A DNA stretch of 64,000 nt from contig JADYZM010000025.1 of assembly GCA_020853105.1 (NCBI GenBank), forward strand, positions 62,001 to 126,000. The letters are read 5' to 3'. The translations under genes were made by a program, and so were the position numbers. Shown one piece after another: positions 1 through 64,000 of the stretch. This DNA is from Flavobacteriales bacterium. Its GTDB lineage: Bacteria > Bacteroidota > Bacteroidia > Flavobacteriales_E > Vicingaceae. The number at the start of each line of letters is the position of its first letter. Positions within the stretch are counted from its first letter, which is position 1. The notes beneath the pieces were generated by a model. That model was not told the origin of the DNA and searched no databases. It worked only from the letters and a program-made list of their open reading frames with translations.

Positions 1-297
1 GGCAAAGGTGTTGTTGATTGTAAAATTACCGTTGATGGCTATGGTACTACCGCTAAAACTACTGCCATAAGTACTGGAATTGGCACCGGCAACAGGAACG
101 GTAGTTGAATATCTGTTCGCTTTTATGACAGGTTGTGGGCTTTCGGAAGTAACTTTTATTCCGATGCAATTTCCAAAATACATGTTACTTTTAAGCAATT
201 GAGAAAATGAAGAATGAGCTAAAAATAAAAGCAATAAAAACAAGCAGAATTTAGACTTTACTTGCGAAAAAGATATATATAGAATTAGTTTTTTCAT
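1..297 (-). CDS. Secreted protein, N-terminal part only (runs off left edge)
   Basis: An open frame of 99 codons reads leftwards from an ATG at 297-295 to the window edge with no stop. It begins MKKLILYISF, continues with a hydrophobic stretch (FCLFLLLFLAHSSFS) typical of a Sec signal peptide, and then becomes a Ser/Thr/Asn/Gly-rich segment (residues about 55-99) of the kind seen in adhesin-like or T9SS surface proteins of Bacteroidota. No domain can be recognised in this fragment and the C-terminus is not visible. The short composition-biased sequence and signal peptide support export. Function is unknown. Confidence 0.7.
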   Translation of the reverse strand, partial: MKKLILYISFSQVKSKFCLFLLLLFLAHSSFSQLLKSNMYFGNCIGIKVTSESPQPVIKANRYSTTVPVAGANSSTYGSSFSGSTIAINGNFTINNTFA

Positions 298-620
<323 letters not shown>

Positions 621-628
621 TAACTTTG
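621..628 (+). promoter_or_regulatory. TAnnTTTG -7 box before TPR lipoprotein gene
   Basis: TAACTTTG fits the Bacteroidota primary-sigma -7 consensus TAnnTTTG and lies 33 bp before the ATG at 661. No TTTG -33 element is obvious at the usual distance. Transcription from it would start inside the hairpin at 629-650, so an mRNA made here would not carry the whole terminator stem. Confidence 0.45.
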
Positions 629-657
629 AGTCCCGTAAAACTACGGGACTTTTTTTT
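629..657 (+). terminator. Rho-independent terminator-like hairpin
   Basis: A perfect 9 bp stem (AGTCCCGTA/TACGGGACT) with loop AAAC is followed by seven T residues. It ends only four bases before the ATG at 661. No gene is apparent immediately upstream on the plus strand, so it either ends an unrecognised transcript or insulates the TPR gene from read-through. Confidence 0.7.
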
Positions 658-660
658 ACT

Positions 661-1692
661 ATGAAGTTTATTTATATTCTGATTTTACTGTTTTTCTCAG
701 CTCTTTTTTCATGTAAAACGGACGCCAATCAAGTTGATGAATCTGAGCAAACCAATAAAAAAGATTCGCTTGAATTCGTTAGAAAATCTGAATTTGAGCC
801 CATAAACGAAGAATTAAAAAACAACCCAAACAATCCCACATTATACATAAAAAGAGCTCGGGCTTATCAAAAGTTTAAGCAATCTGATTTGGCTGTCGAG
901 GATATAGACAGAGCGATAAAATTGGATTCGCTGGTTCCTGAATACTATTTGTTAAAAGCAGAATTGCAAAAAGAAATAGGGAATTATGCTGATGCAAAAC
1001 GAACACTGGATAAATGTTTAATGATGGATAACCAAAACATACAAGCCAGAATAGAATTGGGTTGGATTGCATTTATTATTCAAAATTACGAGCAAGCCAT
1101 TGAATATGCTGATGCCGCTTTACGGTTAAACGTTTATGCAGCCGAAGCGTATTATTTAAAAGGAATGATTTTTTATGAACAAAACGATTCTTCAAAAGCA
1201 ATTTCAAGTTTCATAACTGCAACAGAACAAGAAGCAGACTATTACGAAGCATACATTCAACTCGGACTCCTACACATCAATCAACCCAATACTTTAGCAA
1301 AAGAATATTTTAAAAATGCTTTGAGAATAAAACCAACAAGTTCAGAAGCGCTATACAATTATGGATATACCTGTCAAATTCGCGGAGAATATCCTGAAGC
1401 CATTGCCACTTACCAAAAAATGGTAGAAATTGAACCTTTTCGAGAGCCTTATTTTAACCTAGGCTTCATTCACCAAGAATATTTAGGCAAATATGCTGAA
1501 GCGATAGAATACTACACCATAGCTATTCAATTATCACCCTTGTATTACGTAGCATATTACAACAGAGGATTATGCTACGAAAAACTTGGAAATCAAAATT
1601 TGGCAGAAGCCGATTTTAGAAAAACACTCAACATTAAATCTGATTATAGTTATGCAGGCATAGCTCTTGACAGGGTTTTAAAAAATAAATAA
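661..1692 (+). CDS. Tetratricopeptide-repeat lipoprotein
   Basis: 343 residues. The N-terminus MKFIYILILLFFSALFSC is a lipoprotein signal peptide with lipobox LFSC (Cys18), so the mature protein should be membrane-anchored. From about residue 45 to the end it consists of consecutive TPR helices with typical patterns such as AEAYYLKGMIFYEQND, EALYNYGYTC and AYYNRGLCYEKLGNQNLAEAD, about seven to eight repeats. TPR arrays act as protein-protein interaction scaffolds; the partner is not known. The gene ends 9 bp before the ABC-F gene, so the two are probably co-transcribed. Confidence 0.85.
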   Translation: MKFIYILILLFFSALFSCKTDANQVDESEQTNKKDSLEFVRKSEFEPINEELKNNPNNPTLYIKRARAYQKFKQSDLAVEDIDRAIKLDSLVPEYYLLKAELQKEIGNYADAKRTLDKCLMMDNQNIQARIELGWIAFIIQNYEQAIEYADAALRLNVYAAEAYYLKGMIFYEQNDSSKAISSFITATEQEADYYEAYIQLGLLHINQPNTLAKEYFKNALRIKPTSSEALYNYGYTCQIRGEYPEAIATYQKMVEIEPFREPYFNLGFIHQEYLGKYAEAIEYYTIAIQLSPLYYVAYYNRGLCYEKLGNQNLAEADFRKTLNIKSDYSYAGIALDRVLKNK

Positions 1693-1701
1693 ACATCTAA
1701 A

Positions 1702-3582
1702 ATGAATTATTTATCAGTCGAAGAATTAACCAAATCCTACGGAGAGCGTGTTTTATTTGAGAATCTGACGTTTGGAATTGAAAAAGGACAAAAAGTTGCT
1801 TTTGTTGCAAAAAATGGCTCAGGAAAAACAACATTATTGAAAATTCTCTCAGGCTTAGAAGGATATGATTTCGGTAAAGTGATTTTTAGAAAAGATTTAA
1901 AAGTTAGCTACCTTAGTCAAACTCCTGAATTTGATAAATCATCAACCATTTCAGAAGTTATTTTTAAAGGAACATCAAGAGAAATTATTGCCATTAAAGA
2001 ATACGAACAAGCATTATTAGACATAAATAACGAAGAAAGACTTCAACATGCAATTTCAAAGATGGATGAACTCCAAGCTTGGGACTATGAAACTCGGATA
2101 AAACAAATTTTAGGACAACTCAACATTCATCAACTCAACCAAAAAATCGAACAGCTTTCAGGCGGACAAATCAAAAGAATTGCATTGGCTCAAGTGTTTA
2201 TTGAACAACCCGATTTTTTTATACTTGATGAGCCCACAAACCATTTAGATTTAGACATGATTGAATGGCTTGAAAATTATTTATCAAAAGAAAATTGCAC
2301 TCTTTTTATGGTTACTCACGACCGCTATTTCTTGGAAAGAGTATGCAATGAAATTATAGAATTAGATAACCAACAATTGTATAGATACAAAGGAAATTAC
2401 AGTTACTATCTGGAAAAAAAACAAGAACGAATAGATGTTTTTGAAGCCACTGTTGACAAAGCTAAAAACCTTTACAGAAAAGAATTGGAATGGATGAGAA
2501 GAATGCCTAAAGCCAGAGGGACTAAAGCAAAATCAAGAGAAGATTCTTTTTATGAAACTCAAAAAACTGCTCACCAACGTATTGATAAAAGCCAAGTTGA
2601 ACTTTCGGTGAATGTGAGCAGACTGGGCAGTAAAATAATTGAACTGCATCATTTGAAAAAATCATTTGGAGACCTTAAAATTCTTGATGATTTTAATTAC
2701 GTATTCAAAAAAAATGAGCGAATAGGTATTGTTGGGAAAAATGGAGTAGGTAAGTCCACTTTTTTGGATATCCTTATGGGTAAAACCAATGTAGATTCAG
2801 GAAAAGTAAACATTGGTGAAACCATAGTTTTCGGATACTACAATCAATCGGGGTTGAATCTTAAAAACAATCAACGGGTAATTGAAGTAATAAAAGATAT
2901 TGCAGAATTTATTCCTCTCGAAAAAGGAAAATCGCTTACTGCAGCTCAACTTCTTGAAAAATTTTTATTTCCTAGAAGCATGCACTACCAGTTTGTGGAA
3001 AAACTGAGTGGCGGTGAAAAGCGAAGGCTTTATCTACTTACAATTTTGATGAAAAATCCTAATTTTTTAATACTCGACGAACCAACAAATGATTTAGATA
3101 TACTCACCTTGAATGTGCTGGAGGATTTTTTAGAAGATTTTAGTGGTTGTTTGATAGTTGTTACCCATGACCGTTATTTTATGGACAAATTGGTTGACCA
3201 TCTTTTTGTTTTTGAAGGCGACGGAATAATTAAAGATTTTACTGGAAAATATTCTGATTACAGAATCCTGCAAAAAGAAAGAGAAACCATTGAAAAAGAA
3301 ATAGCTAAACAAGTTACTAATGGCGAAGAAGATATAAAAAAAATTCAAAAGACAGAGAAACCAAAATCCAAACTTTCATACAAAGAAAAATTTGAATTGG
3401 AACAATTAGAAAAAGAACTTCCACTGCTTGAAAAACATAAGAACGAGCTGATTAAAAAGCTAGTTGATGCAGGAACCAATCACACCGAATTGGTTAAACT
3501 CACCGAAGAAATAGGAAAAATATCATCTGAACTCGACCAAAAATCTGATAGATGGCTAATTCTTTCCGAATATGAGAAGTAG
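1702..3582 (+). CDS. uup: ABC-F family ATPase, Uup-like
   Basis: 626 residues with two ABC ATPase domains in one chain and no membrane segments, the ABC-F plan. Domain 1 has Walker A AKNGSGKT (about residues 36-43), signature LSGGQIKRIALA and Walker B FFILDEPTNHLD. Domain 2 has GKNGVGKS, LSGGEKRRLYLL and FLILDEPTNDLD. The interdomain linker contains WMRRMPKARGTKAKSRED, typical of Uup/EttA-like proteins, and a charged C-terminal coiled coil (from about residue 550) favours Uup. The first Walker A has Ala in place of the leading Gly. ABC-F proteins act on ribosomes or nucleic-acid structures; Uup has been linked to branched DNA and ribosome rescue in other bacteria. Its precise role here is inferred. 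Confidence 0.88.
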   Translation: MNYLSVEELTKSYGERVLFENLTFGIEKGQKVAFVAKNGSGKTTLLKILSGLEGYDFGKVIFRKDLKVSYLSQTPEFDKSSTISEVIFKGTSREIIAIKEYEQALLDINNEERLQHAISKMDELQAWDYETRIKQILGQLNIHQLNQKIEQLSGGQIKRIALAQVFIEQPDFFILDEPTNHLDLDMIEWLENYLSKENCTLFMVTHDRYFLERVCNEIIELDNQQLYRYKGNYSYYLEKKQERIDVFEATVDKAKNLYRKELEWMRRMPKARGTKAKSREDSFYETQKTAHQRIDKSQVELSVNVSRLGSKIIELHHLKKSFGDLKILDDFNYVFKKNERIGIVGKNGVGKSTFLDILMGKTNVDSGKVNIGETIVFGYYNQSGLNLKNNQRVIEVIKDIAEFIPLEKGKSLTAAQLLEKFLFPRSMHYQFVEKLSGGEKRRLYLLTILMKNPNFLILDEPTNDLDILTLNVLEDFLEDFSGCLIVVTHDRYFMDKLVDHLFVFEGDGIIKDFTGKYSDYRILQKERETIEKEIAKQVTNGEEDIKKIQKTEKPKSKLSYKEKFELEQLEKELPLLEKHKNELIKKLVDAGTNHTELVKLTEEIGKISSELDQKSDRWLILSEYEK

Positions 3583-3620
3583 AACAAACTGTTTAGATTT
3601 ATAAACAAATTTCTTTTCGT

Positions 3621-3628
3621 TACATTTG
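3621..3628 (+). promoter_or_regulatory. TAnnTTTG -7 box before beta-propeller protein gene
   Basis: TACATTTG lies only 5 bp before the ATG at 3634. If used, the transcript would be leaderless or nearly so, unless translation starts further downstream. Confidence 0.5.
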
Positions 3629-3633
3629 ATAAT

Positions 3634-4737
3634 ATGAACTCATCAAGCTTTGATAAAGATTATCGGTTTACATTAATTTCTATTTTTTTATTTTTTGTTA
3701 CACAAACCTACGGACAAACTAACAAAGACTCGTTGCCGGTTGTTACAATTTCTCTTTGGAAAGATTCTGCTATTGGGGCGATATACAACAAAGCAACTAA
3801 TTCGGTTGCTTACGGTAAGCCAACTAAAAAAGATTGTTATAAAATATATATCTCTGATTTTGATGGGAATAATGAAAAGTCTATTTCTTGGCATGAATGG
3901 AATCCAGACAAACAACAATGGCCGGAAGAATGGACTCCCGATGGACAATATCTGTTTTGCTACGTTGAAAAACCGGATTATGTAAAAGAAAAAATTCACA
4001 AACGCAAACCAGTAGATGCAATTCCAGGTTATGGAGCATATTGCGATTTATGGTTGTTAAAAAGAGATGGTAGTAAAGCATGGAAATTATTGGATTTACC
4101 GAACAGTTATAACAGCGGAATAATTCACAGTGCTATTTCTGATGATGGAAAGCTATTTGCATGGAGTGAAAGAATTAAAGCACCAAAATTTACCAATTTT
4201 AACCTTATGGCAGGAGCGTATGTAATTCGAGTTGCAGATTTTACATTTGATTCCATTCCTAAGTTGGAAAATATTAGAACCTTTCAACCCGGAAATATTG
4301 ATGCTTGTAATGAATTAGACGGAATTTCAAAAGACAACAAGCTGATAAGCTTTTATTCAACATTTGAAACAAAAAATTTATTTTCCACACCCATCTATAC
4401 ATTAAACATTGAAAGTGGTGAAATAAAAAGATTAACAACAGAAAGTTTTGCCCAAGCGGCAACTTTTACACCTGACGGTAAAAAATTAGTTTATATGACA
4501 GGTGCAGGTTGCGATATTTTTCCCTTTGAAATTCAGGGTGCAGATTGGTATATTATGAATGTTGATGGTTCTAACAAGCAACGTTTAACATGGATGAACA
4601 AAAGAAACCATAAACATTCGGTAAACCATTATAGATTAGCCGGCAGCTTATCGTTTATTGATAATCAGTCCTTTTTTGGAGGGGTAATGACAAAGCCGCT
4701 TGGGTTGATAGGGCATACAGTTATAGTTAAGTGGTAA
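3634..4737 (+). CDS. Secreted WD40-like (TolB-type PD40) beta-propeller protein
   Basis: 367 residues. A hydrophobic segment at about residues 12-28 ending in TYGQ looks like a signal peptide. The mature part carries PD40/TolB-like strand motifs, for example WTPDGQYLFCY, ISDDGKLFAWSE and FTPDGKKLVYMTGAG, and MNVDGSNKQRLTW, where DG turns are followed by hydrophobic strands. This suggests a beta-propeller in the periplasm or outer envelope. No catalytic residues are recognised. It stands alone between a TAnnTTTG box and a weak inverted repeat at its stop codon, and is convergent with the TPR lipoprotein to its right. Confidence 0.75.
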   Translation: MNSSSFDKDYRFTLISIFLFFVTQTYGQTNKDSLPVVTISLWKDSAIGAIYNKATNSVAYGKPTKKDCYKIYISDFDGNNEKSISWHEWNPDKQQWPEEWTPDGQYLFCYVEKPDYVKEKIHKRKPVDAIPGYGAYCDLWLLKRDGSKAWKLLDLPNSYNSGIIHSAISDDGKLFAWSERIKAPKFTNFNLMAGAYVIRVADFTFDSIPKLENIRTFQPGNIDACNELDGISKDNKLISFYSTFETKNLFSTPIYTLNIESGEIKRLTTESFAQAATFTPDGKKLVYMTGAGCDIFPFEIQGADWYIMNVDGSNKQRLTWMNKRNHKHSVNHYRLAGSLSFIDNQSFFGGVMTKPLGLIGHTVIVKW

Positions 4738-4757
4738 ATTTCTTATGAACCACTTAA
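4727..4757 (+). terminator. Weak inverted repeat over the stop codon
   Basis: A perfect 9 bp inverted repeat (TTAAGTGGT/ACCACTTAA, 13-base loop) spans the end of the beta-propeller gene and is followed only by GTTTT. It sits between convergent genes and may serve as a weak terminator. Confidence 0.35.
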
Positions 4758-4764
4758 GTTTTAC

Positions 4765-5337
4765 CTATACATTTTTTTCTTTCTCTTTGAATCCTTTTAT
4801 TATTTCTTCCATGGTTTTTCCTTGGAGTTCAATTGATGCTTTTGCACTCTCAACCAGTTCGTGGTTTGGATACTTTTGAATAAATTCTTTATAAGTTTCA
4901 ATAGCTAATTCATTTTCTTGAAGATAATCTCCAATAATCATGGCTTTATAAAAGAGTGCAGTTCCGGCAAGTTTGTGTTTTGGGTCTTTTTCTAAAAGTA
5001 AATTAAAATATTTAATAGCATCATGGGGTTTGTCAAGAGCTCTGCAAAGTTCACCGGCTTTAAACATATAGTCTTTCGATATGTTGTAATAGCTGTCGTT
5101 TTTAATAAAAAGATCGTAAGCGTTTAATAATTTTTCAGCGTATAGTTTATTGAAGTTTAAACTGTCATCAAACATCAATTTCGTGTAAAGGTCAATCTCA
5201 TTCAATCTTCCCTGATAAGTGTTTAGGTCGTTTCCTTCTACTTCTTGTTTTTCAGTTTTTATTTCTGTGTTTTTTGATGTACAACCTACAGAGTATATAA
5301 AAGCTACAAGTACAATTGAATAAAAATATGATTTCAT
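4765..5337 (-). CDS. TPR-containing lipoprotein
   Basis: 190 residues. The N-terminus MKSYFYSIVLVAFIYSVGC is a lipoprotein signal with the lipid-acceptor Cys at residue 19. The mature part has TPR-like helices (YMFKAGELCRALDKPHDAIKYFNLLLEKDPKH region and YKEFIQKYPNHELVESAKASI), like the BamD/YbgF-type repeats of envelope proteins. It starts 8 bp after the def stop codon, so it is the second gene of a def operon, an arrangement seen in other Bacteroidota. The function is unknown and a scaffold role is inferred from the repeats. Confidence 0.75.
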   Translation of the reverse strand: MKSYFYSIVLVAFIYSVGCTSKNTEIKTEKQEVEGNDLNTYQGRLNEIDLYTKLMFDDSLNFNKLYAEKLLNAYDLFIKNDSYYNISKDYMFKAGELCRALDKPHDAIKYFNLLLEKDPKHKLAGTALFYKAMIIGDYLQENELAIETYKEFIQKYPNHELVESAKASIELQGKTMEEIIKGFKEKEKNV

Positions 5338-5345
5338 AAAAAAAA

Positions 5346-5927
5346 CTATTGTTTGCCTTTAATTAATGGAAATTTCATTCTGTAATTTACTTTTACATTC
5401 CCTTTAACAATATCATTAAGTTTTCCTTTGATTAATTGTTTTTTAAGGGGATTGATTTTATCAATAAAAAGCACACCTTCAATATGGTCAAATTCGTGTT
5501 GAACAATTCTAGCAGCTATTCCAGTAAGATTTTCTTCAACCAATTCAAATTTTTCGTTGAAATATTCTATGATTATATCAGATTTTCTGCTAACATCTTC
5601 ACGAATTCCGGGAATACTCAAACAACCTTCTTCAAATTTCCATTCATTTCCATTTTCTTCAATGATGATTGGGTTAATGAATACACGTTTAAAATTTTTT
5701 AGTCCTTCGGGGTCATCTTCCCCTTCATCAACAAAAGGAGAAGCATCGGCAATAAACAAACGAATAGAAAGTCCAATTTGAGGAGCAGCCAAACCAACTC
5801 CCTGTGAGTTATACATGGTTTCAAACATATCTTCAATCAATAAATTCAAATCAGGATAATCACTTTCTATTTCAACTGATTTTTTTCTTAAAACAGGATC
5901 GCCGTAAGCTATTATTGGTCGTATCAT
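5346..5927 (-). CDS. def: Peptide deformylase
   Basis: 193 residues. It removes the formyl group from the N-terminal methionine of nascent proteins. All three family motifs are present: GVGLAAPQIG (residues 43-52), EGCLSIPG (from residue 100) and QHEFDHIEG (from residue 143). The metal ligands are Cys102, His144 and His148, with catalytic Glu145. The chain is slightly longer than E. coli Def because of an acidic insertion around residues 64-75. It is the first gene of a leftward operon with the TPR lipoprotein and has a TAnnTTTG box close to its start. Confidence 0.97.
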   Translation of the reverse strand: MIRPIIAYGDPVLRKKSVEIESDYPDLNLLIEDMFETMYNSQGVGLAAPQIGLSIRLFIADASPFVDEGEDDPEGLKNFKRVFINPIIIEENGNEWKFEEGCLSIPGIREDVSRKSDIIIEYFNEKFELVEENLTGIAARIVQHEFDHIEGVLFIDKINPLKKQLIKGKLNDIVKGNVKVNYRMKFPLIKGKQ

Positions 5928-5932
5928 GAGTA

Positions 5933-5940
5933 CAAAATTA
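5933..5940 (-). promoter_or_regulatory. TAnnTTTG -7 box for def
   Basis: On the minus strand TAATTTTG lies 5 bp before the def ATG, predicting a very short or absent leader. Confidence 0.5.
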
Positions 5941-5981
5941 CCATTTATTTTCGTTCCTTTGCCCGTTCAAAACAATGAAAC

Positions 5982-6989
5982 ATGAAAAAAATAGGAGTTA
6001 TATTTCTTGTGTTAAGCATTTACGCATGCTCTCAAAACAAAGAACCAAAATTGATGACGGTGAGTGGAGAGGCACAAGGAACAACCTATCACATTAGTTA
6101 TCTTGACAAAAATGAAGTCAATTATCAACGTTCAATAGATTCCATGTTGATTGAAATAGACAAATCCATGTCAACCTACCATAAAACATCAATAATTACA
6201 AAAATCAATCAAACTGATTCAGCAGTTAAAGTGGACCAAATGTTCAAAGATGTGTTTTTAATGTCTAAACAAGTTTATGCAGCATCTGAAGGTGCGTTTG
6301 ACCCAACGGTTGCTCCACTTGTTAATGCTTGGGGATTTGGATTTAAAAATTTAGAAAAAACAGATAGTAGCAGCATTGATAGTTTGCTTCAATTCGTTGA
6401 TTTTGATTCGTTCACACTTAAAGAGGATTTAATAATAAAATCAAAACCAAACTTAATGTTAGATTTTAATGCAATAGCACAAGGTTATTCTGTTGATGTT
6501 ATAGCAAATTTCCTTTCAGAAAGAGGTATTGAAAATTATATGGTTGAAATTGGCGGCGAAGTTCTTGCAAAAGGAAAAAACAATAAAAACAATTGGTGGA
6601 GAATAGGAATAGACAAACCTATTGAAAACGAAAAAGAAAGAACAATTGAAGCTGTTATTAGCCTTCAAAACAAAGCACTGGCAACATCAGGAAACTATAG
6701 GAAATTTTACGAAAAAAATGGAGTAAAATATTCGCATACTCTAAACCCAAAAACAGGCTATCCGGTTAGGCATTCGTTATTGAGTGCAACTGTAATTACT
6801 GATAATTGTGCAATGGCAGACGCTTATGCAACAGTTTTTATGGTTGTTGGGTTAGAAAAGGCAAAAGAAATTTTGGAAAAAAACTCAAATTTAAAAGCCT
6901 TGTTGATTTTTGAAGATGAAAATAAAACGTTAAAAACATTTGTCTCAAAAGATATTGAGAGTACAATCGAAATGAATAATAAAAATTAA
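5982..6989 (+). CDS. apbE: FAD:protein FMN transferase (ApbE family lipoprotein)
   Basis: 335 residues. ApbE transfers FMN from FAD to a Thr/Ser of exported flavoproteins such as NqrB/C or RnfG in the periplasm. The signal peptide MKKIGVIFLVLSIYAC gives a lipoprotein anchored at Cys16. Family motifs include GEAQGTTYHISY, AFDPTVAPLVNAWGFG, MLDFNAIAQGYSVD, VEIGGEVLAKG, HTLNPKTGYPV and the metal-binding region DNCAMADAYATV. It is divergent from def and is followed by a separately promoted gene, so it looks monocistronic. No flavinylated client protein is encoded nearby. Confidence 0.93.
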   Translation: MKKIGVIFLVLSIYACSQNKEPKLMTVSGEAQGTTYHISYLDKNEVNYQRSIDSMLIEIDKSMSTYHKTSIITKINQTDSAVKVDQMFKDVFLMSKQVYAASEGAFDPTVAPLVNAWGFGFKNLEKTDSSSIDSLLQFVDFDSFTLKEDLIIKSKPNLMLDFNAIAQGYSVDVIANFLSERGIENYMVEIGGEVLAKGKNNKNNWWRIGIDKPIENEKERTIEAVISLQNKALATSGNYRKFYEKNGVKYSHTLNPKTGYPVRHSLLSATVITDNCAMADAYATVFMVVGLEKAKEILEKNSNLKALLIFEDENKTLKTFVSKDIESTIEMNNKN

Positions 6990-7030
6990 AACATTTTTTA
7001 AAAAATTAAAAATAATCCAACCAAATAAAT

Positions 7031-7038
7031 TAGATTTG
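7031..7038 (+). promoter_or_regulatory. TAnnTTTG -7 box for the PUR-like gene
   Basis: TAGATTTG lies 35 bp before the ATG at 7074, which gives a leader of about 28-30 bases. No clear -33 TTTG is seen. Confidence 0.5.
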
Positions 7039-7073
7039 TAAGAATAAGTTAAACTAAAAATAAAGAAAGCACG

Positions 7074-7421
7074 ATGGAAGGCACAGAAAACCAAGACAAC
7101 GATAGAAGAGATGAAGTATTTTCTAAATCTGTTAGAGCAGGGAAGAGAACTTATTTTTTCGATGTAAAATCAACCAAAGGAGATGACTATTATTTAACTG
7201 TTACAGAAAGTAAACGTAGATTTAGCGGTGAGAATGGTAAATTTTTCTATGAAAAACACAAATTGTTTTTATACAAAGAAGATTTTGGAAAATTCACAGA
7301 AGGATTACAAGAAGCCATTAACAAAGTAAAAGAACTTAAACTGGCACAAGGTGAAGAAATAGTAGAAAAAACAGCATCTGATTATACAGACATTGATTTT
7401 GACGACTTAGGAGGTAAATAA
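7074..7421 (+). CDS. DUF3276 / PUR-alpha-like nucleic-acid-binding protein
   Basis: 115 residues. The pattern DEVFSKSVRAGKRTYFFDVK, then YLTVTESKRRF, then FEKHKLFLYKEDF-like strands and a helix (FTEGLQEAINKVKEL) is that of the Bacteroidota DUF3276 family. This family is a single PUR repeat related to eukaryotic PUR-alpha and Borrelia BpuR, which bind single-stranded DNA and RNA. The C-terminal acidic tail (TDIDFDDLGG) is typical. It has its own promoter box and a strong terminator, so it is a monocistronic, probably abundantly expressed regulator. Its targets are unknown. Confidence 0.88.
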   Translation: MEGTENQDNDRRDEVFSKSVRAGKRTYFFDVKSTKGDDYYLTVTESKRRFSGENGKFFYEKHKLFLYKEDFGKFTEGLQEAINKVKELKLAQGEEIVEKTASDYTDIDFDDLGGK

Positions 7422-7441
7422 AACCTTTAACCCAAACAAAT

Positions 7442-7467
7442 AAAGCCGGCATAAGCCGGTTTTTTTT
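7442..7467 (+). terminator. Rho-independent terminator after the PUR-like gene
   Basis: The stem CCGGC/GCCGG extends outwards by G-T and three A-T pairs around loop ATAA, followed by eight T residues. It separates the PUR-like gene from mnmE. Confidence 0.88.
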
Positions 7468-7481
7468 GTGGTAAATTGAAC

Positions 7482-7489
7482 TAATTTTG
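7482..7489 (+). promoter_or_regulatory. TAnnTTTG -7 box for mnmE
   Basis: TAATTTTG lies 4 bp before the mnmE ATG at 7494, again predicting a nearly leaderless transcript. Confidence 0.55.
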
Positions 7490-7493
7490 CTAA

Positions 7494-8882
7494 ATGGAAT
7501 TCAAAAATCATCTCACAGACACAATTTGTGCTGTTGCAACTTCTCCAGGTACAGGTGCAATTGCTGTAATTCGAATCTCAGGTGAGAAAGCAATCGAAAT
7601 TACCAATCAACTGTTTTTCGGAAAAGATTTAACAAAAGTGAATACTCATACTGTCCATTTTGGAACTATTCGCAACAATGGAAGGATAGTCGATGAAGTT
7701 CTTGTAACCATTTTTAAACATGGTAAATCTTATACAGGTGAAGACACAGTAGAGATTTCCACACATGGTTCACCATACATTCAGCAACAAGTAATAAATT
7801 TATTAATAGAAAATGGCGTTAAACTGGCAACACCGGGTGAGTTTACTTTAAGAGCATTTTTAAATAAAAAGCTTGATCTTTCACAGGCTGAAGCAGTAGC
7901 CGATTTAATTTCTTCAAAATCTGAATCTTCTCATCGGTTGGCACTACAACAAATGAGAGGGGGCTATAGCAATGAAATTCAAAGTTTAAGAAAAGAACTA
8001 ATTAATTTTGCTTCGCTGATAGAGTTGGAACTTGATTTTAGTGAAGAAGATGTTGAATTTGCTGACAGAAATCAGTTGAAAGATTTAGTTGTTAAACTTC
8101 ATAAAACGCTAGACAACCTCATATCTTCATTTCAGTTGGGAAATGCAATTAAAACCGGAGTACCGGTTGCTATTGTTGGGGAGCCAAATGTTGGAAAATC
8201 TACTTTGTTAAATGCCTTGTTAAACGAAGAAAGAGCTATTGTTTCATCAATTGCTGGAACAACTCGAGATACGATAGAAGACGAATTTATAATAAAAGGA
8301 GTTAATTTTAGATTCATTGATACTGCCGGAATCCGTTCTACTACTGATGAAATTGAAATCATTGGTATTCAAAAATCTTTTGAGAAAATTAGTAAAGCCA
8401 CTGTGGTTTTGTTGTTAGTGGAAGCAACTATTTCTGAAAATGATTTCAGCTCAATTGTAAATCAAATAGAACAAAAAATAAATACAGCTCATCAAAAATT
8501 AATTGTAGTTGTCAATAAAGTAGATAAAGAAGATTTGAATTTGATTCAATCAAAATTTGCTTCTTTTAAAGAGGTAATTTTTATTTCTGCAAAAGAAAAA
8601 AACAATATCGATTTACTGAAAACAAAACTTTTTGAATGTGTTCAATTGGGTTTAGTTTCTGAGAATGATGTAGTTGTGTCAAACTCACGCCACTTCGAAG
8701 CTCTCACAAAATCAAACGAAGCTCTGCTGAAAGTTCTTGAAGGTATTGATAAGGGGACAACTAGTGATTTTTTAGCAATGGATATCAGGCAAGCTTTGTT
8801 TCAATTATCCTTGATAACGGGGGACATCTCATCTGACGACATCTTGGATAACATCTTTAAAAATTTTTGTATCGGAAAATAA
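7494..8882 (+). CDS. mnmE: tRNA-modifying GTPase MnmE
   Basis: 462 residues. With MnmG it installs the carboxymethylaminomethyl group at wobble U34 of tRNAs. The N-terminal folate-binding domain begins DTICAVATSPGTGAIAVIRISG. A helical domain is interrupted by the G domain with G1 GEPNVGKS (residues 229-236), G2 in AGTTRDT, G3 DTAGIR, G4 NKVDKED and G5 ISAKEK. The chain ends with the invariant FCIGK, whose Cys459 is the catalytic-site cysteine. Length and motifs are complete. The gene is monocistronic and followed by about 220 bp of noncoding DNA. Confidence 0.97.
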   Translation: MEFKNHLTDTICAVATSPGTGAIAVIRISGEKAIEITNQLFFGKDLTKVNTHTVHFGTIRNNGRIVDEVLVTIFKHGKSYTGEDTVEISTHGSPYIQQQVINLLIENGVKLATPGEFTLRAFLNKKLDLSQAEAVADLISSKSESSHRLALQQMRGGYSNEIQSLRKELINFASLIELELDFSEEDVEFADRNQLKDLVVKLHKTLDNLISSFQLGNAIKTGVPVAIVGEPNVGKSTLLNALLNEERAIVSSIAGTTRDTIEDEFIIKGVNFRFIDTAGIRSTTDEIEIIGIQKSFEKISKATVVLLLVEATISENDFSSIVNQIEQKINTAHQKLIVVVNKVDKEDLNLIQSKFASFKEVIFISAKEKNNIDLLKTKLFECVQLGLVSENDVVVSNSRHFEALTKSNEALLKVLEGIDKGTTSDFLAMDIRQALFQLSLITGDISSDDILDNIFKNFCIGK

Positions 8883-9099
8883 TATTTTGTATTTAATCAG
8901 GATTGATACAATAAAAATTTGTGATAGAAAAAAAATATTAAAGATTAAAAATCCTTTTTTATACTCCAAAATATTTAAAAAATAAAGTGTATAAATTCTT
9001 CTAGAAGACCTACCTAAAAAAAACTGAGGTTCTATTTTTTAAAAAATTAAATGGAGAATGGCATGAAAATACAAACAAGGAAAAGGTAAAAAGAGAAAG

Positions 9100-9762
9100 T
9101 TAATTTTTAGTATAGTTTCTGTTGCCAAAAATCGAGCTTCCAATTCGTACCATATTTGAACCTTCTTCAATAGCAATTTGGTAATCACCACTCATTCCCA
9201 TAGAAAGAATTTTGAAATCAGAATTTTGGATTTTAAATTTTTCAAAAAGGTGTTTGAGTTTTTGAAATTCGGAACGAATCTGATTTATATTATTGGTATT
9301 TGTTGCCATACCCATTAACCCAACCAATTTGATATTTTTTAGATTGGAAACAGATTGATTTGATAGAAGTTCAGTCAATTCATTTTCACTAAATCCAAAT
9401 TTAGATTCTTCTTTTGCAACGTGAATTTGTAGTAAACAGCTAATTGTACGGTTGTTTTGTGCTGCTCTTTTGTTTATCTCTTCCAATAGGTTTAATGAAT
9501 CAACTCCATGAATTAGGGCAACAAAAGGAGCTATGTATTTTACTTTATTACTTTGTAAATGACCAATCATGTGCCATTCAATATCTTTTGGTAAATTTTC
9601 ATACTTCTCGACAAGTTCTTGAACTTTATTTTCACCAAAAATTCGATGTCCGGTTTGATATGCTTCTAAAATTGCAGATGATGGGTGAGTTTTTGAAACA
9701 ACAACCAGTGAAACATTTTTAGGAATCATTTTTTTTATTTTTTCTAGATTATCCTTAATCAT
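9100..9762 (-). CDS. YggS/PLPBP-family pyridoxal phosphate homeostasis protein
   Basis: 220 residues. This conserved single-domain alanine-racemase-fold protein binds PLP and helps balance vitamin B6 and amino-acid pools; no enzyme activity is established. The PLP lysine is Lys24 in LVVVSKTHPS. Other family motifs are FGENKVQEL, WHMIGHLQSNKVKYI, IHVAKEESKFGF and the C-terminal LSMGMSGDYQIAIEEGSNMV and RIGSSIFG. It is the last gene of the leftward serC-serA-DUF1015 operon, 12 bp behind the DUF1015 gene, linking it to PLP-dependent serine synthesis. Confidence 0.92.
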   Translation of the reverse strand: MIKDNLEKIKKMIPKNVSLVVVSKTHPSSAILEAYQTGHRIFGENKVQELVEKYENLPKDIEWHMIGHLQSNKVKYIAPFVALIHGVDSLNLLEEINKRAAQNNRTISCLLQIHVAKEESKFGFSENELTELLSNQSVSNLKNIKLVGLMGMATNTNNINQIRSEFQKLKHLFEKFKIQNSDFKILSMGMSGDYQIAIEEGSNMVRIGSSIFGNRNYTKN

Positions 9763-9774
9763 ACTACTGGTGGT

Positions 9775-11019
9775 TTATGATTTTAAGTCATAAATGGTTA
9801 ATCCGTTTCGCATTTTAGGCTCAATCCATGTGCTTTTTGGTGGCATCACTAAATTTGCATCAGCAATGGATTTTAGTTGCTCAACAGACACAGGATACAA
9901 GCCAAATGCGACTTTTGATTTACCCGAATCAACACTTTTTTTAAGAGCATGAAATCCTTTTGTTCCATCAATAAAAATAACGTTTGGGTCGGTTTTCAGA
10001 TCGGTTATCCCTAAAATTGGCGACAGAATGAAATTGGATAAAATACTTGAATCCAATTGTTCAATTAAACTTGGCGAATTAAGTATGGTTGGCTTTGCTT
10101 TTAATAAATACCATTTTTTGTTTAAATACAACGAAAAATGATGTGTTTGTGTGGGTTTGAAAGCATTTTTTGATTCTTCTATTTCAAAATTTTCGGCGAT
10201 TCTTTCAAGAAAAACTGATTCTGATAATCCATTCAAATGTGTGATTGCTCGATTATATTCGGAAATATTTAACTTGGTTTCTGCAATTAAATAGGAGAGA
10301 AAATAGTTGAAATTTTGCTCTTTATTTAAGTTGGATTGATTCATTCTTTTAGATTCGGCATGTAAAACAGATGATGCGGTTCTGTGGTGACCGTCAGCGA
10401 TATAAACCTTATCAATTTTTGCAAAAGCTAATGTTAAAGCTTGAATGTCTGATTCATCTTTCACAATCCACAAATCGTGCTGTATTTGGTGGGTTGTACA
10501 AAATTCATATTCAGAACGTTGGTTGATGTATTTATAGATGATTTTATCAATTTCTGGTGTGTCTTTGTATGTTAACAGTACTGGTTCGGCATTAAACTCA
10601 CAAACATCTAAATATAACTTAAAGGTTTCTTCGCGTTGAGTAAGAGTATGTTCGTGAATTTTTATGGATCCGTTTATGTAATCATCAACAGCAATACCTG
10701 CAATTATACCTATAAATGTATGGGTCGGGGTTTTTTGTTTGTGTATATAGTAATAAGGTTTTTCATCTTGAGTAAAAATTCCTTGATTTCTGAATTCATC
10801 AAATTTTTCTTTAACTTTTTCAAAACGTTCAACAGTGTTTGGTTGAGTTTTGTTGTCTTTTCTAAATTCAGGGTTAATTACATGAAGAAAAGTGTAAGGA
10901 TTGCTTTCAAGTTTAGCAACCAATACGTTTTTTTTATATGCATAAAACGGTAGGGTAGAAACCAAATATGCTTTATCTCTCGTTGGTCTGATTGCCCGAA
11001 AAGGAATAATCTTTGCCAT
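9775..11019 (-). CDS. DUF1015 family protein
   Basis: 414 residues of a widespread cytosolic family of unknown biochemical function (DUF1015). It starts MAKIIPFRAIRPT, which matches the usual family beginning. The best-conserved segment is YIADGHHRTASS (about residue 205), which looks like an active or binding site. Its ATG overlaps the serA stop codon by one base, so the two are translationally coupled. Its placement beside serA and serC is conserved in Bacteroidota and suggests a link with serine metabolism, but no function should be assigned on that alone. Confidence 0.88.
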   Translation of the reverse strand: MAKIIPFRAIRPTRDKAYLVSTLPFYAYKKNVLVAKLESNPYTFLHVINPEFRKDNKTQPNTVERFEKVKEKFDEFRNQGIFTQDEKPYYYIHKQKTPTHTFIGIIAGIAVDDYINGSIKIHEHTLTQREETFKLYLDVCEFNAEPVLLTYKDTPEIDKIIYKYINQRSEYEFCTTHQIQHDLWIVKDESDIQALTLAFAKIDKVYIADGHHRTASSVLHAESKRMNQSNLNKEQNFNYFLSYLIAETKLNISEYNRAITHLNGLSESVFLERIAENFEIEESKNAFKPTQTHHFSLYLNKKWYLLKAKPTILNSPSLIEQLDSSILSNFILSPILGITDLKTDPNVIFIDGTKGFHALKKSVDSGKSKVAFGLYPVSVEQLKSIADANLVMPPKSTWIEPKMRNGLTIYDLKS

Positions 11020-11966
11020 TATTTAAGCAGAGCAATGATTTGAGTTGCCAATTCTTCGCCAATTCTGTCTTGAGCTTCCTCTGTGGCAGCACCAATATGT
11101 GGTGTTAACGAAATTTTTGGATGTTTCAATAAATCCTCTCTGGGTGTTGGTTCATTTGTAAAAACATCTAAACACGCATGAGCAACTTTTCCTGAATTCA
11201 AATTAGAAATTAAAGCATCTTCATCAACAACACCACCTCTGGCTGCATTTATGATGATTATACCTTTTTTCATTTTTGCAAACTCTTCTTCGCCAATTGC
11301 TGGTTTTGCTAATTTAGGAACATGAAGTGAAATGAAATCTGACTTAGAAATAACGTCATCAATTGAAGAAGCACTTAACTCGATAGTTACAATTTGAGTT
11401 CCTATTTTTAAACTTATGTTCGCTTTTTGCATCAAGGGGTCAAAAAACAATACGTTCATGCCGCAACCTAAAGCATAACTTGCTGTTGCTTGACCAATTC
11501 TTCCAAATCCAATGAAACCTAATGTTTTTCCTCTAAGTTCAATTCCTTTGCTGTATTTTTTCTTTAATCCATTAAATTCTTTAACACCATTTATAGGCAT
11601 TTGACGGTTTGAGTCATCTAAAAATCGAACAGCACCAAATAGATGAGCCATTACCAGCTCTGCAACAGATTGTGATGATGAAGCCGGAGTGTTTATAACG
11701 TGAATTCCTTTTTCTTTGGCATAAGCTACATCGATGTTATCCATTCCAACACCGCCTCGACCGATTAGTTTTAAACCGGGACAAGCGTCAATTAAATCTT
11801 TTCGAACAGTTGTTGCACTTCTAACAATTAATGCAGCATAGTTTTTAGTGTTAATTTCATTGATTAAATCGTTCTGAGCAACCGTTGTTGTTTCTACAAC
11901 AAAACCAGCTTTTTCTAATAATTCTTTTCCTATGGGTGCAATACCGTCATTTGCTAATATTTTCAT
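11019..11966 (-). CDS. serA: D-3-phosphoglycerate dehydrogenase (short form)
   Basis: 315 residues. It oxidises 3-phosphoglycerate with NAD+, the first step of serine synthesis. The N-terminal catalytic lobe contains LIVRSATTVRKDLID. The Rossmann motif is LGFIGFGRIGQATA. The catalytic residues of the D-2-hydroxyacid dehydrogenase family lie in NAARGGVVDEDAL (Arg), the following Glu region, and LTPHIGAATEEAQ (His). The chain ends soon after this helix, so it lacks the C-terminal ACT regulatory domain and should not be serine-inhibited through it. It lies between serC (33 bp upstream) and the DUF1015 gene. Confidence 0.95.
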   Translation of the reverse strand: MKILANDGIAPIGKELLEKAGFVVETTTVAQNDLINEINTKNYAALIVRSATTVRKDLIDACPGLKLIGRGGVGMDNIDVAYAKEKGIHVINTPASSSQSVAELVMAHLFGAVRFLDDSNRQMPINGVKEFNGLKKKYSKGIELRGKTLGFIGFGRIGQATASYALGCGMNVLFFDPLMQKANISLKIGTQIVTIELSASSIDDVISKSDFISLHVPKLAKPAIGEEEFAKMKKGIIIINAARGGVVDEDALISNLNSGKVAHACLDVFTNEPTPREDLLKHPKISLTPHIGAATEEAQDRIGEELATQIIALLK

Positions 11967-11999
11967 CTCAAATGTTATCTTAAAATTGTTGTTATTTTG

Positions 12000-13073
12000 T
12001 TATCCGAATTTAACTGCAAATTCTTTCATTACGTCAACTAGAGCTTGTACACTTTCAATAGGAAGTGCATTATACATAGATGCTCTGTATCCGCCAACAT
12101 CTCTGTGTCCTACAATACCACTAATTCCAGCTGCTTTCCACATTTTGTCAAATTCATCTTTTAATGATTCGTTATTTAAAATAAATGTAGAATTCATATT
12201 AGACCTATCAACTTTGTTTGCAGTTCCAACAAACATTGGGTTGTTATCTATTTCGTTGTACAATAAATCTGCTTTTTGTTGGTTTATTCCTTCAATCCAG
12301 CTAACCCCACCGTTGTCTTTTAACCATTGTAGCGTTAACATAGAAACGTAAATTGAAAATACGGGTGGTGTGTTAAACATCGATTCTCCTTTAATATGTG
12401 TTGCTAAGTCAAGCATTGTAGGAATATTTCTTCCGGTTTTGCCTAACGAACTATCTTTAACAATATAAAGTGTTGTTCCAGCAGGTCCCATGTTCTTTTG
12501 AGCTCCGGCATATATCATATCAAATTGAGAAACATTAACTTGCTTGCTGAAAATATCAGATGACATATCGGCTATTAAAGGAATTCTACTGATTGGAATA
12601 TTTTTAAATTGGGTCCCAAAAATTGTATTATTGGTAGTAATGTGTAAATAATCAGCATCAATTGGTATTTGATAATTTTTTGGTATGTAATTGAAATTCT
12701 TATCTTTAGATGAAGCTACTTCAATAACTTCTCCAAATCCTTTGGCTTCTTTTAATGCTTTTGAAGCCCAAACACCTGTATTTACATAAGCAGCTTTACC
12801 GCCTATTTTCATATAGTTGTAGGGCACTTCTAAAAAACCCAAACTTGCACCGCCTTGTAAAAATAGTATAGAATATCCATCAGGCACATTTAAAAGTTCT
12901 TTAACCAATGCTTGAGCTTTATCCATAACAGCAATGAAATCCTTGCTTCTATGTGATATTTCAATTAAAGAAAGGTTAAGGTTATTGAAATTGATTACAG
13001 CATCTGATGCTTGTTTAAGAACTTCTTGTGGCAAGATACATGGTCCGGCACTAAAATTATGAACTTTTGACAT
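12000..13073 (-). CDS. serC: Phosphoserine aminotransferase
   Basis: 357 residues, PLP-dependent class V aminotransferase. It converts 3-phosphohydroxypyruvate to phosphoserine with glutamate as donor and can also serve PLP synthesis. Motifs are [11 protein letters not shown] at the N-terminus, [10 protein letters not shown] for phosphate binding and [12 protein letters not shown], in which Lys193 forms the Schiff base with PLP. Length matches the family. It is the first gene of the leftward serC-serA-DUF1015-yggS-type operon and has a TAnnTTTG box 24 bp upstream. No serB phosphatase is present in the window. Confidence 0.97.
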
Positions 13074-13097
13074 GGTTTATTTTTATAAAATTTTCGA

Positions 13098-13105
13098 CAA
13101 ATGTA
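13098..13105 (-). promoter_or_regulatory. TAnnTTTG -7 box for the serC operon
   Basis: On the minus strand TACATTTG ends 24 bp before the serC ATG. It is the only clear promoter element seen for the four-gene serine operon. Confidence 0.55.
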
Positions 13106-13149
13106 ATGTTTAATACAGCTAAGTTTAAAATTTAACAACTTAAAAATAT

Positions 13150-14718
13150 TCAGTTTATTATTTCAACATTTTTGCTGCTTATTATACAGTTGTTATTCAA
13201 TGATATTTTGAATTCGGTGAAATTATTTTTTGAGTTATCCATAAAGTTTATGATTTGCTTGTAGGTTACATTGTTTGAGGAAAAAAAAACGTCTGTAACG
13301 TAATATATTTCTGCTATATCATTTAATTGGTATGATTTTCCTACATATACTGATTCGTCTCCATTTTCATATAAATTAGAAGTTTTTACTGCTAAAACAT
13401 CAACATTAGAATACATCTTAATTAGTTGATTTTTCAAGTTATTTATAAAATCAGCATCTCCATTAATTAGTATAGTTTTTTTATTGTCTTTTTGTACTTT
13501 TAGTTTATTGAAATAGTGAAGTAAAATTCTACTTGTTGGAATAAACAAAAATATACCTAGAGCTATTGTCGAAATAAATTTTGTTGAAAAAGAATGTTCT
13601 ATGGGAAACAAAGTGTTAATACCAAAAAATAGAACAGTACCTATTAACAGACCAAAATATGTTCTACTGATATTTACAGTTGATGAATACGATTTTGACA
13701 AAATCAATCCAAACAAATAGGAGATAAATACCAATAAAATATTCATGATTCCAAATGAATTGCTGAGTTCAATTCTGTTTGGAAAACCAATATAGGGTTT
13801 GATAAAGTTTAATATTCCAAGCATTGAAGTCATCAAAACTATATCTATCAAAGGAAGTGAAAAGTAGCGAATTACTCGTGTTGTAATAGCTAGGATAGCT
13901 CTGATATATATAGCTATATTGATGAAAAAAGAAAATGCTTTTGCCTTTTGAGCAAAGTGTTTTTTAGAAAAAATTATCATTGCATTATAAAACACAAAAA
14001 CATAGTTTAAACTTCCTTTTTTAGTGCTTTCTCCTTTGTAGTGAATAATTTTAGTTTCAGGAAAGTAGTAGTTTTTATAACCGGCTTTTATGATTCGATA
14101 AGAGAGATCTATATCTTCGCCATACATAAAAAAACTTTCATCAAGAACTCCAACCTTGTCTAAAACCGACTTTCTCATCCACATATATGCTCCTGAAAGA
14201 ATTTCAATTTCATTGATTTTATTGGGGTTTAAGTATCCTAAATGATATTTTGAAAAAAGTTTTGATTTTGGAAATAAAGTAGAAAGTCCGAATATTTTAT
14301 AAAACGAGGCTGATGGAGTTGGCAATCCTCTTTTTGATTCAGGGAGAAAAACACCGTTTCCATCAATCATTTTAACGCCCAAACCTCCCGCATCTAGGTT
14401 TTTATCCATAAACTCAATACACTTGGAAAATGCATCTTCTTCAACAACGGTGTCCGGATTCAACAACAATATATATTCTCCTTTCGCTAATTCAATAGCT
14501 TGATTGTTTGCTTTTGAAAATCCTAAATTGATTTTATTAGCTATAATTTTAAAAGTTGGAAAATTTTTCTCAACCATTTCAACAGAGTCATCTTTGGAAT
14601 TGTTGTCAACAACAAAAATTTCAGCATCTATATTTGAAATAGCTTTCTGAACAGAGTTTAAGCATTGTTCCAAAAAATATCTTACGTTGTAATTAACGAT
14701 GATTATAGATAATTTCAT
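13150..14718 (-). CDS. Family 2 glycosyltransferase with membrane and extra C-terminal domains
   Basis: 522 residues. The N-terminal 260 residues are a GT-A domain: MKLSIIIVNYN, FVVDNNSKDDS, NKINLGFSKANN, LLLNPDTVV and MYGEDIDLSYR, close to rhamnosyltransferase-like GT2 enzymes. The middle has several hydrophobic helices (about residues 265-400). The last 110 residues begin KKTILINGDADF and form alternating strands and helices, resembling the Rossmann-like CoA_binding_3 portion of polyprenyl glycosylphosphotransferases; that comparison is by pattern only. It starts 9 bp after recR and is co-transcribed with it. A role in cell-surface polysaccharide synthesis is inferred. Confidence 0.85.
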   Translation of the reverse strand: MKLSIIIVNYNVRYFLEQCLNSVQKAISNIDAEIFVVDNNSKDDSVEMVEKNFPTFKIIANKINLGFSKANNQAIELAKGEYILLLNPDTVVEEDAFSKCIEFMDKNLDAGGLGVKMIDGNGVFLPESKRGLPTPSASFYKIFGLSTLFPKSKLFSKYHLGYLNPNKINEIEILSGAYMWMRKSVLDKVGVLDESFFMYGEDIDLSYRIIKAGYKNYYFPETKIIHYKGESTKKGSLNYVFVFYNAMIIFSKKHFAQKAKAFSFFINIAIYIRAILAITTRVIRYFSLPLIDIVLMTSMLGILNFIKPYIGFPNRIELSNSFGIMNILLVFISYLFGLILSKSYSSTVNISRTYFGLLIGTVLFFGINTLFPIEHSFSTKFISTIALGIFLFIPTSRILLHYFNKLKVQKDNKKTILINGDADFINNLKNQLIKMYSNVDVLAVKTSNLYENGDESVYVGKSYQLNDIAEIYYVTDVFFSSNNVTYKQIINFMDNSKNNFTEFKISLNNNCIISSKNVEIIN

Positions 14719-14727
14719 CTTTCAAGG

Positions 14728-15345
14728 TTAAACAGATAATGTACTTTCAAAAGGTATTCTATTGGTTATTGATTTTCCCAAGGTGAGTTCGTCGGTATAT
14801 TCTAATTCGTCGCCGATTCCAATTCCACGGGCTATGGTAGATATTTTGATTTCTGAATCTTTTATTTTTTTATAAATGAAATATGTGGTTGCGTCGCCTT
14901 CCATCGTTGCACTTAGAGCCATAATTATTTCTTCTATATTTTCTTTTTCAACACGGTCAATGAGTTCATTAATTTTTATTTCGTTAGGACCAATACCTTC
15001 CATGGGAGATATAATTCCGCCCAAAACATGGTATTTTCCTTTAAATTGATTTGTACTTTCTATAGCAACAACATCTAAAACATTTTCAACCACACAAATT
15101 ATATTTGGATTTCTTTGAGCACTGTTACAAATTTCACACACTGAATGTTCTGAAATGGTGAAGCATTTGCTACAATAGTTAATCTCGGAAGCAAGGTTTA
15201 CGAATGTGTTGCCGAAAGTTTTAATTTCATCAGTATCTCTGTTTAACAAACTTAAAACTAATCTGTGTGCAGTTTTCCTACCAATTCCGGGTAATGATGA
15301 AAGTTGTTCAACGGCTGAATTAAATACTGAAGATGAAATTTGCAT
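14728..15345 (-). CDS. recR: Recombination mediator RecR
   Basis: 205 residues from the ATG at 15345; the open frame reaches six codons further to a TTG, but MQISSSVFNSAVEQL is the natural family start. RecR works with RecF and RecO to load RecA at gaps. It has the helix-hairpin-helix LSSLPGIGRKTAHRL, the zinc finger CSKC...CEIC, and a Toprim domain with CVVENVLDVVAIE, YHVLGGIISPMEGIGP and TIARGIGIGDELEYTDELTL. recF lies about 29 kb away in this window; recO was not found. It heads a two-gene operon with the glycosyltransferase. Confidence 0.95.
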   Translation of the reverse strand: MQISSSVFNSAVEQLSSLPGIGRKTAHRLVLSLLNRDTDEIKTFGNTFVNLASEINYCSKCFTISEHSVCEICNSAQRNPNIICVVENVLDVVAIESTNQFKGKYHVLGGIISPMEGIGPNEIKINELIDRVEKENIEEIIMALSATMEGDATTYFIYKKIKDSEIKISTIARGIGIGDELEYTDELTLGKSITNRIPFESTLSV

Positions 15346-15374
15346 AAGAATATATTTCAACAATTAACTGTTAT

Positions 15375-15382
15375 CAAAAATA
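15375..15382 (-). promoter_or_regulatory. TAnnTTTG -7 box for recR
   Basis: On the minus strand TATTTTTG lies about 29 bp before the recR ATG at 15345. It supports the ATG start over the upstream TTG, although both would lie within the transcript. Confidence 0.45.
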
Positions 15383-15447
15383 CAATTGGTTATCTCATAA
15401 ACAGTAAAAATATTTGATTTTTGTTTAACAAAATTATAAACAAAACC

Positions 15448-16902
15448 ATGAATCCTTTATTAATCAGTGCACTAATTTTAGGTTATTTTCTTATTCTGAT
15501 AATCATTTCGTTGTTTACTTCAAAAGGAGCCAATAATGATGATTTTTTCTCTGGAAGTAAAAAGTCGCACTGGTTCTTGGTAGCTTTTGGTATGATTGGA
15601 GCATCACTTTCAGGGGTTACTTTTATGTCGATTCCTGGATGGGTTGGAGCAACACAATTTTCGTATATGCAGGTTGTTTTTGGATATTTCTTTGGATACA
15701 TTGTTATTGCCACTGTTTTGATGCCGCTTTATTATAGGCTTAATCTAGTTTCAATTTATACATACCTTAATCAAAGATTTGGAACTTATTCATACAAAAC
15801 GGGAGCGTCATTTTTTCTGTTATCAAGAATAATTGGCTCATCTTTTCGGTTGTTTTTAGTCGCAAATGTGTTGCAATTGCTCATTTTTAACCAATGGAAT
15901 GTGCCTTTTTATGTAACTGTTGCCATTACAATAGGATTGATTTGGCTATATACTTTCAAAGGGGGAATAAAAACAATAGTTTGGACAGATACATTTCAAA
16001 CCCTTTTTATGTTAATTTCTGTTGGAGTAACCATTTATATAATTAGTAATCAACTTGGATGGTCATTTGAAGAAATGTATAACGAAGTAAAGAACAGCGA
16101 CTACTCACAAATTTTTTTCTTTGACGATTGGAATGATAAAAGGCATTTTTTTAAACAATTTTTAAGTGGTATTTTTATTACCATTGTAATGACTGGGCTA
16201 GACCAAGACATGATGCAAAAAAACCTTACCTGCAAAAACATTGGAGAAGCTCAAAAAAATATGTTTACATTCAGTGTAGTGTTGGTAATTGTAAATCTTG
16301 CATTTTTAGTGTTAGGAGCGTTACTTTTTATATATGCTAATCACATTGGGCTTCAAATTCCTGACCGAACTGATAATTTATTTCCTTTAATTGCATCAGA
16401 ACATCTAAACACATTTGCAGGCGTAATGTTTATTTTGGGGTTAATTGCTGCTGCATATTCCAGTGCTGACTCTGCCTTGGCAGCTCTTACAACTTCTGTT
16501 TGTATAGATTTTTTAGACATAAAAAATAAACCGGAAAATAAAAGAGAAGGGCTAAGAAAGAAAGCTCATCTTTTGGTTTCGTTTGTAATGTTCTTGGTTA
16601 TTCTTTTATTTAATATCATAACCGATGAAAGCGTGATAAGTTCACTGTTTATTGCAGCAGGTTACACCTATGGACCCTTATTGGGTTTATATGCTTTTGG
16701 TCTTTACACCAAACGAAAAGTTTACGATAAATGGGTGCCTATAATTTGCATACTTTCTCCAATAATAAGTTTTATATTGGATAAATTTTCGGTTGAACTT
16801 TTTTTTGGTTACAAATTTAATTTTGAAATATTAATTGTCAACGGACTACTTACATTTATTGGTTTATTACTTATCTCAACCAAAGAAAATTTCAAAAACT
16901 AG
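15448..16902 (+). CDS. Sodium:solute symporter (SSS family)
   Basis: 484 residues from the ATG at 15448; nine further codons extend to a TTG but add only an Asn/Lys-rich leader. The protein is polytopic, with about 13 hydrophobic helices, starting MNPLLISALILGYFLILIII. Family features are FFSGSKKSHWFLVAFGMIGA, SLSGVTFMSIPGW, TFKGGIKTIVWTDTFQ (the most typical SSS segment), DQDMMQKNLTCKN and AAAYSSADSALAALTTS, where Ser/Ala-rich residues form the second sodium site. The substrate cannot be read from sequence; related Bacteroidota proteins are annotated broadly. It stands alone, followed by separately promoted genes. Confidence 0.92.
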   Translation: MNPLLISALILGYFLILIIISLFTSKGANNDDFFSGSKKSHWFLVAFGMIGASLSGVTFMSIPGWVGATQFSYMQVVFGYFFGYIVIATVLMPLYYRLNLVSIYTYLNQRFGTYSYKTGASFFLLSRIIGSSFRLFLVANVLQLLIFNQWNVPFYVTVAITIGLIWLYTFKGGIKTIVWTDTFQTLFMLISVGVTIYIISNQLGWSFEEMYNEVKNSDYSQIFFFDDWNDKRHFFKQFLSGIFITIVMTGLDQDMMQKNLTCKNIGEAQKNMFTFSVVLVIVNLAFLVLGALLFIYANHIGLQIPDRTDNLFPLIASEHLNTFAGVMFILGLIAAAYSSADSALAALTTSVCIDFLDIKNKPENKREGLRKKAHLLVSFVMFLVILLFNIITDESVISSLFIAAGYTYGPLLGLYAFGLYTKRKVYDKWVPIICILSPIISFILDKFSVELFFGYKFNFEILIVNGLLTFIGLLLISTKENFKN

Positions 16903-16927
16903 ATTAATTTCTATCTTTAAACATAAT

Positions 16928-16962
16928 TTTGTTCACTATAAAACAAAATATTTATACATTTG
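16928..16962 (+). promoter_or_regulatory. Two-part promoter (TTTG and TAnnTTTG) for the lipoprotein gene
   Basis: TTTG at 16928-16931 and TACATTTG at 16955-16962 are separated by 23 bp, at the upper end of the spacing reported for Bacteroidota promoters. Transcription would start near 16968, which excludes the upstream TTG at 16929 and supports translation from the ATG at 16986. Confidence 0.6.
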
Positions 16963-16985
16963 GCAAAAGCAAATTTTTAAAAAGC

Positions 16986-17882
16986 ATGAATAATATATTA
17001 AAATTTACTGCAATTATAGCATTTCCATTGCTACTTATGACTTCTTGCGGAGAAGACAAACCAATTGAAGATTTAGTTGATGACACCACCGAAGAGGTAG
17101 TAGAAGAAGTTGAAAATAAAAATTATTATCAAATTCCTTCCCCTGATGAAATGTTTGGGTTCATCAAAGAAAGTGGTTTAAAATATAACAAATCAGTATT
17201 AAACTCTGTACAAAGTGTTGATTCATACACTGAACCAACTCAACAAGCCTTAAATTTTGGTATTTATTCTGCAGATTTAGCCTATACAGCTGCATTTGAA
17301 GAATATCAAGAAACTATAAAATATTTTGGTAGTGTACAAAAATTGGCTGACAAAATAGGATTATCTTCAGCTTTTGATAAATCATTGATTGAAAGAGTTC
17401 AAAACAACTTAAAAAATGCCGATTCTTTAGTGTCAATTACTAATACTTCTTATTTCTCGGTTGTCGATTATTTAGAACAAAATGAACAAGGTGGTAAGCT
17501 TGGTATTATTGCTTCTGCCGGCTGGTTAGAAACAGTTTATATCGTTGCAAATACAGCAAAATATGGAAAAGATAAAGCCGCAATTGAAAGACTTGCAGAT
17601 CAAAAATTAACGTTAGACAACCTGATTCAATATCTTGAAAAATATACAGAATCAGACCCAGAGGTTAAAAAAGTACACGCTTGGTTCAAAGAAATTGAAG
17701 CTGCATTTTCAGGTTTAGAAGAAAAAAGTAGTGGTTCAGCAATTACACTTAAAAAGAAAGAAGGTGCTAAAAAAATGGTTTTAGGTGGTGGCGAAAATAT
17801 TAGAATTTCTGAACAACAGTTTACTACTATTAAAAATAAGATTTCAGAAATTAGAAATCAAATTGTAAAAGTTCAGGCATAA
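16986..17882 (+). CDS. Uncharacterised lipoprotein
   Basis: 298 residues from the ATG at 16986, chosen because the following MNNILKFTAIIAFPLLLMTSC is a complete lipoprotein signal (lipid-acceptor Cys21) and a promoter lies between it and the upstream TTG. The signal is followed by a short acidic linker (DDTTEEVVEEVE) and then a mostly helical domain of about 250 residues with NFGIYSADLAYTAAFEEY and GKLGIIASAGWLETVYIV as the most family-like segments. I do not recognise a characterised family. It is 43 bp upstream of another exported protein of unknown function, and the pair shares one terminator, so they probably act together in the envelope. Confidence 0.7.
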   Translation: MNNILKFTAIIAFPLLLMTSCGEDKPIEDLVDDTTEEVVEEVENKNYYQIPSPDEMFGFIKESGLKYNKSVLNSVQSVDSYTEPTQQALNFGIYSADLAYTAAFEEYQETIKYFGSVQKLADKIGLSSAFDKSLIERVQNNLKNADSLVSITNTSYFSVVDYLEQNEQGGKLGIIASAGWLETVYIVANTAKYGKDKAAIERLADQKLTLDNLIQYLEKYTESDPEVKKVHAWFKEIEAAFSGLEEKSSGSAITLKKKEGAKKMVLGGGENIRISEQQFTTIKNKISEIRNQIVKVQA

Positions 17883-17925
17883 TCTATAAAAACAGATTTA
17901 GAAATTTATAAAACACTAAAAACAG

Positions 17926-18576
17926 ATGAAAAGTATAACAAAAATATATGCAATAACCCTTTCATTATTAGTTTTTCCATTGATAACAAAAGCACAGTAC
18001 TGTAATTATTTTCACGCTGGATTTTGTACGCCAACCGATGAAAAAGAGGGAACATATAAACCCAACGGTCAATCTAAAAGTGCACTTTTTAGTAAAGGTC
18101 AAACTTCAGAATTGAGTGTAGTTGTTTATAAAGGACAAGATTATAGATTTGCTTTGTGTATGGATGAAAATCTTGGCTCTCAAATGCATTTTAAATTGTA
18201 TGAAAACAAAAAAATTAAAGTAGAAAAGGTGATTGAAAGCAAAGTGATGGAAGATGTTTATGATGAAAATGGAGAGCCTACTGGTGAGAAAAAAGAGGTT
18301 GTTACAAAAGAAACAAAAGTTGTTGAAGAAACAAAAAAAGAATTATTATACGACAATGCAAATGATAATTTCGCAAGTGAACTTGAATTTACTGTTGAAA
18401 CAACAAGAAGATTAATTATCGAAATTGAGATACCTTCAGAGGGTGGGTCAGGAACTGCAAAAGGTGTAGCTCAAGGAAAAGGAAAACTCATGAAATCAAG
18501 CGAGATGGGTTGTGTAGGTATTTTAATAGAACACATGGCAACTCCTAAAAAAGGGTTTTACGGAACCGGTTTCTAA
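17926..18576 (+). CDS. Uncharacterised secreted protein
   Basis: 216 residues. The N-terminus MKSITKIYAITLSLLVFPLITKAQ is a Sec signal peptide with likely cleavage after Lys-Ala. Just after it lies YCNYFHAGFCTPTDEKEGTY with two Cys that could pair. The middle is strand-rich (ELSVVVYKGQDYRFALCMDE), then a very charged Lys/Glu segment (about residues 100-140), and the end is Gly-rich (EGGSGTAKGVAQGKGKLM). No known domain is recognised. It is the second gene of the transcript that starts with the lipoprotein at 16986 and is closed by the hairpin at 18598. Confidence 0.7.
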   Translation: MKSITKIYAITLSLLVFPLITKAQYCNYFHAGFCTPTDEKEGTYKPNGQSKSALFSKGQTSELSVVVYKGQDYRFALCMDENLGSQMHFKLYENKKIKVEKVIESKVMEDVYDENGEPTGEKKEVVTKETKVVEETKKELLYDNANDNFASELEFTVETTRRLIIEIEIPSEGGSGTAKGVAQGKGKLMKSSEMGCVGILIEHMATPKKGFYGTGF

Positions 18577-18597
18577 TCTCTCAAAATATATTAAATT

Positions 18598-18621
18598 AGC
18601 CTCGCAAAAGCGAGGCTTTTT
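18598..18621 (+). terminator. Rho-independent terminator
   Basis: A perfect 8 bp stem (AGCCTCGC/GCGAGGCT, loop AAAA) with five T residues ends the two-gene lipoprotein transcript, 15 bp before the DHH phosphoesterase gene. Confidence 0.88.
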
Positions 18622-18636
18622 AATTTAATAAAACTT

Positions 18637-19617
18637 ATGACAGAGTTAAAAAATAAGATATTATCTTCAAAAAACATAATAATCACAACTCACAAATCTC
18701 CTGATGGTGACGCTATTGGCTCATCTTTAGGATTGTATCATTTTCTTAAAAAGTTTGATTTAAATGTAACTATAATTGTACCTGACTCATTTCCAAGTTT
18801 TTTAAATTGGATGGAAGGAACTTCAGAAATTGTTATACATGAAAAAAATGAAGCGTTTTCAACCCGTTTGATTGAAAGTAGTGATTTAGCCTTTTCGCTT
18901 GATTATAATGGCTTAAGTAGAATTGGTGAAATGGGAAAAATTTTAGGAAATTCCAAGTCATATAAAATATTAATTGACCATCATCAAAATCCAGAATCAT
19001 TCGCTGATTTTAGTTTTGTTGATACCAATTGTTCATCAACTTCTCAGTTAATCTATGAATTTATAGAAAAACTGGGTGAATCATCAAAAATTTCAAAAAA
19101 TATTGGTGAATGTTTGTATTGTGGAATCATGACTGATACTGGTTCATTTAAATATCCGTCAACAACAGATAGAACTCATGAAATTGCCGCATCATTCATT
19201 AAATTAGGAATTGATGTATCTAAAATTCACAATGAGGTTTATGATACCAACTCCGAGGATAGACTAAGGCTTATCGGATTTGCTCTTACAGAAAAAATGA
19301 AAGTTTTTCATGAATTAGGTGTTGCCCATATAGTTTTATCTCAAGAGGAGCTAAAAAGATTTAATTTTAAAAAAGGTGACACAGAAGGGCTTGTTAATTA
19401 CCCTTTATCTATAAATGGAATAAAATTTTCAGCTTTAATTACAGAAAAGGAAAATGAAATTTCACTCTCTTTTCGTTCTAAAGACCATGTATATGTAAAT
19501 GAATTTGCATCTAAACACTTTAATGGAGGAGGACATATCTATGCTGCAGGAGGTAGAGAAACGACAACTCTCACGGAAACGGTTGAAAAGCTTGAAAAAT
19601 TATTAAAAATCAAGTAA
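18637..19617 (+). CDS. nrnA: DHH/DHHA1 phosphoesterase (NrnA-like)
   Basis: 326 residues. This family includes NrnA, which degrades very short RNA oligonucleotides and dephosphorylates pAp, and cyclic-dinucleotide phosphodiesterases; the exact substrate here is not settled. Metal-binding motifs are TTHKSPDGDAIGSSLG, SLDYNGLSR, the signature IDHHQNP and MTDTGSFKYPSTT, followed by the DHHA1 substrate motif FNGGGHIYAAGG. There are no membrane helices or sensory domains as in GdpP. The stop codon is one base before the next gene, the first of five FKBP genes; the pairing with a GldI-type FKBP is known in flavobacteria. Confidence 0.9.
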   Translation: MTELKNKILSSKNIIITTHKSPDGDAIGSSLGLYHFLKKFDLNVTIIVPDSFPSFLNWMEGTSEIVIHEKNEAFSTRLIESSDLAFSLDYNGLSRIGEMGKILGNSKSYKILIDHHQNPESFADFSFVDTNCSSTSQLIYEFIEKLGESSKISKNIGECLYCGIMTDTGSFKYPSTTDRTHEIAASFIKLGIDVSKIHNEVYDTNSEDRLRLIGFALTEKMKVFHELGVAHIVLSQEELKRFNFKKGDTEGLVNYPLSINGIKFSALITEKENEISLSFRSKDHVYVNEFASKHFNGGGHIYAAGGRETTTLTETVEKLEKLLKIK

Positions 19618-19618
19618 T

Positions 19619-20137
19619 ATGAAGAAATATATTTTTCTCGGAACTATCTCATTTTTTATAACTTCTTGTATGAATTCCCAAGAGAAAAAAAATGAAATGA
19701 GTCAACAACAAATAAAAGAAGCTCTGATTGATGTAAATAAAAAAGCCATAGAACAAGAATCTATTCAAATAGACGGGTATATTAATCGTAGAAATTGGGA
19801 TGTTGTTAAAACAGGTACTGGATTGAGATACCAAATATATAAAAATGGTAGCGGAATGATGGCTAAACCCGGTATGAAAGCTATTGTGGAATATGAATTG
19901 TCTTTAATAAACGGAGATATAATTTATTCTACTAAAGAAAAAGGAGCTGAACAATTCACCATTGGAGAAGATCATGTTGAAAGTGGATTACACGAAGCAA
20001 TATGTTACCTGAAAGTTGGCGATAAAGCCAGAATAATAATACCTTCTCATCTTGCTCACGGATTAGTTGGTGATTTCAAAAAAATACCAATTCGCTCAAC
20101 TATTATATACGATTTGGAATTGAAAGAATTGAAGTAA
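19619..20137 (+). CDS. gldI: FKBP-type peptidyl-prolyl isomerase lipoprotein, GldI-like
   Basis: 172 residues. The signal MKKYIFLGTISFFITSC gives a lipoprotein at Cys17. A helical linker (QQQIKEALIDVNKKAIEQE) leads to one FKBP domain: GLRYQIYKNGSG, KAIVEYELSLINGDIIYST, GLHEAICYLKVGDKARIIIP, HLAHGL and STIIYDLELKEL. Length, lipoprotein nature and position behind nrnA match GldI, a gliding/T9SS-associated lipoprotein of flavobacteria, but the name rests on context and several aromatic active-site positions of FKBP are replaced. It directly abuts the next FKBP gene. Confidence 0.72.
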   Translation: MKKYIFLGTISFFITSCMNSQEKKNEMSQQQIKEALIDVNKKAIEQESIQIDGYINRRNWDVVKTGTGLRYQIYKNGSGMMAKPGMKAIVEYELSLINGDIIYSTKEKGAEQFTIGEDHVESGLHEAICYLKVGDKARIIIPSHLAHGLVGDFKKIPIRSTIIYDLELKELK

Positions 20138-20956
20138 ATGAAAAAACTATTTCGATTAATTCCCATATTGTCTCTTTTTATATCCTGCACTCACCAGCCA
20201 AAAGAATATAAATATCTTAGCAATGGAGTAAAATTAAAACTACTTGCATTTGGAGAAAATGAAAAGCAATACAATAATGATTGTTCAGTAGTTGCTTCAA
20301 TTCAATTGTATGCGAAAAATAAGTTAGTGTTTTATCAAGACGAATATTCTGTTTTCTCATTAAATAAATCGCCTTTTGACATTCTTTTTTCTGAGCTAAA
20401 TGAAGGAGATAGTGCAAGTTGTATTGTTCCTATTGATGCTTTTGATAAAGCAGCTTTTAAATTCAATACCAAAAATTGGAACACAGATACATTGTCAGGA
20501 ACTATCAAAATTCAAAAATACCTTAGCCGAGAGGAACTGAATTCATTTTTGGAAAGAAATGACCATGAACTAGTAGAGCAAGTTAAATTAAAAAAATATT
20601 TAACATTTATTAATACTTACCAAAATAGAAATGGAGTTATTTTTATACCCGAAAAAAATGGTACTGGAGAAACAGTATCGGAAGGCAAAACAGTTTGGGT
20701 ACACTACACAGGAAGTTTTCTAAATGGAATTGTGTTTGATAATACATATAACAGAAGTTCATTTGAATATCAATATGGGACACCAAATCAAATGATTAAA
20801 GGTTTTGAAATTGCATTATCAGGAATGAAAAAAAATGAAAAAGCAAAAATAATCATACCTTCGCAGCTCGCTTTTGGAGATAAAGGGTCAGCAACAGGGA
20901 TTGTGCCGCCTTTTACTACTGTAGTGTATGAACTTGAAATAATAGATATTAAATAA
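20138..20956 (+). CDS. FKBP-type peptidyl-prolyl isomerase lipoprotein (divergent N-half)
   Basis: 272 residues. The signal MKKLFRLIPILSLFISC anchors it at Cys17. The C-terminal 120 residues are a standard FKBP domain with GKTVWVHYTGSFLNGIVFD, MIKGFEIALSGMKKNEKAK, IIPSQLAFGDKG and FTTVVYELEIIDI. The N-terminal half (about residues 20-145) is strand-rich with SPFDILFSELNEGDSASCIV and may be a degenerate FKBP-like domain. The ATG follows the previous stop codon without a gap, so the genes are coupled. Proline isomerisation or holdase activity on exported proteins is inferred. Confidence 0.85.
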   Translation: MKKLFRLIPILSLFISCTHQPKEYKYLSNGVKLKLLAFGENEKQYNNDCSVVASIQLYAKNKLVFYQDEYSVFSLNKSPFDILFSELNEGDSASCIVPIDAFDKAAFKFNTKNWNTDTLSGTIKIQKYLSREELNSFLERNDHELVEQVKLKKYLTFINTYQNRNGVIFIPEKNGTGETVSEGKTVWVHYTGSFLNGIVFDNTYNRSSFEYQYGTPNQMIKGFEIALSGMKKNEKAKIIIPSQLAFGDKGSATGIVPPFTTVVYELEIIDIK

Positions 20957-20972
20957 TTTAAACAAAAAAAGA

Positions 20973-21698
20973 ATGAAAAAGATTACAGTTCCAGCTTTTA
21001 TAGCAATTTTAATGATGTCGTCGTGTGGAGAAAATAATGAATCAAAAGATGTTGTCTTGGCAAATGAAATAGATTCTGTTAGTTACGCTTTAGGTGCAAA
21101 CATGGCTAATAACATAGCTAAAGATTTTTCTGAAGCTAACAGCGATGCATTTATAAAAGGGTTTAGAGATGTTCTTGATTCAGCAACACTTAAAATCACA
21201 ATTGAGGAACTACAAGGAGTTTTACAACCTTTTTTTCAAAAAAAGCAACAAGAAGCTATGCTTAAACAACAAGAAGAGGCTGAAAAAGCTGCTCGAGAAC
21301 AATTTGGTGATGTGAAAATTCAAGGAGAAAAATTTTTAGAAGAAAATAAATCAAAACCGGGTGTAAAAGTAACTGCTTCAGGATTACAATATATTGTTCT
21401 TAAAGAAGGAAAAGGAAAACAACCTACAGCATCATCTGACGTTGAAGTTCATTATCACGGAACTACACCTGATGGATCAGTATTTGATAGTTCTGTTGAA
21501 CGAAAAGAAAGTGTAACTTTTAATGCAAGCCAGGTAATACCAGGTTGGACAGAAGGCTTACAACTAATGAAAGAAGGTGCAAAATATAAATTTTTTATAC
21601 CACAAGAATTGGCTTATGGTGCAAACCCTAGACCGGGAGGTCCAATTAAACCTTTTATGCCATTGGTTTTTGAAATAGAATTAATTAAAGTAAAATAA
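20973..21698 (+). CDS. FKBP-type peptidyl-prolyl isomerase lipoprotein (FkpA/Mip-like)
   Basis: 241 residues. Lipoprotein signal MKKITVPAFIAILMMSSC (Cys18). The layout is that of FkpA/Mip: an N-terminal helical dimerisation domain (EIDSVSYALGANMANNIAKD, FIKGFRDVLDS), a long coiled-coil helix (FQKKQQEAMLKQQEEAEKAA) and a C-terminal FKBP domain with ASGLQYIVLKEGKG, VHYHGTTPDGSVFDSS, PGWTEGLQLMKEGAKYKFFI and ELAYGANPRPG. Such proteins are periplasmic V-shaped dimers with chaperone activity. Third of five FKBP genes in the array. Confidence 0.93.
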   Translation: MKKITVPAFIAILMMSSCGENNESKDVVLANEIDSVSYALGANMANNIAKDFSEANSDAFIKGFRDVLDSATLKITIEELQGVLQPFFQKKQQEAMLKQQEEAEKAAREQFGDVKIQGEKFLEENKSKPGVKVTASGLQYIVLKEGKGKQPTASSDVEVHYHGTTPDGSVFDSSVERKESVTFNASQVIPGWTEGLQLMKEGAKYKFFIPQELAYGANPRPGGPIKPFMPLVFEIELIKVK

Positions 21699-21716
21699 AA
21701 GACAAATAATTAATAT

Positions 21717-22442
21717 ATGAAACAGCTAATATTTTTAGCTTCAGCAATTGTAATTGCTTCAAGCGGATTTGCTCAAAAAGGGAAAAAGAACACAAAACAA
21801 GATGTTGCTCCGGCAAAATTTGTGTTAGCAAACGAAGTTGATTCTGTAAGTTACGGAATTGGACTGAATATAGCTCAAAGCATAACCAAAGATTTTAAAG
21901 AAGCAAACCTCGATGCATTATTTGCAGGAATGAAAGAAGGTGTTGATAGTTCTAGCAAAGTATCTGTTGAAGAATTTCAGAACTTGGTTGCTTTTTTCTT
22001 TAAAAGAAAGCAAGATGCAGCTAGCAATGTACGTTTAGCTGAAGCAAAAAAGATAATGGCTGAAGGACAAGCATTTTTAGCTGAAAACAAATCAAAACAA
22101 GGCGTTATTACAACTCAAAGTGGTTTACAATACATTGTTTTAAAAGATGGAAACGGAAAAAAACCATTCGATTCATCAAGTGTAACCGTTCATTATGTGG
22201 GAACTACTCCCGATGGAACTATATTTGACAGTTCTATAAATAGGGGAGAACCTGCAACTTTTGGTTTAAATCAAGTAATTAAAGGCTGGACAGAAGGTTT
22301 GCAATTGATGAAAGAAGGAGCAAAATATAAATTCTTCTTACCACAAGAATTGGCTTATGGTTCAAATCCACCTCCTGGAGGCATTATTAAAGCTTTTATG
22401 CCTTTGATTTTTGAAGTAGAATTGATAAAAGTGAATGATTAA
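21717..22442 (+). CDS. FKBP-type peptidyl-prolyl isomerase, exported (FkpA/Mip-like)
   Basis: 241 residues, a close paralogue of the preceding gene over its whole length. It has a cleavable signal peptide (MKQLIFLASAIVIASSGFAQ) instead of a lipobox, so it should be a soluble periplasmic form. The same elements appear: EVDSVSYGIGLNIAQSITKD, SGLQYIVLKDGNGKK, VHYVGTTPDGTIFDSS, KGWTEGLQLMKEGAKYKFFL and ELAYGSNPPPGG. The pair evidently arose by tandem duplication followed by a change of sorting signal. Its last eight bases overlap the next gene. Confidence 0.93.
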   Translation: MKQLIFLASAIVIASSGFAQKGKKNTKQDVAPAKFVLANEVDSVSYGIGLNIAQSITKDFKEANLDALFAGMKEGVDSSSKVSVEEFQNLVAFFFKRKQDAASNVRLAEAKKIMAEGQAFLAENKSKQGVITTQSGLQYIVLKDGNGKKPFDSSSVTVHYVGTTPDGTIFDSSINRGEPATFGLNQVIKGWTEGLQLMKEGAKYKFFLPQELAYGSNPPPGGIIKAFMPLIFEVELIKVND

Positions 22443-23247
22443 AAAATATCAATTTAATTATACGTCGTTATTAGTACTAATAGTACTGTTAACATCATGT
22501 TTATCAACCCAAAAACAACATAAAAAAGTGGAAAATGTAATAAAAACAGAATCAGGACTTTCGTACAAAATAATTAACGAAGGCTCAGGAACTATCCCAA
22601 AAGCAGGTGATAAGGTAAAGGTTCATTATACAGGAAAACTTACAAATGATTCAATTTTTGACAGTTCTCATTTCAGAAATCAACCGTTTAGCTTTAAATT
22701 GGGAGTTGGTCAAGTAATTAAAGGTTGGGATGAAGGGATTGCTCTATTAAAAGTTGGAAGTAAGGCTATATTTACAATACCACCTCATTTGGCATACGGT
22801 TCACAAGGTGCAGGTGGAGTTATTGGTCCGAATGAAACATTAATCTTTGAAGTTGAATTATTAGAGATTGTTGAAGCACCAAAATCATTTGATGTTTCTG
22901 GAAAAGATACTGTAACAACAAGCTCAGGGCTTAAAATCATTAAGTTAAACAATACCGAAGGCAATCAACCATCAAATGGAAGAATTGTTCAAGTACATTA
23001 TTCAGGATATTTAGAAAATGGAAAAATGTTTGACTCGTCTGTTGAACGTGGTCAACCACTAGATTTCCCTATTGGTCAAGGTCGTTTTATAAAAGGTTGG
23101 GATGAAGGTATAGCTCTTTTAAAAGTTGGAGAAAAAGCAAGACTAATCATTCCTCACGAATTAGCTTATGGTGAAAAAGGGTATCCACCGGTAATTCCTG
23201 CTAAATCAACACTAATTTTTGATGTTGAGTTGATTGGAATTAAGTAA
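22435..23247 (+). CDS. Lipoprotein with two FKBP domains
   Basis: 270 residues. Lipobox in LIVLLTSC after a somewhat long N-terminus (MIKKYQFNYTSLLVLIVLLT). Two complete FKBP domains follow: the first with KVHYTGKLTNDSIFDSS, IKGWDEGIALLKVGSKAIF and PPHLAYGSQGAGG, the second with QVHYSGYLENGKMFDSS, IKGWDEGIALLKVGEKARL and PHELAYGEKGYPP. Both retain the Trp of the active-site floor. The ATG overlaps the upstream stop region by 8 bp. It closes the array and is followed by a terminator. Confidence 0.93.
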   Translation: MIKKYQFNYTSLLVLIVLLTSCLSTQKQHKKVENVIKTESGLSYKIINEGSGTIPKAGDKVKVHYTGKLTNDSIFDSSHFRNQPFSFKLGVGQVIKGWDEGIALLKVGSKAIFTIPPHLAYGSQGAGGVIGPNETLIFEVELLEIVEAPKSFDVSGKDTVTTSSGLKIIKLNNTEGNQPSNGRIVQVHYSGYLENGKMFDSSVERGQPLDFPIGQGRFIKGWDEGIALLKVGEKARLIIPHELAYGEKGYPPVIPAKSTLIFDVELIGIK

Positions 23248-23262
23248 AAAACATCTTCATGT

Positions 23263-23302
23263 TTAATTGTTTAACAAGATTATTGTTATCAATTAATTTT
23301 TT
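23263..23302 (+). terminator. Terminator closing the FKBP array
   Basis: The stem TTAATTG/CAATTAA encloses a second helix TAACAA/TTGTTA (loop GATTA) with one small internal loop, followed by six T residues. It marks the end of the nrnA-FKBP transcript. Confidence 0.75.
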
Positions 23303-23369
23303 AACATCAACTTTTTAAAATAGATGATAAATCGTATTTTCGAAGAATAATAATTTAACTTTTATTCTT

Positions 23370-24683
23370 ATGAAAAAATTAAATACTGTATTCTTTGCAT
23401 TATTTTGTTGTTTATGTTCTGTAATTTCAGCTCAAACGCTAGAAAAATGTGGAACAATGCATAATTACAATCAGTTACTGAATGATAATCCTTCTATATC
23501 TATAAATAGACTTGCTGTAGAGCAAGCTGCTAACAATTGGCTTGCAAATAACAAATCCAAATTGTACACTACCGGTAAAAAAACAGTAGCTACAATACCT
23601 GTTGTTTTTCATGTAGTATATAGTCCATCAATACCTGACCAAAATGTGCCAGATTCAATCATATATTCACAACTCAGAGTAATGAATGAAGACTATAGAA
23701 GAACAAACCCAGATACAGTTAATACTCGCCCTGAAATTGATTCATTAGCTACCGACGTACAGATAGAATTTTGTTTGGCAAATGTTGATCCTAACGGTAA
23801 TTTCACAACCGGAATAAATAGAGTGTCCACATCAACAACTAATTTTGCTTTTTCACCCTTCAACAATGCTGTTAAAAAAACAGCGAGTGGTGGAGTTGAC
23901 CCATGGACAGTTACCGATTACTTAAATATTTGGGTTTGTGACATGTATTTCAATGGCTCTCCTTTTGTTTTAGGATACGCACAATTTCCAGGAGACGATC
24001 CAACCACAGATGGATTAGTGCTTACATATCAACACACAGGCTACAGACCATGGGATTCAAACGCTAGTCCGGCTAATTTAGGAAGAACAGCTTCTCATGA
24101 AATTGGACATTATTTTGGTCTAAGACACATTTGGGGTGACGGAGATTGTGATTCAACAGATTACGTAACTGATACCCCAAAAGCTGCAGCTGCATCGCAG
24201 CAAATTTGCACCCTCACTAATAATACCTGTGATGATGCAATTGCAGAACCATATTGGAACGGTTGGGACCCATTTGATATGCTAGAGAATTATATGGATT
24301 ACTCAACAGATGCTTGTATGAACATGTTTACAAACGGACAAAGAGATAGAATGTGGTCATTCTTAAATACAGATAGAGTGTCATTACTTTCTTCTACAAA
24401 ATGCGACGGTCCGAGTTTTGTAAATGAAATTTTACCGTCAAATTCGATAATTGTTTATCCAGCACCAGCAACCAGCCAAATAACTGTCGAATGGCCTGGT
24501 GAATTTCATTTTGAAACACTTAAAATAGTTGATATGGTTGGCAAAACATTAAAAACATATTCTATTTCTAATGCTTACGCAAAATATTCTGTTTCAACAG
24601 ATGAATTAGCAAACGGTGTATTTTTCATTAGACTCGAAAATAAATCTATGGTTACCACCAAAAAGATTTTAATTTCTAAATAA
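23370..24683 (+). CDS. Secreted M43-family zinc metalloprotease with T9SS sorting domain
   Basis: 437 residues. Signal peptide MKKLNTVFFALFCCLCSVISAQ. The catalytic motif HEIGHYFGLRH (residues 243-253) is HExxHxxGxxH, giving three His zinc ligands and the Glu base, as in cytophagalysin/pappalysin-like M43 proteases; the Met-turn is in LENYMDYSTDACMNMFT. The last 80 residues (from about 355) are a type A T9SS sorting domain with IIVYPAPATSQITVEW, TLKIVDMVGK and GVFFIRLENKSMVTTKKILI. It should be exported through the T9SS to the surface or medium and degrade proteins. It has its own terminator downstream and no operon partner. Confidence 0.93.
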   Translation: MKKLNTVFFALFCCLCSVISAQTLEKCGTMHNYNQLLNDNPSISINRLAVEQAANNWLANNKSKLYTTGKKTVATIPVVFHVVYSPSIPDQNVPDSIIYSQLRVMNEDYRRTNPDTVNTRPEIDSLATDVQIEFCLANVDPNGNFTTGINRVSTSTTNFAFSPFNNAVKKTASGGVDPWTVTDYLNIWVCDMYFNGSPFVLGYAQFPGDDPTTDGLVLTYQHTGYRPWDSNASPANLGRTASHEIGHYFGLRHIWGDGDCDSTDYVTDTPKAAAASQQICTLTNNTCDDAIAEPYWNGWDPFDMLENYMDYSTDACMNMFTNGQRDRMWSFLNTDRVSLLSSTKCDGPSFVNEILPSNSIIVYPAPATSQITVEWPGEFHFETLKIVDMVGKTLKTYSISNAYAKYSVSTDELANGVFFIRLENKSMVTTKKILISK

Positions 24684-24700
24684 AAAAATATTCTAACTAT

Positions 24701-24734
24701 AAAGAGAGATTCTATTTAGAGTCTCTTTTTTTTT
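24701..24734 (+). terminator. Terminator after the metalloprotease gene
   Basis: AAAGAG...CTCTTT encloses a second helix ATTCT/AGAGT (loop ATTT) with a two-base bulge, followed by a run of eight or more T residues. Confidence 0.75.
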
Positions 24735-24778
24735 ATAATTATTAACAAATAAGAACTATAGTTTATTTGCAATAATAC

Positions 24779-24786
24779 TATCTTTG
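24779..24786 (+). promoter_or_regulatory. TAnnTTTG -7 box for bamD operon
   Basis: TATCTTTG lies 4 bp before the bamD ATG. The resulting transcript would be almost leaderless and would serve the bamD-rpoZ-coaBC-DUF4835-recN run. Confidence 0.55.
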
Positions 24787-24790
24787 CCGC

Positions 24791-25600
24791 ATGTTGAAAA
24801 TTCGTATCACGTTATTCTTACTATCCACTCTTCTAATTTTTGGTTGTAGTAGATATCAACGCTTACTCAAAAGTGATGATTACAATGAAAAATATGATGC
24901 AGCAATTGAATACTACGAAAAAGGAAAGTATGAAAAAGCATTGCCTTTTTTAGAAGAATTAACCCCTCTATATAGAGGAACAGAAAAAGCAGAAAAGATA
25001 TATTATTATTATTGCTACGCCAATTATAAATTAGATTATCTATTTGAAGCCGGCTATCATTTTAAAAAATTTTCTACAACTTTTCCGTCAAGTAAATTTG
25101 TTGAGGAAACATTTTTTATGAGCGGATATTGCAAATACAGATTGTCTCCTTTATCTTCGCTAGACCCAACAGACACGTATGCTGCAATTGACGAACTACA
25201 GTCTTTTATCAATACATATCCTCAACACCAATTGTTAGACTCTGCAAACTTGTTGATAGATAAGTTGAGAACAAAACTAGAGGATAAATCCTTTAATAAT
25301 GCAAAACAATATTATCAGATTTATGAATATAAAGCAGCAATAATTGCACTTAATAACGTTTTGCGAGAGTTTCCGGATACAAAATATGCTGAAGAAGTTG
25401 CTTATTTATTAGTAAAATCACACTATTTCTTAGCATACAACAGTGTGAAAGAAAAAAAGTTAGAACGATTTGATGATACTATTGATGCTTATCGTAACTT
25501 TGTCGACTTATACAAGCAAAGTAAATATATAAAATCTGTTGAAGTATATTATAACAAAGCCATCGAACAGAAAAATAAAATAACAAAAGAAAACCTATAA
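24791..25600 (+). CDS. bamD: Outer membrane protein assembly factor BamD
   Basis: 269 residues. Lipoprotein signal MLKIRITLFLLSTLLIFGC with Cys19. The mature chain is a superhelix of five TPR-like repeats (YEKGKYEKALPFLEELTPLY, YHFKKFSTTFPSSKFVEETF, AIDELQSFINTYPQHQLLDS, AIIALNNVLREFPDTKYAEE, YRNFVDLYKQSKYIKSVEV). BamD binds BamA and carries substrates in the beta-barrel assembly machine at the inner face of the outer membrane. Gene order with rpoZ, coaBC, DUF4835 and recN is a conserved Bacteroidota block and supports the call. Confidence 0.92.
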   Translation: MLKIRITLFLLSTLLIFGCSRYQRLLKSDDYNEKYDAAIEYYEKGKYEKALPFLEELTPLYRGTEKAEKIYYYYCYANYKLDYLFEAGYHFKKFSTTFPSSKFVEETFFMSGYCKYRLSPLSSLDPTDTYAAIDELQSFINTYPQHQLLDSANLLIDKLRTKLEDKSFNNAKQYYQIYEYKAAIIALNNVLREFPDTKYAEEVAYLLVKSHYFLAYNSVKEKKLERFDDTIDAYRNFVDLYKQSKYIKSVEVYYNKAIEQKNKITKENL

Positions 25601-25603
25601 CGT

Positions 25604-25927
25604 ATGAATTTTAAAAACACCAACGCAGAAACATCAACGATAACACGAAACATGAACGAAATAGAAGGTGTTACAGGTAATATCTATGAATCTTGTGTAA
25701 TTGTTGCTAAAAGATCAAATCAAATTTCTGTTGAATTAAAAGAAGAGTTAACTACAAAATTACAAGAGTTCGCTTCAAATTCAGATAACTTGGAAGAAGT
25801 ATTTGAAAACAGAGAGCAAATTGAGATTTCCAGATTCTACGAAAAACTACCAAAAACAAACGCAATAGCTCTAAAAGAATTTTTAGAAGATAAACTTTTT
25901 GTAAAAAAACCAAGCCAAGAGAAATAA
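25604..25927 (+). CDS. rpoZ: RNA polymerase omega subunit
   Basis: 107 residues in the divergent Bacteroidota omega form. Core segments are TRNMNEIEGVTGNIYES, IVAKRSNQISVELKEEL and FENREQIEISRFYEKLPK. Omega binds the beta-prime C-terminus and aids polymerase assembly. It starts 3 bp after the bamD stop, so it is translated from the same transcript. A hairpin covers its stop codon. Confidence 0.9.
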   Translation: MNFKNTNAETSTITRNMNEIEGVTGNIYESCVIVAKRSNQISVELKEELTTKLQEFASNSDNLEEVFENREQIEISRFYEKLPKTNAIALKEFLEDKLFVKKPSQEK

Positions 25928-25950
25928 TCTTCTCTTGATAATTTCTTTTT
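25916..25950 (+). terminator. Hairpin at the rpoZ stop codon
   Basis: A perfect 8 bp stem (CAAGAGAA/TTCTCTTG, loop ATAATC) overlaps the rpoZ stop and is followed by ATAATTTCTTTTT directly before the coaBC ATG. It could be a weak terminator or attenuator that lowers expression of the downstream genes. Confidence 0.45.
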
Positions 25951-27150
25951 ATGCTTAAAGGCAAAAACATACTCCTAGGGATTACTGGAGGTATTGCCGC
26001 ATATAAAACACCTATTTTGGTAAGGCTACTCAAAAAATCAGGAGCCAATATCAAAGTAATTATGACTCCTGCTGCAAAAGAGTTTGTATCTCCTGTCGTT
26101 TTATCAACCCTTTCTGAAAATCCAATTTTTACAGAATTTGTAAAGCAAACAACAAGTGAGTGGAATAGCCATGTTGAGCTTGCTCAGTGGGCAGATTTGT
26201 TTGTGATTGCTCCAGCTACAGCAAACATTCTTGGGAAAATTACTGCAGGAATATGTGATAATTTGCTTTTGGCAACCTATTTTTCTGCAAAATGTCCCGT
26301 TTTCATTGCCCCCGCAATGGATTTAGACATGTACAAACATCCTGTTACCACAGAAAATATTAGAAAAATAAAGTTTCTTGGAAATAAAATAATTGATGCA
26401 ACCGAAGGAGAGCTTGCTAGTGGGTTAATAGGAAAGGGCAGGATGGAGGAGCCGGAGCAAATCACGAAAATAATTATTGAATATTTTAATAAAAATAAAC
26501 CACTAAAAAATAAAGTTATTACGATTACTGCCGGACCAACTTATGAAAATATTGATCCGGTGCGGTTTATTGGAAATCACTCTTCAGGTAAAATGGGTGT
26601 TGCACTAGCTAAAATAGCTCGTGAATTAGGAGCAGAAGTTCATTTGATTATTGGGCCAAATAATTTAGAAATTGATAATGAAATTAATAAAACTCAGGTA
26701 GTATCTGCTGAAGAGATGTACAAAGCAGTACATAAATTAATAAAGAAAACAAATATTTTCATTATGTCTGCAGCTGTGGCAGACTATACTCCCATAAAAA
26801 TAAATACTCAAAAAATTAAAAAAAGCAATACTTCATTTAACATAGAATTAAAGCCCACAAAAGATATTCTAAAATCAGTAGGTGAAATAAAAAACAGCAA
26901 ACAAATACTAGTAGGTTTCGCGTTGGAAACAGAGAATGAAATTAGTAATGCAAAAAATAAACTAAAGAGCAAAAACTTAGATTTGATTGTTTTAAATTCT
27001 CTTAATGATAAATCATCTGGATTTGGATTTGATACAAATAAAATTACATTAATCGACAAAAACAATAAAGTTGAAAAACTTGAGTTAAAATCTAAAACAG
27101 AAGTTGCTGTTGATATTTTGAATAAAATAGTATCTTTACTCAACAAGTAA
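25951..27150 (+). CDS. coaBC: Bifunctional phosphopantothenoylcysteine decarboxylase/synthetase
   Basis: 399 residues. It makes 4'-phosphopantothenoylcysteine and decarboxylates it, two steps of coenzyme A synthesis. The N-terminal CoaC flavoprotein domain has LLGITGGIAAYKTPILVR, the catalytic-His region SEWNSHVELAQWADLFVIAP and PAMDLDMYKHP. The C-terminal CoaB domain starts near residue 185 with ITAGPTYENIDPVRFIGNHS and SGKMGVALAK, and has FIMSAAVADYTP and the Lys-rich LKPTKDIL. Complete length. In the bamD-recN block. Confidence 0.96.
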   Translation: MLKGKNILLGITGGIAAYKTPILVRLLKKSGANIKVIMTPAAKEFVSPVVLSTLSENPIFTEFVKQTTSEWNSHVELAQWADLFVIAPATANILGKITAGICDNLLLATYFSAKCPVFIAPAMDLDMYKHPVTTENIRKIKFLGNKIIDATEGELASGLIGKGRMEEPEQITKIIIEYFNKNKPLKNKVITITAGPTYENIDPVRFIGNHSSGKMGVALAKIARELGAEVHLIIGPNNLEIDNEINKTQVVSAEEMYKAVHKLIKKTNIFIMSAAVADYTPIKINTQKIKKSNTSFNIELKPTKDILKSVGEIKNSKQILVGFALETENEISNAKNKLKSKNLDLIVLNSLNDKSSGFGFDTNKITLIDKNNKVEKLELKSKTEVAVDILNKIVSLLNK

Positions 27151-27173
27151 TCAATTTAATCCATCAAACAACA

Positions 27174-28085
27174 ATGACATTCAAATACTCAATAATTTAT
27201 CCAATTGTTGTTTGTTTTTTTATTAATAACTCTTTATTTTCTCAAGAATTAAATTGTTCTGTTGAAGTAAACTCGACACAAATTATTGGTTCAGACAAAA
27301 GTATTTTCGATGTACTGAAAAAAAATGTTTCCGAATTTGTAAACAACAGAAAATGGACTAATCATAACTATCAGTTTGGTGAAAGAATTGAATGCACAAT
27401 GTTGATTAATGTAACCGAACGAATTTCTACGAATTCGTTTAAGGCAACAATACAAGTACAATCCAGAAGACCAATACACAATAGTTCCTACAACAGCCCA
27501 CTAATAAACCATATCGATAAAGATTTTGAGTTTACATTTAATGAATTTGAACAATTGGAGTATTCTGAAAATACATTTACTTCCAATCTAACATCAGTGA
27601 TTTCATTTTATGTGTATATGATTTTAGCCATTGATTACGAAAGTTTTGAATTGAATGGAGGAACACCTTTCTTTTTGAAAGCGCAAACATTAATAAACAA
27701 TGCTCAAGGAGCTAGTGCTAATGGCTGGAAAGCATTTGAAGACACAAAAAATAGATATTGGATGGTTGAAAATCATTTAAAACCAAACTATGTGCCTTTC
27801 AGAGAAACTTTGTATAAATATCACAGACAGGGGTTAGACATTATGTCAAGCGATGTTACAAAAGGCAGACAAGTAATTCTTACATCTTTAAAATCATTAG
27901 AAAGTGTTTCAAAGTACGATCCCAATTCATTTCAATTGCAAATGTTTTTCAATGCTAAGGCTGATGAAATAGTTGAAATTTTTAAAGAAGCTCCAATGGC
28001 AGAAAAAGACGAAGTGGTAACTCTATTAAACAAAATAAATCCAGCAAATTCAACAACATACGAAAAGATAATATCTGGAAAATAG
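27174..28085 (+). CDS. DUF4835 family secreted protein
   Basis: 303 residues. A signal peptide (MTFKYSIIYPIVVCFFINNSLFSQ) precedes LNCSVEVNSTQIIGSDKSIF, the usual DUF4835 opening; QSRRPIHNSSYNSPLINH, YVYMILAIDYESFELNGG and WKAFEDTKNRYWM are further family-like segments. The family is confined largely to Bacteroidota and its function is unknown. Its invariant location between coaBC and recN reflects conserved synteny and not necessarily function. Its stop codon is directly followed by the recN ATG. Confidence 0.88.
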   Translation: MTFKYSIIYPIVVCFFINNSLFSQELNCSVEVNSTQIIGSDKSIFDVLKKNVSEFVNNRKWTNHNYQFGERIECTMLINVTERISTNSFKATIQVQSRRPIHNSSYNSPLINHIDKDFEFTFNEFEQLEYSENTFTSNLTSVISFYVYMILAIDYESFELNGGTPFFLKAQTLINNAQGASANGWKAFEDTKNRYWMVENHLKPNYVPFRETLYKYHRQGLDIMSSDVTKGRQVILTSLKSLESVSKYDPNSFQLQMFFNAKADEIVEIFKEAPMAEKDEVVTLLNKINPANSTTYEKIISGK

Positions 28086-29741
28086 ATGCTGCTTCATTTA
28101 TCCATCTCAAACTACGCGTTAATTGAAAAACTCGATTTGGATTTTTCAACTGGATTTACTGTTATTACAGGAGAAACAGGTGCAGGAAAATCTCTGTTGT
28201 TAGGTGCAATTTCAATGATATTGGGTAACAGAATAGACAATTCGTTGTTTGTTAACTCTGAAAAAAAATGTACTGTTGAAGGAGTTTTTAAGCTTGATAA
28301 AGAAAAATTTGAAGAATTTTTTATTGAAAATGACATTGATTTTGAGGAAGAAACCTCGATTCGAAGAGAAATTACAACTACCGGAAAATCAAGAGCTTTT
28401 GTAAATGATACTCCAGTAAACCTAAACATTATCAAAGAAATAGTGGAAATTTTGATAAACATTCACTCTCAACATCAAAATTTACTGGTAAAATCAGGTA
28501 ATTACCAATTAGCAGTTGTTGATTCGTATTCTAACTCAATAAATGAAGCAGAATCGGTTCACAGAAAATTCAAACAACTGACAATTCTTAAAAATAAGCT
28601 AAATGCTATTAAAAATGCAGAGCATAAAGCAAAAAATGAAATAGATTTTCTACAATTCCAAATTCAAGAAATTGACCAATTAAAATTGCTACCAAATGAA
28701 CAGGAATCGCTTGAAGAGCAGCTTAAAATAATAAAAAATTCTGTAGAAATAAAATCCACCTTACTTTTAGGCACACAACTTTTAAATGAAAACGAAAATA
28801 ATATCATCAGCAATTCAAAACGAATTTATCAAAGCATCACAAAACTAAGCGATTTATCACCTGAATTTGAACAAACTTCCGAAAGATTAAATTCAGTAAT
28901 TATTGAATTAATTGATATATCAAGGGAAATAAGTAGATTGAATGACAATCTAAATTTTGATGATGAAAATACAGAAAATATTGAGAACAGACTTAGTTCA
29001 ATCTACACGTTGGAAAGAAAACATCAATTATCAAACTCTAACGATTTATTGAATTTACTAGATAACTTAAAATTGAAGTTAAAGAATTTAGGAGATTTTG
29101 AAGGCACTGTTGACGAATTGGAAAAGAACATTAAAGATTTAGAAGATGACCTATACAAAATTGCTGATGATTTATCTAAAAAAAGAAAGAAATCGATTGT
29201 ACCATTAACCAGCGAAATCAATAAAAAAATAAAAGAATTAGGAATGCCCGATGCTTCTTTTATTGTGGAGCATACAACTGACAATGAATTAGGGGTTAAT
29301 GGACTTGATAAAATTAATTTTCTATTCTCGGCTAATAAAGGCTTTGTACCAACAGAAATTCATAAAACTGCATCTGGTGGTGAAATTTCAAGACTGATGT
29401 TAACACTGAAGTTAATCTTATCAAAAAGCAATAATTTGAGTACCATAATTTTTGATGAAATTGATACAGGTGTTTCCGGTGATATTGCAGATAAAATGGG
29501 AGAGATTATGAAACAAATGTCCGAAAACATTCAAATTATTACAGTAACCCATTTGCCACAAGTTGCTGCCAAAGGAAAACAAAATTTAAAAATTACAAAA
29601 CAGATATCAAACGATAAAACAATTACAGAAGTTGTAGAATTATCTAAAGAAGAAAAAATTAATGAAATTGCAAAAATGCTGAGTGGAAAAGAGCTTACAA
29701 AAGCATCGATAGAAAATGCAAAAAATCTTATTTCAAATTGA
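28086..29741 (+). CDS. recN: DNA repair protein RecN
   Basis: 551 residues, an SMC-like ATPase acting in double-strand break repair. The N-terminal half-domain starts MLLHLSISNYALIEKLDLDF and has Walker A GETGAGKS. Two long coiled-coil stretches (about 160-380) follow. The C-terminal half has the signature TASGGEISRLMLTLKLIL, Walker B STIIFDEIDTGVSG and the His loop ITVTHLPQVAAKG. Length matches the family. It is the last gene of the bamD block; a new promoter box begins right after its stop. Confidence 0.96.
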   Translation: MLLHLSISNYALIEKLDLDFSTGFTVITGETGAGKSLLLGAISMILGNRIDNSLFVNSEKKCTVEGVFKLDKEKFEEFFIENDIDFEEETSIRREITTTGKSRAFVNDTPVNLNIIKEIVEILINIHSQHQNLLVKSGNYQLAVVDSYSNSINEAESVHRKFKQLTILKNKLNAIKNAEHKAKNEIDFLQFQIQEIDQLKLLPNEQESLEEQLKIIKNSVEIKSTLLLGTQLLNENENNIISNSKRIYQSITKLSDLSPEFEQTSERLNSVIIELIDISREISRLNDNLNFDDENTENIENRLSSIYTLERKHQLSNSNDLLNLLDNLKLKLKNLGDFEGTVDELEKNIKDLEDDLYKIADDLSKKRKKSIVPLTSEINKKIKELGMPDASFIVEHTTDNELGVNGLDKINFLFSANKGFVPTEIHKTASGGEISRLMLTLKLILSKSNNLSTIIFDEIDTGVSGDIADKMGEIMKQMSENIQIITVTHLPQVAAKGKQNLKITKQISNDKTITEVVELSKEEKINEIAKMLSGKELTKASIENAKNLISN

Positions 29742-29749
29742 TATATTTG
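29742..29749 (+). promoter_or_regulatory. TAnnTTTG -7 box before the small ORF and fabI
   Basis: TATATTTG begins at the last base of the recN stop codon, 25 bp before the ATG of the small ORF at 29775. It may drive both that ORF and fabI. Confidence 0.5.
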
Positions 29750-29774
29750 TAAACAGTTAATAAAACAAAATTAA

Positions 29775-29966
29775 ATGGTTAAAAAAAACTCAACTTTTTT
29801 TGTTCTAGTACTCTTTGTAATTTGGGGAGCTTTGAGTTTAATAACAACATCTTCTTGTGCTCCACAAAGAAGAGGACACACAGTTGGGCAAATGGGGGGG
29901 GGAGGAAAAGGTAAATTCCACAGAACTCCGGCTTCAGCTAAAGTAAAAAGAATGTCAAAATATTAA
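29775..29966 (+). CDS. Small lipoprotein-like ORF with G9 tract
   Basis: 63 residues: a hydrophobic N-terminus (FFVLVLFVIWGALSLITTSSC) ending in a plausible lipobox (TSSC, Cys28), then a basic, Gly-rich tail (GGGGKGKFHRTPASAKVKRM). The DNA contains nine consecutive G residues encoding the Gly run. A promoter box lies in front and fabI starts 18 bp after. I know no family with certainty. Coding status is supported by the signal-like start and spacing, but an ORF this short is open to doubt. A one-base change in the G tract would alter or cut the basic tail. Confidence 0.6.
   Translation: MVKKNSTFFVLVLFVIWGALSLITTSSCAPQRRGHTVGQMGGGGKGKFHRTPASAKVKRMSKY
29894..29902. repeat. G9 homopolymer tract
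   Basis: Nine uninterrupted G residues lie within the 63-codon ORF. The surrounding genome is strongly AT-rich and no other G tract of this length was noticed in the window. Such tracts are classic slippage sites. Confidence 0.95.
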
Positions 29967-29984
29967 TTAATTAAGTAATAAGGT

Positions 29985-30797
29985 ATGTCAAATAATTTAC
30001 TGAAAGGAAAAAAAGGAATCATATTTGGTGCTTTAAATTCCAGTTCAATTGCTTGGAAAGTTGCTGAATTAGCTCATGCAGAAGGAGCTGAATTTGTTCT
30101 GAGCAATGCTCCAATTGCACTCAGAATGGGAGAGATTAATGAGTTGGCAAACAAAACAAATTCTGAAGTAATTGCTGCTGACGCCACTTCAAATGCAGAT
30201 TTAGAAATACTATTTGATAAAACATTAGCAAAGTTTGGAAAGATTGATTTCATCTTACATTCAATTGGAATGTCTATGAACGTGAGAAAAGGAATTCCAT
30301 ACACTGAAAATAACCATGAATTTTATTTGAAAGATATGGATATATCAGCAGTTTCATTCCATAAAGTGATGAAAGTTGCTTATCAAAAAGATGCTATGAA
30401 TGATTGGGGTTCAATTTTAGCATTAACATACATTGCTGCTCAACGTGTTTTTCCTGATTACAATGATATGGCTGATGCTAAATCTTTACTGGAATCAATA
30501 GCTCGAAATTTTGGTTACCATTTTGGAACCAGAAATAGAGTAAGAGTGAACACCATTTCTCAATCTCCAACAGCCACAACCGCTGGTAGTGGTGTTAAAG
30601 GATTTGATAGTTTTATAAGCTATGCCGAAGATATGTCGCCACTTGGAAATGCTTCAGCTCAAGATTGTGCGAATTATTGTGTAGTAATGCTTTCCGATTT
30701 AACAAAATATGTTACCATGCAAAATCTATTTCATGATGGCGGATTTTCATTCACCGGATGTAGTCACAAAGTGATGAAAAAATTTGAAAACGGATAA
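29985..30797 (+). CDS. fabI: Enoyl-[acyl-carrier-protein] reductase (NADH)
   Basis: 270 residues, a short-chain dehydrogenase fold. It performs the last reduction in each round of fatty acid elongation. The cofactor-binding start is GKKGIIFGALNSSSIAWKV with the SSSIAW segment typical of FabI. The catalytic triad residues are Tyr149, Tyr159 and Lys166 in LTYIAAQRVFPDYNDMADAK (Tyr-x6-Lys). The usual MG of this helix is MA here. Later motifs are RVNTISQSPTATTAGSGVKG and FHDGGFS. Complete length, probably co-transcribed with the small ORF upstream, ended by the palindrome at 30813. Confidence 0.96.
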   Translation: MSNNLLKGKKGIIFGALNSSSIAWKVAELAHAEGAEFVLSNAPIALRMGEINELANKTNSEVIAADATSNADLEILFDKTLAKFGKIDFILHSIGMSMNVRKGIPYTENNHEFYLKDMDISAVSFHKVMKVAYQKDAMNDWGSILALTYIAAQRVFPDYNDMADAKSLLESIARNFGYHFGTRNRVRVNTISQSPTATTAGSGVKGFDSFISYAEDMSPLGNASAQDCANYCVVMLSDLTKYVTMQNLFHDGGFSFTGCSHKVMKKFENG

Positions 30798-30812
30798 TAT
30801 TATACATAAAAA

Positions 30813-30858
30813 TACAAAATAAAAAAGGGGTGAAATTTCACCCCTTTTTTATTTTGTA
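30813..30858. terminator. 46 bp perfect palindrome, bidirectional terminator
   Basis: Both arms of 23 bases are exactly complementary with no spacer: a GGGGTGAAA/TTTCACCCC core flanked by A6/T6 and TACAAAAT/ATTTTGTA. It lies between convergent fabI and the Cys-rich protein gene and gives a GC stem with a T tract in either direction. Confidence 0.92.
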
Positions 30859-30871
30859 CAAGACGTTAAAA

Positions 30872-31135
30872 TTATTTTTTGTCTTCTACTTTTGCTTTAC
30901 TAGCACAACAAGATTTTCCTGCAGCTTTTTCAGTTGAAGAGCAAGAAGATTTAGTTGCTGCAGATGCAGTTTCTTTGTCTTTTGAACAACATGCTTTTTT
31001 AGCATCTTTTGAAGAACACTCTTTTTTTGATTGTGTACATTCTTTTTTGTCACATTTTTTACCGTCTTCGCATGGATTTGCGTAGCTGAAGCCAACAAAG
31101 CTAAAGAATGCTACGGCTAATAATAATTTTTTCAT
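30872..31135 (-). CDS. Small Cys/Lys-rich exported protein
   Basis: 87 residues. The signal peptide MKKLLLAVAFFSFVGFSYA is followed by a mature chain of about 68 residues containing nine Cys and many Lys, Ser and Ala, with spacing such as PCEDGKKCDKKEC and ACCSKDK and SCCASK. The doublets and CxxxC/CxxxxC spacings suggest metal binding or a disulfide-linked peptide; no family is recognised. It is monocistronic and convergent with fabI across a shared terminator. Overlapping frames on both strands are also open because of biased codon use, but only this one has a signal peptide. Confidence 0.75.
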   Translation of the reverse strand: MKKLLLAVAFFSFVGFSYANPCEDGKKCDKKECTQSKKECSSKDAKKACCSKDKETASAATKSSCSSTEKAAGKSCCASKAKVEDKK

Positions 31136-31245
31136 TGAGTTTAAAGTTTAAATTTTTAGTACGAGTAAAAGTAAGTCTTTTTTTAAGGTTCTGTATTTTA
31201 TTTGCAATTTTTAACATTTAATTGACTAATTTTTAAATAATTAAT

Positions 31246-31905
31246 TTAATCAAGAGTAGCTATTTTTGTTATACCGCCTTTTACACTTTCGTTTAATTTT
31301 ACATTTAATTTTGTTCCAATTGGTAAGAAAAGATCAACTCTTGAACCAAATTTTATAAATCCACATTCTTGTGTTTGGAATACTTGATTATCTTCTTTAC
31401 CATAAAACACAATACGTTTTGCTAGAGCACCTGCAATCTGTCTAAACAAAATGTTTCTACCTTTATTGTCTTCCACAACTATTGTGGTTCGCTCATTATC
31501 TGTTGATGATTTTGGATGCCATGCCACAAGATAGAGACCGGGGTGATATTTAAAATATTTGATTTTTCCTCCAATAGGATATCTGTTAATATGCACATTT
31601 AACGGAGACATGAATACAGAAACTTGCAGTCGTTTATCCTTAAAATATTCAGACTCTTCGACTTCTTCAATTACAACTATTTTACCGTCAGCAGGTGAAA
31701 TTATTGCATTTTCAATAGGTTGAAAATTTCGTGATGGACTTCTAAAAAATTGAAGTATTGTAATAGTAAAAAAAGCGGAAATAAAATATCCAATAGCTTT
31801 CACCACATAGCAATCTGGACATATTAAATGAATTATTCCGTTTAGTAGTACGGCTAGAGTTAAAACCAACAATAGAGAAACATAACCTTCTTTGTGAAAT
31901 TTCAT
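31246..31905 (-). CDS. psd: Phosphatidylserine decarboxylase, short form
   Basis: 219 residues. It converts phosphatidylserine to phosphatidylethanolamine in the inner membrane. One or two N-terminal membrane helices (about residues 8-55) precede the catalytic domain with ISPADGKIVVIEEV, VFMSPLNVHINRYP and the self-cleavage site FGSRVD (Gly187-Ser188), where Ser188 becomes the pyruvoyl group. It is the short proteobacterial/Bacteroidota form (Psd-related). It is the last gene of the rsfS-ftsH-cdsA-psd cluster, next to the CDP-diacylglycerol synthase that starts the same pathway. Confidence 0.94.
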   Translation of the reverse strand: MKFHKEGYVSLLLVLTLAVLLNGIIHLICPDCYVVKAIGYFISAFFTITILQFFRSPSRNFQPIENAIISPADGKIVVIEEVEESEYFKDKRLQVSVFMSPLNVHINRYPIGGKIKYFKYHPGLYLVAWHPKSSTDNERTTIVVEDNKGRNILFRQIAGALAKRIVFYGKEDNQVFQTQECGFIKFGSRVDLFLPIGTKLNVKLNESVKGGITKIATLD

Positions 31906-31940
31906 ATATTTTTTATATCGTTGCCAAAAATAATAAAATA

Positions 31941-32759
31941 CTAACTTATTAAAACTAAATATGCGTAAACAAAAGGAACTGATAAGAATAATCCATCAAA
32001 ACGGTCTAAAATTCCGCCATGACCGGGTAATATTGTTCCAGAGTCTTTAATATTTAAGCTTCTTTTAAGCATTGACTCAACCAAGTCTCCTAAGCTTCCG
32101 AAAACTACCGTAATTATTGCAATTATTATCCATTCTGATTGAGATAATTGAGTGTAATAAATTGATAAAAAGTAAGCAGTAACAATACTTAGAGCTGCTC
32201 CACCAAAACTACCTTCCCATGTTTTTTTTGGAGAAATTCGTTCAAACAATTTATGTTTTCCAAGGTATTTTCCTGAAAGATATGCACCTGTGTCATTCGC
32301 CCATAGAATAAAGAAGTAGCCCCAAATAGTAGAGAAATTAAAACTAGAAAGAAATTGATTGTTTTGATAATACCCAATATGATATAGTAATAAAAAGGGA
32401 AGTGTTACGTAGAAAACACCAAAAATTGTGTAAGAAATATTGATAAAAGGCTTTTTTGAATTTCTGAATAATTCAATAATAAAAGGGGAGAATAAGAAAA
32501 TTAATGAAACTGATAAGTATTTATTTGGGATTTTATTAGATATTACAAGAGCAAAACTAGAAATTATAATTATTGAAGAAAGTATTCCTAGAAAAGCATG
32601 TGGTTGAATTTCTTTATTTTTTGAATTGATGGAATAAAACTCTTCAATTCCCAAGGTGGTGATTACTAGAAAAAGAAAATAAGTGCTAATATTTCCAAAA
32701 TAAAGTGCAGTCAATAGAGCCATCACAAAAAATATTCCGGTTATTGCTCTAGTTAACAT
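31941..32759 (-). CDS. cdsA: Phosphatidate cytidylyltransferase
   Basis: 272 residues, polytopic with about eight hydrophobic helices. It makes CDP-diacylglycerol from phosphatidic acid and CTP. The family signature is present in the C-terminal third: SPKKTWEGSFGG and GSLGDLVESMLKRSLNIKD, then LPGHGGILDRFDGLF, with the conserved Asp residues that bind metal. NDTGAYLSGKYLGKHKLF precedes it. It lies between ftsH and psd, all leftward, so phospholipid synthesis genes follow the membrane protease. Confidence 0.95.
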   Translation of the reverse strand: MLTRAITGIFFVMALLTALYFGNISTYFLFLVITTLGIEEFYSINSKNKEIQPHAFLGILSSIIIISSFALVISNKIPNKYLSVSLIFLFSPFIIELFRNSKKPFINISYTIFGVFYVTLPFLLLYHIGYYQNNQFLSSFNFSTIWGYFFILWANDTGAYLSGKYLGKHKLFERISPKKTWEGSFGGAALSIVTAYFLSIYYTQLSQSEWIIIAIITVVFGSLGDLVESMLKRSLNIKDSGTILPGHGGILDRFDGLFLSVPFVYAYLVLIS

Positions 32760-32788
32760 TAAGCTTCTAATTTGATATAGTTAAAAAA

Positions 32789-34846
32789 TTATACTTCTTT
32801 GTTGCCTGAATTTAACTTAACTTCTTCAGTAGGTTCAGAAGGTTTGTCATTTGAGACTTCCATAGATGTATCTATAGTAGGTTCCACTGATTTTTTAGAA
32901 ATTTTCTTTTCTTCGTTTAGTTCTTCTTCAAACTTACTTTTTCCAAATATATCCTCTAGGTCATCTCTAAAAATTACTTCTTTTTCAAGTAGTTTTTCTG
33001 CTAGTCTAATTAATTTATCCTTATTTTCTTCTAATATTTTTTTAGCTCTTACATAGGAAGTTTCAATTAAAAATTTCACCTCTTCATCAATAAGTTGTGC
33101 TGTTTTTTCGGAATAGGGCTTAGAAAATGAATAATCGTTTTGACCCGATGAATCATAATAGCTGATGTTGCCAATTTTATTGCTTAAACCATATATACTA
33201 ACCATTGCATAGGCTTGTTTGGTTACTTTTTCTAAATCGCTTAATGCTCCGGTAGAAATTTTACCAAACATTATTTCTTCAGCTGCTCTTCCACCAAGAG
33301 CAGCACACATTTCATCAATCAATTGTTCTGTAGTTGTGATTTGACGCTCCTCGGGTAGATACCATGCCGCACCAAGTGATCTTCCTCTAGGTATTATGGT
33401 TACTTTTATAAGCGGTGAAGCATATTTAACCAACCAACTAACTGCCGCATGACCTGCTTCATGAAAAGCAATTGCTTTTCTGTCGTGGTCTGTAATCATT
33501 TTATTTTTCTTTTCTAATCCTCCGATAACTCTATCAACAGCATCTAAGAAATCTTGACGACTAACCATTTTTTTATTTTTTCTGGCTGCAATCAATGCCG
33601 CTTCATTACAAATATTTGCAATATCAGCTCCTGAAAAACCAGGTGTTTGGCGAGAGAGAAAATCAATATCTACACTTTCATCAATCTTGATAGGTTTTAA
33701 GTGAACCTTAAAGATTTCTTTTCGTTCGTGAACTTCTGGTAAATCAACGTGTATTTGTCTATCAAACCTACCCGGACGAATCAAAGCTCTGTCTAAAACA
33801 TCAGCTCTGTTAGTTGCAGCTAATACAATAACTCCTGTATTTGTGCCAAAGCCGTCCATTTCAGTAAGAAGTTGATTTAATGTGTTCTCACGTTCATCAT
33901 TGGCTCCTTGTATCATTCCTTTTCCACGAGCTCTACCAATAGCATCAATTTCATCAATAAAAATTATTGATGGAGCCTTGTCTTTGGCTTGTTTAAATAA
34001 ATCACGTACACGTGAAGCACCTACACCAACAAACATTTCAACAAAATCTGAACCTGAAAGTGAGAAGAATGGGACTTTTGCTTCACCTGCAACTGCTCTA
34101 GCCAGTAGAGTTTTTCCTGTTCCAGGAGGTCCAACTAGTAAAGCACCACGCGGAATTTTTGCACCAAGTTCTGTGTATTTTTTTGGGGTTTTTAAGAAAT
34201 CAACAATTTCTTGGATTTCTTCTTTAGCACCTTCTAAGCCTGCCACATCTTCAAAAGTTACATTGGTTCCTTTTTCTTTATCGAAAACTTGAGCTTTAGA
34301 TTTTCCAATACTAAAAATTTGTCCACCTCCTGCGCCACCTCCTGACATTCTTTTCATTATAAAAAACCAAATTCCAACAAAAACTAGAATTGGCAATAAA
34401 AAACCTATTATTCCACCAAACCAGTCTTCTTCAGTAATATACTTGTAATGAAGGCTATGTTCTTTAGACCATGTTTTTAAATCGGTATCAAAAACTTCTC
34501 CTGAACCAATTTCAAAAGTATATTGTGGGCTCATATTTTGTGCTCCACCGAATATTGGTTTTTTGATTTTTTCCTTATGTGGAGAAGTTTGAAGTGCTTC
34601 ATCTGTAAGGTAAACTCGGGCAATTTTATGGTTTACAACAACAACTTCTTTTACTTGGCCATCAACAACCATTTTTTCAAATTCTGTAGGTGTAATCGTG
34701 GAACCACCACTTCCTTGCCAACTAAAAAGATTTATGGAAATTAAAACAACTCCTATTATTGCATAAATCCAATAAAAATTAAATGGTTTTTTGTTGTTAT
34801 TTCCTTGAGACATATTGTTTTTGAATTTTGATTCTTTTTTTTCCAT
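32789..34846 (-). CDS. ftsH: ATP-dependent zinc metalloprotease FtsH
   Basis: 685 residues. This membrane-bound AAA+ protease degrades membrane and short-lived soluble proteins. Two transmembrane helices (about 24-42 and 146-165) flank a periplasmic domain. The AAA domain has Walker A GPPGTGKT (239-246), Walker [12 protein letters not shown] and second-region-of-homology RPGRFDR. The zinc site is HEAGH (462-466). A second Met at residue 12 ([11 protein letters not shown]) could be the real start; both fit. The C-terminal tail is acidic and Lys-rich. It follows rsfS by 14 bp. Confidence 0.97.
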
Positions 34847-34860
34847 TAAGTAAAGGGGGG

Positions 34861-35229
34861 TTAAATTTTTTGAATTTTTGCATCAGCCCAAAGTCCTTCT
34901 ATATTATAAAAGTTTCGAGCTTCTTCTTGAAAAATATGAATTACAACAGTAACATAATCTATAAGTATCCATTCTGCATTACCGAATCCTTCGGAATGCC
35001 ATGGTTTTTCACCAAGAGTTTTTCTTATTTCCTCCTCACACGACCTTGCCAATGCTCCTACATGTGTATTTGATGTTCCGGTGCAAATAATAAAAAAGTC
35101 ACAAACTTTGGTTTCAATGTTTCTTAAATCTATAGTAACTATATCTACTGCTTTGGTTTCCTCTAGTCCCTTAATTGCTACCTCAACTAGCTGCTGAACT
35201 TCATCAATTACTTTCTTCTTCTTTGCCAT
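34861..35229 (-). CDS. rsfS: Ribosomal silencing factor RsfS
   Basis: 122 residues. RsfS (Iojap/DUF143 family) binds ribosomal protein uL14 and blocks joining of the ribosomal subunits under starvation. Family segments are KAVDIVTIDLRNIET-like (residues about 23-37), DFFIICTGTSNTHVGALA, WHSEGFGNAEWILIDYVTVV and FYNIEGLWADA. It is the first gene of the leftward rsfS-ftsH-cdsA-psd cluster, an arrangement common in Bacteroidota, with a TAnnTTTG box upstream. Confidence 0.94.
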   Translation of the reverse strand: MAKKKKVIDEVQQLVEVAIKGLEETKAVDIVTIDLRNIETKVCDFFIICTGTSNTHVGALARSCEEEIRKTLGEKPWHSEGFGNAEWILIDYVTVVIHIFQEEARNFYNIEGLWADAKIQKI

Positions 35230-35251
35230 TTTTTCTTTTAAAGATAAGTTG

Positions 35252-35259
35252 CAAAATTA
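35252..35259 (-). promoter_or_regulatory. TAnnTTTG -7 box for rsfS cluster
   Basis: On the minus strand TAATTTTG lies 22 bp before the rsfS ATG and is the best promoter candidate for the four-gene cluster. Confidence 0.5.
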
Positions 35260-35565
35260 ATGATTTAAAGCAGAATTCTAGTTGAAGAGGCTTAAAGTTT
35301 TAACATCTTTTAAAAGTTCTTGATTTATTTCTGTAAAGTCATCTTTATCATGATACTTCTAATAAATTAAATTTTTTCAAAAAAAATCCACAAAAAAATG
35401 CAACAAAAAAAAATATTCGTACTATTGCACTGTAACCACCTTATGTTCTGAATTTGCCAGTAAAAATTGTAAAAATTCGGATTTCGTACTAGGTCATACA
35501 CTTTTCAACTTACATCAAATTTCCAAAAATCATTTTTTGATAAATAATAGTAAATTTTTTTATAG
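35260..35565. other. Intergenic region between divergent rsfS and rho
   Basis: No gene is supported. The minus strand has a short open run without a start codon at 35278-35358 that looks protein-like but cannot be assigned. The rho-proximal part is very AT-rich and must hold the rho promoter and leader, but no clear TAnnTTTG box was found close to the rho ATG. A variant TAAATTTT ends near 35560. Confidence 0.5.
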
Positions 35566-37233
35566 ATGCACGATTTAAATGAATTGAACAAAAAAAACAT
35601 TGGAGAACTTAGAGAAATAGCCAATGTTTTAAAAATCAATAATGCTGATAAGCTTAAAAAAGAAGAACTGATAGAGGCAATAGCAGGTGGTTCTTCTTTG
35701 GAAAAGAAAACGGAGTCTATTGATACTAAAAGAACTCCAGTGGGGTCTTCATCAGGAGCAACTAACGGTAAGCCGAAAAGAAAAAGAATTTCAACAGAAC
35801 AGGCACCAGAATTATTTAAACAATTACCCAAGATAAATCCTGTACATATAAATGATATAGAAGAAGTTGTACAACCTGATTTTCAAAATGAAGTTCTAAT
35901 CAGTGAAGAAATAAAACAACCAGAAATTATTGAAAAAATAGACTCAGAACAAATTATAGACACTCCGGTTGTTCAAAACACACAACAACAAAATCAACAG
36001 GAAAATTCTGACCTAAAAATAGAAAGCACTGTTGTAACTGATTCTCAACCTCAAAAAAGCCATCAAAATTTTCACCACGAACAAAAGCCTAAGCCTGAAG
36101 AAAACTATTATAATTTCGATAATATAGTTGTGAGTGAAGGTGTTTTAGAAATTATGCCTGATGGATATGGATTTTTACGTTCTTCGGACTATAACTACTT
36201 AAATTCGCCAGACGATATTTATGTTTCTCAATCTCAAATTAAATTGTTTGGATTAAAAACAGGCGATACGGTAAGAGGGTCAATCAGACCACCAAAAGAA
36301 GGAGAGAAGTATTTTCCTTTAATAAAAGTTGATAGCATAAATAACAGAGAACCCGCATTTGTAAGAGATAGAGTTCCTTTTGATTATCTAACTCCAATAT
36401 TTCCCGAAGAAAAACTACGATTAACCGGACATAAAAATTCGTCGCTTTCCACTCGGGTTGTTGATTTATTTACTCCTATTGGAAAAGGGCAGCGAGGAAT
36501 GATTGTAGCACAACCCAAAACAGGTAAAACTACACTGTTGAAAGAGGTTGCAAATGCAATTGCAGAAAATCATCCTGAAGTTTATTTGTTGATTTTGTTA
36601 ATTGACGAACGTCCTGAAGAGGTTACAGATATGGCTAGAAGCGTTAATGCAGAGGTTGTAGCTTCTACATTTGACGAACCTGCTGAAAAACATGTTAAAT
36701 TAGCAAATCTGGTACTAGAAAAAGCTAAAAGAATGGTAGAATGTGGGCATGATGTAGTTATTTTGTTAGATTCTATTACCCGTTTAGCACGAGCATACAA
36801 TACAGTATCTCCTTCATCAGGAAAAGTGCTTTCAGGAGGTGTTGATGCAAATGCACTTCATAAGCCTAAACGGTTTTTTGGTGCTGCTAGAAAAATTGAA
36901 AATGGCGGCTCGTTGACTATTATAGCTACTGCCCTTACGGAAACAGGCTCTAAAATGGACGAGGTTATCTTTGAAGAGTTCAAAGGGACCGGTAACATGG
37001 AGCTTCAATTGGATAGAAAAATTGCAAACAGAAGAATTTATCCTGCTATTGATATTGTTTCTTCTAGCACAAGACGAGAAGACTTGCTGTTGGGTGATAA
37101 CATTACTCAACGTATGTGGATTTTGAGAAACTATATTGCTGATATGAATCCTGTTGAAGCTATGGAATTTTTAAGAGACAGAATGAGTAAAACCATGAAT
37201 AATGAAGAGTTTTTAGTATCAATGAATGGATAA
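35566..37233 (+). CDS. rho: Transcription termination factor Rho with long N-terminal insertion
   Basis: 555 residues; E. coli Rho has 419. Residues 1-45 are the helical Rho_N domain ([18 protein letters not shown]). About 140 residues (46-185) of low-complexity Gln/Asn/Glu/Lys-rich sequence follow, absent from the E. coli protein. The cold-shock-like RNA-binding domain starts with [20 protein letters not shown]. The hexameric helicase core has Walker A AQPKTGKT (315-322), [13 protein letters not shown] and Walker [17 protein letters not shown], and the Q-loop region [19 protein letters not shown]. Insertions of this kind are known in Bacteroidota Rho and may drive phase separation. Confidence 0.97.
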
Positions 37234-37244
37234 TAACCAGTAAA

Positions 37245-37784
37245 ATGTTCAAAAACCCTTTTCAAGTAGCAGTAACATTTGCCGTAATTGCCTTAATTAT
37301 CAAGGTTACAGCATTTTCATTCGATTTCCAACACGGAGATATGGAAAACTACATTCGATATATTTATATGTTGTTGTTGTTGATTGCTGTTTTTTTTGGA
37401 ATCAGAAGCAATAAAATTTCCGAAGAAAATCAAACTACTTTTATGCAAGATTTAAAAGCAGGTGCGAGAACTGCCGCTTTTTTTGCAATTTTAGTTTCTG
37501 TTATCACTTACGTTTATTATGCAAAAATTGATTCTACATTTTTTGAAGTTAAACAAGCTCCTTTACTTGAACAATTAGAACTTGAAACCAAGAAAACCAT
37601 TGAGCTTGGAAAGGAATCAAAAGAAACCGTTATTGCAAATTACAGCAACCAGCTTTTTGGAATCAGAACATTCCTATCACCGTATTTTCAAGCGGTATGG
37701 ACTTTATTTGGACTGATTTTTATGGGGCTTTTTAATTCTTTAGTATTTGCTTTACTGATGAAAAAAATGCCAGGATTTAAATAA
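37245..37784 (+). CDS. DUF4199-like membrane protein
   Basis: 179 residues with four hydrophobic helices (about 10-27, 38-55, 73-92 and 148-172) and a soluble stretch between helices 3 and 4 rich in Glu/Lys (EQLELETKKTIELGKESKET). The layout and the MQDLKAGARTAAFFAILVS segment resemble DUF4199, a Bacteroidota membrane family of unknown function. It starts 11 bp after rho and 6 bp before the endonuclease gene, so it may be co-transcribed with either. Confidence 0.65.
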   Translation: MFKNPFQVAVTFAVIALIIKVTAFSFDFQHGDMENYIRYIYMLLLLIAVFFGIRSNKISEENQTTFMQDLKAGARTAAFFAILVSVITYVYYAKIDSTFFEVKQAPLLEQLELETKKTIELGKESKETVIANYSNQLFGIRTFLSPYFQAVWTLFGLIFMGLFNSLVFALLMKKMPGFK

Positions 37785-37790
37785 AACGGT

Positions 37791-38852
37791 ATGAAAACGT
37801 ATTTGAAAATAGCATTCATCGTTTTATTTTTATTACCGATAATATTTTTTGGACAAATACCGCCCGGATATTATAACGGTACTTCCGGATTAACAGGTCA
37901 AGCTTTAAAATTCAAATTACACGATATTATTTCAGCAAATACAAACTCACTTTCGTATAGTGATTTATGGACTGCCTACAACACAACCGATAAAAAATCA
38001 AATGGAAAAGTTTGGGACATGTATTCTGATTTACCTGGAGGAACACCACCATATTCTTTTACTTTTTCTACTGACCAATGTGGAACTTATAATTCTGAGG
38101 CAGATTGTTATAACCGCGAACATTCAGTTCCGGCAAGCTGGTTTAATGATGCTGCTCCCATGTACACAGATTTATTTCATGTTGTTCCAACAGATGGATA
38201 TGTAAACAATAGAAGATCTAATTACCCATTTGGAGAAGTGGGTTCAGTGTCTTGGACATCACAAAATGGTTCAAAACTTGGAACAAATACCTTTCCTGGT
38301 TATGTAGGTACTGTTTTCGAGCCAATTGACTCATTTAAAGGAGATTTTGCACGAATTTATTTTTATATGGCTACACGATACAAAGATGAAATTCCGTCGT
38401 GGAGTTCTCCTTCATTTAGCACCTCAGATTTAACAACATGGACAAAAAATATGATGCTTGAGTGGAATTCCTTGGATCCTGTAAGCCAAAAAGAAGTAGA
38501 TAGAAACAATTCGGTTTATACCCTTCAAAACAACAGAAATCCTTATGTGGATAGTGTTCAATGGATAAATGAAATATGGGGGTATCCGTTGAATGCAGTT
38601 GAAATTAATAATTCAAAAAATTATTTTGTATTTCCAAACCCAACTACAGATATATTGAATTTAAATTTGGACAACATACAAGGACAATCTTCTTTTTCCA
38701 TTTTTTCAACTGATGGAAAGCTTTTGCTAACAGAAAAAAGAGTAGGGGGTAATCATCAAATTAATGTAAAGAATTTTGAAAGAGGTTTATACTTTTTGGT
38801 AATTGAAAATCAAGATAAAAAATTCTTCGAAAAAATACTTTTAGTTAAGTAA
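37791..38852 (+). CDS. Secreted endonuclease I family nuclease with T9SS sorting domain
   Basis: 353 residues. Signal peptide MKTYLKIAFIVLFLLPIIFFGQ. The nuclease domain carries CYNREHSVPASWF (from residue 106) and DLFHVVPTDGYVNNRRSNYP, the His/Asn-containing motifs of the endonuclease I (EndA/Vvn) family, which cut DNA and RNA unspecifically and depend on disulfides; two Cys lie nearby (DQCGTYNSEADC). The last 75 residues form a type A T9SS sorting domain (YFVFPNPTTDILNLNLD, FERGLYFLVIENQ, KFFEKILLVK). It should act outside the cell, for example to use extracellular DNA. It ends at a shared terminator. Confidence 0.92.
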   Translation: MKTYLKIAFIVLFLLPIIFFGQIPPGYYNGTSGLTGQALKFKLHDIISANTNSLSYSDLWTAYNTTDKKSNGKVWDMYSDLPGGTPPYSFTFSTDQCGTYNSEADCYNREHSVPASWFNDAAPMYTDLFHVVPTDGYVNNRRSNYPFGEVGSVSWTSQNGSKLGTNTFPGYVGTVFEPIDSFKGDFARIYFYMATRYKDEIPSWSSPSFSTSDLTTWTKNMMLEWNSLDPVSQKEVDRNNSVYTLQNNRNPYVDSVQWINEIWGYPLNAVEINNSKNYFVFPNPTTDILNLNLDNIQGQSSFSIFSTDGKLLLTEKRVGGNHQINVKNFERGLYFLVIENQDKKFFEKILLVK

Positions 38853-38856
38853 AAAA

Positions 38857-38890
38857 AAAGAATCTCATTTTACCTAAAATGAGATTCTTT
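38857..38890. terminator. Bidirectional terminator between convergent genes
   Basis: A 16 bp perfect inverted repeat (AAAGAATCTCATTTTA and its complement) around a two-base centre CC, with A-tracts on the left and T residues on the right, separates the endonuclease gene from the modular surface protein. Confidence 0.88.
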
Positions 38891-38905
38891 AATTCAATCT
38901 ATAAA

Positions 38906-41314
38906 CTATTTCTTAATAAACTTCACATTTTCTCCATTCTCGCTTTGGATAAAGTATATACCTGTAGCAAGTGTACTAACATCAATAGAGTTTTTACCGG
39001 TCAGAAGTTTTTTCTCTACTATAGTTTCACCTAAAATTGAAACAATTTTAATAGAAATATTATTATTTGTTTCAATATTTAAAATTGAAGATACCGGATT
39101 AGGATACAATCTAAACAGATTATCATTTTCCAATTGTACTACAGAAACATTAGTAACAGAATAGCACGATGATGTGTCTGTACAATTATTTTGTAAAACT
39201 TCAACGGCATAGTTTCCATTTTGAGTTGCTGTAAAGGATTGATTTGTTTCTCCGTTAATAACTGCATATCCGTTATCACAATCCAACCATTGATAGGTAG
39301 CTCCTGTTACATTAGCTGTTAAGATTGTAGAATTTTGTGTTACAGAAACATCAACTGTATTTATTGTCAAATTCAATGTAACGATACTGTCGCAACCAGC
39401 CGCATTGGTTAAAATGTGAGTAGCAGTATTGTTGTTGGCTGTATAAGTGTTCCCATCTATCCATGTGTAAGAATTACAAGCTGTTATTACATCAGTGCTG
39501 CTAGAAGCATAATTAATTGTTGCCAAAATCGTCAACAAACTATCACAACCCCATTGATTAGGAATGGTATCGTAATATGTCCCACTTGTAGTAAAGGTGT
39601 AATTGCCACTTGGCGAGGTATAACTGTCGCAGGTAGTAATAGCAAACGAATGAGCAGTATTTCCTGTTATAAAAATGGCTGTTTGATAAGTGCTGTCAGC
39701 CAATGTAAGGGTATCGATAACCGTCAGACTTACTAAATAAGAACCGGGCGTATAATAACTGTGCGTTGGAGTTGCAGTTGTATCGGTTGCTCCATCGCCA
39801 AATTCCCAAAAATATGTATCACCATCTATACTTAAATCAGAAAACTGAACCGTAGTTGAATCGCAACTTGCTTGTGGTGTATATGCAAAATTTGCAATGG
39901 GTAAGGAAATTTTCTCAACTGAATCAGCAACAACAACGCTCCAATGTTGCAAGGTATCTTTAAACTGAAAATGAACTTGGTGCATTCCTTTTGCAATTTG
40001 AGTCATGTCCAAATTATCCATCACATTTACCTGCTGATTGGCTGTAAGAGGCATATAAACAGCGTTTGCAAAATCATTGTCGAACCAATAACGATAGCCT
40101 ACCACTTGGTTTTGCACTACCGTTTGCTGTGCAGACTTATAGAAAAAACTACTAGCCACACTGCTCCAAACATTCAAATTATCCTTGAAACGGATATTGA
40201 AGGTATGTATTCCGCTTGGAATAGCCGACATGGAAATCAATTCATTTACATTCACTTGTTGTTGTGCAGGCGTGCTAACGGCTACAGCATTTGCAAAATC
40301 GTAGTCTAACCAATATTCATAAGCAACAACGGTCGGGTTTGGATTGTTGCTGATAGCAGAAGTTTTATAGAAGAAACTACTGGCCACACTGCTCCAAACA
40401 TTCAAATTATCCTTGAAACGGATATTGAAGGTATGTATTCCGCTTGGAATAGCTGACATGGAAATCAATTCATTTACATTCACTTGTTGTTGTGCAGGCG
40501 TGCTAACGGTTACAGCATTTGCAAAATCGTTGTCTAACCAATATTCATAAGCAACAACGGTCGGGTTTGGATTGTTGCTGATAGCAGAAGTTTTATAGAA
40601 GAAACTACTGGCTACACTGCTGTAAACGCCGTTGTTATCAAACGAACGAAAATTGAACGTATGGATTCCTGAAGTTAATCCGCTTGTGGAAACCAACTGA
40701 TTGACAACTAATTGTTGTGTTGGAGCAACAGGTGTAGTTGTTTTATTTGCAAAATCATTGTCAAACCAATATTCGTAGCCGTTGATTAAGTTAACTGTTA
40801 GTATTTCTAAGTCATCAATAATAATTTCACTTGCATTAGTTATGTCGTTTACAACAAACACAATAGATGAAACTGTTTGATTAATAGATAGATTAATAAG
40901 CCGTGGTGAGGCGTCGGCACTACCACTATTTACAGGTTGTGCTCCTAATCCCACAGTACTTAACGCAACACCATCTAAAAAAACTTGACCCTGCGAACCC
41001 CAGTTTCCATAAATTTCCATTTCTTTCCATTTGATAGAATAAACGTAAGTGGGTGCTGGAAAAGTTATTGTTAGCGTTGTTTTGTAAACATCGAAACAAC
41101 TTGAGGAACAGGTAGATTTTCCAAATCCAAATACGTTGCTGCTTCCAAAACTGTTGTTTGCCTTAATTCCCGGTGCAGAACTGAAAGTGCCTACAGAGCT
41201 AAAACTCATGAATGGATGTAATCCTCCTGATTCAAATCCCTCATTAATAACTCCTTGCGCAAAGCTAGTTATTGAGATAAAGATTGAAATAATTATCGTT
41301 AAAATATGTTTCAT
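38906..41314 (-). CDS. Modular surface protein with four tandem modules, PKD domain and T9SS sorting domain
   Basis: 802 residues. Order: signal peptide (MKHILTIIISIFISITSFAQ); a jelly-roll-like region (about 21-175); four modules of about 76 residues, each starting near YEYWFDNDFAN, with IPSGIHTFNIRFKDN in the middle and ending WSSVASSFFYK (about 178-480; the last is more diverged and ends differently); a PKD domain (FAYTPQASCDSTTVQFSDLS and YFWEFGDG); two short Cys-containing repeats (TTCDSYTSPSGNYTF and TACNSYTWIDGNTY); an Ig-like part (YQWLDCDNGYAVINGETNQS); and a type A T9SS sorting domain (LYPNPVSSILNIET, GIYFIQSENGENVKFIKK). Last gene of a three-gene leftward operon with two beta-helix proteins. 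Likely cell-surface binding; function unknown. Confidence 0.85.
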   Translation of the reverse strand: MKHILTIIISIFISITSFAQGVINEGFESGGLHPFMSFSSVGTFSSAPGIKANNSFGSSNVFGFGKSTCSSSCFDVYKTTLTITFPAPTYVYSIKWKEMEIYGNWGSQGQVFLDGVALSTVGLGAQPVNSGSADASPRLINLSINQTVSSIVFVVNDITNASEIIIDDLEILTVNLINGYEYWFDNDFANKTTTPVAPTQQLVVNQLVSTSGLTSGIHTFNFRSFDNNGVYSSVASSFFYKTSAISNNPNPTVVAYEYWLDNDFANAVTVSTPAQQQVNVNELISMSAIPSGIHTFNIRFKDNLNVWSSVASSFFYKTSAISNNPNPTVVAYEYWLDYDFANAVAVSTPAQQQVNVNELISMSAIPSGIHTFNIRFKDNLNVWSSVASSFFYKSAQQTVVQNQVVGYRYWFDNDFANAVYMPLTANQQVNVMDNLDMTQIAKGMHQVHFQFKDTLQHWSVVVADSVEKISLPIANFAYTPQASCDSTTVQFSDLSIDGDTYFWEFGDGATDTTATPTHSYYTPGSYLVSLTVIDTLTLADSTYQTAIFITGNTAHSFAITTCDSYTSPSGNYTFTTSGTYYDTIPNQWGCDSLLTILATINYASSSTDVITACNSYTWIDGNTYTANNNTATHILTNAAGCDSIVTLNLTINTVDVSVTQNSTILTANVTGATYQWLDCDNGYAVINGETNQSFTATQNGNYAVEVLQNNCTDTSSCYSVTNVSVVQLENDNLFRLYPNPVSSILNIETNNNISIKIVSILGETIVEKKLLTGKNSIDVSTLATGIYFIQSENGENVKFIKK
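40161..40616. repeat. Two tandem 228 bp repeats within the modular surface gene
   Basis: Unit 1 (40161-40388) and unit 2 (40389-40616) are in register and differ at four positions only, each encoding one 76-residue module. The flanking modules are related at protein level but not at this DNA identity. A recent tandem duplication or unequal crossover is the simplest explanation. Confidence 0.93.
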
Positions 41315-41334
41315 AATACAAAATATTAATAATA

Positions 41335-41403
41335 TTAATTTTCTTGTGCTGCCACTTTAATTTGTATCTGCAAATCGCCGTTGGTATCGGTTGTGGGAGC
41401 AAT
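41335..41403. repeat. Near-identical gene ends, copy 1
   Basis: These 69 bp, coding for the last 22 residues and stop of the paralogue at 41335, match 42367-42435 with only three differences, while the bodies of the two genes are strongly diverged. This suggests gene conversion or strict selection on the C-terminal tail. Confidence 0.9.
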
Positions 41404-42342
41404 ATTAATCATTTGAATATGCGGATTAAAAGGAACTGCACCTTCTTTGAATGGTGATAAACCGCCATAAATTCCCACTTCTGTGCCGTCGGCTCCTAAA
41501 TATGTTGTAGGGGCTTGCAAATGAAAATTATTCACAAAATAATTTAGGGGATTTGACCATGTAAAGTTTACAAAGAAGTTTGTTTCTGAAACGCTTGGAT
41601 AATTATTAATCCAATTGTTATCAAGCCCTCCGATTGGATTGTTCATTACATTATTTTTTAATGTATTGTTTTGTGAATTTGAAGCTGTAACTCCTCCTCC
41701 TGTGACAAAAATTATATTATTTTCTATTAAGCTGTTTGATACTCCTGTAAAAACACTATATGACCAATGATGGTAGGTTTTAAAAATAGTATTGTTTGCT
41801 ATCCAAGAATTAGAAAAATTACTCACTGGGTAATAGTCCGCTGATATAATGTTATTTTTAATAACAGCATTTGTACTTCCTGAGCCATCTAGTCCTCCGT
41901 TTATAACACATCCTTCAACAACAAGATTATTAACAAGAACTGTTAAAGAATTTTTGATATAACATCGTTTAATGGTAATTGAGTCACTTGTACCTACGTT
42001 AGATATTGAACCATCAACATACAAGCCTTCTAAATGGATGTTTTTTGAGTTTGCAGCTATTCCGAATGAGGCGAGTACTGTTTGATTTGTAGCTGTGGTT
42101 GAATCCGGATGAAATCCTGCCCCGATGATGGTAATTTCTTTTGCCAGATTAATACCTGGATAGTATCCACCAGTTAAATAAATGGTGTCGCCATTCACTG
42201 CGGCATTATATGCATCTTGATACATATTAATTCCGCCAAACATTGTAGCAGTACCGTTGTGATGAAGTGCTGCTTTTCTTTGTGCCTGTGCTGTTAATCC
42301 GATTAAGCTTACAATAGCGATTAAAACGATTTTTGTTTTCAT
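41335..42342 (-). CDS. Secreted right-handed beta-helix protein (paralogue 2)
   Basis: 335 residues. Signal peptide MKTKIVLIAIVSLIGLTAQAQ. The mature chain begins RKAALHHNGTATMFGG, then AYNAAVNGDTIYLTGG, and continues with Asn-rich beta-helix coils (ITIIGAGFHPDS, IHLEGLYVDGSISN, ITIKRCYIKNS, NAVIKNNIIS, NSLIENNIIFVTGGG, NNTLKNNVMNN), a pectate-lyase-like fold. No catalytic residues of lyases are seen. The end, VGIYGGLSPFKEGAVPFNPH followed by IQMINIAPTTDTNGDLQIQI and KVAAQEN, is nearly the same as in its neighbour and is not a type A or B T9SS domain. It lies 20 bp before the modular protein gene. Surface or matrix role inferred. Confidence 0.82.
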   Translation of the reverse strand: MKTKIVLIAIVSLIGLTAQAQRKAALHHNGTATMFGGINMYQDAYNAAVNGDTIYLTGGYYPGINLAKEITIIGAGFHPDSTTATNQTVLASFGIAANSKNIHLEGLYVDGSISNVGTSDSITIKRCYIKNSLTVLVNNLVVEGCVINGGLDGSGSTNAVIKNNIISADYYPVSNFSNSWIANNTIFKTYHHWSYSVFTGVSNSLIENNIIFVTGGGVTASNSQNNTLKNNVMNNPIGGLDNNWINNYPSVSETNFFVNFTWSNPLNYFVNNFHLQAPTTYLGADGTEVGIYGGLSPFKEGAVPFNPHIQMINIAPTTDTNGDLQIQIKVAAQEN

Positions 42343-42366
42343 GATATTTATTTTTTAGATTATCAA

Positions 42367-42435
42367 TTAATTTTCTTGTGCTGCCACTTTAATTTGTATC
42401 TGCAAATCGCCATTACTATCGGTTGTGGGAGCAAT
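42367..42435. repeat. Near-identical gene ends, copy 2
   Basis: Partner of 41335-41403: the first 45 bases are identical, then three differences in six bases, then 18 identical bases. Confidence 0.9.
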
Positions 42436-43374
42436 GTTTTTTTGCTGAATGTGCGGATTTGAAGGAACAGCTCCTTCTTTATATGGGAAAGTTCCGCCAT
42501 AAATACCAACCTGAGTTCCGTCTGTTCCTAAATAAGTTACAGGGTTTTGCAAGTGATAGTTGTTCGAATAGTCAAAAGCTGCTCCTGTTTGATTTACAAA
42601 AATATTGGCTTGCGGAATGTTTGTATAATTATTAAGTGCTGTAAAAGTAGTACCATAACTTGGAGCAGCATTCACAAAAACATTGTTTTGAAATGTATTG
42701 CCATTACCACCCCAATTGGTAGTACCATGTAGTATTATATTGTTATTAAACGTATTGTTGTTTCCGCTGCCAAAATTACAATTGCCCCACGAACAGTATG
42801 AGGATAAAATAATATTGTTTTGAATGATGTGCCCATTTGTGTTAGCGGCAAAATAACCCAAAATACTATTAGCGATTAATGCGTTTACTACATTTTCCAA
42901 ATTAACTGTGCCACTGATAGCATTATTAATAAGTGAAAGATTCTGTGAAGGATTTGACGAGCCTGTTGCAGCGAAATCATTCATGCGACAAAAACGAACA
43001 GTAACATTATCTACAGCTTGATTAGCTGTAAAAGTCAAGTTTCCATTGATGTCAACTCCTTGTATCATTGTGTTGTCGGCATTGTCTGACAACGTAATAC
43101 CCCCTTGAATAAATGTTTTCCCTGTAGCCATCGTAGAGTCCACATAATGTCCTGTACCAAAAATCATCAACTGCTTGTCGAAATTAGAGGGTGGCGTAAA
43201 ACTCCCGCCCGAAAGATAGAGCGTATCGCCATTTTGTGCAGCAGTGTAAGCTGTGTTCAGGGCAGTATTGCCTTTGAAAATTTGCGTTCCGCTTGTGGAA
43301 TGGAGCGCGACGATTTGTGCATTTGCCGTCATAGCGGCTGCTGCAGTTGCCAAAATCAAAAGTGTTTTTTTCAT
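42367..43374 (-). CDS. Secreted right-handed beta-helix protein (paralogue 1)
   Basis: 335 residues, the same length as its downstream neighbour. Signal peptide MKKTLLILATAAAAMTANAQ. It has the same plan: IVALHSTSGTQIFKG, AYTAAQNGDTLYLSGG, then Asn-rich coils (MIQGVDINGNLTF, VTVRFCRMND, LSLINNAISGTVNLE, HIIQNNIILSS, NTFNNNIILHG, NTFQNNVFVN) and the tail VGIYGGTFPYKEGAVPSNPH with IQQKNIAPTTDSNGDLQIQI and KVAAQEN. First gene of the three-gene operon with a promoter box 36 bp upstream. Conserved beginnings and ends with a variable middle suggest related surface structures. No enzyme activity can be claimed. Confidence 0.82.
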   Translation of the reverse strand: MKKTLLILATAAAAMTANAQIVALHSTSGTQIFKGNTALNTAYTAAQNGDTLYLSGGSFTPPSNFDKQLMIFGTGHYVDSTMATGKTFIQGGITLSDNADNTMIQGVDINGNLTFTANQAVDNVTVRFCRMNDFAATGSSNPSQNLSLINNAISGTVNLENVVNALIANSILGYFAANTNGHIIQNNIILSSYCSWGNCNFGSGNNNTFNNNIILHGTTNWGGNGNTFQNNVFVNAAPSYGTTFTALNNYTNIPQANIFVNQTGAAFDYSNNYHLQNPVTYLGTDGTQVGIYGGTFPYKEGAVPSNPHIQQKNIAPTTDSNGDLQIQIKVAAQEN

Positions 43375-43409
43375 AGATAAATTGTTTAGTTAGACATATA
43401 GACTCTATC

Positions 43410-43417
43410 CAAAGTTA
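43410..43417 (-). promoter_or_regulatory. TAnnTTTG -7 box for the beta-helix/surface operon
   Basis: On the minus strand TAACTTTG ends 35 bp before the ATG of the first beta-helix gene, giving a leader of about 30 bases for the three-gene transcript. Confidence 0.55.
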
Positions 43418-43460
43418 ATTCTAATGTTATGCTTAATGCATGATAACAATCACATCAAAA

Positions 43461-43476
43461 CTTGTCTTTTGGCAAG
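43461..43476 (-). terminator. Weak terminator after ribH
   Basis: On the minus strand a 6 bp stem (CTTGCC/GACAAG with one G-T pair, loop AAAA) is followed by TTTT. It lies 27 bp beyond the ribH stop and upstream of the surface operon promoter. Confidence 0.4.
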
Positions 43477-43503
43477 AAAAATAAGGGTAAAGGAGTAGTT
43501 ATC

Positions 43504-43992
43504 TTATAAAGATTGTTGAAAATACACCATTTTTATGGCGGTAACAGCTGCTTCATCGCCTTTGTTACCGTATTTTCCACCGGAGCGGCTGATTGCTTGT
43601 TCTAGAGTATTATCAGTTAACACACCAAAAATTACCGGAACATTATATAAAAGAGATACATCTTTTATTCCTTGAGCAGTAGCTTGACAAACAAAATCAA
43701 AATGTTTTGTTTCGCCTTGGATAACACTTCCTAAACAAATTACAGCATCAACATTTGTTTTTTCTATAAAGGTTTGAGCAGCCACGGGGAGTTCAAAACT
43801 TCCAGGAACATAAGAAATTTTAATATTCTTCTTTTGAACACCATGTTTCAGAAGGGTTTCATAAGCACCTTTTAAAAGATTTGAAGTTATGTTGAAATTC
43901 CATTCGGATACAACAATAGCAAAACGCATTTTTTTTGCATTTGGAACACTTTTTACATCGTAATCAGAAAGGTTTTTTAATGAGGTAGCCAT
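43504..43992 (-). CDS. ribH: 6,7-dimethyl-8-ribityllumazine synthase
   Basis: 162 residues. It condenses 5-amino-6-ribitylaminouracil with dihydroxybutanone phosphate, the penultimate step of riboflavin synthesis, and forms icosahedral or pentameric shells. Motifs are IVVSEWNFNITSNLLKGA, VPGSFELPVAAQ, CLGSVIQGETKHFDFVC (with the catalytic His in KHFD) and FGVLTDNTLEQAISRSGG. It follows a TPR membrane protein gene by 12 bp in a leftward two-gene operon. Other rib genes are not in the window. Confidence 0.97.
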   Translation of the reverse strand: MATSLKNLSDYDVKSVPNAKKMRFAIVVSEWNFNITSNLLKGAYETLLKHGVQKKNIKISYVPGSFELPVAAQTFIEKTNVDAVICLGSVIQGETKHFDFVCQATAQGIKDVSLLYNVPVIFGVLTDNTLEQAISRSGGKYGNKGDEAAVTAIKMVYFQQSL

Positions 43993-44004
43993 TAAAATCG
44001 TGCT

Positions 44005-44694
44005 TTATTTTATTAAAGCTTCAGCTCTTGCAAGATATTTTTCAATAGTTCTTCCTTCGCTAGATTCAGGATAATCATTTTTAATAGTAGTGTATTTTTC
44101 TACTGCTTTTTCATAATTTCCGTTTTCTTCATAAGCAAGTCCGGCTTTGAAAAGATACAAAGGAGAAGTTAACTCATTTGAGTTGTTATTTGCCGCTTTT
44201 TCATAACTTGAAATAGCCTTGTCAATTTCCCCCAATTCCATTTGAGCATCTCCAATTGCTCCAAGTGAAATAGAGCTAAGAAAAATATCAGTTGAACTAA
44301 ACGATTTAAGTTGGTCTATAGCTTCTTGGTATTTTCCTGTTTTTAGGTAAGAAATTCCTAAATAATATTTTGCCAAGTTTGCAGTTTTTGTTCCGCTGTA
44401 TTCATCAATAATGTCAATAAAACCATAGTTTATTCCATCGCCGTTAATGGCTTTTTCTAATGAATCTTTTTCAAAATATTTTTCAGCCATAAAGATAGAA
44501 GATTGAGCTTCAATTTCTTTGGGTCCGATATAAAAGTGTGAATAAGCAAAATACAAAGCAATGACAACTACAATGCCACCTACAGAAATAGATAGCATTT
44601 TTTTATTTTTTTCAACAAAATGTTCAACCTTTGAATAGGTTTCTTGTACATCAACAATTACGTCTGAATTTTTATCCTCTTGATTTTTGCTCAT
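44005..44694 (-). CDS. TPR membrane protein (YfgM-like)
   Basis: 229 residues. A cytoplasmic N-terminus of about 33 residues (EKNKKMLSISV at its end) leads into one transmembrane helix (GGIVVVIALYFAYSHFYIG). The remainder is periplasmic, with TPR helices: YYLGISYLKTGKYQEAIDQL, AIGDAQMELGEIDKAISSYE and FKAGLAYEENGNYEKAVEKY. This is the layout of YfgM/TPR_21 proteins, which bind periplasmic chaperones or the Sec translocon in enterobacteria. Its location between recF (divergent) and ribH is common in Bacteroidota. The function is inferred from layout only. Confidence 0.8.
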   Translation of the reverse strand: MSKNQEDKNSDVIVDVQETYSKVEHFVEKNKKMLSISVGGIVVVIALYFAYSHFYIGPKEIEAQSSIFMAEKYFEKDSLEKAINGDGINYGFIDIIDEYSGTKTANLAKYYLGISYLKTGKYQEAIDQLKSFSSTDIFLSSISLGAIGDAQMELGEIDKAISSYEKAANNNSNELTSPLYLFKAGLAYEENGNYEKAVEKYTTIKNDYPESSEGRTIEKYLARAEALIK

Positions 44695-44721
44695 GGGTTC
44701 TTTCTAAATATAATAAGTTTG

Positions 44722-44729
44722 CAAAAATA
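44722..44729 (-). promoter_or_regulatory. TAnnTTTG -7 box for TPR-ribH operon
   Basis: On the minus strand TATTTTTG lies 27 bp before the ATG at 44694. It is 52 bp from the divergent recF box. Confidence 0.5.
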
Positions 44730-44781
44730 GTTTTTTTTTAAAATGAATATCAATTTTATAGATAAATCTATTCATCTTAAA

Positions 44782-44789
44782 TACTTTTG
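44782..44789 (+). promoter_or_regulatory. TAnnTTTG -7 box for recF
   Basis: TACTTTTG lies 4 bp before the recF ATG at 44794, so the recF transcript should be nearly leaderless. Confidence 0.5.
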
Positions 44790-44793
44790 CTGA

Positions 44794-45897
44794 ATGTTAT
44801 TAAAAAAACTCAGTTTACTTAAATTTAAAAACTACGATGAACTTAGTGTTGACTTATCATCGTCAGTGAATTGCTTTTTGGGTAATAACGGCGAAGGTAA
44901 AACCAATTTATTAGATGCTATTTACTATTTATCATTTTGCAAAAGTTATTTTAACCCCATCGATATTCAAAATATTAAGCACAACGAACCTTTTTTTGCC
45001 ATTGATGGAATCTACGAGCAAAATGACAGTGAAATCAAAGTGTATTGCGGATTAAAAAAAGGGCAAAAAAAGATAGTGAAATTCAATAAAAAAAATTACG
45101 AAAGACATGCCGACCACATTGGTATTATTCCTTTGGTAATGATTTCTCCCTTAGATGTTTTGTTAATTATAGAAGGCAGCGAAGGAAGAAGAAAATTTAT
45201 TGACGGAATTATTTCACAATACGATAAATCCTATTTAGAACATTTGTTGCAATACAACAAAGCTTTAGTCCACCGTAATATGCTTTTGAAATCCTTTTGG
45301 TTGAACAAAAACTTTGATTCCGATTTACTTGACATTTGGAACGAACAACTCATTAAAAATGGTGAATTAATTCATCAGGCTCGTAAAAAATTTATACAAG
45401 ATTTTTCACCAATTTTTCAAAAGTATTACAGTTTGTTAAGTAAAAATTTGGAAGTTGTGAAGCTAAATTATGAATCGCAGCTAAACAACAAAGATTTTTC
45501 TTTGCTATTGAAAGAAGGGCTAGAAAAAGACCAAATAACTCATTACACAAACGCCGGTATTCATAAAGATGACTTGGAATTTTTAATTTCAGATTATCCG
45601 CTTAAAAAATTTGCTTCTCAAGGTCAACAAAAAACTTTTTTGTTAGCACTAAAACTTGCCCAAGCTGAAATAATTTCTGAAATCAGTAAAAAGAAAGTAA
45701 TTTTCTTGCTTGATGATATTTTTGATAAATTAGATGAAAATCGAATGAAACAGCTATTAAACATCTTGGGAAATGGTAACTTTGGACAAATTTTCATTAC
45801 TGATACAAGCATCACTCGAATACCGAAAATATTAACCCAAGAAAACATTATTTACAATGCATTTCAAATATCAAACGGAGGAATAACAAATGTCTGA
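44794..45897 (+). CDS. recF: DNA replication and repair protein RecF
   Basis: 367 residues. RecF recognises gapped DNA and helps RecOR load RecA. It is an SMC-like ATPase with Walker A GNNGEGKT (residues 30-37), the family start LLKKLSLLKFKNYDEL, GSEGRRKFIDGIISQYD, YESQL followed by HKDDLEF, the signature KKFASQGQQKTFLLALKLAQ and Walker B VIFLLDDIFDKLDENR. Length is normal. The stop overlaps the next gene by 8 bp. recR is elsewhere in the window. Confidence 0.96.
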   Translation: MLLKKLSLLKFKNYDELSVDLSSSVNCFLGNNGEGKTNLLDAIYYLSFCKSYFNPIDIQNIKHNEPFFAIDGIYEQNDSEIKVYCGLKKGQKKIVKFNKKNYERHADHIGIIPLVMISPLDVLLIIEGSEGRRKFIDGIISQYDKSYLEHLLQYNKALVHRNMLLKSFWLNKNFDSDLLDIWNEQLIKNGELIHQARKKFIQDFSPIFQKYYSLLSKNLEVVKLNYESQLNNKDFSLLLKEGLEKDQITHYTNAGIHKDDLEFLISDYPLKKFASQGQQKTFLLALKLAQAEIISEISKKKVIFLLDDIFDKLDENRMKQLLNILGNGNFGQIFITDTSITRIPKILTQENIIYNAFQISNGGITNV

Positions 45898-46171
45898 TGG
45901 ACCACTAAAACCTTTGATAAATAGCATCTTAAAAGCTTATGGATACCAAGATCAACTTGATGAAATTGATATTATAACTGCTTATGAAGAAATTGTCGGC
46001 ATTTTGTGTAAAAAACACACAAAAAAATACAGTTTCAAAAAAAATGTATTTACTATTTGGATTGATTCTGCGTCTCTTAAACAAGAAATGATGTATAGAA
46101 AAAATGACTTAATGATGAAACTAAATCAAAAATTGGGAAGGTCAATTATTAATCAAATTGAAATAAAATAA
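45890..46171 (+). CDS. DUF721 (DciA-like) protein
   Basis: 93 residues. It starts MSDGPLKPLINSILKAYGYQ and has VFTIWIDSASLKQEMMYRKN, the typical DUF721 core. In other bacteria DUF721 proteins include DciA, the ancestral loader of the replicative helicase DnaB. Its overlap with recF by 8 bp is conserved in Bacteroidota and fits a replication role. The helicase-loader function is inferred from the family. Confidence 0.85.
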   Translation: MSDGPLKPLINSILKAYGYQDQLDEIDIITAYEEIVGILCKKHTKKYSFKKNVFTIWIDSASLKQEMMYRKNDLMMKLNQKLGRSIINQIEIK

Positions 46172-46172
46172 C

Positions 46173-46718
46173 TTGAGTCCGGTAAAAAAAATACAACTTA
46201 AAATAGGCAAATACACGCTTAAAAAAGAAAAGAAAAAGTTGCGTCGCCAATCATTATCAACCAATTTGGAAAAGGCTACAACTATAGGAATACTTTATAA
46301 TGCAACTCAACGTGAAGATTGCGAAGTAGTTAAAAACTTGGTAATTGATTTAAGGCAGATGAAAAAAGATGTATTGGCTTTTGGTTTTGTTGATTTAAAA
46401 GACTATTCCGACAACTTTAAACCACATATTAATTATGCTTTTTTTTCCAACGGACAATTGACTAAAACATTTATTCCAAAAAGTATAGATTGTACCAATT
46501 TCATTGAAAAGCCATTTAGTTTATTGATTGACTTAAATATCAACAACGATTTTCCACTAGAGTATATTGCAAGTTTGTCAAAAGCCACATTTAAAGTAGG
46601 TTCAACAGGTAGTTATAGAAATGGAGACTATGAACTAACCATAAACATTGGGGAGAATAAAAACATTAAATTTTTGATTGAGCAAATCAAACATTTTTTA
46701 ACGATGATAAAATTATAG
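46173..46718 (+). CDS. DUF6913-like protein, TTG start
   Basis: 181 residues read from a TTG at 46173, one base after the upstream stop codon. No ATG lies nearby in the frame (the next Met is beyond residue 60), so TTG is the likely start. The basic N-terminus (KKIQLKIGKYTLKKEKKKLR) precedes an alpha/beta domain with TTIGILYNATQREDCEVVKN, FFSNGQLTKTFIPKSID, FSLLIDLNINNDFPLEYIAS and SKATFKVGSTGSYRNGDYEL. This pattern resembles the Flavobacteriia family DUF6913, whose function is unknown. It is the third gene of the recF transcript. Confidence 0.72.
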   Translation: MSPVKKIQLKIGKYTLKKEKKKLRRQSLSTNLEKATTIGILYNATQREDCEVVKNLVIDLRQMKKDVLAFGFVDLKDYSDNFKPHINYAFFSNGQLTKTFIPKSIDCTNFIEKPFSLLIDLNINNDFPLEYIASLSKATFKVGSTGSYRNGDYELTINIGENKNIKFLIEQIKHFLTMIKL

Positions 46719-46723
46719 TTGGT

Positions 46724-47746
46724 TTAAGGAAACAATTGAGTTTTCATTTCTATTGAATCAGACAAAACAATTTTTTTATTCAGAATCTTGAAACCTGTAA
46801 AAGGGTCGTTTTTATTTAAATATGGAGAATCTAAATCAGCCATATCAAAAAAAGAAGCGAATTGAGCAGCCATATACACACCTAGAGAAGATTCAGACAT
46901 ACAACCTATTAGTTTTAAATAATCTGTTGTATTGGAATTGATAAAGTCCAGCATTTTCTTTGCTTGAAAAAGCCCTCCACACTTCATGAGCTTTATATTT
47001 ACGCCTGAGTAGGCTTCGTAATATTGCTTTAAATCGTTTGATGTGCAGATAGATTCATCTGCAACTATCGGTATTTGAGTTCTGGTTTTTAACCAAAAAT
47101 GCTCGTCATGATTTTTGTCTTTTAAAGGTTGTTCAATAAGCAAACAATTGATTTTTTCTAATTTTTCGATGAGTTTAATAGCGTCTTCTTTATCTGTATA
47201 GCCTTGGTTTAAATCAACACAAAAGGGAAGGTGTGTATGTTTTCGAATGAATTGAACAAAATCAAAATCATCATCATTTCCGGTGAGTTTTAATTTAAGT
47301 GTATCAAAATTTGACGAAATTGATAATTTTTCATGCAGAAAAGAAGTGTCGCTTTTTGTAATCGTTAAAGTTAATTTCGGTTTTGATTGATTACACCCAA
47401 AAACATCACTTAATTTTATTTGATGATGATTTACATACCAATTAATGATTGCTGATTGTAATGCGGCTGAAGCAGAAGGATTTTCATCTGAAAAAGGAAT
47501 TGATTTTTCACACTGAAAAAGAGTTAAGGATAAGCATTCTTGAATTTCTTTGTACTTACTGTTTATCCATGTTTTAACTGAATCTTGTGTTTCTTTTCTG
47601 TAGGGTGGAAGAGAGGCTTCTCCAATTCCAACAGAACCTTTATGTTCAATTTTAACAAAAACCAACGGTGTCCCGTTTCTGGTTCCATGAGCCAGTACAA
47701 ACGGACGATTAAACTCCAAGAAAAAATTTTGAGTAGTAAGTTTCAA
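46724..47746 (-). CDS. Enolase-superfamily dipeptide epimerase (L-Ala-D/L-Glu epimerase type)
   Basis: 340 residues. The muconate-lactonising-enzyme subgroup layout is complete: a capping domain (VGIGEASLPPYRKETQDSV), then the barrel with KLKLTGN (catalytic Lys), VDLNQGYTD, LLIEQPL, IVADESI (three metal-binding acids), NIKLMKCGGLFQAKKM (second catalytic Lys) and LIGCMSESSLG. These features match enzymes that epimerise Ala-Glu dipeptides during recycling of cell-wall peptides. The exact dipeptide is not certain. It is convergent with the recF operon and its stop is 5 bp from that of the neighbour. Confidence 0.85.
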   Translation of the reverse strand: MKLTTQNFFLEFNRPFVLAHGTRNGTPLVFVKIEHKGSVGIGEASLPPYRKETQDSVKTWINSKYKEIQECLSLTLFQCEKSIPFSDENPSASAALQSAIINWYVNHHQIKLSDVFGCNQSKPKLTLTITKSDTSFLHEKLSISSNFDTLKLKLTGNDDDFDFVQFIRKHTHLPFCVDLNQGYTDKEDAIKLIEKLEKINCLLIEQPLKDKNHDEHFWLKTRTQIPIVADESICTSNDLKQYYEAYSGVNIKLMKCGGLFQAKKMLDFINSNTTDYLKLIGCMSESSLGVYMAAQFASFFDMADLDSPYLNKNDPFTGFKILNKKIVLSDSIEMKTQLFP

Positions 47747-47785
47747 TTTTTTTACTTTATGCTCTAAAAGTAAGATAAAAAGAAA

Positions 47786-50700
47786 TTATTCAAACTCGAT
47801 TATCAAATCATTTTGTTCAACCATTGTACCCTCTTTCAACTCCACTTTTTTAATTTTTCCTTCAAAAGGAGCAGTAACTGTGGATTCCATTTTCATAGCC
47901 TCGAGAGCAAACAAAGGTGTGTCTTTCTCAACTGTATCACCTTCTAAAACATTAACTTTCACGAGTTTTCCTTGTAGAGGAGCTCCTATTTCTTTGTTTG
48001 AGCCTGCTTTTTTATGGATGGCTTTATTGGATTGGATTTTATTATCTTTAATCTTAACAGCTCGAGTTTGTCCGTTAAGGTTAAAGAATACAGTTCTTAT
48101 GGCTTCATTATCCGGTTTTGTGGTGTATAAATATTCAATTATAACAGTTTTCCCGGACTCAAACATGATGCTTATTTCTTCTTGAGATTTTAGTCCGAAA
48201 AAGAAAGCTTTTGTTGGTATATAAGAAACATCACCGTATTTTTGATAGTGGTTGAAATATTCTTCAAAAACCTTTGGATAAAACTTGTAGGATAGGAAAT
48301 CTAAGAAATGGCAATGTTTATTGAATTTTTTTTGAAATTCTACAAATTCATAATCAAAATCAACAGGTGTTAGGTGTGCATTAGGTAAATCAGTATAAGC
48401 CGGAATATTTTTTAGAATAATTTGTTGAAGTTTTTCCGGAAATCCGCCTGTTGGTTGTCCCAAGTCACCTTTAAAAAAACTAATTACAGACTCTGGAAAA
48501 GAGAGAGATTCACCATTTTCCATAATATCTTCTTCTGTCAGATTGTTTGAGGTCATAAATAGAGCCATATCTCCAACTACTTTTGAGGAAGGGGTAACTT
48601 TTACAATATCACCGAACATTTTGTTCACTACTTTGTAGTTGTCTTTAATGGTCTCAAATTTATCTTCCAAGCCGAGTCCTCTTGCTTGTGGACGAAGATT
48701 TGAATATTGTCCGCCTGGAATTTCATGGTCAAAGATTTGTGCCGTAGATGCTTTTAAGCCGGATTCAAAGGGGTAATAAATTTCTCTTACATTTTCCCAA
48801 TAATTTGAATATTCGTTCAGTTTGTTTAGATTGATTTCTTCCGACCTAGGGTGATTTTTAAACATAGCAACCAATGAGTTAAAATTGGGTTGTGATGTTA
48901 AACCACTCATAGAACTTAATGCAACATCAATAATATCAACTCCGGCATCAACAGCTTGCAAGTATGTTGCCACTTGTAAACCAGAAGTATCATGAGTATG
49001 CAAATGAATTGGTATATCAATTGATTTTTTTAGTTCGTTAATCAATACTGATGCAGAATAAGGTTTTAATAAACCTGCCATGTCTTTAATTCCTAAAATA
49101 TGAGCCCCAGCATCTTCTAAACGTTTTGCAAAGTCAACATAATATTGCAGCGTATATTTTTTTTGTTCGGGATCTAAAATATCTCCTGTGTAACAAACGC
49201 AAGCTTCCGCAATGCCACCGGTTCTTTCATTTACTGCTTTTATGCTTGTTGTCATTGATTCAAACCAGTTGAGTGAGTCAAAAATTCTAAACACATCCAT
49301 TCCGTTTTTCCATGACTCTTCTATAAATTTCTCTACTAAATTATTTGGATAAGCAGCATATCCAACTGCATTTGAACCTCTTATAAGCATTTGTGTTAAA
49401 ATGTTTGGCATTGCAGCCCGTAGCATTTTTAATCTTTCCCAAGGACATTCGTGTAAAAATCGCATGGTTACATCAAAAGTGGCACCTCCCCACATTTCAA
49501 CAGAGAACAGTTGAGGGAAGGATTTAGCAAAGCCTTCTGCAACCTGCATCATATCAATAGTTCTAACACGAGTTGCTAATAGCGATTGATGTGCATCTCT
49601 AAAAGTAGTATCGGTATATTTGATTTGTTTGTCATTTTTTAAATGTTCAATAAATTTATATCTTCCCAATTCGTTGAGCATATCTTTGCTGCCTTTGGGA
49701 TATGGGGCGTATTTGTCAAAAGATGGAATAACAGGTTCAACAAATATTTTATTTTGGTCAACTTGTTTAACATCACTATTTCCATTAACAATTATGTTTC
49801 CTAAGTAATTCAAACTGTTAGTTGCTCTGTCTAATTTTCGTTTAAATTGAAAAAGTTCAGGGTGATTTTCAATGAATTTTACGGTTACGTTTCCTTCTGT
49901 AAACTCTGGATGAGTAATAACATTCTCCAAAAAAGCAATGTTCGTTTTAACCCCTCTGATTCTAAATTCTTTTAAAGCACGTTCCAGCCTTTGGCATGTT
50001 CCTTTTAATGTTCTTCCGGAGGCAGAAACCTTTACCAACATAGAGTCAAAAAATGGTGAAATTTTTGAACCGGTATATAAACTACCTGCGTCTAATCTAA
50101 TTCCATATCCTGCTGCACTTCGTTGAGCCACAATGGTACCGTAATCGGGAGTAAATCCATTTTCAGGGTCTTCTGTAGTTATTCTACACTGAATTGCGAA
50201 TCCGTTACACTTAACATCAGACTGACTGGTTAAAAATATTTGAGGGTCAGATAATTTATATCCTCTTGCAATTTGAATTTGCGAACGTACAATATCAATA
50301 CCTGTAATTTCTTCTGTAATGGTGTGTTCAACTTGAATTCGTGGGTTTACTTCAATAAAATAGATGTTTTCTTCTGCATCTACTAAAAATTCAACAGTAC
50401 CAACGTTGTTGTAATTTACTGATTTACAAATGTCAATGGCATATTTATAAATTTGTTGTTTGGTTGGTTCGGATAAATTTTTACATGGAGCAACTTCAAC
50501 AACCTTTTGAAACCTACGTTGAACCGAGCAATCTCTTTCAAACAGATGTACCATGTTTCCGTACTCATCAGCCATGATTTGAACCTCAATGTGTTTAGGA
50601 TTGTCAATAAACTTTTCAAGAAAAATGGTATCATTTCCAAATGCTTTTCCGGCTTCGTTTTTTGCTTCAATATATGACTTCTTCATTTGGTCGTCGTTCC

Positions 50701-51229
50701 AAACAACCCTCATTCCACGACCGCCACCACCAGCGGCAGCTTTTAACATAATAGGATAACCAATTTTTTGTGCTTCACTAACCACTAAATTTAAATCTGA
50801 AAAATTGATTTCACTACCTTCAATAACTGGTACATTTACTTTTTTGGCAATCAACTTTGCCGCAATTTTATCCCCCAACTGTTCCATCACTTCGGGTGCT
50901 GGACCTACAAATATGATTCCTTCCTCTCGACATCTTCTCGCAAACTGAACATTTTCAGACAAAAATCCATATCCGGGATGGATAGCATTTGCTTCAATTT
51001 TCTTAGCCAAATTGATTATCTCTTCTATATCTAAATAGGGTTTTAACGGTTCTTCAGCATTACCAATCTGATAGGATTCATCAGCTTTGTAGCGATGTAG
51101 TGAATAACGATCTTCATGCGTGTAAATGGCTACTGTTCTAATATACAGTTCTGTAGCAGCTCTAAAAATTCGGATTGCAATTTCACCACGGTTGGCAACT
51201 AATAATTTGGTTATTTTTTTTGAATTCAT
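47786..51229 (-). CDS. pyc: Pyruvate carboxylase
   Basis: 1147 residues, the single-chain form. It carboxylates pyruvate to oxaloacetate using biotin and ATP, refilling the TCA cycle. Domains: biotin carboxylase (about 1-460; LLVANRGEIAIRIFRAA, ATP-grasp loop KAAAGGGGRGMR, FIEVNPRIQVEHT), carboxyltransferase (about 535-800; TDTTFRDAHQSLLATRVRT, LHTHDTSG), the conserved PYC/OADA helper domain, and a C-terminal biotinyl domain with the biotin lysine Lys1113 in LEAMKMES. All active-site segments are intact. It is monocistronic; no clear TAnnTTTG box was found before its ATG. Confidence 0.97.
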   Translation of the reverse strand: MNSKKITKLLVANRGEIAIRIFRAATELYIRTVAIYTHEDRYSLHRYKADESYQIGNAEEPLKPYLDIEEIINLAKKIEANAIHPGYGFLSENVQFARRCREEGIIFVGPAPEVMEQLGDKIAAKLIAKKVNVPVIEGSEINFSDLNLVVSEAQKIGYPIMLKAAAGGGGRGMRVVWNDDQMKKSYIEAKNEAGKAFGNDTIFLEKFIDNPKHIEVQIMADEYGNMVHLFERDCSVQRRFQKVVEVAPCKNLSEPTKQQIYKYAIDICKSVNYNNVGTVEFLVDAEENIYFIEVNPRIQVEHTITEEITGIDIVRSQIQIARGYKLSDPQIFLTSQSDVKCNGFAIQCRITTEDPENGFTPDYGTIVAQRSAAGYGIRLDAGSLYTGSKISPFFDSMLVKVSASGRTLKGTCQRLERALKEFRIRGVKTNIAFLENVITHPEFTEGNVTVKFIENHPELFQFKRKLDRATNSLNYLGNIIVNGNSDVKQVDQNKIFVEPVIPSFDKYAPYPKGSKDMLNELGRYKFIEHLKNDKQIKYTDTTFRDAHQSLLATRVRTIDMMQVAEGFAKSFPQLFSVEMWGGATFDVTMRFLHECPWERLKMLRAAMPNILTQMLIRGSNAVGYAAYPNNLVEKFIEESWKNGMDVFRIFDSLNWFESMTTSIKAVNERTGGIAEACVCYTGDILDPEQKKYTLQYYVDFAKRLEDAGAHILGIKDMAGLLKPYSASVLINELKKSIDIPIHLHTHDTSGLQVATYLQAVDAGVDIIDVALSSMSGLTSQPNFNSLVAMFKNHPRSEEINLNKLNEYSNYWENVREIYYPFESGLKASTAQIFDHEIPGGQYSNLRPQARGLGLEDKFETIKDNYKVVNKMFGDIVKVTPSSKVVGDMALFMTSNNLTEEDIMENGESLSFPESVISFFKGDLGQPTGGFPEKLQQIILKNIPAYTDLPNAHLTPVDFDYEFVEFQKKFNKHCHFLDFLSYKFYPKVFEEYFNHYQKYGDVSYIPTKAFFFGLKSQEEISIMFESGKTVIIEYLYTTKPDNEAIRTVFFNLNGQTRAVKIKDNKIQSNKAIHKKAGSNKEIGAPLQGKLVKVNVLEGDTVEKDTPLFALEAMKMESTVTAPFEGKIKKVELKEGTMVEQNDLIIEFE

Positions 51230-51390
51230 CGATTTTTGATTGTTTTTCTTGTTTTTAGCAAAATTTTGTACGAAAATAACAAGAAGTTTACAGATTTAAA
51301 TTGTTGTTAAAAAAGTTATAATAATTATCCTATATTGTTGATAATTAATATGATGAAAATCATAAAATCTCACAAATTAAAGTTTTATGA

Positions 51391-51423
51391 AATAAAAAAG
51401 CTTCATTAATTAAATGAAGCTTT
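51391..51423 (-). terminator. Terminator of tRNA-Met
   Basis: On the minus strand an 11 bp stem (AAAGCTTCATT/AATGAAGCTTT, loop of five) is followed by TTTATT, starting 6 bases beyond the tRNA 3' end. Confidence 0.85.
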
Positions 51424-51429
51424 AATTTG

Positions 51430-51503
51430 TAGCGAGGACGAGAGTTGAACTCGTGACCTTCGGGTTATGAATCCGACGCTCTAACCAACTGAGCTACCTC
51501 GCC
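51430..51503 (-). tRNA. tRNA-Met (anticodon CAT)
   Basis: 74 bases fold as a cloverleaf on the minus strand: acceptor GGCGAGG/CCTCGCT (one G-T pair at the end), TA then the D-stem GCTC/GAGC, anticodon loop TTCATAA with CAT at 51467-51469, and T loop TTCAACT flanked by CGAG/CTCG pairing. The discriminator base is A and the 3' CCA is not encoded. The form and the AGGTC variable loop resemble elongator tRNA-Met. CAT could also be an Ile2 lysidine tRNA, which is less likely here. There is an A-C mismatch at the base of the anticodon loop (31-39). Confidence 0.92.
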
Positions 51504-51514
51504 AAAACGGGTTG

Positions 51515-51522
51515 CAAATATA
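51515..51522 (-). promoter_or_regulatory. TAnnTTTG -7 box for tRNA-Met
   Basis: On the minus strand TATATTTG lies 11 bp before the first base of the tRNA, the right distance for a start just upstream of the mature 5' end. Confidence 0.6.
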
Positions 51523-51618
51523 GTAGTTTTGTAATGTTTACCACAGATAATTGTAATTTTTTTTAAAGTGTTGATAAAAACAAGATAAAATCCTATCTTG
51601 CACGTCGTAAAAAAAGAT

Positions 51619-51999
51619 ATGTCAGATAAAGTAATATATCAATTGGAATTTGTTGTAAAAGCATCGCCATCTTTGCTTTATAGCTACATTTCAACCCCTA
51701 GTGGGTTAGGGCAGTGGTTTGCAGATAATGTGAATTCTAGAGATGAAAAATTTACATTTTTTTGGGAAAATTCCAAAGAAAATGCAACTTTAATCGGAAA
51801 AAAAATAAATCAATTTGTGAAATTCAAGTGGGAAAATGACGAAGAAAGTGATACCTATTTTGAGTTTAAGATTCAAATTGATGATTTAACCAAAGATGTA
51901 GCGTTGATTGTTACGGATTTTGCTGAAGAAGATGAGCTAGAAGAAGCAAAATTATTATGGGAAGCCCAATTAGACAAGCTTCATTCTATTATCGGTTAA
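51619..51999 (+). CDS. START-like/AHSA1-type domain protein
   Basis: 126 residues from the ATG at 51619 (the open frame reaches seven codons back to a TTG, but MSDKVIYQLEFVVKASPSLL is the natural start). The SRPBCC/START-like helix-grip pattern is visible: strand YQLEFVVKAS, short helices SLLYSYISTPSGLGQWFADN, then strands KFTFFWENSKENATLI and VKFKWE, and a C-terminal helix (LLWEAQLDKLHSII). These proteins bind small hydrophobic ligands. The Bacteroidota START-like family has no known ligand. The last four bases overlap the convergent DUF4294 gene. Confidence 0.82.
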   Translation: MSDKVIYQLEFVVKASPSLLYSYISTPSGLGQWFADNVNSRDEKFTFFWENSKENATLIGKKINQFVKFKWENDEESDTYFEFKIQIDDLTKDVALIVTDFAEEDELEEAKLLWEAQLDKLHSIIG

Positions 52000-52640
52000 A
52001 GTTTTTGTTCCTCAATCATTAAAACAATTCTTTCTATCATTTCATCTTCCTCGTTTTCTTTTGGATTATAGCGAGTTTTCAAGTCTCCATCATAGAATTT
52101 TGCTATACCTTGATAAATAAATGCTTTAAAACCACCTCTAATTTCTTTAATAATATCATAAGTTGATTCACCTGTTTCTCTATCAATTAATTTAACCAAT
52201 ACACGTCCTTGTGTAACCGTCATGGTTTTTATTACATCAGCAAATTCTTCTTTTAGTTCTTTTTCTCGTTGTTTTAAAAGCAGTCTTTTTTTTCGGTTTG
52301 AACCAACTTTACTGATTTCTTCATTATATTCTGCAAATTTTTTGGAAGCCATCTTAGCATAAGGATATACTTTTGTTACATGAAAACGCAATCGTCTGAA
52401 TTGTTTGTCTTTTTCAGCATCTCCATATAGTTTTTCACCCACAATTCTCACTGTCGGCAAATTGTATAAGTAATTTGTATCTCCATCTATAACAACCATT
52501 TGCATCACTTTTCCATTCGGAAAACGTTGCATAATAATTTGAAAGGTAGATGAATCAACAGGGATTAATGAATCATTTGTGTTTTGACTATTAAATTCTG
52601 AAAGAATAAATAAGAATGAAAAAAGAAATACAATTCTCAT
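51996..52640 (-). CDS. DUF4294 family secreted protein
   Basis: 214 residues. The signal peptide MRIVFLFSFLFILSEFNSQ precedes a domain with VVIDGDTNYLYNLPTVRI, RRLRFHVTKVYPYAKMASKK and MTVTQGRVLVKLIDRETGES, then YDIIKEIRGGFKAFIYQGIA, the core of DUF4294 found mainly in Bacteroidota. A charged helix (EEISKVGSNRKKRLLLKQRE) separates the strands. Function unknown; export to the envelope is predicted. A promoter box lies 24 bp before its ATG and overlaps the 5' extension of the divergent gene. Confidence 0.87.
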   Translation of the reverse strand: MRIVFLFSFLFILSEFNSQNTNDSLIPVDSSTFQIIMQRFPNGKVMQMVVIDGDTNYLYNLPTVRIVGEKLYGDAEKDKQFRRLRFHVTKVYPYAKMASKKFAEYNEEISKVGSNRKKRLLLKQREKELKEEFADVIKTMTVTQGRVLVKLIDRETGESTYDIIKEIRGGFKAFIYQGIAKFYDGDLKTRYNPKENEEDEMIERIVLMIEEQKL

Positions 52641-52664
52641 CGGATAAAATTAGAATTTTACATT

Positions 52665-52672
52665 CAAAGTTA
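52665..52672 (-). promoter_or_regulatory. TAnnTTTG -7 box for the DUF4294 gene
   Basis: On the minus strand TAACTTTG ends 24 bp before the DUF4294 ATG. It falls inside the longest possible frame of the divergent TIGR02757-family gene, supporting a later start for that gene. Confidence 0.5.
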
Positions 52673-52690
52673 AGCGATAAACAATTTAAT

Positions 52691-53455
52691 ATGTACTTAA
52701 AACATTCAGAATTAGCAGAATTTTTAGAAATTAAACATGATCAATACAACAGAAAGTCCTTTATTGAATCAGACCCTATTTCTATTCCTCACCGATATTC
52801 AAAACTACAAGATATAGAAATATCAGGATTTCTGACTTCTACAATTGCATGGGGAAAAAGATCAACTATTATAAAAAATGCATTATTACTAATGGAATTA
52901 ATGGATAATGAACCCTTTGATTTTATAAAAAATTGTACGGATTCTGACTTGAAAAAAATGGTAAATTTTAAACACAGAACGTTTAACTCAACCGACCTGG
53001 AATGGTTTATTAAATCGTTGAAAAATATTTATACTGATAATTTAAGTATGGAAATTTTATTCATTGATAATCAGTTAAATATTAAAAATGGAATTGTGAA
53101 TTTTAGAGAAATATTTTTTGAAATACAACACCCAAAACGAACCCATAAACACGTTTCTGATCCATTAAAAAATTCTGCATCAAAACGACTCAATATGTTT
53201 TTGCGATGGATGGTTAGAAAAGACAATAGAGGTGTAGATTTTGGATTGTGGAACGCCATAAACCAATCTATTTTAATGTGTCCGTTAGATGTTCATTCAG
53301 GAACTGTTGCAAGAAAATTAGGCTTATTGACAAGAAAACAAAACGATTGGACAGCAGTTGAGGAATTGACTCATAATTTAAGAAAATTTGATGCAACTGA
53401 CCCTGTTAAATATGACTTTTCACTGTTTGGTTTGGGAGTGTTTGAAAAGTTTTAA
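52691..53455 (+). CDS. TIGR02757 family protein
   Basis: 254 residues from the ATG at 52691. The frame is open back to an ATG at 52616, but that start would overlap the divergent DUF4294 gene by 25 bp and its promoter, and family members begin near YLKHSELAEFLEIKHDQYN. Typical segments are FIESDPISIPHRYSKLQDIE, ISGFLTSTIAWGKRSTIIKN, NRGVDFGLWNAINQSILMCP, LDVHSGTVARKLGLLTRKQN and DPVKYDFSLFGLGVFE. The last two recall the helix-hairpin-helix DNA glycosylase fold, so nucleic-acid binding is possible, but the function is unknown. Confidence 0.82.
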   Translation: MYLKHSELAEFLEIKHDQYNRKSFIESDPISIPHRYSKLQDIEISGFLTSTIAWGKRSTIIKNALLLMELMDNEPFDFIKNCTDSDLKKMVNFKHRTFNSTDLEWFIKSLKNIYTDNLSMEILFIDNQLNIKNGIVNFREIFFEIQHPKRTHKHVSDPLKNSASKRLNMFLRWMVRKDNRGVDFGLWNAINQSILMCPLDVHSGTVARKLGLLTRKQNDWTAVEELTHNLRKFDATDPVKYDFSLFGLGVFEKF

Positions 53456-53515
53456 TTTTTTTATTCAATCCGATTTAAGATTAACAATTTTTAACAAAGA
53501 AAATCCGCTAAAGGC

Positions 53516-53545
53516 TTTGATTTAATATAGCTTAGGGTAATTTTG
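53516..53545 (+). promoter_or_regulatory. Two-part promoter for the moxR/Bat cluster
   Basis: TTTG at 53516-53519 and TAATTTTG at 53538-53545 are 18 bp apart, the best complete match to the Bacteroidota promoter in the window. Transcription should start near 53551, about 13 bases before the moxR ATG. Confidence 0.7.
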
Positions 53546-53563
53546 AAACGAAAATTTTAAGAA

Positions 53564-54604
53564 ATGGAAACTACAAATTTTAACACCCCTACAACAACTC
53601 AACAAGGAACTTCTAATGTTGATATCAGGGCATTAAATGAAAAAATACAACAAGAGAGCTCTTTTGTAGAGCTGCTTACCATGGAAATGGATAAGGTAAT
53701 TATCGGACAAAAACACATGACAGAACGATTGTTGATTGGATTATTGTCAAACGGTCATATTTTATTGGAAGGTGTTCCTGGTTTGGCAAAAACATTAGCA
53801 ATTAATACACTGGCAAAAGCAATAGATGCAAAATTCAGCAGAATTCAATTTACACCAGACTTATTACCTGCTGACGTAGTTGGAACTATGATTTACAATC
53901 AAAAACAAGAAGCATTTACAGTAAAAAAAGGACCTATTTTTGCCAACTTTATTTTGGCTGATGAAATAAACAGAGCCCCGGCAAAAGTTCAAAGTGCTTT
54001 GTTGGAAGCCATGCAGGAAAGACAAATCACTATTGGTGAAGAAACCTTCAAACTAGCTGAACCATTTTTAGTATTAGCAACTCAAAACCCTGTTGAGCAG
54101 GAAGGAACTTATCCGTTACCAGAAGCACAAGTTGACCGTTTTATGCTTAAAGTGGTGTTGAATTATCCTAAAAAAGAAGATGAAAAATTAATCATTCGAC
54201 ACAACATTTCTAAAGCAGGATTTCCTACTGTAAATTGTGTTTTGAAACCAGAAGATATTTTAAAAGCCAGAAATGTGGTTAAAGAAGTATATATGGATGA
54301 AAAAATTGAGCAATATATCGTTGATATTGTTGATGCAACCCGAAATCCTGAAAATTACAAAATGAGTGAATTTAAGAACTTAATCAGTTTTGGAGGTTCA
54401 CCTCGAGCAAGTATTAACTTGGCATTGGCTGCAAAAGCGTATGCGTTCATAAAACGAAGAGGATACGTAATTCCCGAAGATGTGCGTGCTGTTTGTCATG
54501 ATGTGTTGCGGCACCGAATAGGTCTTAGCTACGAAGCTGAGGCAGAAAATATAACATCGGAACAAATAATAAACGGAATACTTAATAATGTTGAAATTCC
54601 ATAG
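53564..54604 (+). CDS. moxR: MoxR-family AAA+ ATPase
   Basis: 346 residues. MoxR ATPases act as chaperones that remodel or load cofactors into VWA-domain partner proteins. Motifs: Walker A GVPGLAKT (residues 70-77), FTPDLLPADVVGTMIY, Walker B ILADEINRAPAKVQSALLEA, sensor 1 LATQNPVEQEGTYPLPEAQV and sensor 2 GGSPRASINLALAAKAYA. An Asn/Thr/Gln-rich N-terminal extension of about 25 residues precedes the domain. First gene of a nine-gene rightward cluster with DUF58 and Bat genes, behind a full promoter. Confidence 0.95.
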   Translation: METTNFNTPTTTQQGTSNVDIRALNEKIQQESSFVELLTMEMDKVIIGQKHMTERLLIGLLSNGHILLEGVPGLAKTLAINTLAKAIDAKFSRIQFTPDLLPADVVGTMIYNQKQEAFTVKKGPIFANFILADEINRAPAKVQSALLEAMQERQITIGEETFKLAEPFLVLATQNPVEQEGTYPLPEAQVDRFMLKVVLNYPKKEDEKLIIRHNISKAGFPTVNCVLKPEDILKARNVVKEVYMDEKIEQYIVDIVDATRNPENYKMSEFKNLISFGGSPRASINLALAAKAYAFIKRRGYVIPEDVRAVCHDVLRHRIGLSYEAEAENITSEQIINGILNNVEIP

Positions 54605-54627
54605 TTTGTTGTTTCATATTTTTAGCC

Positions 54628-55509
54628 ATGACCAAAAGCAACAATACATCTGAGCTTTTAAAAAAAGTTAGAAAGATTGAAATTAAAACCAGAGGATTAA
54701 GCAATCAAATCTTTTCTGGTGAATACCATTCAGCTTTCAAGGGCAGAGGTATGGCTTTTAGTGAAGTTAGAGAATATCAACACGGCGATGAAATCAGAAC
54801 CATAGATTGGAATGTAACCGCACGGTTTAACCACCCTTATGTAAAAGTCTTTGAAGAAGAGAGGGAAATGACAGTTATGTTGCTTGTTGACATAAGCGGA
54901 TCAAAGGAATTTGGAACTCAACTCAAAAGTAAAAGTGAATTAACAACTGAAATTTGTGCGGTATTGGCATTTTCTGCAATTCAAAATAACGACAAAGTGG
55001 GAGTTATTTTCTTTTCTGATACCATAGAAAAATTCATTCCACCTAAAAAGGGAAAAAGCCACATTTTAATGATTATTCGTGATTTGTTAGAATTTGAACC
55101 AACAAGCAAAGGTACTGCTATTGCACTAGCGGTAAAGTATTTGACAAATGTTATCAAAAGGAGAAGCACCGCTTTTTTAATTTCTGATTTTGTAGATGAT
55201 AAAAACTTTGAAGAACCGCTCAAAATAGCAAATAAAAAACATGATTTAATAGCTTTGCATATCTACGATAAAGCAGAAGAAGAATTACCAAACTTAGGTT
55301 TAGTACCATTTTTAGACGCAGAAACTAGTAAAATTAAATGGATTAATTCTTCTGACAAGGCTATCCGACAAGAATATAAAATAGAATCCTTAAAAAGAAA
55401 AGCCAAGCTGAAAAATATATTTCAAAAATCAGGTGTAGATAATACCGAGATTAGAACTGATGAAAACTACGTGAAACCATTGATGAATTTATTTAAACGA
55501 AGAGGATAG
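54628..55509 (+). CDS. DUF58 domain protein
   Basis: 293 residues. DUF58 proteins are a VWA-like family almost always encoded next to moxR. Typical segments are IKTRGLSNQIFSGEYHSAFK, GMAFSEVREYQHGDEIRTID followed by WNVTARFNHPYVKVFEEERE, and a degenerate MIDAS LLVDISGSKEFG with TSKGTAIALAVKYL downstream. There are no membrane segments, so it is cytosolic. It starts 23 bp after moxR and its stop codon shares one base with the next start. Confidence 0.93.
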   Translation: MTKSNNTSELLKKVRKIEIKTRGLSNQIFSGEYHSAFKGRGMAFSEVREYQHGDEIRTIDWNVTARFNHPYVKVFEEEREMTVMLLVDISGSKEFGTQLKSKSELTTEICAVLAFSAIQNNDKVGVIFFSDTIEKFIPPKKGKSHILMIIRDLLEFEPTSKGTAIALAVKYLTNVIKRRSTAFLISDFVDDKNFEEPLKIANKKHDLIALHIYDKAEEELPNLGLVPFLDAETSKIKWINSSDKAIRQEYKIESLKRKAKLKNIFQKSGVDNTEIRTDENYVKPLMNLFKRRG

Positions 55510-56462
55510 TGCAAAAATACATTTACATATTTTTCTTGTTGTTTCTAATACAGTTAACATCTTTTGCTCAAAGTGTCATAGTTTCTGCTCAACCCGACAC
55601 AAACAAAATATTGATTGGGGAGCAAATTCAAGTTAAATTGAATGTTCAATATAGGGTTGACAACGGAAAACAACTTCAAATTCAATTTCCAAACCTTGCT
55701 GACACCCTCATAGAAAAAGTTGAAATTGTAAGTAAATCTACAATAGATACGGTAATTCCTGATAAAGCTGATCCTTACTTTTTCATTCAAGAACAAATTA
55801 TTTCAATAACTTCTTTCGATTCAGGCATATATTCAATACCTCCTTTTCAATTTATAGTTAATTCTGATACTTTAACAACAAATTCGTTTCTAGTTGAAGT
55901 TAACACATTGGAAGTAGATACAACAAAAGCTATTTTTGATATTAAAGCACCAATTTCAGAACCTTTTTCACTTTTAGATTGGATCAAAGAAAATTGGTGG
56001 TGGCTGGTTGCGATTCTAGTTCTGGGAGTTTTAATTTACATTGCTGTTCGATATTTTAAAAATAGAAAATTGGTAAAAGTTCCTGAAAAACTTGCACCTG
56101 AAATCCCTTATCACATCATTGCTTTACAAAAACTTGAACAGTTGAAAAGCGAACAACTTTGGCAAAACGGAAAAACTAAACAATATCACTCCATAATCTC
56201 GGAAGTAATAAGAGAATATTTAGAAAGAAGATATCAAATCAATGCACTTGAAGAGACTACTCATGAAATTATGCATCGATTAAGGCTTCAAACAATTCCT
56301 GCCGAACAGATGAATAAACTGAATCAGTTGCTAACATTAGCTGACTTGGTTAAGTTCGCGAAAGAACAACCTTTACCACACGAAAATGAACAAAGTTTAA
56401 CCCATGCAATCTCTTTTATTGAAACTACAAAAATTGTAATGAATTCAGCTAACAATGCTTAA
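55509..56462 (+). CDS. Bat-cluster membrane protein, DUF4381-like, GTG start
   Basis: 317 residues. The start is GTG overlapping the upstream stop by one base (TAGTG). Signal peptide (KYIYIFFLLFLIQLTSFAQ), a periplasmic beta-sandwich domain like the N-terminal part of BatD (VIVSAQPDTNKILIGEQIQV, SITSFDSGIYSIPPFQFIVN), one membrane helix (WWWLVAILVLGVLIYIAVRY, about 160-180) and a cytosolic helical domain with YHIIALQKLEQLKSEQLWQN and YHSIISEVIREYLERRYQIN. The C-terminal half resembles DUF4381. It probably scaffolds the VWA proteins. It overlaps batA by 8 bp. Confidence 0.82.
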   Translation: MQKYIYIFFLLFLIQLTSFAQSVIVSAQPDTNKILIGEQIQVKLNVQYRVDNGKQLQIQFPNLADTLIEKVEIVSKSTIDTVIPDKADPYFFIQEQIISITSFDSGIYSIPPFQFIVNSDTLTTNSFLVEVNTLEVDTTKAIFDIKAPISEPFSLLDWIKENWWWLVAILVLGVLIYIAVRYFKNRKLVKVPEKLAPEIPYHIIALQKLEQLKSEQLWQNGKTKQYHSIISEVIREYLERRYQINALEETTHEIMHRLRLQTIPAEQMNKLNQLLTLADLVKFAKEQPLPHENEQSLTHAISFIETTKIVMNSANNA

Positions 56463-57453
56463 CTATTGGAATTCCATATCATTTGCAAATCCAGAATATT
56501 TTTGGCTTTTTGTAATTATTCCAATTTTGGTGATTTGGTATGTATTTCGATTAAACAAACGTCAAGGCTCATTTAAAATATCAACAACATCAAACTTAAA
56601 CCAGTCGTATTTCTCACATTTTCGGCATTCTGTTTTTCTGTTTCGACTTTTAGGGCTGAGTGCACTGATTTTAGCAATTGCACGCCCACAAAGTTCACTA
56701 AGTTGGCAAAACGTAACTACTGAAGGAATAGATATCATCATCTCAATGGATATTTCTGGAAGTATGTTGGCTGAAGATTTTAAGCCCAATAGGTTAGAAG
56801 CATCAAAAGAAGTTGCTATGAAATTTATTTCAGAAAGACCTTATGACAGGATAGGTTTGGTTACATACGCAGGAGAGAGTTTCACTCAATGTCCATTAAC
56901 TACAGATCACGATGTGCTTTTAAATTTATTTAAAGACATTAAAAACGGTATGTTAGTAGATGGAACAGCAATTGGTATGGGCTTAGCAACTGCTGTAAAC
57001 CGACTCAAAGACAGTGAAGCCAAAAGCAAAGTGGTAATTCTGTTGACAGACGGAGTAAACAATTCAGGTTCAATACCACCTATCACTGCAGCTGAAATTG
57101 CCAGAGAATTTAACATAAGGGTTTATACTGTTGGAGTGGGTAGTAACGGAACTGCTCCAACACCTTTTCAAGACCAATACGGTAGAACAGTATATCAAGA
57201 TGTTCCTGTGCGGATAGATGAAAAAACCATGAGTGAAATAGCTAAAATAGCTGATGGCAAATATTTTAGAGCTACCAATAAAGACAAATTAGAATCTATT
57301 TACAAAGAAATAGACCAATTGGAAAAATCAAAAATTAACGTAACCGATTATCGTAAAAAATCTGAGCATTTTTTACCCTTTGCAATTGCATCAGCATTGT
57401 TTTTGTTGATTGAATTTATTTTAAAAAATATAGTATTTAAAAGTGTTGTATAG
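56455..57453 (+). CDS. batA: BatA, VWA-domain membrane protein
   Basis: 332 residues. Two N-terminal membrane helices (about 14-31 and 58-76), a VWA domain with an intact MIDAS (DISGS at 99-103, the Thr in DGTAIGMG, Asp in LLTDGVNN) and a C-terminal membrane helix (HFLPFAIASALFLLIEFILK). The Bat proteins were named for Bacteroides aerotolerance and are thought to form a membrane complex with MoxR; the biochemical activity is not settled. Its ATG lies within the end of the upstream gene and its tail overlaps batB by 11 bp. Confidence 0.92.
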   Translation: MLNYWNSISFANPEYFWLFVIIPILVIWYVFRLNKRQGSFKISTTSNLNQSYFSHFRHSVFLFRLLGLSALILAIARPQSSLSWQNVTTEGIDIIISMDISGSMLAEDFKPNRLEASKEVAMKFISERPYDRIGLVTYAGESFTQCPLTTDHDVLLNLFKDIKNGMLVDGTAIGMGLATAVNRLKDSEAKSKVVILLTDGVNNSGSIPPITAAEIAREFNIRVYTVGVGSNGTAPTPFQDQYGRTVYQDVPVRIDEKTMSEIAKIADGKYFRATNKDKLESIYKEIDQLEKSKINVTDYRKKSEHFLPFAIASALFLLIEFILKNIVFKSVV

Positions 57454-58486
57454 ATTTGAACATAGTATTTTTTTATGGGCGTTACCGGTAATTGTGTTGC
57501 TACTCACCCTAATTTTCATATACATACAATGGTGGAAGAAAAAGCAGTTAAAGCAATTGTCAGGGAAATCGGTAATAAAGCGACTAATGCCAAATGTATC
57601 TTTTAAAGCATCTGTTTATAAGTTTGTTTTATTTTCGTTGGCTTTTGTTTTTCTTGTCATAGGAATAGCTAATCTACAATATGGGACAAAGCTTGAAGAA
57701 GTGAAAAAAGAAGGAGTAGATTTGGTAATTGCACTCGATGTGAGCAACAGCATGCTTGCTGAAGACTTAGCCCCAAATCGAATAGAAAGAGCCAAAAGAG
57801 CCATCTATCAATTGTTGGAAAAATTACAAAACGATAGAGTAGGCATAGTGATTTTTGCTGGTGAAGCTTATGTTCAATTGCCTATCACAACTGATTATTC
57901 TTCAGGAAAATTATTTTTAGAAACAATAGGTACAGATATAATACCCACCCAAGGTACTGCTATTGGTGCTGCTGTTGGACTTGCCCTTGAATCATTTAAC
58001 TATGAAACACCAACCAGCAAAGCAATAATAGTTATAACTGACGGAGAAAATCACGAAGATAATGCATTGGATGCAGTTCAAGAAGCAGTTGATAGAGGAG
58101 TTTCAGTGCATACAATAGGTATGGGTTCCGAACAAGGAGCACCACTTCCAATATATCAACACGGTAAACAAGTTGGATTTAGAACTGATAATTCCAATAA
58201 TACCATAATTTCAAAACTTGATGAAACTATGCTGAAAAAAATTGCAGCAGCCGGAAATGGATCGTATGTAAGAGCAACTAATGCTAATGCCGGTTTATCA
58301 ATAATAATGCAAGAAATTAGCAGCATGAAGAAAACAGAATTTGATAGTAAAGTATATAAAAACTACGAAAGTAGATTTCAGCCATTTTTGTTGATTGCAT
58401 TAATTTTATTGATTATAGAATTTTTAATATCAACCAGAAGAACTGGAAAACTGGACAAAATAAATTTGTTTGAAGTGAAAAAATAA
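57443..58486 (+). CDS. batB: BatB, VWA-domain membrane protein, GTG start
   Basis: 347 residues from a GTG at 57443, inside the end of batA (a TTG follows one codon later). Same layout as BatA: membrane helices at about 9-29 and 58-76, VWA domain with MIDAS DVSNS (99-103), TQGTAIGAAVGLAL and VITDGENHEDNALDA, and a C-terminal helix (FQPFLLIALILLIIEFLIS). It is paralogous to batA with serial MIDAS-bearing domains probably facing the periplasm. Stop and batC start overlap by one base. Confidence 0.92.
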   Translation: MLYRFEHSIFLWALPVIVLLLTLIFIYIQWWKKKQLKQLSGKSVIKRLMPNVSFKASVYKFVLFSLAFVFLVIGIANLQYGTKLEEVKKEGVDLVIALDVSNSMLAEDLAPNRIERAKRAIYQLLEKLQNDRVGIVIFAGEAYVQLPITTDYSSGKLFLETIGTDIIPTQGTAIGAAVGLALESFNYETPTSKAIIVITDGENHEDNALDAVQEAVDRGVSVHTIGMGSEQGAPLPIYQHGKQVGFRTDNSNNTIISKLDETMLKKIAAAGNGSYVRATNANAGLSIIMQEISSMKKTEFDSKVYKNYESRFQPFLLIALILLIIEFLISTRRTGKLDKINLFEVKK

Positions 58487-59208
58487 TGAAGGGACTATTT
58501 TTTATAGGGTTATTTATAGTGTCATTTCTGAATGTATTCAGTCAGGAAGAGAGAAGTTTTATACGCAAAGGCAACTCCCTTTACGAAAAAGAAAAATATT
58601 CAGAATCAGAACAACTATATCAGAAAGCATTAGAAATTAACAACAAATCACTAAAAGCAGAATACAATCTAGGGAATGCACTGTATAAACAAAATAAATT
58701 TGCAGAGTCAGCATCTTTCTACCAAAAAGTAGCTGAAACTTCTAACGATAAAACTGTCAAGTCAAATGCTTACCACAACTTAGGAAATTCATTGTTGCAG
58801 TCATCAAAGTATCAAGAAAGTATAAACGCATACAAACAATCTTTGAAAATAAATCCAAAAGACGAAGAAACACGATATAATTTAGCATACGCCCAAAAGA
58901 AACTTCAGGAGCAACAAAACCAACAAAATAAAGATAAAAATCAGGATAAAAAGGACGATAAGCAGAATAAAGAAAAAGATAAAAATCAAGATAAGAAAGA
59001 GGAGAATGATAAGAATAAGGACAATAAAGACAAGAGTGAAGATAAAAAAGAAGGAGAACAACAAAACGAGCAACCTAAACCTAATCAGCTTTCAAAAGAA
59101 CAAGCTCAGCAAATGCTTGATGCGTTGAATAATCAAGAGAAAAAAGTTCAGGATAAAATGAAAAAGAAAGGAGAAGCACAGAAAAAAACTATTGAAAAAG
59201 ACTGGTAA
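58486..59208 (+). CDS. batC: BatC, TPR protein with highly charged tail
   Basis: 240 residues. Signal peptide MKGLFFIGLFIVSFLNVFSQ, then four TPR units (SEQLYQKALEINNKSLKAEY, NLGNALYKQNKFAESASFYQ, NLGNSLLQSSKYQESINAYK). From about residue 140 to 200 the sequence is almost only Lys, Asp, Asn, Gln and Glu (QDKKDDKQNKEKDKNQDKKE), a low-complexity linker, and it ends in a Gln/Lys helix. The TPR part should bind partner Bat proteins in the periplasm. Only 3 bp before batD. Confidence 0.88.
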   Translation: MKGLFFIGLFIVSFLNVFSQEERSFIRKGNSLYEKEKYSESEQLYQKALEINNKSLKAEYNLGNALYKQNKFAESASFYQKVAETSNDKTVKSNAYHNLGNSLLQSSKYQESINAYKQSLKINPKDEETRYNLAYAQKKLQEQQNQQNKDKNQDKKDDKQNKEKDKNQDKKEENDKNKDNKDKSEDKKEGEQQNEQPKPNQLSKEQAQQMLDALNNQEKKVQDKMKKKGEAQKKTIEKDW

Positions 59209-59211
59209 TTC

Positions 59212-61023
59212 ATGAAGCTAATCAGAAGATATATATTGATTTTATTGGGAATGATTTCCCTTACAAATAGTTTTTCTCAAAACGTAAAATTTGTGGCTCA
59301 AACCAGCCATACAGAGGTGGTTACAGGAGATAGGTTTCAGATTCAATTTTCTGCAAATGCAAGCATTTCCAATTTTAAAGCTCCAGATTTGTCTGATTTT
59401 AGAGTACTGTCCGGTCCGAATCAATCCCAAAGCATGTCTTATGTTAACGGAAACATGACTTCCTCAACATCATTCAGTTATATATTGATGGCAGTGAAAG
59501 AGGGAACATTTACCATAAAACCCGCTTTTGCAGCATTTGAAGGAGAAGCATTTAAAACTAACACACTCACTATAGTTGTTGGAAAAGGAGTTAATGTTCA
59601 GCAACAACAACAACAGCAACAGCAACAAAACAACGATGAGTCGGTAAACATTTCCAAAGCTGACGCGTCAAAAGATTTATTCATTAAATCAAGTGTTAGT
59701 AAATCAAAAGTATATCAAGGAGAACATTTGATAGCTACATATAAACTTTACACAAAAGTGAATATTGTTGCAAATGAATTAGTTAAGAATGCTGACTTAA
59801 ACGGATTCTGGAGTCAAGAAATAGATTTAGGACAGGCAGAATGGAGCCAAGAAGTTTTTGGCGGATTCAGGTGGAATGTTGCAACAATACGAAAAATAGT
59901 ATTGTTTCCTCAACGTTCAGGAACATTAACTATTGACCCTCTGGAAATGAAATTTGTTGTTCAACGAAGAGTTACAGGAGGTAATTCGGTATTTGACCAA
60001 TTTTTTGGAAGGGTTGAAAATGTAGAATACAACCTTAAAAGTGAACCAATAAAAATAACTGCTTTACCGTTGCCCGAAAACAAACCTGTAAGCTTCAATG
60101 GTGCTGTTGGGCAGTTTGAATTGTCATCATCTGTTTCCACGAATAAAGTAAAGGCAAATGAAGCTGTTAATCTAAAAATTAAGCTTTCCGGAAAAGGAAA
60201 TTTACCTTTAATTGATAAATTTAAGTTAGAATTTCCGGAAGATTTTGAAACTTATGACCCAAAGATTTCAGACAATTTCAAAACATCATCAAATGGAGTT
60301 TCTGGAGCAAAAGAGTATGATTACTTATTAATACCTCGTCATGAAGGATCTTTTACATTAAACGGGCTAGAATTCAGTTATTTTGATATTAACACAAAAT
60401 CGTATAAAACTTTAAAAACACCAAGCATTACGATTGAAGTAGAAAAAGGAACGGACAGCGGAGCAAATGTTACTTATTCAGGTGCAAACAAAGAAGATGT
60501 GCAGTTTTTAGGACAAGACATCAGGTATATTCAAGTGAACAATGTGAAGTTTGAAACACAAAAAGTAAGTTTTTACAACAGTTTTTGGTTTTATTTCTTA
60601 TTAGCTTTGATGCCCATATTGTTTTTGGCTACGCTTATTTTTAGAAATAGAATACGAACAATTCAAGCCGATTTTGTTGGATTAAAAAGTAAAAAAGCCG
60701 GAAAAGTGGCTTCAAAACACTTGACTTTAGCTCAAAAAAGCTTAGAAAATAAACAATATCAGCAATTTTTTGAAGATATTTCAAAAGCGTTGTTTGGTTA
60801 TTGCAGCGACAAGTTAAAAATTCCGGTATCAGAACTCACAAAAGAAAACATTGCCACAAAATTGGAAACAGCGAAGGTTTTAAAACCAACTATTTCAGAG
60901 TTAATTGCTACTTTAGAAATGTGTGAAATGGCTCGGTTTGCACCTGTTTCAGTTGCTGAACAAGTTGTCTTGGACAAATCCGAATCAATCATTAATCAAA
61001 TTGAAAACGAATTTAGACTATGA
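59212..61023 (+). CDS. batD: BatD, oxygen-tolerance-type membrane protein
   Basis: 603 residues. Signal peptide (YILILLGMISLTNSFSQ), three Ig-like beta-sandwich domains typical of BatD (VVTGDRFQIQFSANASI, YQGEHLIATYKLYTKVNIVA, NEAVNLKIKLSGKGNLPLID), one membrane helix (FYFLLALMPILFLATLIF, about 460-478) and a cytosolic helical C-terminus (FEDISKALFGYCSDKLKIPV). A run of ten Gln (encoded by mixed CAA/CAG codons) joins the first two domains. It carries the longest periplasmic part of the cluster. Its last four bases overlap batE (ATGA). Confidence 0.92.
   Translation: MKLIRRYILILLGMISLTNSFSQNVKFVAQTSHTEVVTGDRFQIQFSANASISNFKAPDLSDFRVLSGPNQSQSMSYVNGNMTSSTSFSYILMAVKEGTFTIKPAFAAFEGEAFKTNTLTIVVGKGVNVQQQQQQQQQQNNDESVNISKADASKDLFIKSSVSKSKVYQGEHLIATYKLYTKVNIVANELVKNADLNGFWSQEIDLGQAEWSQEVFGGFRWNVATIRKIVLFPQRSGTLTIDPLEMKFVVQRRVTGGNSVFDQFFGRVENVEYNLKSEPIKITALPLPENKPVSFNGAVGQFELSSSVSTNKVKANEAVNLKIKLSGKGNLPLIDKFKLEFPEDFETYDPKISDNFKTSSNGVSGAKEYDYLLIPRHEGSFTLNGLEFSYFDINTKSYKTLKTPSITIEVEKGTDSGANVTYSGANKEDVQFLGQDIRYIQVNNVKFETQKVSFYNSFWFYFLLALMPILFLATLIFRNRIRTIQADFVGLKSKKAGKVASKHLTLAQKSLENKQYQQFFEDISKALFGYCSDKLKIPVSELTKENIATKLETAKVLKPTISELIATLEMCEMARFAPVSVAEQVVLDKSESIINQIENEFRL
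59599..59628 (+). repeat. CAA/CAG run encoding ten Gln in batD
   Basis: Ten consecutive Gln codons, seven CAA and three CAG, are followed by two Asn. The mixed codons make it less prone to slippage than a pure triplet repeat. Confidence 0.95.
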
Positions 61024-61790
61024 TAAAACAATTAAAAAATATTTTGATTTTAATCATAATTCCTGCCCAGTTGTTTGCCACTTCTATTATGAATCCAAAT
61101 CCAATTTTTGATGAGGCAAATAAATTGTATGAAAAGGCTGACTATAAAGCCTCTATCGAAAAGTACAACGAACTACTTGTAAAATATCAATTTGTTTCTC
61201 CTGAATTGTATTATAATCTTGGAAATGCGTACTACAAAAACAATGAGATTGCAGCTGCAATTTTAAACTACAACAGGGCATTAAAAATAAAACCAGATTT
61301 TGAAGATGCTATTTTTAATTTAAAAATGGCTAACCAAAAAACCATAGATAAAATTGACCAAATGCCTGAATTATTTATAGATAGTGCATACAAAAACTTT
61401 GTTCGTTCAAAAAACTCTGAGGTGTGGGCATATTATGCTGTTGGGTTGGTTTTAGTGGCTTTAATTTCGATGATTTTTTATTTGTTGTCAGGAAATAGTA
61501 TAATTAAAAAAACAGGCTTTTATGCCGGGATTTTCTTTTTATTACTCGGATTATCGAGTTGGTTCATGGCTTCGGAGAACAACAAATTAAATCAGCAATC
61601 CGGAGAAGCTATCGTATTTGCCAAATCGGTTTCGGTAGTTAGTGAGCCTAACAATAATTCAAAAAAACTTTTTACTCTTCATGAAGGTATAAAAGTTGAA
61701 TTAATTGAAAAATACAACGATTGGGCTAAAATAAAATTAGCAAACGGACATATTGGGTGGATGCCTTACTCTAATTTACAAATTGTTTAA
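61020..61790 (+). CDS. batE: BatE, TPR membrane protein with SH3-like domain
   Basis: 256 residues. N-terminal signal (LKNILILIIIPAQLFATS), TPR repeats (ELYYNLGNAYYKNNEIAAAI, NYNRALKIKPDFEDAIFNLK), two membrane helices (about 139-158 and 167-184) and a C-terminal bacterial SH3-like domain (VSEPNNNSKKLFTLHEGIKV, WAKIKLANGHIGWMPYSNLQ). It is the last gene of the Bat cluster and overlaps batD by 4 bp. At its end it overlaps the convergent lipoprotein gene by 4 bp. Confidence 0.9.
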   Translation: MIKQLKNILILIIIPAQLFATSIMNPNPIFDEANKLYEKADYKASIEKYNELLVKYQFVSPELYYNLGNAYYKNNEIAAAILNYNRALKIKPDFEDAIFNLKMANQKTIDKIDQMPELFIDSAYKNFVRSKNSEVWAYYAVGLVLVALISMIFYLLSGNSIIKKTGFYAGIFFLLLGLSSWFMASENNKLNQQSGEAIVFAKSVSVVSEPNNNSKKLFTLHEGIKVELIEKYNDWAKIKLANGHIGWMPYSNLQIV

Positions 61791-63244
61791 TATTCATAGG
61801 CTCCGGCATCTGGGGGTGGAGGGTTTCTACTCACGCCATCTTTGTCAACCATCAAGCTGCTAACAGTTGCTGCTCCTCTTGCCGGTGAAATAGCAGACAA
61901 ATGATAGTTGTGATTTACTTCATCTATAAAAAGAGAATTACCTGGATTTAACACTATATTAGAAAAATTTGCACCCCCTCCAAAGGTTGTTTTTATGACG
62001 CTGTATGAAACAGAATAATTAATTATACCAGGAGAAATGGCTTCTACATAAAATTCATTGTCTGTATTGCCGTGAATTATCGAATTATTGTATACCAAAG
62101 AGTCAATATTTCTTAGTTGAATAGCACCATTGATGTCTTGATAATAGTTTTGAGCATAAACAGCAGGCGTTTGCCTAACTCCGTCAGCCCAATAATTAGC
62201 AATGGTAGTGTGATTGAAAATATATTTACCTCCACCATTAACCATAAAGTTAAACTGTCCGCAATTAGTAATCAAACTGTTTTCCGATTCAATTTGAAAA
62301 TTAGTGGCAAGCAAACCTATTGAGGAACAATTATGAATCTGTGAGTTTTTTAAAATCAATTGATTTGAACTAATCGGCGTATTTGGCTCAAAAGGCAAGG
62401 TTTCTGCTTGAATTCCGATATAGGCATTTTTAATTACAGCATAGTTAAAAATGTTGTTGGTACTACCTTCGTTTATCCAAATTCTGTCCCATTGACCGGG
62501 CACATCTTTGAAGGCAAAATCAAGTCGAGTACCTTGAAAAGTAACAGGTTCAGCTAATGTTCCATTCACATTTAAGTTACCACCTTTGTAAACCCAAATT
62601 CCCGATTTATTAAAAAGATGAACTTGAACTCCCGGGTCAATATTTAGAACATCAGCAGAATCAATAACTAAATAGCCATAAATCACATAAGGTTTATCGT
62701 TTATCCAAGTTTGATTAACGGGAGGCAAAGAACCATCGCAGTTTCCATCTAAACACGAATAATTTGGCAATCCGTTTGTTGGAAAAACCTTTGGAGTAAA
62801 ATAATGTGCATTTTGTCCCCAAGCTACCAAGTGTACTTTTTGTTGATTGCCATTGGTAAGAAAAATCAAATCATTTTCAACTACAAAAGGGGAGAGACTG
62901 TTATTGGGATCAATGGTTACTTCAACAAAAATGAATAAACTGTCGTTGGCTTCAATTTGAACGTCGTGGTGTTCGTTACCTGAAATTCCATCTACATTAA
63001 TTCTAAATTGTGAACTTAGCCCACCGGAAACACTAATACTTGAAATAGAAATAGTTTCATTGTTTTTGTTGTAAACAACAATTCTTCGAGTTGTTGAACC
63101 AATAGTTGCAAAAACAGTATCAACAATAAGTGTGTCCGTTGAAAAAGAAAGTTTTGCAGAACTATCGGTAATTATTTCATCTTTTCTGCACGAAACCCAT
63201 GTCAGCAATGAAGACAAAAATATCAAAATGAAGACGTTTTTCAT
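61787..63244 (-). CDS. Secreted beta-helix lipoprotein
   Basis: 485 residues from the ATG at 63244. The frame is open for 50 more codons upstream, but MKNVFILIFLSSLLTWVSC is a complete lipoprotein signal (Cys19) and the upstream part overlaps the neighbouring gene. After an Ig-like domain (about 30-150: TTRRIVVYNKNNETISISSI, FVEVTIDPNNSLSPF) comes a parallel beta-helix region with DVLNIDPGVQVHLFNKSGIW, LNVNGTLAEPVTFQG, NIFNYAVIKNAYIGI, LILKNSQIHNCSSIGLLATN and HTTIANYWADG. The end GVSRNPPPPDAGAYEY is a motif common to secreted beta-helix (choice-of-anchor-like) proteins. No catalytic site is recognised. Confidence 0.82.
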   Translation of the reverse strand: MKNVFILIFLSSLLTWVSCRKDEIITDSSAKLSFSTDTLIVDTVFATIGSTTRRIVVYNKNNETISISSISVSGGLSSQFRINVDGISGNEHHDVQIEANDSLFIFVEVTIDPNNSLSPFVVENDLIFLTNGNQQKVHLVAWGQNAHYFTPKVFPTNGLPNYSCLDGNCDGSLPPVNQTWINDKPYVIYGYLVIDSADVLNIDPGVQVHLFNKSGIWVYKGGNLNVNGTLAEPVTFQGTRLDFAFKDVPGQWDRIWINEGSTNNIFNYAVIKNAYIGIQAETLPFEPNTPISSNQLILKNSQIHNCSSIGLLATNFQIESENSLITNCGQFNFMVNGGGKYIFNHTTIANYWADGVRQTPAVYAQNYYQDINGAIQLRNIDSLVYNNSIIHGNTDNEFYVEAISPGIINYSVSYSVIKTTFGGGANFSNIVLNPGNSLFIDEVNHNYHLSAISPARGAATVSSLMVDKDGVSRNPPPPDAGAYEY

Positions 63245-63278
63245 GGAAAAGTAATTGTACTTTAAATTTTTATGAAAA

Positions 63279-64000
63279 TTATGAATAGACTTTGTCATTG
63301 AATTGATAATCATAAAGTTTTTTATAATATCCATTAAGTTTGAGTAAATCGTCATGATTACCACATTCAACAATTTCGCCCTTATCGACAACAATTATTT
63401 TTGTAGCTTTTTGGACGGTTGACAAACGATGTGCAACAATAATTGATGTTCTTTCTTTTGTCAATACTTCAATAGCGTGTTGAATCATCTTCTCTGATTC
63501 GCTGTCGATTGAAGAGGTTGCTTCATCTAAAATCAAAATTCTCGGTTGATGTACATACGCCCTGACAAATGAAATCAGTTGTCGTTGTCCTGCTGAGAGG
63601 AGAGTCCCTCTTTCTTTTACGTTAAATTGATATTGGCTCGGGAGTTTGCTGATAAACTCATGTGCTCCTACTTTTTTTGATGCTTCAATCACTTGTTGTT
63701 CAGTTATTTCGTTACTGTGTAACGTTATATTGTTATAAATGGTATCTGAAAACAGAAAAACATCTTGTAAAACAGAAGCAATGTATTTTCTTAGCTGTTC
63801 AAGTTGAATGTTTTTTATATTCACACCATCAATTGTAATTTCGCCTTTATTGATATCGTAATACCTACCAATTAGGTTAATAATTGACGATTTTCCGGCA
63901 CCAGTCGCACCAACTAATGCCAGCGATTCTCCTTTATTGATTTTAAATGAAATATTTTTAAGAACCCATTCCTCATTGTTATAGGCAAACCATACATTTT
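63279..64000 (-). CDS. ABC exporter ATPase domain (MsbA-like), N-terminal part missing
   Basis: At least 240 residues read leftwards from the window edge in one frame. The first residues seen are NVWFAYNNEEWVLKNISFKI, then Walker A GATGAGKSS (about 63895-63870), VLQDVFLFSDTIYNNITL (Q-loop), LSAGQRQLISFVRAYV (signature, with LSAGQ instead of LSGGQ), Walker B ILILDEATSSIDSE and H-loop IIVAHRLSTV. This is the nucleotide-binding domain of a type IV ABC exporter; the membrane domain lies beyond the edge. The substrate is unknown (lipid or drug export is usual). An apparent start at 63824 is an internal GTG and not the real start. Confidence 0.92.
   Translation of the reverse strand, partial: NVWFAYNNEEWVLKNISFKINKGESLALVGATGAGKSSIINLIGRYYDINKGEITIDGVNIKNIQLEQLRKYIASVLQDVFLFSDTIYNNITLHSNEITEQQVIEASKKVGAHEFISKLPSQYQFNVKERGTLLSAGQRQLISFVRAYVHQPRILILDEATSSIDSESEKMIQHAIEVLTKERTSIIVAHRLSTVQKATKIIVVDKGEIVECGNHDDLLKLNGYYKKLYDYQFNDKVYS

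Follow-up and report, generated by a model that had tools for sequence, protein, structure and literature searches.

A near-obligate pairing of beta-helix genes with T9SS module genes in Bacteroidota and a proposed docking hairpin

Docking by strand completion and scaffolds built of many modules both exist elsewhere. Donor-strand complementation is the principle of chaperone-usher and type V pili; there, as proposed here, an incomplete immunoglobulin-type domain receives from a second protein the strand element that it lacks. The present locus differs in that a two-strand hairpin at the C-terminus of a beta-helix protein would complete the fibronectin-III (FnIII)-like modules of a T9SS protein, and no chaperone, usher or pilin is seen in the operon. 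Cohesin-dockerin scaffolds likewise carry repeated receptor modules on one protein and a small C-terminal docking element on another, but the beta-helix described here lacks a dockerin-type element, contact is proposed to occur by strand completion, and both proteins are encoded in one operon. Right-handed beta-helix proteins such as the PL6 lyases and NosD have their fold in common with the first component of the locus (component A), from which they differ by the absence of its conserved C-terminal hairpin; most members of component A, moreover, fall into no recognised enzyme family. The second component (B) resembles other T9SS cargo (Por_Secre_tail, TIGR04183) in having a signal peptide and a sorting domain, which matches TIGR04183 (type A) in 40 of 45 module partners and is of type B in three. 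Its beta-helix partner, in contrast, has no such domain (0 of 85 aligned proteins, and no match in either beta-helix protein of the present locus) yet strictly accompanies a protein so equipped. The modules of B look FnIII-like in the model presented below, and Y_Y_Y matches occur in 9 of the 45 partners. Those of the present locus, however, remain below the Pfam cut-off (22.9 bits against 26.6) and are arrayed in a surface protein paired with a beta-helix. No description of the beta-helix/module pair was found in the full-text literature, the search being confined to sources other than subscription papers and preprints, nor by term look-up in a review of T9SS effectors (PMC10202324). The pieces are of known kinds; their combination with T9SS would, as far as found, be new.

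The locus lies in a stretch of 64,000 nucleotides (the window) from a Flavobacteriales bacterium (Table 1). A reading of the sequence alone had described three leftward genes spaced by 24 and 20 bp and encoding 335, 335 and 802 residues, the largest product combining four YEYWFDND modules with a PKD domain and a T9SS sorting domain. The open reading frames match this description exactly, and domain and repeat analysis recovered all of the named elements. The single TAnnTTTG box that had been placed ahead of the operon does exist, but it says little because the motif occurs in the window at about the frequency expected by chance (109 against 113). The equal length of the two beta-helix proteins, once taken as meaningful, is a coincidence, since paralogues in other loci differ in length. 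A strong hairpin followed by a T run is likely to be the terminator of the third gene. The flanks are ordinary: a lumazine synthase gene lies upstream, and a convergent gene for an endonuclease I with a T9SS domain of its own lies downstream.

Table 1. Features of the three-gene locus, in window positions
Feature	Position	Strand	Evidence
Gene 1, P0002 (335 aa): secreted beta-helix protein, signal peptide, no T9SS sorting domain	42367..43374	-	
Gene 1 C-terminal tail (residues 304-335), proposed docking hairpin	42370..42465	-	gene 1/gene 2 comparison
Gene 2, P0001 (335 aa): secreted beta-helix protein	41335..42342	-	AlphaFold, mean pLDDT 93, pTM 0.90
Gene 2 C-terminal tail, modelled beta-hairpin (strands 308-318, 324-331)	41338..41433	-	AlphaFold
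Gene 3, P0003 (802 aa): modular T9SS-exported scaffold protein (predicted)	38906..41314	-	domain matches
Gene 3 N-terminal domain (residues 21-175), family unassigned	40790..41254	-	
Gene 3 module 1 (residues 180-242)	40589..40777	-	
Gene 3 module 2 (residues 256-318)	40361..40549	-	
Gene 3 module 3 (residues 332-394), recent duplicate of module 2	40133..40321	-	98% DNA identity
Gene 3 module 4 (residues 407-470)	39905..40096	-	
Gene 3 PKD domain (residues 472-543)	39686..39901	-	PF18911, E 3.3e-14
Gene 3 T9SS type A sorting domain (residues 736-802)	38909..39109	-	PF18962, E 6.3e-13; TIGR04183, E 1e-10
TAACTTTG, Bacteroidota -7-like box 5' of gene 1; weak evidence	43410..43417	-	
15-pair hairpin and T run 3' of gene 3, likely terminator	38857..38890	-	

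Of 57 complete operons, 38 have a single beta-helix gene, so that the locus is better described by two kinds of component, a scaffold and one or more beta-helix proteins. The gene 2 protein is a beta-helix by AlphaFold, and the fold of the gene 1 protein is assigned by homology to it. In the scaffold the modules recur with a period of 75-76 residues, and the second and third, judged by their DNA, are a recent duplication. The sorting domain scores well above the cut-offs of both families (PF18962, 49.3 bits against 27; TIGR04183, 41.4 against 23). The N-terminal domain of gene 3 is absent from most homologues, in which the first module directly follows the signal peptide; partner modules measure about 60 residues and are joined by linkers of 15. 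Among solved structures, none is convincingly related to the modules in sequence.

The pairing of the two components was followed in several samples. A profile of the beta-helix family, run on 396 genomes of the class, found the beta-helix in 63 (about one in six), and in 59 of 60 neighbourhoods a module gene lies directly downstream on the same strand. Among named genomes, searched by the beta-helix alone, 79 loci were found, some of them in genomes that also belong to the class sample; a module gene follows the last beta-helix gene on the same strand in 73 of the 74 assessable loci, at a median gap of 5 nt. This search employed a narrower alignment, the broad one having no stretch conserved enough for searching; a search for related loci with a single protein as query found nothing. 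A phylum-wide sample added 18 loci, nearly all from other classes, and 17 of them show the same arrangement. The sole exception in the class sample ends 400 bp from a contig edge, and in the exception among the named loci (L166) module sequence is found about 700 bp further on. Most of 17 weaker beta-helix matches also adjoin a module gene, one of them as a fusion; those that do not comprise three tail-less proteins and three others that are fragments. Conversely, modules occur in all 20 genomes examined that carry the beta-helix and in one of 24 that do not (Fisher p 1.2e-11), and this one has a divergent beta-helix gene with a similar tail directly upstream of its module gene. In seven further cases examined, a complete module gene lies away from any strong beta-helix match; directly upstream of each is a beta-helix gene with a similar tail. 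Beta-helix and module genes thus form a near-obligate pair. The sequence-only reading had named adjacency across genomes as the check on its proposal of a multi-component surface structure, and since the families prove to be neighbours almost without exception, in the class and outside it, that proposal is well supported, without the part of it that relied on equal lengths.

The feature of component A that may explain the pairing is its end. The family alignment shows that the proteins finish in about 30 conserved residues (roughly P.IP.I...G.L.V.VKA..), a stretch which in gene 2 is modelled as a confident hairpin in the single protein. The two window proteins (P0001 and P0002) are 43% identical overall; identity rises to 88% over the final 32 residues and falls to 27% in the core, which bears out the conserved ends and divergent cores first noticed in this pair. 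Paralogues of the same operon show the same trend (68% in the tail at a core identity of 33%). Compared with core-matched pairs from different loci, tails from the same operon lie at a mean percentile of 0.88 (p 1.6e-7), and other segments of these paralogues between the 56th and 70th percentiles. Six pairs that lie in one locus and do not precede the same module gene reach a tail percentile of 0.43. Four beta-helix relatives lack the tail and none has a module neighbour; L227, one of the four, has other domains and a T9SS-like C-terminus of its own. A divergent beta-helix subfamily with a tail such as ...G.TLNIKANAFDR is found upstream of several module genes. The conserved end of the beta-helix is most likely a docking element.

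The partner of this element is suggested by a fusion and a model. In locus L097 one frame of 1233 residues comprises, in this order, beta-helix, tail, a single module and a T9SS-like C-terminus, and no signal peptide interrupts the step from tail to module; this is the only fusion known, none of this type being found in 44 other genomes of its genus. In the model, a neighbouring pair (L172) was folded as one chain, the stop codon being read as glycine and the signal peptide serving as linker, an artificial tether that in itself favours contact. The first module then has strands at 368-375, 383-390, 392-400, 407-417 and 426-432 (C, C', E, F and G), and the second, with no tail beside it, has none equivalent to 392-400 (strand E). 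As modelled, the modules look like FnIII domains that miss their first two strands (A and B), and the hairpin would complete the module; the pairing of tail and module is read from strand assignments rather than coordinates, and strands in the first module may instead reflect an internal hairpin. The best of five models has a pLDDT of 89 and is the only one that is clearly good (81-84 for the rest). Foldseek places tandem FnIII pairs among the first matches to it (E about 3e-4), at low TM-scores (about 0.24-0.33 by target) and without match ranges; in VIA-align the list is filled by beta-helix matches and gives no information on the modules. In a partial Mantel test, tail and module distances showed no coupling over and above that between body and module, and the result is not counted as support.

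These observations lead to a two-part system, to which we assign a probability of about 0.6, in which the beta-helix, its tail completing a module, is displayed and perhaps also exported by the T9SS scaffold. Component A is encoded by one to three tandem genes for secreted right-handed beta-helices that have the conserved hairpin and no T9SS signal. Component B, encoded directly downstream, would consist of an array of FnIII-like modules without strands A and B, to which most members add other domains and a sorting domain. In a module of B the two missing strands would come from the hairpin of A, which would complete the fold, and through the completed module B would display A at the cell surface. 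B may also carry A as a passenger through the T9SS translocon; export of a docked passenger is possible because this translocon passes folded proteins (PMC9251779). The module array would act as stalk and socket, and the beta-helix body as the variable outward part, which may bind glycans or other surfaces or form a structural tip. The near-obligate gene pair, the division of export signals between the two components, the conserved tail and the fusion are observed, and completion of a module by the hairpin is modelled; co-export, surface display, adhesion and the role of the beta-helix we infer. An extension, which we put forward tentatively and hold to be somewhat doubtful, makes each incomplete module the socket for one hairpin, so that a single sorting domain would export several beta-helix passengers as interchangeable heads on one stalk. 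One-to-one occupancy is unsupported because the numbers of beta-helix genes and modules are uncorrelated (rho 0.04).

Alternatively, the two proteins may form an obligate surface complex in which the tail packs on its own beta-helix, on another beta-helix, on the sorting domain or on some other part of the partner. Pairing, co-occurrence, similarity of paralogue tails and tail loss would fit any contact of the tail, and a confident hairpin already appears when the beta-helix is modelled by itself; what points to the module is that the L097 fusion runs the tail straight into it, that it is the one partner feature common throughout, and that the modules appear to lack the very strands that the tail would supply, with strand E present only in the module adjoining the tail. 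We regard packing elsewhere as unlikely, if worth keeping in mind. Docking in the module, in turn, is compatible with a further possibility, that the T9SS scaffold anchors an enzyme, the beta-helix being a polysaccharide lyase or acting on carbohydrates in some other way. Surface display would suit an enzyme, and the structures nearest to the gene 2 model are carbohydrate-active beta-helices, PL6 lyases among them (PL6 alginate lyase 7dmk_A: Z 20.3, rmsd 2.9, 250 residues aligned). Profile comparison also gives a weak match to this one PL6 structure (E 6.6e-5), but the resemblance may reflect the common beta-helix fold. No lyase family model matched P0001, and most of the 85 aligned family members match no enzyme family. 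The conserved positions, mainly glycine, asparagine-ladder and cap residues, look structural, and the only widely conserved basic residues are R126 and K68. An enzymatic role is improbable, and a binding or structural role would be preferred. That the genes adjoin only through a common transcript and a cell-surface destination, their products never touching, can hardly be maintained: although binding is known only as a prediction, the pairing is near-absolute over several classes, one fusion exists, tail and partner are lost together, and tail similarity is confined to paralogues with a common partner.

If docking of the hairpin in the module is correct, it would offer a function-level handle on two unnamed families of Bacteroidota present in 63 of 396 class genomes. 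Proteins without a T9SS signal would be displayed, and perhaps exported, by way of a partner, so that any inventory of T9SS-dependent proteins drawn up from sorting domains would miss some of its members. The pair would also represent a natural socket and plug, in which heads vary and the plug is kept.

The T9SS sortase PorU is present in all 63 genomes with the beta-helix, 33 of the 396 genomes being without it (p 0.0025), and also in the host genome of the window; a set of 80 chosen genomes is uninformative, as PorU is present in all of them. A phage or plasmid origin was considered and rejected, there being no match in phages, plasmids or viral contigs. A third conserved component was likewise rejected, since neighbour families recur in at most 12 of 104 neighbourhoods upstream and 5 of 86 downstream. 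Carriers include Flavobacterium paronense, Winogradskyella, Jejuia, Labilibaculum, Mariniphaga, Sunxiuqinia and Lacihabitans. In two loci (L178 and L051) an extra beta-helix gene lies 3' of the module gene.

The module array of the scaffold gene (gene 3) contains a 228-bp repeat of about 98% identity. This repeat is one module duplicated in-frame, recently, and the array length is therefore still in flux. The module proteins encoded beside the beta-helix genes also vary at their C-termini: in some, a dockerin-like or 'coathanger'-type C-terminus replaces the type A sorting domain (loci L082, L094, L126, L163, L165, L178, and L191). A second, divergent subfamily of the beta-helix/module pair occurs in L193 and L195-L199, with modules of the DGNFNDALE type and beta-helix tails such as ...NIKANAFDR.

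Two loci carry an extra beta-helix gene with a tail, 3' of the module gene. Compared with the tail of the upstream paralogue, that of the extra gene shows no similarity in L051 and, in one pair, none in L178. In a beta-helix relative at L227, the tail gives way to additional domains and a T9SS-like C-terminus of the protein's own; no module gene adjoins the gene for this relative.

Coordinates of the features discussed
Locus	Position	Strand	Feature
Window	40137-40621		228-bp repeat inside gene 3
Window	37791-38852	+	Endonuclease I family protein
L051	6562-7764	-	Extra beta-helix gene
L178	11300-12334		Extra beta-helix gene
L227	5784-7751	+	Beta-helix relative
L082	7169-10306		Sensor-like gene (example)

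In 12 of 104 loci, the region upstream of the beta-helix/module pair holds a large, sensor-like gene of the 'SDGLSSNRINAIVQDVDGFIWVGTDEGI' type. This may reflect regulation or chance proximity, the latter being conceivable because such genes are common. In the window, the Endonuclease I family gene is convergent with gene 3, and its product has its own T9SS sorting domain.

The pair also occurs in L171 and L187, whose records are labelled Candidatus Delongbacteria and Alphaproteobacteria; these are probably misbinned Bacteroidota contigs, or the pair may have been transferred.
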